Positions 1 to 47,428 of a DNA stretch of 47,428 nt are shown here, piece by piece. Numbering within the stretch: the first letter of the stretch is position 1; each line of letters begins with the position of its first letter. Below the pieces are notes generated by a model, which worked only from the letters and a program-made list of their open reading frames with translations, ran no database searches and was not told where the DNA came from. Origin of the DNA: Phycisphaeraceae bacterium (GTDB taxonomy: Bacteria; Planctomycetota; Phycisphaerae; Phycisphaerales; Zrk34); NCBI GenBank assembly GCA_028282685.1, contig JANQHK010000072.1, positions 1 through 47,428 on the forward strand, written 5' to 3'. The position numbers were made by a program, and so were the translations under genes.

Positions 1-232
1 GTGAGGAAGGGGTCTGCACAACACCCGAACCCGGCGGGGCAGGTGCGGTCATTCGCCCGCGGGGCGCCCCATCTTCGCCCGAAGGGCAAGGTGGGTGGAC
101 AGAAGATGCGACGCAGCCCACGTTGCGGAAGACCGCGAAAGTGGGGCGGCCGGCGGATCAACGGCCCGACGACCGCTCCCTCACCGTCGCGGCTCGTTCG
201 GATCGAACACAAACAACGCGAGACGCTCTAGA
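1..232 (+). repeat. GC-rich dispersed intergenic repeat, copy A (cut by window start)
   Basis: This stretch matches, in opposite orientation, the segment at 10331-10500. Shared blocks include CACCCGAACCCGGCGGGGCA, GCGGATCAACGGCCCGACG and CTCACCGTCGCGGCTCGTTC, and both copies end in AGACGCTCTA. Copy A has about 75 extra internal bases that contain their own hairpin. The complete copy B shows that the element carries inverted ends (CGAGCCGCGACGGTGAG and its complement). It is probably a non-autonomous or REP-like repeat. It encodes no protein I recognise, but the small gene at 158-370 reads into it. Confidence 0.75.
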
Positions 233-370
233 GACCCGCTCTTCCACGGAAACGTCCAGCACGCTGCGCGCCGTGGCGTCGATCTCATGTGCATCAGGGA
301 ATTGGCCCAGTGCTTCGCTCAGCCCGATCAGCGCCTTGGCCGCGGCCTGTTCAACCACGTTCAATTCCAT
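158..370 (-). CDS. small hypothetical protein (70 aa)
   Basis: The product is not recognised. Translation begins at an ATG at 370 preceded by a good AGGAGA ribosome site about 7 nt upstream. The first 45 residues look like a genuine, mostly helical acidic protein beginning MELNVVEQAAAKALIGL. The C-terminal 25 residues or so (arginine- and serine-rich) are encoded by the dispersed repeat that starts near 232. The original stop codon has therefore probably been lost, and the protein now ends inside repeat DNA. It lies downstream of the YecH-like gene and pyruvate kinase on the same strand and may be their last co-transcribed gene. Confidence 0.5.
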   Translation of the reverse strand: MELNVVEQAAAKALIGLSEALGQFPDAHEIDATARSVLDVSVEERVSRASRVVCVRSERAATVRERSSGR

Positions 371-485
371 AACCGCTCTCCTGTGCCCGGGTGTCGGTCT
401 TGTTGCAGAGCAACACCGGCAGGGAAAGTAAAAAACAAACGTGACGGGCCGATTCACTATTTCACACGAACGACGGATGGATGAA

Positions 486-746
486 CTATTCGTGATCGCA
501 GATCTGGGCGGGATCGCAAATCCATCGGCCGTCCGCCCGCTGCACCTTGCCGCGCTCGACGAGAAATCCCAGCAGTTGATCCAGGTCCATCCGATCGGCG
601 GAGCAGGTATGAAAGCGCGTGTTCTCGCCGAAGGCATCGTCCACGGCCTGCCGGAGCGAGGCGGTGGTGTGGGGCGGGTCGGCCTGGGCGATCATGCGCA
701 TGACGGCGTGGCCGTGCAACGATTGCGGTGGTGCGGAATTCTTCAC
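486..746 (-). CDS. YecH-like (DUF2492) putative metal-binding protein
   Basis: An 86-residue protein with the layout of the YecH/DUF2492 family: an HGH motif near residues 11-13, a central RFHTCSAD segment (residues 44-51), and a C-terminal ICDH (82-85) comparable to the ICNH end of family members. His and Cys at these conserved places suggest metal binding, but the family has no established reaction. The start is a GTG at 746 with AAGGAG about 8 nt upstream. It follows pyruvate kinase by 86 bp on the same strand and may share its transcript. The family assignment rests on motif order seen by eye. Confidence 0.75.
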   Translation of the reverse strand: MKNSAPPQSLHGHAVMRMIAQADPPHTTASLRQAVDDAFGENTRFHTCSADRMDLDQLLGFLVERGKVQRADGRWICDPAQICDHE

Positions 747-832
747 AGGAACACTCCTTCAATCCCCCGCCGCGTGCAGTATCAGCCAAATCGTAGGGCG
801 TGTATTTGATGCAGATCAAGCGGAGAGGAAAA

Positions 833-2353
833 TCAGAAATCGTAGCCGCCGGACGAGTCGCCGAGGCGGCGCGTGACGATGTTGTTGATCGCATCGGCGG
901 AGGTGATCGGCTCGCCGAGGACGAAGACCAGCGGATCGCCCTGCTCGGCCCAACCGTGCGTTTGGGCGTAGCGCTCGGCATCGGAAATAAACTCGGAGGT
1001 GCTGGCCGGTCGCCCCATGGTGCGGGGGATGACGCCGTGCGAAAGGCACAGCCGCCGCAGCGCCCGTTCGTTGTCGCTGAAGGCCAGGATCGGGCGCGTC
1101 ATGCGGTTGCGCGAGAGATAGGCGACCGATCCGTCATCGGCGAACCAGGCGATGACCATCGCCGCGTCCATGGCGTGGACGATCGTCCCCACGCCGCGCG
1201 CCAGCGCCTCGGAATGAAACCGGCTGTCGGGCACGTGACGAGGCGGTTCGTTGCAAGGCGCCACCGTGCGCAGGTAGGCATTGGCCCGGCCGGCCACGCG
1301 CCGCAACATCATCACCGCTTCGACGGGCCAGCGTCCCACCGCCGTCTCGCCCGAGAGCATCACCGCGTCGGCGCCGTCGAAAATGGCGTTGGCCGCATCG
1401 CTGACCTCGGCGCGCGTGGGCGTGGGGCTTTCGATCATGCTCTGAAGCATCTGCGTGGCGACGACGACCGGCTTGCCGTAATCGTGGCAAAGACGAATGA
1501 TCCGCTTCTGCGCCACGGGCACCGCCTCGTAACTCATTTCGACCGCCAGGTCGCCGCGCGCCACCATGATGCCGTCCGCCTCGTCCACGATCGATTCGAT
1601 CTCATCCAGGGCCTGCGGCTTTTCGATCTTCGCAATGACGGGCAGGAACCGTCCGCTGCGGTCTTCGCCCGGCCGACAATCCAGCTCGCGCATCAGGTCT
1701 TTCAGTTCCGCCACGTCGGCGGCCCGGCGCACGAAACTGAGCGCCAGGAAATCGAAATCGTGATCCGCGGCAAACTCCACGCATTGCCGGTCGTAATCGG
1801 TTAACGCCGGGGCGCTCAGTCGAGTCTGCGGCAGATTGATGCCCTTGCGCGAGGTAAGCAGACCGCCGTGCACCACCCGGCAGACCAGGTGCGGCGGATC
1901 GGCTTCCCGTTCCGCGCTCTCGCAGCGCAATTCGATCTGTCCGTCGTCCAGCAGCACCGGCTCGCCCGGCTCCACCTCGTCGACCAGCGGCTCGTAACCG
2001 CAACTGATGGTGATATGCCCATCGGTGATGGCGCCCGGTTCGCCGGCGATGACCGGTTGGGTCTGGATGCGCACGGCGCCGGTGGCGGGTAGTTCGATTC
2101 CGCCATTGATCACGGTGCCGACGCGGATCTTCGGGCCACACAGATCACCCAGCACGGCTATGGGACGGTTACATTGTTCCGACACATCGCGCACGTTTTC
2201 AAGAAGCCGCTGGTAATCGTCGAAACTGCCGTGCGAGAAATTGATGCGAAACACCCGCACACCGGCGTCGATCATGCGGCCAATCGTTTCCGCATCACCG
2301 CTGGCCGGCCCCAGCGTCGCAATCACCTTCGTGAGCATCAGTTCCTTCGGCAT
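833..2353 (-). CDS. pyk: pyruvate kinase
   Basis: Converts phosphoenolpyruvate and ADP to pyruvate and ATP, the last ATP-forming step of glycolysis, in the cytoplasm. The 506-residue protein shows the family landmarks: KVIATLGPAS (9-18), FRINFSHGS (35-43), DLCGPKIRVG (70-79), the active-site lysine segment KIEKPQAL (242-249), ARGDLAVE (265-272), the ATQMLQSMIESPTPTRAE helix (299-316) and SGETAVG (334-340). The open frame extends to 2407, but homology begins at MPKELMLTKV (ATG 2353). A second ATG at 2338, preceded by AAGGA, is an equally possible start. A 133-bp palindromic repeat separates it from the upstream gene trpS. Confidence 0.95.
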   Translation of the reverse strand: MPKELMLTKVIATLGPASGDAETIGRMIDAGVRVFRINFSHGSFDDYQRLLENVRDVSEQCNRPIAVLGDLCGPKIRVGTVINGGIELPATGAVRIQTQPVIAGEPGAITDGHITISCGYEPLVDEVEPGEPVLLDDGQIELRCESAEREADPPHLVCRVVHGGLLTSRKGINLPQTRLSAPALTDYDRQCVEFAADHDFDFLALSFVRRAADVAELKDLMRELDCRPGEDRSGRFLPVIAKIEKPQALDEIESIVDEADGIMVARGDLAVEMSYEAVPVAQKRIIRLCHDYGKPVVVATQMLQSMIESPTPTRAEVSDAANAIFDGADAVMLSGETAVGRWPVEAVMMLRRVAGRANAYLRTVAPCNEPPRHVPDSRFHSEALARGVGTIVHAMDAAMVIAWFADDGSVAYLSRNRMTRPILAFSDNERALRRLCLSHGVIPRTMGRPASTSEFISDAERYAQTHGWAEQGDPLVFVLGEPITSADAINNIVTRRLGDSSGGYDF

Positions 2354-2391
2354 GACATGACCCCGCCAGTGTTCCAGACCGATCAAACTAC

Positions 2392-2524
2392 AAAACCACG
2401 AAGGCACAAAGAATATTTTTTGACACGATGAACAGGATTGATTGGATAGGTTTTTATTTCTTTATCCTGATCATCCTGTTAATCCCGTCAATAAAATGAT
2501 TCTTTCTTTGTGCCTTTGTGGTTC
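2392..2524. repeat. 133-bp imperfect palindromic dispersed repeat, copy 1
   Basis: The left arm (AAACCACGAAGGCACAAAG) is the near complement of the right arm (CTTTGTGCCTTTGTGGTT). The AT-rich middle contains ACAGGATTGATTGGAT and ATCCTGATCATCCTGTTAAT. The whole unit recurs at 5978-6110 with about 90 percent identity by eye. It lies between trpS and pyk, both on the minus strand, and as RNA it could fold into a long hairpin that ends or processes the transcript. It is unlike its surroundings in base composition. Confidence 0.85.
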
Positions 2525-2527
2525 AAT

Positions 2528-3616
2528 TCAGCGCCATGCCAGATCGCGCGCGAAGAAATTGTACTTCATCGCTTGCTTGGCAAGGTGGAGCGTTTGCTCG
2601 GCGACGGCGTTGGCCCTGGCGGTGCCGGACTTGAGTACGTCGATCGCATCGTCATCGGCCAACCCGTCGCGCCTGGTGCGGACCGGCTCGAGCAGTTCGT
2701 TGACGATCGTGCCGACTTCCTTTTTCAGATCGCCGTCGCGCAGGTCGCTGGCGCTGTAGCGTTCGGTCAGCTCGGCGACTTTCGATTCATCGCGGCAGAA
2801 GGCGCGCAGGTATTCCAGGACGGTATTGCCTTCGACGATGGGCGGATCGTCCATCGAGCCGCGCCCGGTGAACACCTTGTTGATCTTCTTCTGCACGGCT
2901 TTGGGTTCGTCGGCCAAAAAGATCGCGTTGCCCAGCGACTTACTCATCTTCTGCTTGCCGTCGATGCCGGTGAGGCGAGCGATGCGGCCGACCTTCGCTT
3001 CGGGAATGGGGAACACGCCCTCGACGCCTTCGGCCATGGCGCGCTTGAGTTTCTTTTCCATCGAACCCTTCTGCTGCGCCGTCTCGGTGCAGTAGAGGAT
3101 GTTGAAGCGCGCGGCGATTTCCCGGCACATCTCGATGTGCGGGACCTGGTCTTCGCCCACGGGCACGCATGCCGGGCGGAAGGCGAGAATGTCGGCGATC
3201 TGGCCGACCGGATAGAGCAGGAAGCCGAACGAGTAGCTGTCAGCCTTGCCCTTGACGACGATCTCGTCCTTGAGCGTGGGGTTCTGCATGAGTCGGCCGT
3301 AGCCCAGAAGCATCGCGAAATACCAGGTCAGTTCGGCGATGGCGGGCACTTCGCTCTGCAACACGAACGTCGATTTGTTCGGGTCCATGCCGACGCTGAT
3401 CCAGTCCTTGACGATCTCCAGCGTATCGCGGCGGACGTCGGCGGTCCGGTCGGCCCGGGTGGTCAGGGCGTGGACGTTGGCGATGAGGAAATAGCAGTCG
3501 TATTCGTCCTGCATGGCGATGCGGTTTTCCAGCGAGCCGACATAATGGCCCAGGTGGAGCGAGCCGGTGGGCGTGTCGCCGGTGAGGACGCGCGGCTTGT
3601 CGGTGGCGGCGTTCAT
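2528..3616 (-). CDS. trpS: tryptophanyl-tRNA synthetase
   Basis: Class I aminoacyl-tRNA synthetase that charges tRNA-Trp with tryptophan. The 362-residue product has the HIGH-type motif in PTGSLHLGHYVG (16-27) and an exact KMSKS loop (223-227), and its overall length fits bacterial TrpS. The ATG at 3616 has no Shine-Dalgarno sequence. Instead a TACACT hexamer ends 7 nt upstream on the minus strand (3624-3629), which would fit a leaderless transcript. The stop codon lies at the edge of the palindromic repeat that follows. Confidence 0.96.
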   Translation of the reverse strand: MNAATDKPRVLTGDTPTGSLHLGHYVGSLENRIAMQDEYDCYFLIANVHALTTRADRTADVRRDTLEIVKDWISVGMDPNKSTFVLQSEVPAIAELTWYFAMLLGYGRLMQNPTLKDEIVVKGKADSYSFGFLLYPVGQIADILAFRPACVPVGEDQVPHIEMCREIAARFNILYCTETAQQKGSMEKKLKRAMAEGVEGVFPIPEAKVGRIARLTGIDGKQKMSKSLGNAIFLADEPKAVQKKINKVFTGRGSMDDPPIVEGNTVLEYLRAFCRDESKVAELTERYSASDLRDGDLKKEVGTIVNELLEPVRTRRDGLADDDAIDVLKSGTARANAVAEQTLHLAKQAMKYNFFARDLAWR

Positions 3617-3655
3617 GGCCGGTAGTGTACACCAAACATCGCGGGAAGTGGGGTG

Positions 3656-4384
3656 TTACGATTCGGCCGGCTTGTACCGCCGCATGCGCCACCAGATCCG
3701 CCAGGTGGCGAAGAACATACCGAACGAATCGGTGAACGTGTTCACGCGCGACGGCTTGGAATCGTGCCAGACGATGCCCACCTCTTTCACGCGATGGCCC
3801 ATCCGCTCGGCCAGGGCCAACACTTCCACATCGAAGGCGAAGCTGGTGTCGGTCTGCTCGGTAAACACCTGTCGCGCGGCGTCGGCGGTGAACAGCTTGA
3901 AGCCGCATTGCGTGTCGTTCAGCCCGCGCAGCAGAAGCATCTTGCGAAACAAGCGAAAGCACGCTCCGAGCAAACGGCGGAACGGTCCCTGCGGCGGGTT
4001 GAGTTGCGTCTCGGGCATCGAGCGCGAACCGATCACCACATCGTATCCCTCAGCGAGGTACGGCAGCAGCTTGTCGATCTGGTCGATCGGCGCGGAGGAG
4101 TCGGCGTCGAACATGAGACGCATTTCGCCGTCGGCCTCGAGCATGCCGCGCCGCACCGAACGGGCCTTGCCGAGGTTGCGCTCGTTGACCAGCACGGTCG
4201 TTGCGATCGGTCCCCACTCAAAGGTGCGCACGATCTCGGCGGTGCCGTCGGTCGAGCCGTCGTCGACCACGATCACCCGCCAGTCGAGGCGGTGCTGTTC
4301 GGCGTGTTCACGGATGGCCTCGAGCGTGGGGCCGATGCGGCGGCGCTCGTTGTAGGCGGGGATGATGATTGCCAGTTGAGCCAT
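3656..4384 (-). CDS. GT2 glycosyltransferase, dolichyl/polyprenyl-phosphate glucosyltransferase-like
   Basis: A 242-residue GT-A fold glycosyltransferase. It has IIIPAYNE at residues 6-13, DDGST (41-45), NLGKARSVRRGM (70-81), the metal-binding FDAD (92-95), GSR (119-121) and NDTQCGFKLF (156-165). This order and the NDTQCGFKLF segment match the ALG5/dolichyl-phosphate glucosyltransferase branch of GT2, which moves a sugar from a nucleotide donor to polyprenyl phosphate at the inner membrane. No transmembrane segment is obvious. The open frame extends upstream to 4573, but homology begins at MAQLAIIIPA (ATG 4384). It diverges from the GT-C transferase at 4461, a likely user of its product. Confidence 0.85.
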   Translation of the reverse strand: MAQLAIIIPAYNERRRIGPTLEAIREHAEQHRLDWRVIVVDDGSTDGTAEIVRTFEWGPIATTVLVNERNLGKARSVRRGMLEADGEMRLMFDADSSAPIDQIDKLLPYLAEGYDVVIGSRSMPETQLNPPQGPFRRLLGACFRLFRKMLLLRGLNDTQCGFKLFTADAARQVFTEQTDTSFAFDVEVLALAERMGHRVKEVGIVWHDSKPSRVNTFTDSFGMFFATWRIWWRMRRYKPAES

Positions 4385-4424
4385 GCTGAGGACAAGACGA
4401 GCGGTGCGGCGGGACGGGGTTCGT

Positions 4425-4453
4425 TTGTTTGCGCGGTCCGCTGATGTTATAAG
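4425..4453 (+). promoter_or_regulatory. candidate promoter of the GT-C gene
   Basis: TTGTTT at 4425-4430 and TATAAG at 4448-4453 are separated by 17 bp, and the ATG at 4461 follows 7 nt after the -10. Transcription would start at or next to the start codon. No Shine-Dalgarno sequence is present, so the mRNA may be leaderless. Confidence 0.5.
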
Positions 4454-4460
4454 CTCGGCC

Positions 4461-5975
4461 ATGAACGGGCAACGCGAAGCGGCACGACGCCTCGCAGGCC
4501 CGGCGATGCTGACCGCCCTGCTCGCCGTGGCGCTGACGCTGCGCCTGTCCGGCCCAAGCGACCTGTACGACAACGATCAATCCAAGACCATCGCCTACAG
4601 CGCCGACATCGTCCATCACGACCGCTGGCTGCTGCCGCGCGAGAACATGCGCCGCAGCGCCGCCCAACCGCACGATGCGATCCCCGCCACCAAGCCCCCG
4701 ATGTACAACTGGATCGGCGCGCTGGCGATCAAGGTGACCGGGCGCTGGGATGAATGGGTGCTCAAGTTGCCATCGCTGCTGGGAGCCGCCTTCGCGCTGG
4801 GCGCGATTTTAATTGCCGGGCCGTGGCTGATGCGCCGCGCCGATGATTCGCAACGTCCCCCTCCGGACAAAACGCAACCCATCGGATTCGGCGCGGTGTG
4901 CGCGCTGATCTGGCTGGCCTGCTACGCCACGGCGAAGCTGATCTACACCGCCCGGCCGGACATGCTGCTGACCGCTTTCATGACGGGGGGCTGGGCCGCG
5001 GCCACCGTGCTGCTGAAATCCGCTGAAGACGCCCCCGCCCGCCGGCGTCTGCCATGGCAACTGCTGCTTTGGGGTGCGACGGCCGGAGCGGCGTTGACCA
5101 AGGGCGTGCCCGCCGTCGTCATCGTGATCTACCTCGTGCTGGGCTCGAAACTGATCGCCGGGCGATGGGCCGCGGTGCGGCGCAGCGGCATCGCATGGGG
5201 CCTGCCGCTGGCTGCGGGATTGTTCGGAGCATGGGCGTGGAGCGTATACCGAATCGATCCGCAACATTTCAAACAGGTGCTGGTCGGCGATGAAGTGGTC
5301 GATCGCGTCAGCGGGGGCGGCTTGTGGCATCTTCTGGAGGGCTTGCTGGTCATGCCGCTGAATTTCCTGCACGTCTTTGCGCCGTGGTCGGTGATCGTGG
5401 TGCTGGCGTACGCGCACATGAAGCCGCGGAAATGGTTCGGTCATGCGCTGGGGCCGGTGTTTTTGTGGGTGTTGCTGATGGTGGTCGTGTTCAGCTTCTC
5501 CGGCAGTACGCGGGCCGATTACATCGCTCCGGCCCTGCCGGTCGCCTCGATTGCCGCGGGATGGTGGTTGCTGACGGCCCTGGGCGAGCGATCGTTCAGC
5601 AGCACGCGCGCGGCGCTGATCGCCGCGGCCGTTGCCATCGGCATGTTCGTTTACGCCGGATGGTTCACCCCCGCCGGGCGCACCGGTTTGGGTGAGAATG
5701 TCAAACAATTCGTACAGCAGGTGCGCGAACACGCCGGCGACGGTTCATCCATTGTCTTCATCAACACCGGATACAACCCACTGCAGACATTGCTCGGCCG
5801 ACACCAGACGGGCAATCCAACCTCGCAACAGATCGAGCAGGCCGACTGGCTGATCATCCCGATGGAGCAAGTGCTGGATCGCGAGCCGATCATCATCTCC
5901 AGGCCGATCCCCGAAGTGATAACGGACGAACGCGATCGCGACACGCTGCCGCTGGGACTATTTCGCAATCATTGA
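4461..5975 (+). CDS. ArnT/PMT-type (GT-C) integral membrane glycosyltransferase
   Basis: A 504-residue multi-spanning membrane protein. After a first hydrophobic segment it has the periplasmic loop typical of ArnT and PMT proteins: an acidic DLYDNDQSK motif (about residues 31-39) and, later, KPPMYNWIGAL, where these enzymes have the H/K-PP-L/M-Y segment before the second helix. Such enzymes transfer a sugar from a polyprenyl-phosphate carrier to lipid, protein or glycan on the outer face of the inner membrane. The acceptor cannot be told from sequence. The open frame begins earlier, but MNGQREAARR at 4461 is chosen because of the promoter immediately before it. The GT2 enzyme encoded divergently could supply its donor. 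Confidence 0.85.
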   Translation: MNGQREAARRLAGPAMLTALLAVALTLRLSGPSDLYDNDQSKTIAYSADIVHHDRWLLPRENMRRSAAQPHDAIPATKPPMYNWIGALAIKVTGRWDEWVLKLPSLLGAAFALGAILIAGPWLMRRADDSQRPPPDKTQPIGFGAVCALIWLACYATAKLIYTARPDMLLTAFMTGGWAAATVLLKSAEDAPARRRLPWQLLLWGATAGAALTKGVPAVVIVIYLVLGSKLIAGRWAAVRRSGIAWGLPLAAGLFGAWAWSVYRIDPQHFKQVLVGDEVVDRVSGGGLWHLLEGLLVMPLNFLHVFAPWSVIVVLAYAHMKPRKWFGHALGPVFLWVLLMVVVFSFSGSTRADYIAPALPVASIAAGWWLLTALGERSFSSTRAALIAAAVAIGMFVYAGWFTPAGRTGLGENVKQFVQQVREHAGDGSSIVFINTGYNPLQTLLGRHQTGNPTSQQIEQADWLIIPMEQVLDREPIIISRPIPEVITDERDRDTLPLGLFRNH

Positions 5976-5977
5976 AT

Positions 5978-6110
5978 GAAACCACAAAGGCATAAAGCAT
6001 ATTTTTTGACAGGATTAACAGGATTGACTGGATAGTTTTTTATTTCTTTATCCTGATCATCCTGTTAATCCCGTCAATAAAATGATTCTTTCTTTGTGCC
6101 TTTGTGATTT
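5978..6110. repeat. 133-bp imperfect palindromic dispersed repeat, copy 2
   Basis: This is the second copy of the element at 2392-2524, in the same orientation, with the same arms (ACCACAAAGGCATAAAGCAT and TTCTTTCTTTGTGCCTTTGT) and the same AT-rich core. It sits exactly between the 3' ends of two convergent genes (stop codons at 5975 and 6114), where a bidirectional terminator hairpin would be expected. Confidence 0.85.
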
Positions 6111-6113
6111 GTC

Positions 6114-7358
6114 TTACTTGCGCGCGGAAACGTCCAGGCACTTCATCGTGTCCTGATCGCGGATGAGCAGCAGGCCGTCGGACAGCGCCGGCGGCGCCCA
6201 GGCCATGCGGGTGTTCAACATCGAGCAGCTTGCGATTTCGTGGTAGCCGGCCGGATCGATGTTCGCCAGGTGGAGCGTGCCGCGCCGTCCGTCGACGATG
6301 TGCAGCAGATCGCCGGCCAGAATCAGCCCGCCCCGCTCGAAATTGGGGCGCAATCCGGTTTTCCACTTGATCTGGCCGTCCAGCGTGAAGCAGACCAGGC
6401 CGTCGTTGCGATTGTTGGTGTTGCACGCCGCGTAGAGATGGCCCTTGTACAGCAGCGGCTGGTGGATTTGGGCGCCGATCTCTTCGTTCCGCCACAGTTC
6501 TTTAACCGCGAATCGGCCGTTCTGTTGTTCGATGCGGAGCATGCGCGAGCCGGCGTTATAACCGGCGGTGATGAACACGCGGTTTTCATCGACCGCGATC
6601 GGGCAGGGGATGAATCGCTTGGCGCGAAAGCCCGTGTAACGCCAGAGCGTTTTTCCGTCGGCGGCATCGAACCCGAACACGCCCTCGGTGGTGATGAACA
6701 GAATCTGATCGCGCCCGGCAATGGGAAAGACGATCGGCGAGGTGTGGTGCAACTGTCCGATCGGCTCGGTCTTCCAGACGAGTCGGCCGGTATCGGGGGC
6801 GACGGCGATCAATCCCGCATCCGTTCCGCAGGGCGCGAGAATCAACCAATCCTTGTAACGCAGGGGCGATTGCGACGTGCCCCACTTGGGCAGCTCGCCG
6901 CCGAATTGCTCGAACAAATGCATCTGCCAGACCAACGCGCCGGTCATGCGATCGTTGCAGCGCACGTGACCGAACGTGCCGACGGTGTACACGTGTTTCT
7001 CGTCCACGGCGGGCACGGCGCGCGAGCCCTGATAGCCGGGCAGCCGACCGGGAGCATCGTAGGTTTTCCGCCAGAGTTGCTTGCCGCTTTTCAGATCGAA
7101 GCAACGCAGGGCATCACGATCGTCGTCGGGCCGATCCAGCAGGTAGACGCGGCCGTCCTTCACGGCCGGGCCCGCGAAGCCCTTACCCAAACCCACCGAC
7201 CACCGGACCGGCGGCCCGGTATCGGGCCAGGAGCGGGCGATGCCCCGGGAATCGACGATCGCACTGCGATCGGGACCGGCAAACTGCGGCCAATCGCCGA
7301 AAACCGGACAACAAACACACAGAACCAGCACCATGGCGGTAAGCAGGGGACAGCGCAT
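6114..7358 (-). CDS. secreted PQQ-like beta-propeller (WD40/BamB-like) protein
   Basis: A 414-residue protein with an N-terminal signal peptide (hydrophobic run LLTAMVLVLCVCCPVFG, then DWPQFAGPDRSA). The WPQFAGPDR opening followed by repeated blade sequences ending in W-K/R-T (for example GKQLWRKTY, GRLVWKTEP, GKTLWRYTG, GQIKWKTG) identifies a PQQ-binding-like beta-propeller. Such proteins are abundant in planctomycetes, usually without proof of enzymatic activity, so no substrate is proposed. On the minus strand a TAGAAT hexamer (7365-7370) ends 6 nt before the ATG at 7358 and no ribosome site is visible. It converges on the GT-C gene across the palindromic repeat. Confidence 0.85.
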   Translation of the reverse strand: MRCPLLTAMVLVLCVCCPVFGDWPQFAGPDRSAIVDSRGIARSWPDTGPPVRWSVGLGKGFAGPAVKDGRVYLLDRPDDDRDALRCFDLKSGKQLWRKTYDAPGRLPGYQGSRAVPAVDEKHVYTVGTFGHVRCNDRMTGALVWQMHLFEQFGGELPKWGTSQSPLRYKDWLILAPCGTDAGLIAVAPDTGRLVWKTEPIGQLHHTSPIVFPIAGRDQILFITTEGVFGFDAADGKTLWRYTGFRAKRFIPCPIAVDENRVFITAGYNAGSRMLRIEQQNGRFAVKELWRNEEIGAQIHQPLLYKGHLYAACNTNNRNDGLVCFTLDGQIKWKTGLRPNFERGGLILAGDLLHIVDGRRGTLHLANIDPAGYHEIASCSMLNTRMAWAPPALSDGLLLIRDQDTMKCLDVSARK

Positions 7359-7526
7359 GGCAATATTCTAGGGCCGATGACGGGCGTATGCATGCCACAC
7401 CGGGGGCCATCTTCAAGCGTCCGAGAGGGGCAGTCCGATAGAAAACATAGCGAAACCCCTAACAGGCCCGTCGGCGGGTTACCGGGCTCACGGATCGGTC
7501 GTTGGACCTCACGGACGAGGTGTCCC

Positions 7527-8843
7527 TTGCGGACCATCGCCATCATCAACCAGAAGGGGGGATGCGGCAAGACGACCACGGCGATCAATCTTGCCGCGGC
7601 CTTTGCGCGCGCCGGCCAGGAGACGCTGCTGGTCGACATGGACCCGCAAAGCCACTGCGCCCTGGGGCTGGCGGTGCCCGAAAAACAGATCGGCGGACAC
7701 ATCGGCGATGCGCTGCTGGCCGATCGTCACCGGCCGTTCAACACCGCCCCGATCACCTGGCAGGTCGCCAGCGGGCTGGACCTGATTCCCTCCACCGTGG
7801 CGCTGGCCGCCGTGGAGCGTCAACTGGCCAACGAGCCGGACAAGGATCTGCGCCTCGCCTCGGTGCTGCACCGGCTGCGCGACGATTACCGCTTCTGCCT
7901 GATCGATTGCCCTCCTTCCATCGGTCTGCTGACGTTTAACGCGCTGCGCGCCGCGGGGGAAGTGATCATTCCCGTGGAGACCGGCTACTTCGCGCTGAAA
8001 GGCGCGGTCAAGCAGGCGGCCACGCTCGACGCCATGGGCAAGCGCATCGGGCACAAACCCACGTTGCACGTCCTGGCGACGATGTACGACGTGCGCACCC
8101 GACAGGCGCGCGAAATCCTGGCCGACCTGCATCGCCAGTTCGGCAAGCGCGTGCTGCCGGCGCCGATCCACTACAGCGTCAAGATCAAGGAGGCGACGGG
8201 CTTCGGCCAGCCGATCCTGGAGTACGATGCGACCAGCCGCGGGGCCGACGATTTCGAGCAACTGGCCGCGCACCTGCTGGCCCACGCCCCGGCGTCAAAC
8301 GATCCGTTGCCCGAGGTCATCCTGCCCGAAGAATCGGCCCAGGCGGAAATCGACGGCTCCATATCGACCGGCGCATCGCCCATGGCCGACCGCGCTGCGG
8401 AACTGGTCCGCCGGGCCCGCGCGCTACAGCAGAAAACCGACCAGATGCGACGCCGACTCGAGGCCGATCCCGATGTCGCCGGCGCGCAGGGCCTGCGCGA
8501 CATGGCGGACGGCCCGACGCGCGGCGAATCCCGCAATCATCTCTCCGATCGCCTGGCGCATCTGTACGGCGTGCGTCAGACCGAACAGGGCGCCCTGTTC
8601 TGCCAGCCGCAAAACCACGCACATGAAATCCGGATCGCCGGCGATTTCAACAACTGGCAGCCGACCCGCGCCCCCATGCGCCGCAATGAAAAACTGGACG
8701 TGTGGGAATTGTGCCTGCCCCTGCCGCCCGGTCGGTACCGGTATCGACTGGTGGTCGACGGGCGATGGACCAGCGACCCGCACAACCGCAACGTCGAGAT
8801 CAATCCGTACGGCGAATTGAACAGCATCGTGGAAATGGCTTGA
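7527..8843 (+). CDS. ParA-family ATPase fused to a CBM48/AMPK-beta-like glycogen-binding domain
   Basis: A 438-residue protein. Residues 1-250 are a canonical ParA/Soj ATPase: KGGCGKTT deviant Walker A (10-17), LLVDMDPQSH, and LIDCPPSIGLLTFNAL. The middle (about 285-355) is charged and helix- or coiled-coil-forming (AELVRRARALQQKTDQMRRR). The C-terminal 73 residues have the E-set/CBM48 signature (IRIAGDFNNWQPT then WELCLPLPPGRYRYRLVVDG), the fold of AMPK-beta and branching-enzyme N-domains that bind glycogen-like glucans. The TTG at 7527 is chosen because GAGG lies 6 nt upstream and the ParA homology begins there. The frame is open to 6240, but that extension is antisense to the beta-propeller gene. 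No ParB is adjacent. The fusion suggests ATP-dependent positioning of a glucan-associated cargo, which is inference. Confidence 0.9.
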   Translation: MRTIAIINQKGGCGKTTTAINLAAAFARAGQETLLVDMDPQSHCALGLAVPEKQIGGHIGDALLADRHRPFNTAPITWQVASGLDLIPSTVALAAVERQLANEPDKDLRLASVLHRLRDDYRFCLIDCPPSIGLLTFNALRAAGEVIIPVETGYFALKGAVKQAATLDAMGKRIGHKPTLHVLATMYDVRTRQAREILADLHRQFGKRVLPAPIHYSVKIKEATGFGQPILEYDATSRGADDFEQLAAHLLAHAPASNDPLPEVILPEESAQAEIDGSISTGASPMADRAAELVRRARALQQKTDQMRRRLEADPDVAGAQGLRDMADGPTRGESRNHLSDRLAHLYGVRQTEQGALFCQPQNHAHEIRIAGDFNNWQPTRAPMRRNEKLDVWELCLPLPPGRYRYRLVVDGRWTSDPHNRNVEINPYGELNSIVEMA

Positions 8844-8867
8844 GCGCCGAGCGCCAGCACCGCATGC

Positions 8868-8901
8868 CATGACCGTATCGCCCGGTCATGCCAAAACTTT
8901 T
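8868..8901 (+). terminator. candidate rho-independent terminator after the ParA-CBM48 gene
   Basis: CATGACCG (8868-8875) pairs with CGGTCATG (8883-8890) around a 7-nt loop and is followed by CCAAAACTTTTT. It starts 25 bp after the stop codon. Confidence 0.55.
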
Positions 8902-8905
8902 TCCA

Positions 8906-8934
8906 TTGACACCGCCGTCCAAACCGGGCATAAC
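8906..8934 (+). promoter_or_regulatory. sigma70-like promoter of the gene at 8940
   Basis: A perfect TTGACA (8906-8911), a 17-bp spacer and CATAAC (8929-8934). The GTG start at 8940 lies 6 nt beyond the -10, so transcription should begin at about the start codon, giving a leaderless message. Confidence 0.6.
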
Positions 8935-8939
8935 GCTTT

Positions 8940-10331
8940 GTGAGCATGGAACGAGAAACCACCAACTTCGAAGACCGCACGGAAGCCGCGATCGAAGCGC
9001 TGGTGGACATGTATCTGTCGCGCCCGGTTCAGGAGCAAAGCCCCGAGGCAACCGCATCGGAAAGTAAACCCGCTTCGGAACCCGAAGCGCAACCGGTCGA
9101 AATCGAAACGGCGCCGATCGAAACGCCGATCCGGGCCATGGCGCCGTCGCACACCGAGACGGTGCTGATCGGCCATCTGCCCGGCCTGGCCAACCCCTGG
9201 CTCAGCCAATACGCCGCCAGCCGCGTCCGACCCGATCGGCCGGTGGCGATTTGTCACCTGTTCGCAGAGCAGGTGGAAATCGAACTGGTCCACGGTGAGC
9301 CGGCCGCTCCGTTGGTCTCGCCCGGCGCCGATCCGGCGCTGGATACGGCCCTGGATGGACTGGCCGATCGCGTGGGGCTGTGGCTGGTGCGCGTGGGTGC
9401 GGCGGATACGACGATCGCGCGGTCGGCCTGCGCGGCCATCGGCACGTGGACGCTGTTGAGCGGCGCCGATGAGGCGGCGGTCGTGGCGGCGTATCGACTG
9501 ATCAAGCAGGCGCGCCTTCCACTGGACGAAATCGACCCGGCACAACGCCGCGTGCAACTGATGCTCGCCGGCTGCCGAGAGGAGCAGGCCGATCTCGCCG
9601 CCGATAAGATCGCCCAGGCCGTGCAGAACTTCCTGCATCTTCCGGCCGAGTGGATCGGCACCCGCCCGCGCATGCAGCCGATCAACAAGCAGCGGTTTGG
9701 AATCTATCGCAATCCGCCCCGCACCCATGCCGAACCCGCCTGGGCCGCGCTGCTCCGCTTCCTGACCGAGCGGTTGCCCGAGCCGACCGAAGCCCCCGAA
9801 CCGCCGATGCCTCGGGCCGCCGATTCTCCGCCGCCGCTGCGCCTGCACACCGATGAACCGGATGAACTTGGCGAGGACGAACCGATCACGACAACACATG
9901 AAGAGCCCGCAGCCGAGGAACCAACCCAGCCGACCGCGCAACGTCCGTCATCGCTGACAGCATATGTTGAGGATTTGCAGTTGCTGGCGGTGCGTTGTCC
10001 GCTCAATGAAAACGTGGAGCTGGCCATCGATTCCGGCGGCGCGCTGCATGCGATGCACCGCGCCGATGGCATTCACGTGCATCAGGGCATGGCCGCCTTG
10101 TTCGGCGTCCGTGCGTGGATCGATCAGCACGCTGCGCTGCTGCATCGGGCCTGCGAAGGCCGGCCGATGAACACCGCCTCCGTCACGCTGCATCTTTTCA
10201 CCGACACGCCCCGTCCGGTCATCGCGTTCTGCCTGGCCGGAGGCCCGGCGCACCCGGCCATCAAACTCCACCTGCTGCAAACGGTCCGCCTCGGCGACGA
10301 CGACAAGCCCGTGCACACCGAACTCAATTAG
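8940..10331 (+). CDS. conserved hypothetical protein, possibly a P-loop-less MinD/FlhG-like protein
   Basis: The product (463 aa) is not confidently recognised. Residues 1-60 and about 280-340 are acidic, Pro/Glu/Ala-rich linkers. Between them, the segment VGLWLVRVGAADTTIARSAC through TWTLLSGADEAAVVAAYRLI and the following helices (ending in FLHLPAEWIG) resemble the second half of MinD/FlhG ATPases: a hydrophobic strand, a D/E-V motif, AYRLIK-like helix, and a final strand with L-G/P-W. No Walker A motif is present anywhere, so it would not hydrolyse ATP. The C-terminal 120 residues form another globular unit with His-rich strands. The start is GTG 8940 (ATG 8946 is the alternative). Its place beside a ParA-like gene suggests a pseudo-ATPase partner; this is inference. 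Confidence 0.6.
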   Translation: MSMERETTNFEDRTEAAIEALVDMYLSRPVQEQSPEATASESKPASEPEAQPVEIETAPIETPIRAMAPSHTETVLIGHLPGLANPWLSQYAASRVRPDRPVAICHLFAEQVEIELVHGEPAAPLVSPGADPALDTALDGLADRVGLWLVRVGAADTTIARSACAAIGTWTLLSGADEAAVVAAYRLIKQARLPLDEIDPAQRRVQLMLAGCREEQADLAADKIAQAVQNFLHLPAEWIGTRPRMQPINKQRFGIYRNPPRTHAEPAWAALLRFLTERLPEPTEAPEPPMPRAADSPPPLRLHTDEPDELGEDEPITTTHEEPAAEEPTQPTAQRPSSLTAYVEDLQLLAVRCPLNENVELAIDSGGALHAMHRADGIHVHQGMAALFGVRAWIDQHAALLHRACEGRPMNTASVTLHLFTDTPRPVIAFCLAGGPAHPAIKLHLLQTVRLGDDDKPVHTELN

Positions 10332-10500
10332 AGCGTCTTGCAAGGTTTGTGTCCGGTCCGAACGAGCCGCGACGGTGAGGGAGCGTCCGTCGGGCCGTTG
10401 ATCCGCGTCCGACTTTTCGCTCTCCCGCAGGTCAATGACCGCACCTGCCCCGCCGGGTTCGGGTGCCGTGCGGACCGCTTCCTCACCGTCGCGGCTCGTA
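10331..10500 (-). repeat. GC-rich dispersed intergenic repeat, copy B
   Basis: The complete copy of the element truncated at 1-232, in opposite orientation. On the plus strand it starts GAGCGTCTTG at the stop codon of the upstream gene, and its inverted ends are CGAGCCGCGACGGTGAG (near 10361) and CTCACCGTCGCGGCTCG (near 10482). It lacks about 75 internal bases present in copy A. The remaining bases to 10627 contain no recognised gene, only a short inverted repeat (CATAAGC at 10569-10575, GCTTATG at 10591-10597). Confidence 0.75.
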
Positions 10501-10627
10501 CAAGCCCGGCATGAATGACGCAAGGGGATCTAGCGGAATTTAAACCATCAAAAACCCGGATCATGTCACATAAGCAACTTAATCAAAATAGCTTATGTCG
10601 GAAGATGAAAAATCGAGTCGCGGGTTG

Positions 10628-11293
10628 TCAGGCAGCCGGGTCGGGGACGGATTGGCATTTTCGATCCGAGCGCGAGCGTTTGTAGAAGATGTACGCACCC
10701 ACAATCACCAGACCGATGCCGAGCATGATCAGCGCCACCAGGCCGCGGTGTTCGACCACCTCGTTGATGCCCGAATAGAGCGAACCCAAGCCGTAGCCGA
10801 TTGCCAGTTGCAGCGCCACGGAGAAGACTGCCGCGACGGCATCGGTGGCCAGAAACTTCCAGCGGGGCACGTGCATCATGCCGGTCAGCAGTAACGTGGC
10901 GTAGCGTGAACCGGGGATGAACCGGCTGGCGGCGATCATGCCCACACTGTGTTCACGGATGCGGTGCCGCGCCCACATCAACCGTCTGGGATGCAAGAGC
11001 CGCTTGATCCATCGACGATGCAGAACCGCCTTGCCGAAATGCCAACCGATCCACACGATCACCGAGTCGGCGATCAGGATACCCGTGTAGCAGATCAGGA
11101 ACAACCAGTACCAGTCGTAACGCTCGGGGTAGCTGCTGAGCAGAAAGCCCGCGGTCACCACCAGCAATTCTTCAGTGACGGGCAATCCCGAGCCGGCCAG
11201 CACCAGCACGACGAAGATCACGCCGTAGGCCAGCAGCGGATTCTGTCCCACGGCGTCGAGCCAATCCATCAATGTCTGGACTACAGCAATCAC
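10628..11293 (-). CDS. DedA-family membrane protein
   Basis: A 221-residue inner-membrane protein of the DedA/SNARE-associated (VTT domain) family. It shows the family elements GSGLPVTEELLVVTAGFL near the N-terminus, a long amphipathic stretch, and the signature ASRFIPGSRYATLLLTGMM, followed by two C-terminal hydrophobic helices (EHRGLVALIMLGIGLVIVGAYIFY region). DedA proteins act in lipid carrier recycling and membrane homeostasis; several transport undecaprenyl phosphate or lipids, and which applies here is unknown. The start is uncertain: the frame is open to 11392, but GTG at 11293 or 11305 removes the overlap with the next gene. It lies directly downstream of the HEAT-repeat gene on the same strand. 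Confidence 0.85.
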   Translation of the reverse strand: MIAVVQTLMDWLDAVGQNPLLAYGVIFVVLVLAGSGLPVTEELLVVTAGFLLSSYPERYDWYWLFLICYTGILIADSVIVWIGWHFGKAVLHRRWIKRLLHPRRLMWARHRIREHSVGMIAASRFIPGSRYATLLLTGMMHVPRWKFLATDAVAAVFSVALQLAIGYGLGSLYSGINEVVEHRGLVALIMLGIGLVIVGAYIFYKRSRSDRKCQSVPDPAA

Positions 11294-11336
11294 GTTGAGT
11301 TCCACTAAGCACAAACGATTCGCAAAGAGATGGCGG

Positions 11337-13553
11337 TCATGGCGAGGGGGGCGCGGCTTCGGAAGTTTTCTCCACCGTGGCGGCGGGGGCACCCTCGGCG
11401 CCGGTGGCGGTCGGACTTTGCATCTGTCTCAATTTCTCCTTGGCGCGACGGAGCCGTTCGACCAGTTCCCGATCGGTCAACTCACCTACCAGTTGTTGCA
11501 GGCGCGCGATCATCGCGGCCGCCTGGTCGGTCTCGCGATCGGCCAGCCGCTTGTCGATCGCATCGAGCAACAGCGTCGCCACCACGCCCTGGGCCCGGGG
11601 CTGGCGCCCCAGCCATTGGCCTGCCAGCTTCAACGCCTCCTCCACATCATCGGCCGCCAGGAAGGCGCGGATCCGCAGCGCCAGCAGGCGATCGGTTGCT
11701 TCATCGGGCATCGACTTCACCGTCGCCAGTCGATTCAGCAGCGCCTTGGCGCTTTCGCCCTGGCCTTCGGCCAATTGCAGTTCGGCCAACTCCAGCAACA
11801 GCAGGGCGCGCCGAACGGAATCGATCGGTTGCTCCTCGCCGGGCAACACCGTGTTCAGAACGGCGCGCCGCAACGCCGAGCGGTCGGCGGGCTGACCGGC
11901 CAGTGCAGCATCGAGTCGCTCCAGATCCTGTAGGTTCAGGCGTTTGGCCACGCCGACCATCGCGCCGATCCAGGACTGCTGCAATTCACCCGTGCCCGGC
12001 TCGTGCCGGAACAGCGTTTCGATCATCTCCATCGATTGGCCGTGGGCCGCGGCGGCGTCGATCGCCTTGCCGCCCAGCACCTCATCGCCGAACCACGCAT
12101 ACAACGGTTCGGGGGCAAAGCGACCGGCAACGAACGGCTCGGCCGCAGCGCGACGCACCGCCGGCTCGCCCTGCTTCATCAACTCCACCAGGGCCGACTC
12201 ATCCGACGGCTCGGCCAAGCGTCCCAGCAAGCGCACCACGGATTCATCCGGTTTGGACGCCGGCGCCTCGATCAACTGACGCGCATAGCCCAAAGCGCGG
12301 GCTTGTTGCTGCGCGTTGAGGACCCTGGCTTCGTGCAACGCCACAAGCACCGCCGCCGTCGCACCGTTCGCCGCCTGGCGTTCGGCCAGAACGAGCACCG
12401 ACTCGACGGCCGGGGCCTGGGGCAACCGCGCCAGCAACGAAAGGTAAGCGGTGCGCACCGCCGGGTCCTGCTCGCCGAGCAATTGTTCGGTGACGATCTT
12501 CGCCGCCGGTTCGTCGGCCAGGTCGCGCAAGACCTCGGCCGGGGCGGCGCGCACGCTCGCGTTGGCGTCGGTCAGATGGTCGCGCGTCGCCTGGCGGACT
12601 TCCGGGCCGATCGGCTTGGCGTTAATCAATTCCCGCTCGACGATGCGCATCGCCAGCAGGCGCACCGGGTCGTAGGGATCGCCCAGCATCTCGATCAGCA
12701 GCGCCGGGCGCTGTTTTTCATCGGTGACGCGATACAGGCGGTTGAAGGTTTCGGTGGTTTTCTCCATGAGCCGCTGGCGGTCGGTTTCCAGCTCGGCCTT
12801 GCGGCGGGACAGCGATTTAAGCATGCCGCTGAGCCAGCGCTGCGGCGGCAGATCTTTCACCTGGTCCCACCAGCGCCGCCATGCCGCGGCGTCGTAACCG
12901 AACTCGCTGATGCCGGTGGTCTCGGCCAGGCGCGCCATCGCATACTCGCGGATCGGCTGCGGCCAGGCGGGATCGGCCAACGTCACCAGCGCTCCCACCG
13001 CGCGCGCCTGGTATTGCTCGGCCAGCGCATCGACCGCCGCCAGACGCTGCGCCTGATCGGATTTTTCGTCCTGCGTCAACCGGATCAGCCGCATCAGCAC
13101 ATGGCGATCGGAGTACCGGGCCAGCGCCGAAGCGGCCGCCTTGCGCAACGTCGGCTCGGCGTGAGAGAGCAAGGCAAACAGCGGCTCGACCAGCAGGCGC
13201 GGCGGATCGTCCGCCTGGGCGATGGCCTGGGCGATCAGGCGCGGGGTGGTGGGTTCGGTCGATTGCCCCAGCGCGGCGCTCAGCGCCTTGTCCGCGGCAG
13301 GCCAGCGGCGCGAAAGCAGCGCCCCGGCGGCATCGCGGCGCTTGGCATCGTCGATCCGCGTGTCGCTGAGCACGCCCATCAGCAGCTTCAGGTCTTTTTC
13401 CTGTTCGGAGGAGAGGCGATCGGTCTCCGGACGGGTGGAGCTTCCGTTTTGCGCAAGACATGCAACGCCGCCCACATACAGCATCACCGCGACGATCATC
13501 CACAGCCGGCAGGCCGATGGAAGAGCGAACGATTTGCAGTTGGGGCCGGTCAT
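11337..13553 (-). CDS. secreted HEAT-repeat protein
   Basis: A 738-residue protein with an N-terminal signal sequence (WMIVAVMLYVGGVACLAQNG) followed almost entirely by degenerate alpha-helical repeats of about 35-40 residues. Examples are DAKRRDAAGALLSRRW, PTLRKAAASALARYSD and GEPAVRRAAAEPFVAG, each with the Asp/Arg/Ala spacing of HEAT repeats. The last 200 residues are a helical, Leu/Ala/Glu-rich region recalling TPRs. It ends in a Pro/Ala/Glu tail (ATVEKTSEAAPPSP). HEAT proteins are scaffolds; no catalytic motif is seen. The gene diverges from the TPR gene at 13683, with about 130 bp containing both promoters. Confidence 0.75.
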   Translation of the reverse strand: MTGPNCKSFALPSACRLWMIVAVMLYVGGVACLAQNGSSTRPETDRLSSEQEKDLKLLMGVLSDTRIDDAKRRDAAGALLSRRWPAADKALSAALGQSTEPTTPRLIAQAIAQADDPPRLLVEPLFALLSHAEPTLRKAAASALARYSDRHVLMRLIRLTQDEKSDQAQRLAAVDALAEQYQARAVGALVTLADPAWPQPIREYAMARLAETTGISEFGYDAAAWRRWWDQVKDLPPQRWLSGMLKSLSRRKAELETDRQRLMEKTTETFNRLYRVTDEKQRPALLIEMLGDPYDPVRLLAMRIVERELINAKPIGPEVRQATRDHLTDANASVRAAPAEVLRDLADEPAAKIVTEQLLGEQDPAVRTAYLSLLARLPQAPAVESVLVLAERQAANGATAAVLVALHEARVLNAQQQARALGYARQLIEAPASKPDESVVRLLGRLAEPSDESALVELMKQGEPAVRRAAAEPFVAGRFAPEPLYAWFGDEVLGGKAIDAAAAHGQSMEMIETLFRHEPGTGELQQSWIGAMVGVAKRLNLQDLERLDAALAGQPADRSALRRAVLNTVLPGEEQPIDSVRRALLLLELAELQLAEGQGESAKALLNRLATVKSMPDEATDRLLALRIRAFLAADDVEEALKLAGQWLGRQPRAQGVVATLLLDAIDKRLADRETDQAAAMIARLQQLVGELTDRELVERLRRAKEKLRQMQSPTATGAEGAPAATVEKTSEAAPPSP

Positions 13554-13682
13554 ATTTTTTTTCTCGCGGTCTCGACGGTGGGTTTATACAATATACCCCG
13601 ACCAACCCGGTCCGGGTATGGCACAGGACAGGAATTTACATCTTCTTTTTCACGCACGCTGGAGAGCGGCAGGTCGACGACC

Positions 13683-15008
13683 ATGAACGATTGGCAGGAA
13701 GCCGAGCAACGAGCCGAGCGGGCACACGAACTGTACGAATCGGGCCGATGGGAGGACGCCCTGCGTGAATTGCGCGAAGCGATCCGCGTCAATCCGTACC
13801 ACGGCGAGTGGCATTTCAATCTCGCCCTGACGCTCGAACAGATGAACCGCTACGCCGAAGCGGTCGACGCCTACGAACAGGCGCTGAACTGCGACGGCGA
13901 AGACCCCGAGCTGTTGAATCTGCTGGGGATCAACCTCTGTCGGGTGAATCGCCCGACTGAGTCGTTGCGCTACTTCAACCGCGCCGCCCGGCTCGATCCG
14001 CAGTCCGAGGCCTCTTACGCCAACCGCATCGCCGCCTACGCCCAGCTCGGCCAGCACGATCAGGCCGAGTTGATGTTCTACCGGACGATGCAGATCAACG
14101 AGCATTCGGCCAAGGCGTATTACAACATTGCGATGTCGCTGATGGAGCGGGGCCAATACCGTCGGGCTGCCTGGTGCTGGCGGCATGCGCTGGAGCTGGA
14201 CCCGGCCGACGATCAGGTCCGCGCGCGGCTCGGCGAGGCCTACTGGGCCTGCGGACAACTCGACCGCGCCTACACCAGCTACATCGAGCAACTGCGCCAT
14301 CAGCCCGGCGACATGGAAGCCCTGCTCGACCTGGGCAACCTGCTGATCGAGATGGAGCGCCCGGCCGAGGCCGCAGAGAAATTCCGACGCGTCGTCGAAC
14401 TCGATCCCGACAACGCGCAGGCCTACTTCTACCTCGGTGAGCTGGCCTGGCGCACCGGACATCAGGTCGCGGCGCGCCGCGCATTCGAGCAGTCCACCCG
14501 ACTGGACCCCAAACGCGTTGAAGCGCATCTCAAACTGGCGCAGCTCGATCTGGCGCAGAAGAAACTCGCCGAGGCGCGCAGCCGACTGCGCATTGCCGAT
14601 CGCCTGCAACGCCGCGCGCCCGATCCGATCCTCACCGAGCACCTGGCGCAACTGCTGATGGAAGCGCGGCTCTACGATCAGGCGGCTCTGGCCTACCGAC
14701 GTCTGACGCACCTGCGACCGGTCGATCCGCGCCTGGCGCATCTCCTGGCTGTGGCGCTGCTTCAGGGCGGGAAACTGGAACCAGGCGAGCGCCAGGCCCG
14801 CCTGGCCGTGCGACTCAATCCCGCCTACACGGTTGCGATGGGCAACCTGGTGGTGGCGAACATGCGTCTGGGGCGCTTCCGTCGCGCCCGCGCCTGGCTC
14901 CGCCGCGCGCGCAAGATCGACCCGCGCGATCCCCGCCTGGTCAAGCTCGCCCGCGAACTGCGCTGGGTGCGCCTGGGCCAACGCCTGAAGCAACTGTTTG
15001 CATCCTGA
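13683..15008 (+). CDS. tetratricopeptide repeat (TPR) protein
   Basis: A 441-residue, entirely helical protein with about eleven consecutive TPR units. Clear examples are AHELYESGRWEDALRELREA (first unit), WHFNLALTLEQMNRYAEAVD, AYYNIAMSLMERGQYRRAAW and AYFYLGELAWRTGHQVAARR, each with the W/Y-LG/A-Y-A-F-A-P pattern. There is no signal peptide or membrane segment, so it is probably a cytoplasmic scaffold. The final 60 residues are strongly basic (RRARAWLRRARKIDP), unlike the first two thirds, which might allow nucleic acid or membrane contact (inference). The next gene begins 8 bp after the stop and is probably co-transcribed. Confidence 0.85.
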   Translation: MNDWQEAEQRAERAHELYESGRWEDALRELREAIRVNPYHGEWHFNLALTLEQMNRYAEAVDAYEQALNCDGEDPELLNLLGINLCRVNRPTESLRYFNRAARLDPQSEASYANRIAAYAQLGQHDQAELMFYRTMQINEHSAKAYYNIAMSLMERGQYRRAAWCWRHALELDPADDQVRARLGEAYWACGQLDRAYTSYIEQLRHQPGDMEALLDLGNLLIEMERPAEAAEKFRRVVELDPDNAQAYFYLGELAWRTGHQVAARRAFEQSTRLDPKRVEAHLKLAQLDLAQKKLAEARSRLRIADRLQRRAPDPILTEHLAQLLMEARLYDQAALAYRRLTHLRPVDPRLAHLLAVALLQGGKLEPGERQARLAVRLNPAYTVAMGNLVVANMRLGRFRRARAWLRRARKIDPRDPRLVKLARELRWVRLGQRLKQLFAS

Positions 15009-15016
15009 ATGTATCC

Positions 15017-16033
15017 ATGAACCGCGCGTGGTACGAACATCGCCTTCAGCCGCCGCAGGGTTGCGTGCGCGCGGTGATCGATACCGATGCGGGCAACCAG
15101 ATCGACGACCAGTTCGCCCTCGTCTACGCGCTTTTGGCTGCGGAGCGGATTCGTGTTGAAGCGATTTACGCCGCGCCGTTCGTCCGAAGGCAGCACACCA
15201 CGCCCGGGCAGGGCATGCGCGCCGGTTACGATGAGATCAATCGCATCGTGGCCATCGCCGCTTGCGGTTGTGCAAATCGGCCAATCATCCTGCACGGCGC
15301 CACGCAGTGGCTGACCTCAACAACGACCCCTCTCCCCCAGGTGGGGGAGCGACTGGGTGAGGGGGATGATTCCAGCGATTCACCCTCTCCAAGCCCCGCC
15401 CTTCAGGGCGGGGGTACGCCCGATCCCCAACCCACTCCCGCTGCTGACGACCTGATCCGCCGGGCCATGGACGGACCTGATGACAAGCCGCTCTACGTGA
15501 TTGCCATCGGCGCGATCACCAACATCGCCGCCGCATTGCAGCTCGAACCGCGCCTGGCCGAGCGCATGGTGCTGGTCTGGCTGGCCGGTCAGCCGCACGA
15601 GACCGGCAGCGCGCAGGAGTACAACCTGTGCGGCGACATCGCGGCATCGCGTTTCATCTTCGAGTCGAATGTGCCGTTGGTGCAGATTCCCTGCGAAGGC
15701 GTGGCCGAGGCATTGCGACTCGACGCCCGCACCCTCGAAACTCACGCCGCGGGGCGCAGCCCGATCGGAGACGAACTGGTGCGCCTGTTCATGCAACACG
15801 ATCCCAATCATCCCGGCGCCTCGAAGGTGATCTGGGATTTGGCGCCGGTGGCGTGGTTGATTGAGCCGCTGTGGTGCCCCAGTCGCATGACGGCGACGCC
15901 AAAGCTCACCGCACAAATGACCTGGCAGGCCGATCCATCGGGACGACCCATGCGCCTGGCGACGGCCTGCCGGGCGGACCGGATATACAACGACCTTTTC
16001 ACGCGTCTGGCAAATCACGCAAAGCCCCTCTGA
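15017..16033 (+). CDS. inosine-uridine nucleoside N-ribohydrolase family protein
   Basis: A 338-residue member of the IUNH family, which hydrolyses the N-glycosidic bond of ribonucleosides. The N-terminal DTDAGNQIDDQFAL (about residues 22-35) is the calcium-binding DTDxGxxxDDxxAL motif. YVIAIGAITNIAAAL and AQEYNLCGDIAASRFIF (with the N-x-x-x-D pair) are the other family landmarks. Residues about 100-138 are a low-complexity Pro/Gly/Ser loop (starting TSTTTPLPQVGE). This loop is encoded by palindromic GC-rich repeat DNA inserted in frame at about 15320-15430, and related proteins should lack it. The reading frame is preserved, so the enzyme may still fold. Confidence 0.85.
   Translation: MNRAWYEHRLQPPQGCVRAVIDTDAGNQIDDQFALVYALLAAERIRVEAIYAAPFVRRQHTTPGQGMRAGYDEINRIVAIAACGCANRPIILHGATQWLTSTTTPLPQVGERLGEGDDSSDSPSPSPALQGGGTPDPQPTPAADDLIRRAMDGPDDKPLYVIAIGAITNIAAALQLEPRLAERMVLVWLAGQPHETGSAQEYNLCGDIAASRFIFESNVPLVQIPCEGVAEALRLDARTLETHAAGRSPIGDELVRLFMQHDPNHPGASKVIWDLAPVAWLIEPLWCPSRMTATPKLTAQMTWQADPSGRPMRLATACRADRIYNDLFTRLANHAKPL
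15326..15422 (+). repeat. palindromic REP-like insertion inside the nucleoside hydrolase gene
   Basis: Two perfect hairpins lie within about 90 bp. CTCCCCC/GGGGGAG around AGGT occupies 15332-15349, and CCCCGCCC/GGGCGGGG around TTCA occupies 15394-15413. Between them GGGTGAGGGGG and CACCCTCTCC are also partly complementary. Such paired hairpins are normally found between genes. Here the block is read in frame as a low-complexity loop. Confidence 0.7.
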
Positions 16034-16429
16034 GGGTTGGGGAAATTGCCCCATTCCAGAGAATAAAGCGCTTTCCAATGCGGTCTGCAAATGATTTTTT
16101 AATCCGTAAGATTATATTACAAAGACGCTTACGCGCCTTTCCCCATCTGTGCCACGCAACTGGCACGTACGTTGCGTTGAATCCTTTCGTGCGTCAGTCC
16201 TTCTGCTTCGTCGAACGGGGCAGAGGGGAGAAATGACGGAGGGGAGAAAGACGATCGCGAGGGGGCATCATGAAGAGGGCCCGGACTCGAGGGAATTCCT
16301 TCCTGCCACTTGCGTGGTTCAGGGAGGATTTTCTTTGCGCCGCCGGATGATCTGCGCGACGTAAAGAAAACGATATTCACCGCAAAGGCACAAAGAAGCG
16401 CAGAGTTATTCTGAACCCAATCGACAATC
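16034..16429. other. intergenic region without a supported gene
   Basis: These 396 bp separate nucleoside hydrolase from dut (convergent). The first part is AT-rich. Short open frames exist on both strands but none has a recognisable product, a ribosome site or the base bias of the neighbours. At 16378-16398 the string ACCGCAAAGGCACAAAGAAG recalls the arms of the 133-bp palindromic repeats and is probably a fragment of that repeat class. No other structure could be supported. Confidence 0.6.
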
Positions 16430-16882
<453 letters not shown>

Positions 16883-16905
16883 GGAAAAGGGACTCCTTGG
16901 CTGAC

Positions 16906-16933
16906 CGCGTCGATCTTCGATCGATCGCTAAAC
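16906..16933 (-). promoter_or_regulatory. shared 5'-region hairpin element upstream of dut
   Basis: On the minus strand the bases read TCGATCGAAGATCGACGCG (complement of 16906-16924), folding into a 6-bp stem with a GAA loop. The 19-bp core is identical to 27548-27566 upstream of iscU, and the similarity continues for 9 bp (GTTTxGCGx). In both places the core lies 23-24 nt before the start codon, just upstream of AAGGAG. The function is unknown. Confidence 0.55.
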
Positions 16934-16949
16934 GGGTATGATAACGGGC

Positions 16950-17609
16950 ATGACGGATTACGCATGGTTTATCGCAATGGCGGCGGCGTACCTGACCGGT
17001 TCGATCCCGTTCGGCCTGCTGATCGGCCGGGCACACGGGGTGGATATCCGCCAGCACGGCTCGAAGAACATCGGCGCGACCAACTGCGGCCGGGTGGTCG
17101 GCGCCGGGTGGGGGCTGATCTGTTTCGCACTGGACGTGCTGAAGGGGGCCGCTCCTGTTCTGGCAGTGGGTTTGTGGTTTGGATGGGCCCGGTCGGGCGT
17201 GGCGGAACTGACCGCCGGGGCGGTCTGGATGTGGATGGCGGTGGCGGTGATGCCGATGCTGGGGCACGTGTTTCCGGTGTGGCTGGGCTTTCGCGGGGGC
17301 AAGGGCGTGGCGACGGGATTGGGGATATTGCTTGGTTTTTGGCCCTATCTGACGCTGGCGGGACTGGCTGCGCTGGCCACCTGGCTCCTGGTCGCCAGCT
17401 GTTTGCGGTACGTCTCGCTGGCCAGCGTGACGGCGGCGGTGGTCTTGCCGGGCTGGTTCGCGGTGATCGCCTCGGCGCGGGGATGGGATTGGGCGACGGT
17501 CTGGCCCCTGGCGGCGGTGTGCGGGGTGATGGCGGTGCTGGTGATCGTGCGGCACCGGTCGAACCTGGTGCGGCTCCAGGCGGGGACGGAAGGCCGTCTG
17601 GGGCGTTGA
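16950..17609 (+). CDS. plsY: acyl-phosphate:glycerol-3-phosphate acyltransferase
   Basis: PlsY is an inner-membrane enzyme that acylates glycerol-3-phosphate from acyl-phosphate, the first step of phospholipid synthesis in most bacteria. The 219-residue protein is strongly hydrophobic with several membrane segments. It has the three family motifs: SIPFGLLIGR followed by GSKNIGATN (residues 18-45), GHVFPVWLGFRGGKGVATG in the middle, and a charged HRSNLVRLQAG end. The frame also has an ATG at 16938, but the bases around it form TATGAT (16937-16942), a likely -10 box ending 7 nt before ATG 16950. The shorter, possibly leaderless form is therefore preferred. It is divergent from dut. Confidence 0.92.
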   Translation: MTDYAWFIAMAAAYLTGSIPFGLLIGRAHGVDIRQHGSKNIGATNCGRVVGAGWGLICFALDVLKGAAPVLAVGLWFGWARSGVAELTAGAVWMWMAVAVMPMLGHVFPVWLGFRGGKGVATGLGILLGFWPYLTLAGLAALATWLLVASCLRYVSLASVTAAVVLPGWFAVIASARGWDWATVWPLAAVCGVMAVLVIVRHRSNLVRLQAGTEGRLGR

Positions 17610-17700
17610 GCCATCGGCGACGAGTTCATTTCATCCCTGTATAGATGCTAATTTTTTATCCCCAAATGCCCAAACCCCCTTTTTTTCCTTGCGAAATGAT

Positions 17701-17708
17701 TGTATAAC
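17701..17708 (+). promoter_or_regulatory. extended -10 element upstream of the HU gene
   Basis: TGTATAAC is an extended -10 (TGnTATAAT type without the spacer base) after a T-rich tract. No clear -35 is seen 17 bp upstream. It leaves a 5' leader of about 70 nt before ATG 17784. Confidence 0.4.
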
Positions 17709-17783
17709 GTGCGCATTGTGTGGACGCTATGGAAAGCGTCCGGCCGGACTCATCTCAATCCCCAATAGATGGAGTTATTACCC

Positions 17784-18113
17784 ATGGCTAAGAAGACCAC
17801 CACCGCCGCGAAGAAAGCCCCGACCAAAAGCCAGGTCTATAGCGTGATCGCCGAAGAGACCGAACTGACGCGCAAAGACGTCGCCGCCGTGTTCGAATCG
17901 CTGGAAGGCCTGATCGCCAAGAACCTCAAGCCGCGCGGACCGCAGATGTTCACGATCCCCGGCCTGTGCAAGATCGTGGTGAAGAAGAAGCCGGCCACCA
18001 AGGCGCGCAAGGGCATCAACCCCTTCACCGGCGAAGAGATCATGATCAAGGCCAAGCCCGCCTCCAACGTCGTGAAAATCCGCCCGCTCAAGGGCCTGAA
18101 GGAAATGGTCTGA
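17784..18113 (+). CDS. HU/IHF-family DNA-binding protein
   Basis: A 109-residue nucleoid protein. After a Lys/Ala/Thr-rich N-terminal tail (MAKKTTTAAKKAPTKSQ) it has the two HU helices (SVIAEETELTRKDVAAVFES) and then the beta-arm region (GLCKIVVKKKPATKARKGIN, then PFTGEEI), which carries the Arg-x-Gly-x-Asn-Pro segment typical of HU. The arm tip is followed by MIKAKPASNVVKIRPLKGLK. It should bend or coat DNA as a dimer. ATG 17784 is chosen because GGAG lies about 9 nt upstream; an in-frame ATG at 17769 lacks a site. It is a single-gene unit with its own terminator. Confidence 0.92.
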   Translation: MAKKTTTAAKKAPTKSQVYSVIAEETELTRKDVAAVFESLEGLIAKNLKPRGPQMFTIPGLCKIVVKKKPATKARKGINPFTGEEIMIKAKPASNVVKIRPLKGLKEMV

Positions 18114-18240
18114 ATCCGTTAATCCGTTGCTCAGTGAATCGGTTTTTTTTATTTCCAGCCGGACCCGAGTGTTTTCGAGCAAAGCGACAAAAGACAAAGG
18201 TCCGGATCGGAACAATCACAAACCGACCATAGCATACAAC

Positions 18241-18265
18241 CCCCGCCGTGCACGGCGGGGGTTTT
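18241..18265 (+). terminator. rho-independent terminator after HU
   Basis: A perfectly self-complementary 20-base stem (CCCCGCCGTG followed by CACGGCGGGG, 18241-18260) is followed by GTTTT. It lies 127 bp after the HU stop, immediately before the end of the convergent cupin gene. Confidence 0.8.
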
Positions 18266-18581
18266 ACGTGTAAAAAACCGCCAGCCAGATGGTGGATGGA
18301 TCAGCGCGGGTAAACGTCACGCGGTGTTTGCGATGCGCTGCGATGTTCATCCAGTCGCCGGGCTTCAGCTCAGCGACTTCGCCATCCTCAAATGCGATAT
18401 GCCCTTCGCCCTGCAACACGCACACCCACTCGTGCTCGGCCTGGTCGTACCAGAAACCGGGCTCGGACACCTGCCCCGCTGAAACGATGCGCTCGATGCG
18501 CACGTGCGATGAACGGGCCAGAACCTGTGTGATTTCCTGCGCCGCGGCGTCCGGTACGTCACCGATCAGATTCATCTCCAC
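18264..18581 (-). CDS. small cupin-domain protein
   Basis: A 105-residue single-domain cupin. The first cupin motif is visible as EHEWVCVLQGEGHIAFEDGE (residues 49-68), though of the usual G-x5-HxH-x3-4-E-x6-G pattern only one His and the acidic residues are clear. The second is PGDWMNIAAHRKHRV (73-87), with its HxxH-like pair. Close relatives are small cytoplasmic metal-binding cupins of unassigned function. The start is read as GTG 18581; ATG 18575 is the alternative, and neither has a strong ribosome site. It faces away from the PadR regulator 71 bp upstream, whose promoter region it partly shares. Confidence 0.8.
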   Translation of the reverse strand: MEMNLIGDVPDAAAQEITQVLARSSHVRIERIVSAGQVSEPGFWYDQAEHEWVCVLQGEGHIAFEDGEVAELKPGDWMNIAAHRKHRVTFTRADPSTIWLAVFYT

Positions 18582-18603
18582 AATGTAGCGAGATGGCCTT
18601 GAC

Positions 18604-18632
18604 TTGACTACTACATCGTATTACGATATACA
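18604..18632 (+). promoter_or_regulatory. padR-family gene promoter with internal operator
   Basis: TTGACT (18604-18609), a 17-bp spacer and TATACA (18627-18632) form a good sigma70-type promoter. A 13-bp perfect palindrome, ATCGTA-T-TACGAT (18615-18627), lies in the spacer and touches the -10. This is the place where an autorepressing PadR dimer would bind. Confidence 0.65.
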
Positions 18633-18652
18633 AAATAACGAGGTAGGTGGCC

Positions 18653-18985
18653 ATGAAGTCCTGGGTTGCGCAAGTTCGTAAGGGGGTGGTGGAGTTGATC
18701 GTGCTGGCAGCGCTGGCCGAAGGGGAAGCGTACGGATACCAGTTGCTGCAGCGCATCAACCGCACCGAGACCCTGTCCATGACGGAGTCCACGGTGTATC
18801 CGCTGTTGGCGCGTCTGACGCGCGAGGGATACCTGCAAGTTCGCGCATCACCATCGCCCAGCGGCCCACCCCGCAGATATTACCGAATGACACGTCTGGG
18901 GCGATCGCGGCTGCGCGAAATGACGGACCATTGGCGGGACGTCACGGGCGCGGTGAACAAACTATTGGCTGGAGGTCAACCATGA
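18653..18985 (+). CDS. PadR-family transcriptional regulator
   Basis: A 110-residue winged-helix protein. MKSWVAQVRKGVVELIVLAAL and YGYQLLQRI are the first helices, and STVYPLLARLTREGYLQVR is the recognition helix plus wing that marks the PadR family. RRYYRMTRLGRSRLREM starts the C-terminal dimer helix. PadR proteins repress neighbouring genes and are released by small molecules or envelope signals. ATG 18653 follows AGGTGG; an in-frame GTG at 18647 is less likely. The stop overlaps the start of the HAAS-type membrane protein, so the two are translated together. Confidence 0.92.
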   Translation: MKSWVAQVRKGVVELIVLAALAEGEAYGYQLLQRINRTETLSMTESTVYPLLARLTREGYLQVRASPSPSGPPRRYYRMTRLGRSRLREMTDHWRDVTGAVNKLLAGGQP

Positions 18986-19563
18986 GTCAGCGCAACACCC
19001 ACGATGCCGAAGAAGTCCAGCGCAGCATCGATGCGCATCTGGACGCGATCGACAACGTGCTGCTCAAGGAGGGCATGTCGCGCACCGAGCGCCAGGCGAT
19101 CACCGACGAGATCGCATCGCAAATTCGCGAAATACTCAACGAGCGACACGGACCTTCACCCGATGCCGTCCGGGTCCGTGCGATCATCGCAGAGCTTGAC
19201 CCTCCCGAAGCGTATCAGGCCTCCGCAGAACAACGGAGCGCGCCGGCGGCAGCCCAAGAAAAGGCCGAGCCGGCCGTGATTCGATCCGTTCGCATTCAGA
19301 GCATTCTTGCGGCGACCTTTGTGGTATTGGGATGGGGAGTCCTGATCGCAAATATCACGATCAATCACCACCTGCGAACATCGGCAACCCCAACTGCCAA
19401 CGGTGGGCTTTGCTACCCTCAACTATCGCTCATTCCATGGTTCATGATTTTTGAATTGCTGGGGATCGGTCTGGGATACCGAGCGAGAAAAACCTTGGCC
19501 GGCCAATTTGGAATTGCAGCGGGCGTCATCTCTCTGGTGCTTGCTCCGCTTTTCATGAGCTAG
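18982..19563 (+). CDS. HAAS-domain (DUF1700-like) membrane protein, PadR partner
   Basis: A 193-residue protein. Residues 10-75 form a helical cytoplasmic domain (IDAHLDAIDNVLLKEGM, then RQAITDEIASQIREILNE) of the kind found beside PadR regulators, where it is called HAAS and is thought to sense and control the regulator. An Ala/Glu linker is followed by two or three hydrophobic segments from about residue 110 (SILAATFVVLGWGVLIANI, LIPWFMIFELLGIGLGY, and the C-terminal AAGVISLVLAPLF). ATG 18982 has GGAGG 6-7 nt upstream and overlaps the padR stop. The pair is probably a self-contained sensor and repressor module. Confidence 0.8.
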   Translation: MSQRNTHDAEEVQRSIDAHLDAIDNVLLKEGMSRTERQAITDEIASQIREILNERHGPSPDAVRVRAIIAELDPPEAYQASAEQRSAPAAAQEKAEPAVIRSVRIQSILAATFVVLGWGVLIANITINHHLRTSATPTANGGLCYPQLSLIPWFMIFELLGIGLGYRARKTLAGQFGIAAGVISLVLAPLFMS

Positions 19564-19595
19564 TCCACCGCACACCGAAAACAACCCGCGCAACG

Positions 19596-21932
19596 TCATC
19601 GTCGTCCGCGGCGTTTGCGGCGATCTCGCGTGTTTTTCACATTGCGGCGATTGGAATGCTTCGGCTTGCTCTTGGGTTGTTTATGCGGCTTGCCCTGGAC
19701 GCTGCGCGTTTCCCCGACGATGCGCAGGTCCATCTCGCGCCGGGCCACGTCCACCTTTTCGATGCGCACGGGGAACGTGTCGCCGAGCGCGATGCGCTTG
19801 CCCGAACGCTGGGCGACCAGGCAGCCCAGGTCGCTGTTCAAACGCCAGTGTTCGGCCGGGGCGCCGGGCAGTTCGCCGGTGCGGATCAGGCCTTCGACGA
19901 GGTACTTGTCGATCTGGATGAACGCGCCGAAGCTTGTGACGCCGGTGCAGGTGCCGGGGAACGTATCGCCGACGTGGCTTTGCATCAGTTTCATCACCAG
20001 TACGTTGCGCAGTTCGCGCTCGGCTTGTTCGGCGTTGCGCTCGGTGGATGAGCAATGGTTGCCCAGCGCTTCCAGTTCTTCGGCCGGGGCGCAGCGCGGA
20101 TCTTCGGCGAGATCGCGGCCGAACGGCTTGCGCCGCTTGGCGGAGCGCGGCATCGGCTTGCCGTCGAGCAGGTCGAACGCGGCCTGGAGCTGGCGGTGAA
20201 CCGTCAGGTCGGGATAACGGCGGATGGGACTGGTGAAATGCGCGTAATGTTCGCTGGCCAAGGCGAAGTGGCCCAGCAACGCCGGGGAGTAGGCGGCCTG
20301 GGTGAGCGTTTTCAGCACGGCCAGGTGTACGGCGCGCGCCGCCGGCTTATCGCGCACGGCATCGAGCAGCGTCTGCAACTGCTTGCGCGTCGGGTTGGCG
20401 GGGATGTTGTACCCGGCCACGCGTGCGAACTGGCGTAGTTCGTCCATGTCCGGCGCGGCCGGATCGGGATGCACGCGACGCAGCAGCGGCACGTTGCAAT
20501 CGGCGAAGAGCTGCGCCACCGCTTCGTTGGCCTCCACCATGAACATCTCGATGACACGGTGGGTGAAGGCGTCGTCCTCCGGGGCGGCGTCGGTCACGTT
20601 GCCATTGTCATCGTAGATCAGCTCCACTTCCGGCAGGTCGAGCACGATCATGCCCTGCTTGAAACGGCGCTTGCGAATGACGCGCGCCAGCATGTCCATG
20701 CGCTGCAAAGCGGCGACCAACTCGTCGTCGTACTCGGTTTCACTGCGCGCGTGCTTGCGCGCTTCGTCGGGGTTGCCGTCGATCAGCGCCTGCGCTTCGA
20801 GATAAGTCAGACGGTGATTGGAATGGATGACGGTGCTGGCGTAGCGGCGGGACTGGACGTGGCCCTGCTCGTCGTAGGTGATGAAGGCGCTCTTGGCCAG
20901 GCGGGGCACGGCTTCCTGAAGCGAGCAGATGCCGTTGGAAAGCACCTCGGGCAGCATGGGAATCACGCGTTGCGGCAGGTAGACGCTGTTGCCGCGCTCG
21001 CGCGCCACGGCATCGAGCGCCCCGCCGGGCTTGACGAACGCGGCGACGTCGGCAATGTGCACGCCCAGTTCCCAGCCCTTGTCCGTGCGCTCAATGCTGA
21101 TCGCATCATCAAAATCGCGCGCGTCGGGCGGATCGATCGTCAGCGTGTATGTCTCGGCCAGGTCCACTCGGTCTTTGGTGTAGCGTTGGGGATGCTTGTC
21201 GTATGCGCGCACCTGCGCGCGGGCTTCTTCGACCGCTTCGACGGGAAACTCCAGCTCCAGACCGAACGCACGACAGACGGCCTGCGTTTCGACGGCCGGC
21301 TCGCCGCTTTCGCCCAGCACCTCGGTGATCACGCCCTCGGCGTTGCAGCCGTCTTCCGGGTAGTGCGTCAGTTCGATGACGACCTTCTGCCCCGGCCGGG
21401 CGTTCTTGGCGCCGACATCGCGCACGATCACCGGCTCGTGCAGCAACTTGCCGTCGACGTGCACGACGTACACCTTGCCGCGCTTGTCGAGCACGCCGAC
21501 GAAATGGCTGTGGGCCCGTTGCAGGACTTCGACCACTTCACCAACGTAAGGCGAATGGCCCGAGCCGGTGCGGCCCTTGCGGTGGCGGACGTCGGCGCGC
21601 ACGCGATCGCCGGTCAGCGCTCCGCCCGTTCGTCCGGCGGGGATGAACAGATCACCGTGGCTGTTGAGCGTCTCGGGGATCAGGAAGGCAAAACCGCGCT
21701 CGTGCAGGCGAAGCCGCCCGACCACCTCGCCGCCCATCGGGGGAAGCGTCAGCGTATCCGATGCGCCCATGACGGCCTGGCCGGCGCGCACCAGTTGATC
21801 GACGGCCTGACGAAAATCGGGGTAATCCTCTGGCGTGATGCCCAGTTCCTCGGCCAGCTTGCGCAGTTGGCGCGGCCGGTATTCCGGATGGCGGATGTGT
21901 TGAAGGATGCGGCTTTTGTATGGGGTCAGCAT
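19596..21932 (-). CDS. rnr: ribonuclease R
   Basis: A 3'-5' exoribonuclease that degrades structured RNA. The 778-residue protein has the RNase R order: an N-terminal winged-helix-like domain (from MLTPYKSRIL), two cold-shock domains (GRLRLHERGFAFLIP, about 72-86; then GVLDKRGKVYVVHVDG), and the RNB catalytic domain with DPPDARDFDDA (267-277). The four Asp in that last motif bind the metal ions. HFTSPIRRYPDLTVHRQL lies near the end of the RNB domain, followed by an S1 domain (GDTFPGTCTGVTSFGAFIQI) and a very basic Lys/Arg tail. The ATG at 21932 is chosen from homology. A CATAAC hexamer ends 6 nt before it and no ribosome site is seen. The open frame continues upstream to 22172 without homology. 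Confidence 0.95.
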   Translation of the reverse strand: MLTPYKSRILQHIRHPEYRPRQLRKLAEELGITPEDYPDFRQAVDQLVRAGQAVMGASDTLTLPPMGGEVVGRLRLHERGFAFLIPETLNSHGDLFIPAGRTGGALTGDRVRADVRHRKGRTGSGHSPYVGEVVEVLQRAHSHFVGVLDKRGKVYVVHVDGKLLHEPVIVRDVGAKNARPGQKVVIELTHYPEDGCNAEGVITEVLGESGEPAVETQAVCRAFGLELEFPVEAVEEARAQVRAYDKHPQRYTKDRVDLAETYTLTIDPPDARDFDDAISIERTDKGWELGVHIADVAAFVKPGGALDAVARERGNSVYLPQRVIPMLPEVLSNGICSLQEAVPRLAKSAFITYDEQGHVQSRRYASTVIHSNHRLTYLEAQALIDGNPDEARKHARSETEYDDELVAALQRMDMLARVIRKRRFKQGMIVLDLPEVELIYDDNGNVTDAAPEDDAFTHRVIEMFMVEANEAVAQLFADCNVPLLRRVHPDPAAPDMDELRQFARVAGYNIPANPTRKQLQTLLDAVRDKPAARAVHLAVLKTLTQAAYSPALLGHFALASEHYAHFTSPIRRYPDLTVHRQLQAAFDLLDGKPMPRSAKRRKPFGRDLAEDPRCAPAEELEALGNHCSSTERNAEQAERELRNVLVMKLMQSHVGDTFPGTCTGVTSFGAFIQIDKYLVEGLIRTGELPGAPAEHWRLNSDLGCLVAQRSGKRIALGDTFPVRIEKVDVARREMDLRIVGETRSVQGKPHKQPKSKPKHSNRRNVKNTRDRRKRRGRR

Positions 21933-22023
21933 GGATAGGTTATGGCATACGGGATGAACGATCGCCGGGCGATCGGAATGAACCATTCGGGCTGTATTGT
22001 AGGGGATGGCGTGTGATATGCGA

Positions 22024-23376
22024 TCACGCGGTCGCCGAGGATTCATCCCGGGTTTGGGCCGGTGGCGTAGCCGGGTCGCTCGCGGCGGGGTCGGAGGGCT
22101 GGGGTTGCTTTTCCTGCTCCTGCAGTTTACGGCGTAAATACTGGCGATGGCCGACCTTCCACGTGGTGACAATCACGAAACAGACGACCACCAGGAACAC
22201 CGCGGCGACAAAGCGGAACCGCAGCGAAACCATCGCAAATCCCAGCCCGGCGAATCCCAGCGCCATCACGTACAGCGTGATCACCGATTGTTTGACCGTC
22301 ATGCCCGAGTGAATGAGCTGGTGGTGCAGGTGCTGGTTGTCGGCGGAAAAAATGGGCTGGCCACGACTCTTGCGCCGGACGATCGCCAACGACGTATCGA
22401 CCAGCGGCAGTGCGAAGACGGTCAATCCGGCCGCGATGAGTATGGGCGCGTGCACGGCCTTCTCCGCAAAAAGGAGAATCGTGCTGATGCACAGGAAGCC
22501 CAGCAACATCGAACCGGTATCGCCCATGAAGATCGTGGCGGGATTGAAGTTGTACGGAAGGAAGCCGAGCACCGCGCCGAGCAACGCCAGGCACATGACC
22601 AGTCGCACCGGATCAAGCAAGAGAGAATAGCATTGGGGATCGGGAGAAAAATGTCCTGCGGCCATATAGACGCTGATCGCGGTGAATCCCAACGCGACGA
22701 TGCTCGTCACGCCGCTGGCCAGACCGTCCAGGCCGTCCAGCAGATTGGAGGCGTTGCAGCCGGTCAGGACCAGGAAGGCCACGAGCAATGCGCCCAGCCA
22801 GTAGGACGGATCGTAAAGATGATTGGCGTGGCCGAATCCGGGGATAACCTCGGACGGATCGAAGCCGAACACCGATCCGACGTAACCGATCAGGCCGGCG
22901 GCGAGACTGGTGCCGACCGTCTGCGAGGCCAGGAACGCCGCAGCCAGCAATTGTCCGCCGAGTTTGACGCGCGGGCTGATGCCGTACACATCGTCGAACA
23001 GGCCGACCAAGGTAATCAGGATCACACCCAGGACGATGCTCAAAGGGAAATTGATTCCGCCAATGCCATCGCGCGCGTTGTGCGGCGTGAGAAAGAAGGC
23101 GACCATCACCGCGGCAATCCACCCCAGAAACACCGCCACGCCTCCCAGGTAGGCCACCGGCTCCAGGTGCTGCTTGCGCTTGAGGTCCGGCCAGTCCACG
23201 ATGCCGTTTTTCAAGGCCAGCATGCGCATGATCGGCGTGGCCAGCAGTGCAATGATGAATGCGGTGATAAACACCCAGACATACGGACTGAGCACCTGCT
23301 CCACGGTGAAAGTGAGCAGCGGCGCCTGCGTGGCGGGGCTCCCGGCCGTGGTCTGTGCTTGGGCCAGAAAAATCAT
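22024..23376 (-). CDS. WecA/MraY-family undecaprenyl-phosphate glycosyl-1-phosphate transferase
   Basis: A 450-residue polytopic membrane enzyme. It has the family's acidic motifs in order: an early HLEPVAYLGGVAVF (cf. PxxGG), GLFDDVYGISPRVKL with DD at 128-129, NLLDGLDGLASG (211-222), FMGDTGSMLLGF, and the cytoplasmic His loop NQHLHHQLIHSG. The HLHHQL loop is typical of WecA/TagO/TarO enzymes, which move a hexosamine-1-phosphate from a UDP-sugar onto undecaprenyl phosphate to start O-antigen, teichoic acid or exopolysaccharide synthesis. The C-terminal 50 residues are a soluble Pro/Gln/Glu-rich tail. Its start overlaps the stop of the upstream epimerase gene (ATGA), so the two are translationally coupled. 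Confidence 0.88.
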   Translation of the reverse strand: MIFLAQAQTTAGSPATQAPLLTFTVEQVLSPYVWVFITAFIIALLATPIMRMLALKNGIVDWPDLKRKQHLEPVAYLGGVAVFLGWIAAVMVAFFLTPHNARDGIGGINFPLSIVLGVILITLVGLFDDVYGISPRVKLGGQLLAAAFLASQTVGTSLAAGLIGYVGSVFGFDPSEVIPGFGHANHLYDPSYWLGALLVAFLVLTGCNASNLLDGLDGLASGVTSIVALGFTAISVYMAAGHFSPDPQCYSLLLDPVRLVMCLALLGAVLGFLPYNFNPATIFMGDTGSMLLGFLCISTILLFAEKAVHAPILIAAGLTVFALPLVDTSLAIVRRKSRGQPIFSADNQHLHHQLIHSGMTVKQSVITLYVMALGFAGLGFAMVSLRFRFVAAVFLVVVCFVIVTTWKVGHRQYLRRKLQEQEKQPQPSDPAASDPATPPAQTRDESSATA

Positions 23377-24365
23377 GCGCTCGTCTCGTCGGTCGCGGCT
23401 GAGGCCGCCTCGAGGCGGGCCTGTTCAATCAACTCATCAATGATCGCATCCAGGTTGTACGTCGGTGCGAACCCGATCGCCCGACGGATGCGATTCAAGT
23501 CCGGCACGCGGCGCGGCAGATCGTCGAAATCCAACGCGTACGCCCGGTCGTACGGCACGTGCTCAATCGGACTGGAACTGCCGGCCCGCTCCACCACACG
23601 CCGCGCCAGGTCGTTGATGCTCACTTCCTCATCGCAGCCCAGATTATACACCACGCCGTGGCACGACGGTTCGTCCAATAAACGCGGCATCGCGTCCACC
23701 ACGTCGCTAACGTGACAGAAACATCGGGTCTGTCGGCCGTCGCCATACACTTGTATCGGACGCTGCCTGACCGCTCTTTCGATAAAACGCGGCAACACCA
23801 TGCCGTATTGCCCCACCTGGCCCGGGCCCACCGTATTAAACAGGCGCACCGCCACCGCCGGCAGGCTGTGCTCGCGCGCATGGGCCATCGCCAGGTACTC
23901 ATCCAGTGCTTTGGTCATCGCGTAGGACCATCGGCTGAAACGCGTGGAGCCGTACACCACGTCGTCGTCTTCATTGAATGGCACCGCCGAGCTCTTTCCA
24001 TAAACCTCGGAACTGGAGGCGACCAGCGTAGGCACGCCGTGGCGCGCCGCGGCATCGAGCAGGGCAGCGGTCTGCACCACGTTGGTCTCGATGGTATGCA
24101 CAGGTTGGCGGACGATCAGGTCCACGCCCACTGCAGCCGCCAGGTGGTAGACGCGATCGTAGTCGGCCAGCCAGGCGTCGTCGACCAACGCCTCGGCCAC
24201 GGTGGTCTGCTCCAGAAGGCACTGCTCGGGATCGAGATCGGCCAGGTTTTCCAAACGGCCGGTGGACAGGTCGTCGATGATGCGGATCCGGTGTCCCTGA
24301 TCGGCCAGGCGGCGCGCCAGGTGCGAACCAATGAAGCCGGCGCCACCGGAAATCAGAATCTTCAT
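23373..24365 (-). CDS. NAD-dependent nucleotide-sugar epimerase/dehydratase (extended SDR)
   Basis: A 330-residue Rossmann-fold enzyme. It has GGAGFIGSH (about residues 7-15) for NAD binding, the acidic end of strand two (IIDDLSTG), SSSEVYGKS, and the active-site YAMTK, whose Tyr and Lys belong to the SDR triad. The substrate should be a UDP- or dTDP-sugar. It resembles UDP-glucuronate decarboxylases and 4-epimerases, but the exact reaction cannot be told. ATG 24365 is chosen by homology, although the frame continues to 24650. It is the first gene of a two-gene unit with the WecA-like transferase, so the pair probably prepares and loads a sugar onto a lipid carrier. Confidence 0.9.
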   Translation of the reverse strand: MKILISGGAGFIGSHLARRLADQGHRIRIIDDLSTGRLENLADLDPEQCLLEQTTVAEALVDDAWLADYDRVYHLAAAVGVDLIVRQPVHTIETNVVQTAALLDAAARHGVPTLVASSSEVYGKSSAVPFNEDDDVVYGSTRFSRWSYAMTKALDEYLAMAHAREHSLPAVAVRLFNTVGPGQVGQYGMVLPRFIERAVRQRPIQVYGDGRQTRCFCHVSDVVDAMPRLLDEPSCHGVVYNLGCDEEVSINDLARRVVERAGSSSPIEHVPYDRAYALDFDDLPRRVPDLNRIRRAIGFAPTYNLDAIIDELIEQARLEAASAATDETSA

Positions 24366-24431
24366 ACTGAACACATTCTCCCGCGAGTCGCGATGCGAAT
24401 CGCAGCCAATCGAAGCGCTGGCAAAACAGCG

Positions 24432-24437
24432 ATTATA
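24432..24437 (-). promoter_or_regulatory. consensus -10 box upstream of the epimerase gene
   Basis: The minus strand reads TATAAT exactly, about 65 bp before ATG 24365. No convincing -35 is found at 17 bp. A GGGAG ribosome site lies about 12 nt before the start. Confidence 0.45.
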
Positions 24438-24546
24438 CTCTTTACCGTCGGTCCATGCTGGATCGGACGCCTCTGAAAACCATCGGAAAAACAACCGGCG
24501 CGATGCGCAACCGCAAAGGTCGGATGCGGACGAATGACCTGCGATT

Positions 24547-25440
24547 TTATCGGGCGACCGCGGCCCCGGCCTTGTTTTCACGTTTGACCTGATAAAGCCG
24601 ATCGTCGGCCAGCTTGAGCAACTGGTCGTGCGTCCGGCAACCGTCACCAACCATCCACGCCACGCCGGCCGACAGGCCGATCGAAATCCCGCGCGGCAGG
24701 ACCGCCCGTCCGTGTGCCGACAGCAAGTCCTGTAAATAGTTCAGGAGATCGTGACATCGTCGCTGGGTCAGGCCCGGCATCAGCAGAGCGAACTCATCCC
24801 CTCCGTAGCGGACGGCGTAATCGTCGTTGCGAATCTGCGAACGGATCAAGCCGCCGAAGAAGCGCAGCAACTCGTCGCCGACGAAATGGCCCTGCGTGTC
24901 GTTGACCGGCTTGAATCCATCCAGATCGATCATCACGCACGCCAGTTCCACCGAGGATTGGCGGCATTGCTGGAAGAGCGACTCGAAGTGCCCTTCAAGA
25001 AACCGTCGATTGCCCAACTGCGTCAGCGGATCGCGCATGGCCAGACGCGTCAGGCGTCCGGTGGCGCGCTGCGTGGCCTGGCGGACACGCTCGTCCATGG
25101 TCTTGCGCAGTTGTCGGGCCTCGCTGAAATCACGCCGGCTGTTTTTCGCCAGTTGGTGCATCGCCCGCGCCAGCTCGCCCACCTCATCGAAGCGATCCCT
25201 CGGCAGGGAGTCGGTTGATAACGGTCGATCCGGCAAGCATGCCCGTGCCGCCTGGGTCACCAGCGTCTGCACCGGGCGACAGACCCAGCGATCGGCCAGT
25301 CCCGATAATCCCATGACCAGCACCCCCACACCCACCAGCGGCAACCACACCGGCAATCCCTCGATCGCCGACGAGCCCACACCCACCACCGCACCCCAGA
25401 CCGCCCCCAGTGTCACCAGCAGGTATACTTTGGTGCGCAT
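24547..25440 (-). CDS. membrane-anchored GGDEF diguanylate cyclase
   Basis: A 297-residue protein expected to make cyclic di-GMP. Two hydrophobic segments (VYLLVTLGAVWGAVVGVG, about 5-22, and WLPLVGVGVLVMGLSG, about 32-47) are followed by a HAMP-like helical linker (50-115) and a GGDEF domain. The domain has RDPLTQLGNRRFLEGHF, DLDGFKPVND and the active site GGDEF itself (213-217). RNDD at 204-207, five residues upstream, is the RxxD product-inhibition site, so the enzyme should be both active and feedback-controlled. There is no separate sensor domain. Start ATG 25440 is chosen because the homology begins there. It diverges from the protease gene at 25637. Confidence 0.9.
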   Translation of the reverse strand: MRTKVYLLVTLGAVWGAVVGVGSSAIEGLPVWLPLVGVGVLVMGLSGLADRWVCRPVQTLVTQAARACLPDRPLSTDSLPRDRFDEVGELARAMHQLAKNSRRDFSEARQLRKTMDERVRQATQRATGRLTRLAMRDPLTQLGNRRFLEGHFESLFQQCRQSSVELACVMIDLDGFKPVNDTQGHFVGDELLRFFGGLIRSQIRNDDYAVRYGGDEFALLMPGLTQRRCHDLLNYLQDLLSAHGRAVLPRGISIGLSAGVAWMVGDGCRTHDQLLKLADDRLYQVKRENKAGAAVAR

Positions 25441-25636
25441 GGAGACATCGTCCCAGCGGCGGCGTTTGCCGCTCGGCTTAGTCCCGGGGCGGGCGGTCTT
25501 GACATTGACCGGGTTCGCAGGGGTGAATTTGGCAAGTGTTTGCGACACGAAACCAGTATCGACCGGAACAAAAGGGTGCTTTGAGACGTCTTGGCAGAAA
25601 GCACGTGTTTTCCCACCCACAGGATGGTTTATTACG

Positions 25637-26587
25637 ATGAAAACCGTTTTCCCGCCGGCCATGGTCGCATTGCTCTGCCTCTGCGTATGGGGTTGCAGCG
25701 GTTCTGATAATACCGCTTGTCTCGATGCGTATTGGGGGGCTGAAATTCCCTGCCAGGATGCGCCCGATGCGCACATCACCGGGGAATCGTCCGACCTGCC
25801 CCTGGACGACCGCCTGACCATGCGCAAGCTGACTCAGCAGGCCACCCGGCTGGTTGACCAGAAGAAGGTCACGCCGGCCAAGGTGCTCAAAGAGCAGTTG
25901 AATGTGCAGACCGGGTGCATGCTGGAGTTGGACAGCCCGGCCGAGGAAACACTGACCCCCATTGAGATATACCGCCGGAACAAACCCGGTGTGCTGATCG
26001 TGGCCGGCATCTACAAGTGCAACAGATGCCCCAACTGGCACGCCAATCCCGCCAGCGGTTTCGCGATTAAAGAAGACGGCGTCATCGTCACCAACTACCA
26101 CGTGATCAACAACGCCGGCAAGCACTCCCTGTTCGTCATGACCCACGATGGCAAGGCCTACCCGATCTCCATGGTGCTGGCGGCCAGCAAATCGGAAGAC
26201 GTGGCCCTCTGCCAGGTCGATCTGCCCAAAGGCGAAACACTGCACGCGCTGCCGTTGAATCCCGACGCCCCGCCCGGCACGCCCGTGACTGTCATCTCCC
26301 ATCCCCGGCAGAACTTCTACACACTCACCCAGGGCTATGTCTCGCGTTACTTCAAACGACGCAGCCCCAACGGCAAGATTATCTCCCAGATGGCCATCAC
26401 CGCCGATTACGCCAAGGGCTCCAGCGGCGCGCCCCTCTTCGACGACAAGGGCAACGTGATCGGCCTCGTCAAAGCCACCTCAAGTCTCTACGGAAGCATC
26501 AAGGACGGCAACAAGGAAAACCTGCAGATGGTGCTCAAACACTGCGCCGCCGCGCAGTCCATCCTCGACCTGATCGAAGACGAGTAG
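25637..26587 (+). CDS. trypsin-like serine protease lipoprotein
   Basis: A 316-residue protease. Its N-terminal signal peptide ends in a lipobox (VWGC, Cys20), predicting anchoring to the membrane after export. The catalytic triad is visible: His155 in VTNYHVI, Asp188 in SEDVALCQVD, and Ser263 in GSSGAPLFDDKGNVIGLV, the HtrA-like S1 arrangement. No PDZ domain follows. An unusual CxxC pair (Cys128, Cys131, in YKCNRCPNWH) sits just before the first protease strand and could bind metal or form a disulfide. Residues 60-95 form a helical region before the protease domain. ATG 25637 is chosen because the signal peptide starts there. Confidence 0.9.
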   Translation: MKTVFPPAMVALLCLCVWGCSGSDNTACLDAYWGAEIPCQDAPDAHITGESSDLPLDDRLTMRKLTQQATRLVDQKKVTPAKVLKEQLNVQTGCMLELDSPAEETLTPIEIYRRNKPGVLIVAGIYKCNRCPNWHANPASGFAIKEDGVIVTNYHVINNAGKHSLFVMTHDGKAYPISMVLAASKSEDVALCQVDLPKGETLHALPLNPDAPPGTPVTVISHPRQNFYTLTQGYVSRYFKRRSPNGKIISQMAITADYAKGSSGAPLFDDKGNVIGLVKATSSLYGSIKDGNKENLQMVLKHCAAAQSILDLIEDE

Positions 26588-26652
26588 CGTACCTTGCCCA
26601 TCATGAAACCGAAATGCACCGGCGCTCACAAGCAACGGTGAATATGAAACAA

Positions 26653-26673
26653 CCGGCGGCCGTTGACCGCCGG
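26653..26673. terminator. bidirectional terminator hairpin between protease and isc operon
   Basis: CCGGCGG (26653-26659) pairs with CCGCCGG (26667-26673) around a 7-nt loop. On the minus strand it is followed by TTGTTTCAT, which fits the end of the isc operon. On the plus strand a weaker T-rich stretch follows. Confidence 0.55.
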
Positions 26674-26732
26674 CTGATCTTCTTATCGCAATGCGCGCGT
26701 CTCAAGACTCAGGACGCAAGCCCCAAGTCTTA

Positions 26733-27065
26733 TCACGCGCTGAAGCTGGAACCGCAGCCGCAGGAGCTGGTGGCGTTGGGGTTCTTGAACACGAAGCCCC
26801 GGCCCATGATTTCGTCCTTGAAGTCGATCTCCGTACCGTTGAGGTACAGGTAGCTCTTGGGATCGCAGATGACGTGCACGCCGTGCCTCTCGAACGTTTC
26901 ATCGCGTTCGTTGGCCTGCTCGGTCAGGTCGAGCAGGTAGCTGAAGCCGGAGCATCCGCCGCCCTTGACGCCGACGCGCAGACGGATCTTCCGGGCATCG
27001 AGTTTCTGCTGCTCGATGATGTGCTTGATTTCTTTCGCTGCGGTTTCAGAAAGTTCAATCGCCAT
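26733..27065 (-). CDS. iscA: A-type iron-sulfur carrier protein
   Basis: A 110-residue IscA/ErpA/HesB-family protein. The three conserved Cys are Cys38 (GGGCSGFSY) and Cys102 and Cys104 in the C-terminal SCGCGSSF. It receives or passes Fe-S clusters to target proteins. It is the last gene of the iscR-iscS-iscU-iscA operon, 46 bp after iscU. IscA and ErpA cannot be separated with certainty by sequence alone, and the symbol follows the context. Confidence 0.92.
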   Translation of the reverse strand: MAIELSETAAKEIKHIIEQQKLDARKIRLRVGVKGGGCSGFSYLLDLTEQANERDETFERHGVHVICDPKSYLYLNGTEIDFKDEIMGRGFVFKNPNATSSCGCGSSFSA

Positions 27066-27111
27066 AATCCATCTCCATGGTTCGGTTCACAGAACGATCG
27101 GTCCGGGTCGC

Positions 27112-27525
27112 TCACGCCTCGGCCCGGGCGGCCTCGGTCTCGCCGGCGTTGCTCTTGGTGCGGTAGTCGTTGATCGCGGCCTTGATCGCGTCCTCGGCCA
27201 GCACCGAGCAGTGAATCTTGACCGGCGGCAGACTCAGCTCCTGCACGATCGCGGTGTTCTTGATGTCCTCGGCTTCGTCGAGCGTCTTGCCCTTCAGCCA
27301 CTCGGTCGCCAGGGAACTGGAAGCAATCGCCGAGCCGCACCCGAACGTCTTGAACTTGGCGTCGGTGATTCGGCCGGCCTCGTCGACCTGGATTTGCAGC
27401 TTCATCACGTCGCCGCATTCCGGCGCGCCGACCACGCCCGTGCCGATCTGGGGATCGTTCTTGTCGAACGAGCCGACGTTGCGCGGGTTCTCGTAATGAT
27501 CGATGACTTTATCGCTGTAGGCCAT
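27112..27525 (-). CDS. iscU: iron-sulfur cluster assembly scaffold protein
   Basis: A 137-residue IscU scaffold on which the [2Fe-2S] cluster is built. The ligand Cys37 (APECGD, with Asp39), Cys63 (FGCGSAIAS) and Cys106 (KIHCSVLA) are all present. LPPVK (99-103) is the motif bound by the chaperone HscA, though no hscA or hscB gene is in this window. The C-terminal 10-12 residues are a non-conserved Glu/Ala tail. Start ATG 27525 has AAGGAG about 7 nt upstream. The 54 bp between iscS and iscU contain a small hairpin shared with the dut 5' region. Confidence 0.96.
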   Translation of the reverse strand: MAYSDKVIDHYENPRNVGSFDKNDPQIGTGVVGAPECGDVMKLQIQVDEAGRITDAKFKTFGCGSAIASSSLATEWLKGKTLDEAEDIKNTAIVQELSLPPVKIHCSVLAEDAIKAAINDYRTKSNAGETEAARAEA

Positions 27526-27547
27526 GGTTCAACTCCTTGTTCACGAA

Positions 27548-27575
27548 CGCGTCGATCTTCGATCGACCGCGAAAC
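27548..27575 (-). promoter_or_regulatory. shared hairpin element in the iscS-iscU intercistronic region
   Basis: The same 19-bp core as at 16906-16924. Here the minus strand forms a 7-bp stem, GTCGATC-GAA-GATCGAC. It lies just upstream of the iscU ribosome site, within the operon, so it is more likely an RNA element (stability, processing or translation) than a promoter. Confidence 0.55.
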
Positions 27576-27579
27576 ATCA

Positions 27580-28809
27580 TCAGTGGTGCGCCCACTCCAC
27601 GGTGCTCAGGTCAATGCCCTCCTGATGCATTTCGTACAGGGGACTCATCTTACGCAGGTGCCTGACGGAATGGACGATCTTGTCGACCACGTAGTCGATT
27701 TCTTCCTCGGTGGTCCATCGGCCGAGTCCGAAACGGATGGAACTGTGCGCCAGTTCGTCGCCGACGCCCAGGTTTTTCAGCACGTAGCTCGGCTCCAGCG
27801 AGGCGCTGGTGCAGGCCGACCCGCTGGACACTGCCACTTCCTTCATGCCCATGAGCAGGGACTCGCCCTCCACCCACGCGAAGCTGATGTTCGAGGTATT
27901 GGGCAGACGCTTGTCCTTGTGGCCGTTGATCTCCACGCCGTCGAGCTGGCCGGTGATATCGCTTTCCAGCTTGTCGCGCAGCGTGCGCAGGCGCCGGCCT
28001 TCCTCGGCCATTTCATTTCGGCAGATGTCGCAGGCCTTGCCGAACCCGACCACGCCGGTCACGTTGATCGTGCCCGAGCGCATGCCGCGTTCGTGCCCGC
28101 CGCCGTCGAAGATCGGCTCCAGACGCACGCGCGGCTTGCGACGCCGCACGTACAACGCGCCCACGCCCTTCGGCCCGTAAATCTTGTGCCCGGACCAGCT
28201 CAGCAGATCGATGTTGTCTTTCTCGACATCGGTGGGCATCTTGCCGACCCACTGCGTGGCGTCGGTGTGGAACAGAATGCCGCGCTCCTTGCACAGCGCG
28301 CCGATCTCGCGAATCTCGTTGACCGTGCCGATTTCGTTGTTCGCCCACATGATCGTCACCAGCAGCGTGTCTTCACGCAATGCCTCTTCGACCATCGCCG
28401 CGGTGATGACGCCGTCGGGCCCGGGGTCGAGGTACGTGACATCGAAGCCCTCGGTCTGCAAACGCTTGCAGGGATCGAGGACGGCCTTGTGCTCGATGGA
28501 CACGGTGACGATGTGGCCGCGCTGCGCGCCTTCCTTGGCGTACATGCGGGCTGCGCCCTTGATGGCCAGGTTGTTCGATTCGGTCGAGCCGGACGTCCAG
28601 ATGATCTCCTTAGGCCCGGCGCCGATCAGCGCCGCCGCCTGTTCGCGCGCGATGTCCACCGCTTCCTCGGCCTCCCAGCCGAACTGGTGATTGCGGCTGG
28701 CGGCGTTGCCGAACTTCCCGGTGAAGTACGGCAGCATCGTTTCAACCACGCGCTCGTCGCAGCGCGTCGTCGCGTTGTTGTCCAGGTAAATGGGAAGCTT
28801 CACAGCCAT
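27580..28809 (-). CDS. iscS: cysteine desulfurase
   Basis: PLP enzyme that takes sulfur from cysteine and hands it to IscU as persulfide. The 409-residue protein has the PLP lysine Lys209 in [10 protein letters not shown], the flexible catalytic loop with Cys333 in [17 protein letters not shown], and the IscU-docking C-terminus [16 protein letters not shown], which marks the IscS group rather than SufS or NifS. ATG 28809 is chosen because GGAG lies 8 nt upstream; the frame has a TTG at 28815. It begins 2 bp after the iscR stop codon, so the two are tightly coupled. Confidence 0.97.
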
Positions 28810-28811
28810 GT

Positions 28812-29342
28812 TCAAGACTCCTTGGCTTTCGTCGCAATCGTTTGTTCCTCGTGCAGGGCCTCGACGAATTCATCGTAATCGCCGATGCCGACTTCCTGCA
28901 CGCCCACGTCCACCTCGCACTCGATCAGGTCCTGCAACGTGACCTGCTCCATGAACTCCATCATCCGCCGGTGGAGCCGATGCATCGGTCGACGCACCGG
29001 GCATTCGTTGACTTCGCATTCCTGCTTGTGTGCCGGTCGCAGGTCCACATCCACGCAGCAGGGGGTCAGTCCGAGCGGGCCTTCCACCGCCTCGATGATC
29101 TCCGTCAGCTTGATCTTTCCGGGGCGCCGGGCCAGGTAGTATCCGCCATTGGCCCCGCGGGTGGAAGCGACGATCCCTGCTTTCTGCAGCGACTTCATCA
29201 GGTTCATCAGCAGCGACGCCGGCAGACTGTATTCCTCGGCGATGGCCCGGGAACTGGCCGGCTTGCCGTTCTCACACCGGCTCGCCGCCAGGTGCGCCAA
29301 GGCCACCAACGTGTACTCGACCTTTCGCGTTAAGGTAAACAC
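28812..29342 (-). CDS. iscR: Rrf2-family iron-sulfur regulator (IscR-like)
   Basis: A 176-residue Rrf2 regulator. The N-terminal winged helix ([13 protein letters not shown], then [17 protein letters not shown] and [11 protein letters not shown]) is followed by a Cys cluster: Cys95, Cys96, Cys109 and Cys114 ([15 protein letters not shown]). This differs in spacing from the three Cys of enterobacterial IscR but is suited to bind a cluster. It then continues to an acidic C-terminus. The start is GTG 29342. Position at the head of the isc operon and a palindrome over the promoter suggest that it represses the operon when clusters are plentiful. IscR identity is thus supported by context as much as by sequence. 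Confidence 0.88.
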
Positions 29343-29402
29343 GATCTGCTGCGGGCTCCGGTCGGTGGATACTGCGAATCGGTCTCCAATTGCTTCGACA
29401 TA

Positions 29403-29431
29403 TTAATAGCACCTGATAAGTACTATATCAA
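29403..29431 (-). promoter_or_regulatory. isc operon promoter with overlapping palindromic operator
   Basis: On the minus strand: TTGATA (29426-29431), 17-bp spacer, TATTAA (29403-29408). The palindrome ATAGTAC-N7-GTGCTAT (29406-29426, one mismatch) covers the spacer and touches both boxes. Transcription should start near 29396, about 54 nt before the iscR GTG. Confidence 0.7.
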
Positions 29432-29553
29432 GGAAAAAAACAAATTAATTCGTGGTCCCGCAGGTATGTAATCGTTAGCACTTGAAAAATAGGTGTTTAC
29501 GTACATAGTGGTCAATCAATGTCTCACCCGCCAACCCCTGTTACAATACCGCA

Positions 29554-30027
29554 ATGCGATTTCGCGCTTCCGCCAGTCTTGCCCCGCGAACCGAGCTCAC
29601 GCCCCTGCTGGACGTGATCTTCCTGTTGCTGACCTTCTTTATATACAGTCAGGTGCTGCTGGTCCGGGCTCACATCATGCCCGTGGAATTGCCGAAACTG
29701 ACAACGGGACAACCCGCCGAGCCGCAGCGCATCGTCGGGATCACGATCGACCGGGAAGGGCGACTGTTCGTCAACCAGAAGCCCCACACCGCCGAAGAAC
29801 TGGAGCGGCGGTTGCAGCAGGTGGCCCGGGCCGAGGTCCAGCCGAAGGTCTACCTGGCGGTTTCGCAGCAATCCGGCCGGACCGACCGCGGCCCGATCGT
29901 CATCAACCTGATCGAAATGATCCGGGCCAACGGGATCGAAAATTTCGCCATTGTCGGACAACCGGCGCGCCCCGGTGCGTCTGAAATGAAACCGCCTCCC
30001 ACGGAACCGCCGGGCCCATCGCCATGA
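29554..30027 (+). CDS. ExbD/TolR-family biopolymer transport protein
   Basis: A 157-residue inner-membrane protein with one transmembrane helix near the N-terminus, TPLLDVIFLLLTFFIYSQV (about 16-34). It contains the conserved proton-path Asp20, and a periplasmic domain (VGITIDREGRLFVN) is typical of ExbD/TolR. It would work with an ExbB/TolQ channel to power a TonB or TolA protein, but no ExbB is encoded in this window. A TACAAT hexamer (29542-29547) ends 6 nt before the ATG and there is no ribosome site. The stop overlaps the next start (ATGA). Confidence 0.88.
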   Translation: MRFRASASLAPRTELTPLLDVIFLLLTFFIYSQVLLVRAHIMPVELPKLTTGQPAEPQRIVGITIDREGRLFVNQKPHTAEELERRLQQVARAEVQPKVYLAVSQQSGRTDRGPIVINLIEMIRANGIENFAIVGQPARPGASEMKPPPTEPPGPSP

Positions 30028-31010
30028 ACCAGCGGGAATCCAACCTGCCCCTTCTGATCGGCCTGGTTGTCGCGCTGACGCTGCACGGACTGGCCGCGGC
30101 AACCTGGGCGATGTGGGACCTGGTCAGTTCGATCCGATTCATGCGCGTCGATCCGGCTTACCGCCAACCCGAGCCACCTCCCGAAGAAGAGGAACCGCTC
30201 AAGCCGGGCCAACTGACGCCGGGCGTCTCGCAGGTGAACCTGGTCACCTACGAGGATTACCAGAAACTTCTGGCCAGGGAAGCGCAGTTCGATCAGCCGC
30301 TGACGCAAACGCAGGAGGACCCGGATCCGAACGCGCGACAGGCCCCGTTGGACCCCACGCCTCCGGGCCTGCGCCGCAACACGGCGCAACCGGCGCCGCC
30401 GCGTCGGTTGATCGTGCAGGCGCCGCGTCCGGACGAGCCGCGCACCGAATCGGCGCGTCCGCGGAACGCCGACACGTTCGACGCGCCGCCATCGTCCGTT
30501 GCCGAACTGGCGGCGGTGGAGCAGGAAGTCATCGAACCCGATACCGAACCGGGCGAGTTGACCGAGCCGGACATCACCGCCGAGCCCACCCCGCCGCAAC
30601 CGCAGCGCGTGGCCGTTGCCGAGCCGCGCCCCGCCGCGCCGGAGCCCTCCGAAGCCGATCCGACCGTCGCACCGAAAACCGACAGCGAATCGCCCGCCGT
30701 CAGCCGGATTGAAGGTCTGGAGATTCAGCCCGGCGCGGTGTACAGCGTGCAGGGCGTGAAACTGACGACCGTGGTGCCGCGCTTTTCACTGGTGGCCAAG
30801 CGAACCACCGCGCCGCGCAATCCGATCGTCCGACTGACGTTTGACGCCGGCGGCAAGGTCATCCGGGCCGACGTCCTGCGCAGCTCCGGGTACGACAACG
30901 TGGACGGCCCGATCCTCAACTCGCTCTACAAATGGACCGCCGAGGGACCGATCGACGAAATGTTCGTCCTCGACGAACTGAAAATCATCCTCGGCGTGAT
31001 CGACGACTGA
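30024..31010 (+). CDS. TonB-like periplasm-spanning protein
   Basis: A 328-residue protein with the TonB layout. A single N-terminal membrane helix (NLPLLIGLVVALTLHGLAAA, about 7-26) is followed by a long Pro/Glu-rich spacer (about 45-225, with PPPEEEEPLKPG and many Pro-Glu runs) able to span the periplasm. The C-terminal domain (PIVRLTFDAGGKVIRADVLR, then SGYDNVDGPILNSLYKW) matches the TonB_C fold. It should transmit energy from the ExbD partner to an outer-membrane receptor. It is translationally coupled to the ExbD gene. Confidence 0.8.
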   Translation: MNQRESNLPLLIGLVVALTLHGLAAATWAMWDLVSSIRFMRVDPAYRQPEPPPEEEEPLKPGQLTPGVSQVNLVTYEDYQKLLAREAQFDQPLTQTQEDPDPNARQAPLDPTPPGLRRNTAQPAPPRRLIVQAPRPDEPRTESARPRNADTFDAPPSSVAELAAVEQEVIEPDTEPGELTEPDITAEPTPPQPQRVAVAEPRPAAPEPSEADPTVAPKTDSESPAVSRIEGLEIQPGAVYSVQGVKLTTVVPRFSLVAKRTTAPRNPIVRLTFDAGGKVIRADVLRSSGYDNVDGPILNSLYKWTAEGPIDEMFVLDELKIILGVIDD

Positions 31011-31111
31011 CCCCAGCCGGTCCCTGAACCCGCATGCCCAAGTTTCACCCGATCGTTCTTTTTTTCCAGCGTTCATCGCCACCGGCGGCGTGAAACAACG
31101 CGCTGCCGCGG

Positions 31112-31357
31112 CCGACAAACTCTACGAAAGCATCCTTCGGCGCTTACACCAACACCGCCCGCAGCATCCGCACGGAGCGATACAAGTTGCTCCGCTATCC
31201 GAGGGCCAATGAGGTGCAGTTGTTTGATCTGAAAAACGATCCGTGGGAAATAAACGACCTGGCCGAGGACGAGCAATATGCCCAAGTGCTTACAGCGCTC
31301 GATGGCGCGCTGATGCAATTGCGGAAGGAAATGAACGATCCGCTACGGAAGCCGTGA
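31112..31357 (+). pseudogene. C-terminal remnant of a sulfatase
   Basis: The frame ending in the TGA at 31355-31357 reads FGAYTNTARSIRTERYKLLR, then QLFDLKNDPWEINDLAED and a final helix. This is the recognisable C-terminal end of S1-family (arylsulfatase) enzymes, which in full are 450-550 residues and very abundant in planctomycetes. There is no start codon, no catalytic Cys/Ser-x-Pro-x-Arg region and no upstream continuation. It lies between the TonB-like gene and tRNA-Arg and is a dead fragment. Confidence 0.8.
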
Positions 31358-31371
31358 CGCGCCGGTCGGCG

Positions 31372-31400
31372 TTTACCCTGCACAACCGACCCGATACAAT
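31372..31400 (+). promoter_or_regulatory. tRNA-Arg promoter
   Basis: TTTACC (31372-31377), 17-bp spacer, TACAAT (31395-31400). The predicted start lies about 11 nt before the mature tRNA. Confidence 0.55.
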
Positions 31401-31417
31401 GAACGGTTGAAAGACCC

Positions 31418-31491
31418 GCACCCGTAGCTCAGCTGGATAGAGCGCATGCCTCCGGAGCATGAGGTCGCAGGTTCGAATCCTGCCGGGTGTA
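31418..31491 (+). tRNA. tRNA-Arg (anticodon CCG)
   Basis: A complete cloverleaf: acceptor GCACCCG/CGGGTGT (first pair G-U), D stem GCTC/GAGC, anticodon stem CATGC/GCATG with loop CTCCGGA (anticodon CCG, reading CGG), and T arm GCAGG-TTCGAAT-CCTGC. Discriminator A; CCA is not encoded. Its 3' part from the anticodon loop onward is duplicated at 41827-41870. Confidence 0.96.
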
Positions 31492-31493
31492 TT
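31450..31493 (+). other. left attachment site (attL) of the CRISPR-Cas island, 44-bp direct repeat
   Basis: From the first anticodon-loop base of tRNA-Arg (CTCCGGAGCATGAGG...) to two bases past its 3' end, all 44 bases are identical to 41827-41870, and identity stops on both sides. This is the usual imprint of a tyrosine recombinase inserting into a tRNA 3' end while restoring the gene. Confidence 0.85.
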
Positions 31494-31852
31494 TAGACAC
31501 CCTCCACGTATTTGAAGCTGAACGCCCGTGGACATGAACGGAAGCTGTTGGTCTGTCTCCATGACAGATACGGCCTGGCCGAATGCTTCCCTGATAATGT
31601 CGAAGGTCAAGATGACGCACAGGTGGTGCGCAGGTTGTTCGTGTGGTTCACAACGGATAAGTGGTGCGCTTAGATATCGCACTGCCCGCAAATTGCGTAA
31701 GGATTCGGACCTTGGCCGGGGTGTTATCCCTGACTGCGACCGGGCGAACGCCCAGTCCGCGGGCCGGTTATGCGTCCGGGAAGGGACGCTATATGTAATA
31801 TTCGCACCTTCAGAGAATAAATTCTTGACTGATCTTGCGTGACAAATCGGCA
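31494..31852. other. left end of the island, no supported gene
   Basis: These 359 bp hold only short frames. One of about 53 codons (stop at 31671-31673) includes HERKLLVCLHDRYGLAE and could be a remnant of a mobile-element protein. A second open frame, 31528-31842, gives no recognisable protein. An antisense frame across the tRNA produces the well-known spurious RIRTCDLMLRRHALYPAE peptide. I assign no function. Confidence 0.5.
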
Positions 31853-31881
31853 TTGACGACCACTCGGGTTTGGGTTATGTT
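31853..31881 (+). promoter_or_regulatory. candidate promoter of the cas operon
   Basis: TTGACG (31853-31858), a 17-bp spacer and TATGTT (31876-31881). The predicted start near 31888 gives a 5' leader of about 140 nt before the cas3 GTG. Confidence 0.6.
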
Positions 31882-32026
31882 CGGGTTTCTATTTGCATCG
31901 AAAATATGCAGACTTGGGGGACGATGAACTCTTTGTCGCACGTCACCAACCCAATCGTCTGCAGGTAAATCGTACTTGCCGGGAATCGGCAAAAAAGGGG
32001 CCTGCTGAGGTTTTGGAGGTGCCGGC

Positions 32027-34270
32027 GTGTTTTATTATGCACATAGTCGCGTAGGACAACCTGAAGAAAACTGGGAGCCATTACTGCAGCATCTCCAGGA
32101 AGTGGCCCAGCTTGCTGGGCAATTCGCACGTCCGTTCGGCGCCGAGGCATTCGGCTCATTGCTCGGCCTATGGCACGACCTGGGCAAATACAGTCAGGCA
32201 TTTCAAGATTATCTGCATATATCACCGGTGGCGGAATCCACCATTCGCGGCCCAGACCACTCCACCGCTGCAGCGCAACATGCCATCGCCACGGTACCTG
32301 CTATATCCGGCAATCGACTTCTGGCTTACACCCTGGCCGGCCATCATGCGGGATTACCGGATTGGAGCGATCCCACCAGCATCGCCACGCTTGAACGTCG
32401 CATGGTCAAACCCATCGAAGACTGGTCCGCAGCACCAGCGGAAATTCTCGTTGTCCCCGATCTTTCACGTCCATCGCTCCAATGGAATTCAGACGACAAA
32501 ATGCGGGCATTTCAGTTTGCCGTGTTCGGCCGCATGTTGTTTTCATGCCTGGTCGATGCCGATTTTCTCTGCACCGAGCGGTTCCTGAACGCCGATCAAT
32601 TCCGTCGTCGCACCACGTTCGACGACTTCGCCAAAATGGATGCGCAGCTCACCGCCCATTTGGAAAACCTCGTTGCGGAGGCCGATCCCACACCCGTTAA
32701 TCGCATGCGTCGTGACATCCTGGAGAACTGCATCACCGCTGCGACATTGCCCCCAGGCCTGTTCTCCCTGACCGTACCCACCGGCGGCGGCAAAACACTG
32801 TCATCACTGGCTTTCGCCTTACGTCACATTCTTCAACATCAAAATACACACGGCCTGCGGCGCGTCATCTATGCCATTCCATACACCAGCATCATCGAAC
32901 AGAATGCGAAGGTCTATCGCAAAGTATTTGCGCCCCTTGGGGATGATATTGTCTGTGAGCACCATTGCAATTACGACCTCTATTCAACCCAAACCCACGC
33001 TACAGACGAAACCCCGTGGGAGCGACTGGCTAGTGAAAACTGGGATGCCCCTCTGGTCGTCACCACCAATGTGCAGTTGTTCGAGTCGTTGTTCGCCTCC
33101 GCCACATCAAAGTGTCGCAAGCTGCACAACATCGTCGGGAGCGTCATCATCCTCGATGAAGTGCAAACCCTGCCGGTCGATCTGTTGAAGCCGTGCCTGA
33201 CGGTCCTGAACGAACTGGCCGTTAATTATCATTGCTCCATCGTTTTGTGCAGTGCAACACAGCCCGCGGTGCAGTTACGTCCGGATTTTGGCATCGGCTT
33301 GACCCAAGTCCGCGAGATCATCGGCGATCCACAGCAATTGCATGCGCAATTACGCCGCACCGAGATACAACACGTCGGACAGCGCACCGATGCGCAACTT
33401 GCCGCCGCGCTGAGTGACTCGAAACAAGTCTTGTGCATCGTCAATACCAAGGATCATGCCCGCGATCTCTACCAACTTCTGCCCAACGACGGCTCGGCAT
33501 TCCACCTGAGCACAAACCTTTGCCCAGCACACCGCAGTCGCGAGTTGACTGAGATCAAAAAGCGGCTCGAGGCGACTCAGCCCTGTCGCGTGGTCAGTAC
33601 ACAACTGATTGAAGCGGGAGTGGATGTCGATTTTCCGGTGGTCTGGCGCGCCATGGCCGGGCTTGATTCTATCGCCCAGGCGGCAGGCCGATGCAATCGC
33701 GAGGGGCGACACGCCAAGGCCATGACTTACGTATTTGATGCTGAGCGTGGTTTACCAAAAAAGGGCGATATCGCTCACACCGCTCACGCCACTACCGAGC
33801 TGCTGCCGGATTTTGACGACCTATTGGACTTGAATGCCATCAAACGCTATTTCGAGTTGCACTACTGGCAACAGAGCGATCGGTGGGACCAGCACAAAAT
33901 TATGGCCATGTTCACGCTGGATCGCAGCGGGCCGATGTTTCAGTACCGCACCGCCGCAGAAAAGTTCCGTATGATCGATTCGCCGACGCGGCCGGTCATC
34001 ATCCCCTGGGGCGATAGGGGGCAAGACCTGGCCAATCGCATTGCCGGCCTTCCCGCAGATCAGCCCGCCCCCAAATCTCTCTTCCGCCAGGCCCAGAGCT
34101 TCACTGTCCAGGTGTACGAGCACATCTGGAAATCATTGCTCGAAGCGAACGCCGTCACCGTCTACCACGACCAATTCGCCATCCTCGAGCAGCAGGCCTG
34201 CTACCACGACAAGCTGGGCCTCTGTGCCGACATGGCGGGAGTCATCGATCCATGCAACACCGTGTTCTGA
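32027..34270 (+). CDS. cas3: type I-C CRISPR helicase-nuclease Cas3
   Basis: A 747-residue fusion of HD nuclease and SF2 helicase that unwinds and shreds target DNA recruited by the Cascade complex. The HD part has His6, WHDLGKYS (His50-Asp51), DHSTAAAQHA and AGHHAG. The helicase has PTGGGKT (251-257), ILDEVQ (375-380), a CSATQP motif III and QAAGRCNREGR motif VI. All catalytic residues are present. The start is GTG 32027 with GGAGG 7 nt upstream. It leads the operon, and cas5 follows 32 bp later. Confidence 0.96.
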   Translation: MFYYAHSRVGQPEENWEPLLQHLQEVAQLAGQFARPFGAEAFGSLLGLWHDLGKYSQAFQDYLHISPVAESTIRGPDHSTAAAQHAIATVPAISGNRLLAYTLAGHHAGLPDWSDPTSIATLERRMVKPIEDWSAAPAEILVVPDLSRPSLQWNSDDKMRAFQFAVFGRMLFSCLVDADFLCTERFLNADQFRRRTTFDDFAKMDAQLTAHLENLVAEADPTPVNRMRRDILENCITAATLPPGLFSLTVPTGGGKTLSSLAFALRHILQHQNTHGLRRVIYAIPYTSIIEQNAKVYRKVFAPLGDDIVCEHHCNYDLYSTQTHATDETPWERLASENWDAPLVVTTNVQLFESLFASATSKCRKLHNIVGSVIILDEVQTLPVDLLKPCLTVLNELAVNYHCSIVLCSATQPAVQLRPDFGIGLTQVREIIGDPQQLHAQLRRTEIQHVGQRTDAQLAAALSDSKQVLCIVNTKDHARDLYQLLPNDGSAFHLSTNLCPAHRSRELTEIKKRLEATQPCRVVSTQLIEAGVDVDFPVVWRAMAGLDSIAQAAGRCNREGRHAKAMTYVFDAERGLPKKGDIAHTAHATTELLPDFDDLLDLNAIKRYFELHYWQQSDRWDQHKIMAMFTLDRSGPMFQYRTAAEKFRMIDSPTRPVIIPWGDRGQDLANRIAGLPADQPAPKSLFRQAQSFTVQVYEHIWKSLLEANAVTVYHDQFAILEQQACYHDKLGLCADMAGVIDPCNTVF

Positions 34271-34299
34271 ATCTCATCATATAGCCCAGAAGGAGATAA

Positions 34300-36697
<2,398 letters not shown>

Positions 36698-36701
<4 letters not shown>

Positions 36702-37585
36702 ACCGTTACGACTTCGCACTACTGTTCGACGTGACCGATGGCAATCCTAATGGCGATCCCGATGCCGGAAATCTACCCCGCATCGATCCCGAGACCGGTC
36801 AGGGCCTGGTCACCGACGTTTGCCTCAAACGCAAAATTCGCAACTACGTCGGCCTGATCCACAAAGAGCAACCGCCCTACGAAATCTACGTCAAAGAAAA
36901 AGCAGTGCTCAACAATCAACACGCCCGCGCATATGAAGCGAAAGGCATCGATCTCAAAAAACGCAAAACCAAAGGTGCGGACAAAGCCGCAGAGGATCGC
37001 TCCTTGACGGAGTGGATGTGTCAGAATTTCTACGACATCCGCACCTTCGGAGCCGTGATGACGACAGAAACCAACTGCGGCCAGGTGCGCGGACCAATCC
37101 AATTCGCCCTCGGCCGTTCGATCGATCCCATCGTTTCTCAAGAGCATGCGGTCACCCGATGTGCCGTAACCACCGAGCGAGAAGCCGAAAAACAGGAAGG
37201 CGACAACCGCACCATGGGCCGCAAGTTCACCGTGCCCTACGGCCTGTACCGCTGCCACGGTTTCGTGAACCCCCATCTCGCCGAGCAAACGGGTTTTTCA
37301 GACGACGACCTCGAACTGTTCAAGAAATCAATGGAGCAGATGTTCGAATTCGATCGCTCCGCAGCCCGTGGCCAGATGGCGGCCCGTGCCTGCTACGTGT
37401 TCCGCCACGAAAGTCCGCTCGGCAATGCCCCGGCTCATACCCTGTTCGAGCTGCTGAAGATCGAACCGCTGGGCGAATCCGATTCGCCGGCGCGCTGCTT
37501 TGACGACTACCGCAAGCGCATTACATCGGATGACGAAATCGAGAAACAACTACCGGCGGGCGTCACGCTCGAACGCTGGTTCTGA
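36698..37585 (+). CDS. cas7c: Cas7 (Csd2), backbone subunit of type I-C Cascade
   Basis: A 295-residue subunit that polymerises along the crRNA spacer. The start [20 protein letters not shown] is the Csd2/Csh2 signature, followed by [20 protein letters not shown] with the RAMP fold. [20 protein letters not shown] is a conserved central region. The length fits Csd2. It overlaps the cas8c stop (ATGA), which helps to keep the expression ratio. Confidence 0.95.
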
Positions 37586-37589
37586 CCTC

Positions 37590-38291
37590 ATGTATACCGA
37601 AGACGACCTGCTGCCGATCTCCGCATTACAGCATCTGATCTTTTGTGAACGTCAGTGCGCGCTGATTCACATCGAAGGGCTGTGGGCGGAGAATCGGCTC
37701 ACGGTCGAAGGGCGTCAATTGCATGACAAAGCCCACGAGGCCGGCAGCGAAACCCGTCACGAAATTCGCATCACACGCGCTGTGCCACTGGTTTCCTATC
37801 AACTGGGCCTGTCCGGCGTGGCGGATGTGGTGGAATGGCATCGGCCGCACCGGCCGGAAAACATCGCCGGCGAAAACGGGCACGCCGCAACCAACGACAC
37901 CGTTCGCGTGGTCCCCATCGAATACAAACGAGGTCGACCCAAGCGCGACTACAGCGACCGCGTTCAACTCGCTGCGCAAGCCATCGCACTGGAAGAAATG
38001 CAGAGCATCACCATTGAAAGCGGTGCAATATACTACGGCAAAACCCGTCGTCGGCTGGACGTTCCCATCGATCCGCCTCTTCGCCAACGAACCGCCGACG
38101 CCGCTCAACGCCTACACACGTTAATCCGTTCCGGACGCACGCCCTCCGCTGAACTTCTACCCAAGTGCAAACGCTGTTCTCTCTACAACCTCTGCCTGCC
38201 TCATGCCAGTCGTCGTTCTGCCCGGCGATGGTTCAGTCGTTCCGTCCAACGGTTGGACGCCCCCTCACTTCTCAATGAGATAGACGAATGA
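37590..38291 (+). CDS. cas4: Cas4 (type I-C) Fe-S exonuclease for spacer acquisition
   Basis: A 233-residue RecB-type nuclease that trims prespacers and helps choose PAM-flanked ones, working with Cas1-Cas2. FCERQC (Cys19, Cys23) and the C-terminal CKRCSLYNLC (Cys193, 196, 202) are the Fe-S ligands. GVADVVEW (Asp79) and IEYKRG (Glu111, Lys113) are the nuclease motif. The open frame begins at 37500 inside cas7, but the ATG at 37590, 4 bp after the cas7 stop, matches the usual start (MYTEDDLLPISALQH). Confidence 0.95.
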   Translation: MYTEDDLLPISALQHLIFCERQCALIHIEGLWAENRLTVEGRQLHDKAHEAGSETRHEIRITRAVPLVSYQLGLSGVADVVEWHRPHRPENIAGENGHAATNDTVRVVPIEYKRGRPKRDYSDRVQLAAQAIALEEMQSITIESGAIYYGKTRRRLDVPIDPPLRQRTADAAQRLHTLIRSGRTPSAELLPKCKRCSLYNLCLPHASRRSARRWFSRSVQRLDAPSLLNEIDE

Positions 38292-39319
38292 AGCAACATC
38301 TCAACACACTGTTCATCTCAACGCAGGGAGCGTACCTCGCCCGTGAACGCCAAACACTGACCGTGCGCATCGAGCGCCAGGTCCGCCTCCGTCTGCCCGT
38401 GCACCAGATCGGTGGGGTGGTTTGCCTCGGCCGTGTCGCCGTCAGCCCGTCGGCGATGGCGCTGTGTGCCGAGTCGGGAGTCGCGATTTCCTTCCTGACC
38501 GAGCACGGTCGGTTCCTCGCGCGTGTCCATGGTTTCACGCCCGGCAATGTGCTGCTTCGCCGTCAACAATATCGCGCTGCCGACGATCCAAACCAATCCG
38601 CCGCCATTGCTTCACATATGATCGCCGCAAAAATCGCCAATTCACGCAGTTCCCTTTTACGCACCAAACGGGATCGGCCCCAGCTCGAAACAGATAACCA
38701 GTTCAAGTCCACACTAGCCCGTCTCCACAAGAGTCTCGATGATGTCGCCCGGTGCCATGACCTGGATACGCTGCGTGGTCTGGAAGGCGAAGCCGCCAAT
38801 CTTTACTTCAATCAATTTCAGAAACTCATCGCCAATCCAGACCCCGCCTTCCTCTTCAATAAACGATCGCGTCGGCCACCCCGCGATCCGGTCAACGCGC
38901 TGCTCTCGTTTCTCTACGCCATGCTCACCCACGATGCCCGAGCCGCATGCGAAGCCAGCGGCCTCGACCCCGCCGTCGGTTTTTTGCACCGCGATCGGCC
39001 CGGTCGCCCCTCGCTCGCATTAGACCTCATCGAAGAACTGCGTCCCGTCATTGCGGACCGTCTCGTCCTGGCATTGATCAATCGCCAACAGGTGCAGCCC
39101 AACGGATTTCAAACGATCGAGTCCGGAGCCGTACGCATGTCTGATGACATTAGGAAAACGGTGATCACGACGTATCAACAACGCAAACAAGTCACCCTGA
39201 TCCACCCCTTTCTGGAAGAACGCGTCACGCTCGGCCTCATTGTTCATCTTCAGGCAAGACTATTAGCCAGATACCTGCGAGGTGATCTCGACTGCTATCC
39301 GCCATTCCTCTGGAAATGA
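38288..39319 (+). CDS. cas1: Cas1 integrase (type I-C)
   Basis: A 343-residue metal-dependent integrase that inserts spacers at the leader end of the array. The N-terminal beta domain (TLFISTQGAYLARERQTLTV) precedes the helical catalytic domain. The latter has Glu166 in RGLEGEAANLYF, His234 in GFLHRDRPGRPS and Asp246 in LALDLIEELRP, so the active site is complete. The start overlaps the cas4 stop. Confidence 0.96.
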   Translation: MKQHLNTLFISTQGAYLARERQTLTVRIERQVRLRLPVHQIGGVVCLGRVAVSPSAMALCAESGVAISFLTEHGRFLARVHGFTPGNVLLRRQQYRAADDPNQSAAIASHMIAAKIANSRSSLLRTKRDRPQLETDNQFKSTLARLHKSLDDVARCHDLDTLRGLEGEAANLYFNQFQKLIANPDPAFLFNKRSRRPPRDPVNALLSFLYAMLTHDARAACEASGLDPAVGFLHRDRPGRPSLALDLIEELRPVIADRLVLALINRQQVQPNGFQTIESGAVRMSDDIRKTVITTYQQRKQVTLIHPFLEERVTLGLIVHLQARLLARYLRGDLDCYPPFLWK

Positions 39320-39331
39320 TCGGAAAACGTT

Positions 39332-39622
39332 ATGCTTGTCTTAATCACTTATGATGTCTCCACAAAAAACGCCGCGGGGTGTAAGCGCTTGTCTCGCATC
39401 GCAAAAATCTGTCTGGACTTTGGGCAACGTGTCCAGAACTCTGTTTTCGAATGCCAGGTCTCACCTGCTCAGTGGGCAGACTTACGCCACAAGCTCCTCG
39501 ATACCTATAACTCCAAGGAAGATTCACTACGCTTCTACTTTCTGGGTAAAAACTGGAAACGACGCGTCGAACACCTCGGTGCTAAACCATCCATAGACAC
39601 GGACGGCCCCCTGATCATCTAA
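39332..39622 (+). CDS. cas2: Cas2
   Basis: A 96-residue ferredoxin-fold protein that bridges two Cas1 dimers during spacer capture. It has LITYDVST (Asp8), RVQNSVFECQVSPAQW and the C-terminal GPLII. It starts 12 bp after cas1 and is the last cas gene before the leader. Confidence 0.96.
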   Translation: MLVLITYDVSTKNAAGCKRLSRIAKICLDFGQRVQNSVFECQVSPAQWADLRHKLLDTYNSKEDSLRFYFLGKNWKRRVEHLGAKPSIDTDGPLII

Positions 39623-41515
<1,893 letters not shown>

Positions 41516-41537
41516 CCCTGCATGGAGGGATGCAGGG
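41516..41537 (+). terminator. hairpin directly after the last CRISPR repeat
   Basis: CCCTGCAT (41516-41523) and ATGCAGGG (41530-41537) pair perfectly around GGAGGG, starting 2 nt after the array. No T-tract follows, so its role as a terminator or processing barrier is uncertain. Confidence 0.4.
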
Positions 41538-41647
41538 TGGCCGATCTCAACATCGTCCGTGAGATCACGGGTAAACAACGCGACCGCATCTATATCTATG
41601 ACCAGTACGCCAGCATCCTCGACGAGGGTACCCAGCCGCTTCCATGA
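41522..41647 (+). pseudogene. C-terminal remnant of a Fic-family protein
   Basis: This frame ends VADLNIVREITGKQRDRI, then YIYDQYASILDEGTQPLP and a TGA at 41645. It is the winged-helix C-terminus of Fic/DOC proteins, in which a REITG-x-x-R-x-R motif is followed by Y-L-x-I-L-x-E-G-T-x-P-L. The Fic catalytic core (HPFxxGNGR) is absent. It sits between the CRISPR array and the right attachment site, so it is a scrap of other island cargo, possibly brought next to the array by deletion. Confidence 0.75.
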
Positions 41648-41826
41648 TGCAATCGTTCATGCCCATGAGCACAGTTGTCCTCGCTTGTACCACGACTTGA
41701 TCTCAAAACGCGTGAAAAAACACCGATCAGCGGGTGACAGACTGGTGATAAAGCATCGACGTATGTTGCTGTCAGTTCATCACTAAACTATCATTCGCAC
41801 ATCATCAACAGATCGCCCCGACGATT
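41648..41826. other. right end of the island, no supported gene
   Basis: AT-richer sequence without a recognisable frame. The string ATCGCCCC just before the attachment copy resembles the start of the CRISPR repeat but does not continue. Confidence 0.5.
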
Positions 41827-41870
41827 CTCCGGAGCATGAGGTCGCAGGTTCGAATCCTGCCGGGTGTATT
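41827..41870 (+). other. right attachment site (attR): partial copy of tRNA-Arg
   Basis: A 44-bp perfect duplicate of the 3' part of tRNA-Arg (anticodon loop to 2 nt past the end). It has no 5' half, so it is not a functional tRNA. With 31450-31493 it bounds an insertion of 10,377 bp. Confidence 0.85.
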
Positions 41871-41888
41871 GGGGAATTGGGATTAAAC

Positions 41889-41912
41889 AAGGCCCGCGCT
41901 ACGACGGGCCTT
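41889..41912. terminator. bidirectional terminator (original tRNA-Arg terminator; end of M56 gene)
   Basis: AAGGCCCG (41889-41896) pairs with CGGGCCTT (41905-41912), with T-rich sequence on both sides (TTGTCGTTT on plus; GTTTAAT on minus). It lies 19 bp after the tRNA fragment, the place where the tRNA's own terminator would have stood before the island entered. On the minus strand it serves the M56 gene that ends at 42017. Confidence 0.7.
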
Positions 41913-42016
41913 TGTCGTTTCATCGCGTGATGCCGGGCGCTTGCAGATCCGGGTCAGCCGCGTGGGCCGATCTAGGGTGCGACCATCCCATCACGCACCG
42001 AGACGGCCGTGTTCTG

Positions 42017-45000
42017 CTACAGCGGATCGACCGGTTTGAGTCGGGATGTCGGCGTCAGTTGCACGCGCAACTCGACCAGTTCGGTTTGTCCGCCTGTCGC
42101 CGTCCATTCGGTGTTGACATGAGGGGGCGTTGAAACGGTGTACGAGCCGTCCGGGTTTTCGGTCAAGCGCACGTCCGCATGCACGGCCTGGCCGACGCCC
42201 AGTCGATACCGCAAAGGCAGCAGGCCGTTCAGTGTAAATCGGCCGTAGCGATCGGTCGTGGCGCCTGATCCGTAGTGATCTTCGGCACGCCCGGCATCGG
42301 TGTGATATACACTGGCCCAGACTTTCGCGTCGGGAATCACCTTGCCCGTCGCGCCCTCGATCAACACGCCGCGGATGGTCAACCCTTTTTCCAGACGAAT
42401 CGTCAGCGGCTTGTCCAGCGATTTCACCTCGACGCGCTTGCTGCGGAATTCATCCGTGTTTTCGACAAACACACCATAGGCGGCGTCCAGATTTGGGTTC
42501 ACGTTTTGAAACCGGTATCGGCCGTTCGCATCGGTGTTCCGCGTGACACCTCCGTGTGTACGGCCTTTCGTCTTGTATCGCATATTGATTTTAGCGCCGG
42601 GTACCGGCTGGCCGTCCGGCCCGACCACCTGCACGTCAAACGGCACGCCTTCGACCATGCGCAGCGTCACTTCGCGCGTCGGCGACCGCCTGGTCAGTTC
42701 GATCCGTTCGCCGGCCACGCGCATCTCATTGTCCGCACGCGAATCGCCGGTTTCCACGCTGTACGTTCCGCCGATCGGCAACGGCCCAATGGCGAACTTG
42801 CCCGTCGCGACATCAATGTCCGCATGGTTGTTATCGAGGAATCCCTGTGGCATCCGCGGGGAACGTTCGACCATGTGCAGATACACATTATTGGCATGTG
42901 AATTCGGTTGGCCATCCGTGCCCAACACGCGTCCGTAAATCATGCCTGCGGGAATTGCGTCGATGGTGATTTCCATCGGGCCTGCTTCATCGGGGACGGT
43001 GATGGGGCTTGGCCGCTTGAACCAGTAACCGACCGTTTTGCCCGGCCCGATGCTCACCTTGCCGCCGACATAGGCCTGGAACCGCGCCGCTCCGTCCTCA
43101 AACTCCGGCTCGGAATACTTGTGGCGAAACGCGCGGTTCGGCGAGACCGCCGTCACCTTGAGATTGCCCGTCGGTTCCGGCCAGTCCGCCGGCTTGTTCA
43201 ACCGCACCACCACGTCGCGCATCTTCGGTTTCGCCTTCGGTCCACCCTCCGCTTCGGGGCGCAGGTCAATCACCCAATCGCCCACCGGCTCACTCACGCG
43301 CAGCGTGTGTTCGCGCCCCCCCAGATGCACACGCACCGGTCCGGCGATCAGCGGCTGAAGCTGGAAATATCCCACGCCGTCGCGCACTTCCACTTCCGAC
43401 CAGAATCCTGTGGAATATGTGGAGCTCTTGTTTGTCTGAATCGGATTGCGGAAATAGAACGCCGGCTTGCCGTGACGCTTGCCCAGTTGGCTCAGGTCGC
43501 CGATCACCCGGCCGGTCACCACCAGCGCCGGCCCGAGCCGAATCTCATGATCGCTTTGACCGGCGCGGATATCATACACCATCTGCCACTCGCGATTTTC
43601 AGCGCGGGCGCAAAGCGTGTACTGACAATCCGCACGCAGCGTATCCAGGATGAATCGCCCCTTCGCATCCGTCCGTGTCAGCACCCGGCGGTCCGACCCG
43701 TAATCGCGCGGCGGTTGTGTATAGTTGAAAGAGCCGTTCCGTGAGACAAGCAGCAATTCCGCCCCGACGATCGGTTTGCCCGTCTCCGCTTCCACAATGC
43801 GTCCGCTCGTCGGCTTGGCTGCGGTCAATTGCCACGTCGGCACATCCCTGGCAGTGGGGCGGTATTTGTATTGGTCATACTCGTGGCCGGACACGCGCGC
43901 CTCCAGTCGAAGTTCCATATCCGCGCCGTGCTCAATGGCGCCGATGCCGTTCTCGTCCGTGGTGCAGGTGAATCCCTGATAACTGCCCGATTCCACCCAC
44001 CAACTACCCTTTACCTGGGCGCCGATGACCGGGTCTCCATGACTATCCCGCAACCGAAACCGCGAGACGAACCCACGCTCCAACACGATTTCAATGTTCT
44101 CAAGGGTTTCGCCGGGCTTCATCAGGCGCGGCGCGGTGACTTGCGGAGCATAATTCTCATGCCGGCCAACGATGCGTATCCGACCCGGTGGACTGGTGAT
44201 TTTGAATTGCCCGTCATTGACCGTAAAGCTCGTGGAGGTGGTGTGACGGTGGCTATGTGCATGGACGGTAAAGTACATGGTTTGGGGTATCTGTAAGCCG
44301 TCCGCGGCGCGCACCATACCGCTGAGCGTGACGCGCTCCTGTGAGTTGCGATCCGTTTTTTCATGGGCTCGGTAGGTCTGCTCAATCTCGACCAGTCTTT
44401 CCATGTGTTCCCGCGGTGAAAGCCAGGTGGTTGCCGCATGCACCATCGTCTCCGTGCCTTGTAGCAACATCGTCACCGCCAACAAACACGCCACCATCAC
44501 GCCGCACAGACTGTACCACGGCAGACGCATGCGAGCCGGTCGGCCCGGTTCGACCAATCGCCGTACACGTTCGACGAAGGTGTTACGCCCCCCCCCCTCG
44601 GCAAACGCCGGGGCAATCGCCGCGCCGCTGCCCCGCAATTGCCGCGCTACATCCACCAGCGTCTGCGCCACATCGACCGACCGACCGGTCACATTCACCA
44701 CCGACGCATCGCAGCATGCTTCGCGCTCAATGCGCACCTGTCTGCTGATCCACCAAACCGCCGGATTAAAGAACAATGCCGCTTCCAGAAGCAACTGCAA
44801 CAGATTCACCAGGTAATCGTGACGGCGGATGTGTGCCAGTTCGTGCGCCAGAATAATCCGCAACTGCTCCGGACTCATGTCATTGAGCATCGCGGCCGGC
44901 ACCAGCAACACCGGCCAAATCACTCCAAACACCGCCGGCGTTCGCACCGCAGCGCTTTGCACCAGACGCACACGCTGACGAATACGCATCTGTCTGCGTA

Positions 45001-45538
45001 ATTGCTCGACCTGCACCATGAACCGAGGATCCGTCTCGCTTCCCCGACGAGACGGGCCCCCATACAGCACCGCCACGGACAACAACAGCCGCACCAGCAT
45101 CACTCCCACGCCGATCGTCCATCCCCAAGCCAGATAACAACCCCAGGCGCGTGGCAAAATAAAACCCCAGACCGTTTGTTCCGCGGCCGGTTCCGTGGCA
45201 AAGGCTTTGTCCCCCCATGCAATCTGATCCGACGTCGATGCCCGTTCATCCGGCGGTGTGGCGTGGGTATAGCTGGGTTTGAGTGTGTCCGCGGTCGGGG
45301 CATGCGCGGTGTTCGACGCCGCAGGTTCGTAGGTCAGTACGCCGCCCGTGACCAACGCCGCTCCCACCACCGCACCCAACGCCGCCAGTGCGATCAGGTA
45401 GCGCAGGTTGGCTTTGGCGGTTGGCAGCCAACGCAGCATCAGCACGACGACCAGTGCGATGGCGACCGCCTGCCACAGCGTGTGCAGCAACACCTGAACG
45501 AAGGTGTGTACCAAATCGCTTTGCAGAAACTGGATCAT
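42017..45538 (-). CDS. BlaR1-like M56 metallopeptidase receptor with large Ig/CnaB-like C-terminal region
   Basis: A 1173-residue membrane protein. The N-terminal 380 residues are an M56 domain with four hydrophobic segments, the zinc site HELAH (232-236) and EREACCD (271-277), and a last helix near 340-365. Such proteins cleave the paired BlaI repressor after sensing a signal. In place of the penicillin-binding sensor of BlaR1/MecR1 there are about 800 residues of repeated beta-sandwich domains of carboxypeptidase-regulatory/CnaB type, recognisable by repeats such as VVTGRVIGD, KGRFILDTL, ANGRYRFQNV and YGRFTLNGL. The signal is therefore unlikely to be a covalently bound beta-lactam. Start ATG 45538 overlaps the blaI-like stop. 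Confidence 0.88.
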   Translation of the reverse strand: MIQFLQSDLVHTFVQVLLHTLWQAVAIALVVVLMLRWLPTAKANLRYLIALAALGAVVGAALVTGGVLTYEPAASNTAHAPTADTLKPSYTHATPPDERASTSDQIAWGDKAFATEPAAEQTVWGFILPRAWGCYLAWGWTIGVGVMLVRLLLSVAVLYGGPSRRGSETDPRFMVQVEQLRRQMRIRQRVRLVQSAAVRTPAVFGVIWPVLLVPAAMLNDMSPEQLRIILAHELAHIRRHDYLVNLLQLLLEAALFFNPAVWWISRQVRIEREACCDASVVNVTGRSVDVAQTLVDVARQLRGSGAAIAPAFAEGGGRNTFVERVRRLVEPGRPARMRLPWYSLCGVMVACLLAVTMLLQGTETMVHAATTWLSPREHMERLVEIEQTYRAHEKTDRNSQERVTLSGMVRAADGLQIPQTMYFTVHAHSHRHTTSTSFTVNDGQFKITSPPGRIRIVGRHENYAPQVTAPRLMKPGETLENIEIVLERGFVSRFRLRDSHGDPVIGAQVKGSWWVESGSYQGFTCTTDENGIGAIEHGADMELRLEARVSGHEYDQYKYRPTARDVPTWQLTAAKPTSGRIVEAETGKPIVGAELLLVSRNGSFNYTQPPRDYGSDRRVLTRTDAKGRFILDTLRADCQYTLCARAENREWQMVYDIRAGQSDHEIRLGPALVVTGRVIGDLSQLGKRHGKPAFYFRNPIQTNKSSTYSTGFWSEVEVRDGVGYFQLQPLIAGPVRVHLGGREHTLRVSEPVGDWVIDLRPEAEGGPKAKPKMRDVVVRLNKPADWPEPTGNLKVTAVSPNRAFRHKYSEPEFEDGAARFQAYVGGKVSIGPGKTVGYWFKRPSPITVPDEAGPMEITIDAIPAGMIYGRVLGTDGQPNSHANNVYLHMVERSPRMPQGFLDNNHADIDVATGKFAIGPLPIGGTYSVETGDSRADNEMRVAGERIELTRRSPTREVTLRMVEGVPFDVQVVGPDGQPVPGAKINMRYKTKGRTHGGVTRNTDANGRYRFQNVNPNLDAAYGVFVENTDEFRSKRVEVKSLDKPLTIRLEKGLTIRGVLIEGATGKVIPDAKVWASVYHTDAGRAEDHYGSGATTDRYGRFTLNGLLPLRYRLGVGQAVHADVRLTENPDGSYTVSTPPHVNTEWTATGGQTELVELRVQLTPTSRLKPVDPL

Positions 45539-45924
45539 GACCGCTCCTTTCGTTCATCGAGCAGTCGCTGGATTTCTGCCAGATCGGCTTCGCTCACGTC
45601 CGCTTCATCGAGCAGGTGTTGGATCGCCATCGTCGGTCTCCCGCCGAACACGCGAGACAGCAATCCTTTCAGCAGAGGGCCCGTGACCTGTTCGCGTTGC
45701 ATCGTGGCACGGAAGACAATGGCCCGGCCCTGACGGTCGGCCTCCCGGCCGAGCAGGCCTTTCCGTTCCATCACCTGCATCACCGAAAGAATCGAGGTGT
45801 ACGCCCGCCGCTTGCCATCCGGCATGGCTTCGAGCACGTCACGGGCCGTACTTGGACCGCGATCCCAGATCACCCCGAGAATCTGTAACTCTAATTCTGA
45901 CGGTTGGTTGCTTTGATTTGACAA
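45535..45924 (-). CDS. BlaI/MecI-family repressor
   Basis: A 129-residue winged-helix repressor. It has LELQILGVIWDRGPSTARDV, then RRAYTSILSVMQVMERKGLL (recognition helix) and the wing, followed by a helical C-terminal half where M56 proteases cut (usually Asn-Phe in staphylococcal BlaI; no such pair here). The start is a TTG at 45924 with AAGGAG 6 nt upstream. It is the first gene of a two-gene unit with the M56 receptor, under a promoter that its own product should occupy. Confidence 0.93.
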   Translation of the reverse strand: MSNQSNQPSELELQILGVIWDRGPSTARDVLEAMPDGKRRAYTSILSVMQVMERKGLLGREADRQGRAIVFRATMQREQVTGPLLKGLLSRVFGGRPTMAIQHLLDEADVSEADLAEIQRLLDERKERS

Positions 45925-45936
45925 GGCCGACTCCTT

Positions 45937-45978
45937 CTACTGAAAACACAGTATATACTGTATTCACAGTAGTGTCAA
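45937..45978 (-). promoter_or_regulatory. blaI-like operon promoter inside a 36-bp dyad operator
   Basis: Minus-strand TTGACA (45973-45978), 17-bp spacer, TATACT (45950-45955). Nested dyads share one centre: ACAGTATATACTGT (45948-45961) and the outer CTACTG/CAGTAG (45937-45942 and 45967-45972). The dyad covers the -10 and spacer, so bound BlaI dimers would block RNA polymerase. Confidence 0.8.
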
Positions 45979-46027
45979 CAGCGACCTGATTCGTCGGATC
46001 TGTCCGGCCACGATGTTGGAATGAAAC

Positions 46028-46051
46028 AAGGCCCGCGCTACGGCGGGCCTT
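46028..46051. terminator. bidirectional terminator after the prepilin-like operon
   Basis: AAGGCCCGC (46028-46036) pairs with GCGGGCCTT (46043-46051). It is followed by TTATCGTTTT on plus and GTTTCAT on minus. It is nearly identical, including its flanks, to the hairpin at 41889-41912. Confidence 0.7.
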
Positions 46052-46078
46052 TATCGTTTTGGTCGCGTATCGCGCGGC

Positions 46079-47206
46079 TTACTTCCAGCGGACGGTGAAG
46101 CCGGAGCTGCCGGCGCCGGGGCCCTCACCGCCGCCGCCGCCTTCGTCGAACGTCTCGCCGGGCTTGCCGAGGTTGAGCAGCATGACCAGGTCCTGAAAAT
46201 CCGCCGCGGAGCTGGTCAGCCGGGTCGTACCCAATTCAAACAGGAAGATCGCCTGGTGATCGGCGATTTGCACCAGCCCGGTCTCGGCATTGATGTAATC
46301 GGAGACAAAATCGGCGACCGAGGCCTGCCCCCCGTAACCGGAGATTTCCGGCACGCTGTCGCCGTTGCGCAGCACCTTGACCTGGGGCGTGTTATCGCTT
46401 GAATCGACCGTCATGTAGCTCCGCCAGTGTTTGGATTTGCTTCCGCTGTACCACCATCTCTTCTTTTGCCACGAGCGCGCCTCGACCGAAATCTCAGCGT
46501 CCTCGGGATAAATGTCCGGCAACTTGAAATCGGGTTGGTCACTGCGGTCGTTCAGGTTGGCGTTGATCGGATCGTCAAAGGCGCCGAACGGCTCAAAGAC
46601 GTTTCCGTCGATCGTGATGCGCAACGTGACGGGCAGGTCCGTGCTGCCGCTGCTGATCGCTGCGCCCACGCTGACCACCTGGGCCTGCACGGGCTCCCTG
46701 GAGACCACGGTTCCGCCGTCGATCTCGAAATCGGGCGCTTCTCCGGAGGAAGACAGCAGCACCACCGTCACGGTGTGGCTGGCCTCGCCGAAGTAGCCGA
46801 TCGCGCGCAGGGTGACCGGGTCGCCGGTGTTGTCGGCCAGACTGCCATCGCCCTCGATGATGCCGTCGTTGTTGGTGTCTTCGCCGTCGTAGCCGTACAC
46901 CGCCGCCTGCCCGCCCAGGTAATTGGTGTTCTTGGACCACAATCCCTCGGCCACGGTGCTGCGCCAGTCCTCTTCGGCCTGGATTTGCGCCACGGCGTTG
47001 ACAATGGCGGACTCGGCGAGCGTGCGCGCGACGGCGTGATCATGCACGTTGCGTGAAATGCCCATGAACACGCTTTGGGAAAGCAGGAACGTCAAGCCGA
47101 GGATCACCGCCACGGCCACGGCGAGAATCACAAACAGCAACGCAACCCCGCGCCGCGATGTCTTTTGGCGGCGGCGGTGCGTCGGATGGGATGAAAGGTT
47201 CTTCAC
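46079..47206 (-). CDS. prepilin-like / GspK- or PilX-type pseudopilin
   Basis: A 375-residue protein. A basic leader (HRRRQKTSRRG) is followed by a hydrophobic helix ALLFVILAVAVAVILGLTFL, then a long soluble domain, the layout of minor pilins and GspK/PilX-type proteins in type II secretion or type IV pili. A prepilin peptidase site could be RRG-VALLFV, with the Glu at +5 absent, as in GspK-type proteins. YDGEDTNNDGIIEGDG (about 105-120) is a calcium-binding, dockerin-like Asp-rich loop. It ends in a Gly-rich tail (GGGGGEGPGAG). The GTG start at 47206 has AAGGAA upstream. It follows the partial gene at the window edge by 11 bp. Confidence 0.7.
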   Translation of the reverse strand: MKNLSSHPTHRRRQKTSRRGVALLFVILAVAVAVILGLTFLLSQSVFMGISRNVHDHAVARTLAESAIVNAVAQIQAEEDWRSTVAEGLWSKNTNYLGGQAAVYGYDGEDTNNDGIIEGDGSLADNTGDPVTLRAIGYFGEASHTVTVVLLSSSGEAPDFEIDGGTVVSREPVQAQVVSVGAAISSGSTDLPVTLRITIDGNVFEPFGAFDDPINANLNDRSDQPDFKLPDIYPEDAEISVEARSWQKKRWWYSGSKSKHWRSYMTVDSSDNTPQVKVLRNGDSVPEISGYGGQASVADFVSDYINAETGLVQIADHQAIFLFELGTTRLTSSAADFQDLVMLLNLGKPGETFDEGGGGGEGPGAGSSGFTVRWK

Positions 47207-47217
47207 GGTGATTTTCC

Positions 47218-47428
47218 TTATTCAGTGCGCAGCGTGGCCACGCTGTTGCAGGATTCACTGTGGCTGTCGTAATCCACGGTCATGGTGTACTGAACCATGT
47301 TGGCCTGTCTGGGATCGGCCTCGTCGTCCAGCCGCATCGACCAGGCCGTCATGCCGTCGGTCCATGCCTGTCCGGGAAAAGCGCTGCTGCCGATGAGCGA
47401 TGTCGTGATCGCGTTGAAGTCGGAGTCG
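47218..47428 (-). CDS. C-terminal part of a gene running off the window, probably a prepilin-like protein
   Basis: Seventy codons ending in TAA at 47218-47220, reading DSDFNAITTSLIGSSAFPG, then WSMRLDDEADPRQANMVQY and SVATLRTE. The beginning lies outside the window. Beta-rich Tyr/Thr/Asp sequence and its place 11 bp before the pseudopilin gene suggest another minor pilin or secretion component of the same operon. No motif allows a firmer name. Confidence 0.55.
   Translation of the reverse strand, partial: DSDFNAITTSLIGSSAFPGQAWTDGMTAWSMRLDDEADPRQANMVQYTMTVDYDSHSESCNSVATLRTE

Follow-up and report, generated by a model that had tools for sequence, protein, structure and literature searches.

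In the window, as we call the whole stretch of 47,428 nucleotides that was analysed, the reading frame at positions 7527-8843 of the forward strand encodes a Soj-type ParA ATPase fused to a carbohydrate-binding module of the AMPK-beta type (CBM48), and the analysis confirmed that this fusion is real. The fusion and its key residues are conserved across most of the class, and it is usually followed by a second conserved gene (8940-10331), not picked up in the preliminary description of this DNA, whose product is a putative pseudo-ATPase. A ParA joined to a predicted glucan-binding domain, usually beside such a partner, makes a candidate system for positioning stored glucan or for responding to glucan. 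ParA/MinD ATPases are the bacterial counterpart of motor-driven transport, and the fusion is a variant within this known group of positioning ATPases. The preliminary description did not know of an earlier account of it; likewise, we know of no report of a ParA-CBM48 fusion, and a search of the open-access literature returned nothing relevant on ParA together with glycogen or CBM48.

The frame runs uninterrupted through 438 codons, and its TTG start aligns exactly with the ATG, GTG or TTG starts of the homologues. Residues 1-252 of the product, P0001 (7527-8282, + strand), form the ATPase domain, as judged from Pfam, AlphaFold, Foldseek and column conservation. The AAA_31 profile matches residues 2-173 (E 8e-43, above the curated cut-off), and the deviant Walker A motif NQKGGCGKTTT is intact. 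Across 105 homologues K10, K15, D37 and D39 are invariant, and the wider set K10, G11, G12, K15, T16, D37, D39, D127 and P129 is invariant or nearly so, which accounts for the Walker A, A' and B motifs, in agreement with the canonical ParA with intact deviant Walker A that had been proposed. The best Foldseek matches of the domain are chromosomal ParA/Soj proteins (38% identity), which rank above MinD; membership of the MinD group was rejected, considering also that the protein ends in the CBM and has no C-terminal amphipathic membrane-targeting helix. Two DNA-binding arginine positions have been described for B. subtilis Soj and C. crescentus ParA (PMC7229837). When these positions were assigned by motif using Soj alignments, both were found to be occupied, by R190 (conserved in 89 of the 105 homologues) and K219 (K or R in 97 of 105). 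The fusion protein may dimerise in an ATP-dependent manner and bind the nucleoid.

The ATPase domain is followed by a linker (residues 253-347; 8283-8567, + strand), delimited by AlphaFold and column conservation, whose conservation over the 105 aligned homologues is 0.245, against 0.716 for the ParA domain and 0.667 for the CBM. In the AlphaFold model, built from 67 aligned homologues, residues ~255-285 are of low confidence and presumably disordered (pLDDT <50 at 270-284), and one or more helices are predicted at 286-327 with moderate confidence only. The coiled-coil linker of the preliminary description is thus only partly right. Column conservation also reveals a short conserved helix, DRAAELVRRARAL (residues 288-300; 8388-8426, + strand), in which A290 and L293 are nearly invariant. 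A motif of this RAAEL or RxAELxxRMR type stands at the tail of most relatives that have no CBM.

The C-terminal domain (residues 348-438; 8568-8840, + strand, stop codon at 8841-8843) was assigned to the AMPK-beta type of CBM48 from Pfam, alignment to 1z0n, AlphaFold and conservation. Two Pfam profiles exceeded their cut-offs, AMPK1_CBM at residues 364-437 (E 5.4e-12, 46.2 bits against 26.8) and CBM_48 at residues 355-428 (E 2.7e-10, 40.9 bits against 22.4); the best PDB sequence match was the AMPK beta-1 CBM (1z0n, E 1e-9), and residues 348-437 were modelled as an E-set-like beta-sandwich with a pLDDT of ~96. Domain search and structure prediction therefore both recover the glycogen-binding type of domain and the E-set fold suggested earlier, and the aromatic glucan-binding residues expected of it are present across the homologues: W377 (8655-8657) and W414 (8766-8768), which align with the glucan-stacking W100 and W133 of AMPK in the 1z0n alignment, are invariant in 105 of 105. 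N375, Y406, R407, D417 and N420 are invariant as well, and N432 is kept in 98. The AMPK beta CBM is the closest solved relative of the module; equivalents of W100, W133 and N150 are conserved, but K126 is replaced by Arg and there is no kinase context. The Arabidopsis PROTEIN TARGETING TO STARCH (PTST) likewise ends in a CBM48, preceded by a helical region and bearing the same two Trp, and plant PTST no longer binds starch when this pair is mutated (PMC4339375). PTST brings another protein to glucan (PMC4339375), but it has no ATPase and works in plastids, whereas the CBM described here is joined to ParA. Residues and model together support the prediction that the CBM of P0001 binds alpha-glucan.

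All 61 genomes examined within the order carry a relative of the ParA; the CBM is intact in 44 of them (split across contigs in one), decayed in 9 and missing from 8. The fusion was found in 80 further loci of planctomycete or uncultured bacteria, other orders of Phycisphaerae among them. When 392 genomes sampled from the whole phylum were compared, matches that reached the CBM came from within the order and from parts of the class; outside the class, the matches listed were confined to the ParA part, spanning about residues 1-260 and reaching about 350 at most, and inside the class no fusion was seen in family f8 in this sample. The nine decayed CBMs have all lost W414 and all kept Y406 and D417, with R407 kept in all but one, the pattern to be expected if W414 serves the ligand and the others serve the fold. 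In one genome, G013, both Trp have been lost from the ParA-borne CBM; a separate frame of 203 residues (locus L225:2536-3145, + strand) in G013 contains a close relative of this CBM, with both Trp intact.

The downstream gene, delimited by homologue search, encodes P0002 (8940-10331, + strand), a protein of 463 residues if read from the GTG at 8940, the ATG at 8946 being the likelier start. Homologues are present in 59 of the 61 genomes of the order, and by their coordinates 57 lie directly downstream of parA-CBM on the same strand; in G048 and G054 the partner is several kb away. An N-terminal helical motif (8976-9020, + strand; consensus RTxxALDxLADLFLTG), seen in column conservation and in the AlphaFold model, where helix 5-26 precedes a disordered stretch (pLDDT <50 at 28-65), is retained in the lineages without a CBM. 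The middle domain (9150-9773, + strand) is FlhG/FleN/MinD-like: it matches the FlhG 4rz2 profile (E 2e-4), and 4rz2 is also its best Foldseek match (E 1.8e-5). Although this fold is shared with FlhG/FleN (4rz2, 5j1j), P0002 has no Walker A, showing GNLPGxxxPW without a lysine at the P-loop position (columns 78-87), and has in addition the N-terminal motif and a C-terminal alpha/beta domain (residues 339-463; 9954-10328, + strand) that is modelled with pLDDT mostly >90 and gave no family match in Pfam or NCBIfam. Profile and model point to a FlhG/MinD-like pseudo-ATPase, which appears to be undescribed. The partner was ruled out as a ParB, with no ParB or Pfam match, and it has no relatives in viral contigs; a phage origin was rejected.

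CBM and partner are separable, as either has been lost without the other in different lineages. Every CBM-less genome except G003 keeps the partner, and most Sedimentisphaerales-type loci have a strictly conserved CBM with no partner found downstream in a stop-to-stop frame scan, the exceptions being loci L111, L114, L115 and L223. A search for the partner in the whole genomes of 20 class members gave a clear match in G115 and the Tepidisphaera genome only; the remaining genomes had either no match or hits the size of FlhG. In G003 (locus L168, contig C37) the CBM is gone, no partner was found and the ParA frame stops just past the linker helix motif.

Which alpha-glucan genes a genome carries does not correspond neatly to the presence of the fusion. 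Within the order, canonical glgA exceeded the cut-off in 1 of 61 genomes and GH13 glgB in 8, and matches to GT35 phosphorylase, GH57 and GH77 were obtained in 57, 59 and 31 genomes, respectively. The window's genome encodes a GH57 branching-enzyme-type protein with BE_C (NF041133, E 1e-131, under the model's cut-off) and an alpha-glucan phosphorylase (TIGR02094, 874.7 bits against a cut-off of 191.7), and neither a GlgA over the cut-off nor a GH13 branching enzyme or a GH77 was found in it. Over the tips of the tree, intact CBM and long phosphorylase are associated (33/44 against 2/17, Fisher p 1.7e-5), but parsimony on the ParA tree requires no more than about 4 changes in the CBM, and the long phosphorylase is kept in both G003, where the CBM is lost, and G013, where it is degraded. 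Given so few independent events and these two exception lineages, we did not accept phosphorylase content as the explanation of CBM state. G035, 99% complete and with an intact CBM, yielded no glgA over the cut-off and no GH13 branching enzyme, phosphorylase or GH57 branching-enzyme-type frame, and the CBM is lost or decayed in G003, G013, G015, G027, G038 and G050 though alpha-glucan enzymes remain. The preliminary description had read the fusion as a sign that glycogen granules or a glucan-bound machine are positioned along the nucleoid; its domain assignment and glucan-binding prediction are supported, whereas glycogen granules as nucleoid cargo are a further step of interpretation, to be weighed against this uneven gene content, the lack of a glycogen gene among the conserved neighbours and the several lineages that do without the CBM but keep ParA and partner. 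The window's genome (G000), which lacks canonical glgA and glgB, also encodes a pair of small CBM48/AMPK1_CBM proteins that stand alone, of 104 and 130 aa, on contigs C33 and C23 (L207:4125-4439, - strand, and L208:865-1257, + strand).

The anatomy of P0001 fits an ATPase able to sit on DNA and to hold alpha-glucan, and glycogen positioning by it is plausible. Our first choice, which we hold tentatively, is a positioning ATPase of the ParA type that binds alpha-glucan through its own C-terminus, the glucan being the cargo. In its favour we count the conserved residues of the ATPase and of the DNA-binding positions, the invariant Trp pair, the selective loss of W414 from decayed CBMs, and the GH57 branching-enzyme-type protein, phosphorylase and small CBM48 proteins of the window's genome. 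In this scheme, whose nucleoid binding, glucan binding, protein-protein contact and glucan cargo we infer, the ATP-bound dimer would have its ParA part probably on the nucleoid and its two CBMs holding on to a particle of glucan or to an enzyme complex coated with it; through ATP turnover this particle would be spread out over the nucleoid and divided between the daughter cells. In Phycisphaerales, at the Tepidisphaera locus and in some deeper lineages, the second gene would add the FlhG-like pseudo-ATPase, which probably docks on ParA via its own N-terminal helix or via the conserved linker helix of ParA, and which would from there control the ATPase cycle or add a second target. That these parts, a nucleoid-bound ParA with its own CBM48 and a pseudo-FlhG regulator, would amount to a dedicated system for placing and passing on storage glucan in most of Phycisphaerae we regard as somewhat unlikely. 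With a class-wide fusion whose predicted glucan site is intact, in a host group of unusual cell biology, how bacteria place and share out a carbon store would become directly testable, and the pseudo-ATPase partner offers a second entry point to the system.

In known ParA systems the cargo-binding part resides on the partner and not on the ATPase, which counts against glucan as cargo. So do the rarity of canonical glgA in the order, the scarcity of alpha-glucan genes in G035, the CBM losses in genomes that retain alpha-glucan enzymes and the lack of a glycogen gene among the conserved neighbours. ParA/MinD ATPases position many cargos (PMC10241942), and McdAB of carboxysomes and other systems of this kind resemble the present one in the ParA-type ATPase, the linked partner gene and the proposed positioning role, but here it is the ATPase itself that carries the predicted target-binding domain, and the partner is a putative pseudo-ATPase. 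The literature searched contains no carbohydrate cargo for these ATPases, and the survey cited makes no mention of glycogen. Glucan could instead be a signal. AMPK, which carries a similar sugar-polymer-binding domain, is an energy sensor in humans, and a CBM of the same type as that of AMPK beta might sense alpha-glucan or maltodextrin and alter the ATPase cycle or oligomeric state of ParA, in which case segregation, growth or the positioning of another cargo, via the pseudo-FlhG partner, would follow the carbon store. The ATPase core and partner outlast CBM loss, as would be expected if the CBM were an add-on input and not a cargo grip, and the fusion is retained where little or no glycogen machinery was detected; nevertheless, no allosteric path is visible and a flexible linker of ~95 residues separates ATPase and CBM. 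We consider a signalling role unlikely, if still a serious contender. Less probable is that ParA and pseudo-FlhG form a core positioning a non-glucan target, such as envelope, division or motility machinery, with the CBM as an auxiliary anchor. The near-universal presence of the partner in the order, its fold nearest to FlhG/FleN and the survival of the pair in CBM-less lineages speak for such a core, but most Sedimentisphaerales-type loci keep a strictly conserved CBM with no partner nearby, a search of such genomes found none in most of them, and the window's genome already has its own FlhF and true FlhG, encoded separately and side by side.

A role as the chromosome-partition ParA of the class, served by a ParB encoded elsewhere, is improbable. 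The ATPase domain resembles Soj/ParA of chromosomal ParABS (8ray, 1wcv/2bej), its closest folds, at 38% identity, with the deviant Walker A and the DNA-contacting basic positions, but P0001 adds a C-terminal CBM48 and the linked gene encodes a predicted pseudo-FlhG and not a ParB. To our knowledge a glucan-binding tail has no role in ParABS, which also counts against it. In the window no ParB adjoins the fusion, as had been remarked before, and the next gene has no ParB match; parB beside parA, an arrangement expected of ParABS, is thus absent from the locus. ParB exceeded the cut-off in 19 of 21 relatives, and in the window's own genome the sole match seen was weak and partial (E 5e-11). In four relatives' loci (L227-L230) ParB has an N-terminus of the ParA-binding type, (K)LGRGLSSL, and stands apart from any ParA, so the fusion could still be served by a ParB in trans; however, at least one other ParA is present in the genomes searched and could serve ParB. 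The least probable of the readings, and a very doubtful one, is that the C-terminal E-set domain binds protein instead of glucan: E-set domains often serve protein contacts, and alpha-glucan gene content follows the domain poorly, but the invariant stacking Trp pair, the nearly constant N432 and the selective loss of W414 from decaying copies argue against it.

Around the fusion, the upstream neighbours, named by eye from sequence, include Maf-like, AroB-like or lipoyl-domain proteins. There is no glycogen gene among the conserved neighbours, and a glycogen operon was rejected because these genes are unrelated and vary from order to order. A plasmid origin was discarded, plasmid records covering at most 56% of the protein and exclusively its ParA part, as was a defence system, for which PADLOC gave no convincing match. 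Two further ParA-type proteins were observed in G000. The ParA on contig C134 (L198:1232-2140) is of more canonical type; the gene after it, in the same orientation, encodes a large membrane protein, and no ParB adjoins it. Contig C120 (L199; 6-1838, + strand) encodes a ParA-type ATPase of 610 aa whose P-loop is the variant NEKGGTAKTT and whose long C-terminal extension matches no Pfam family.
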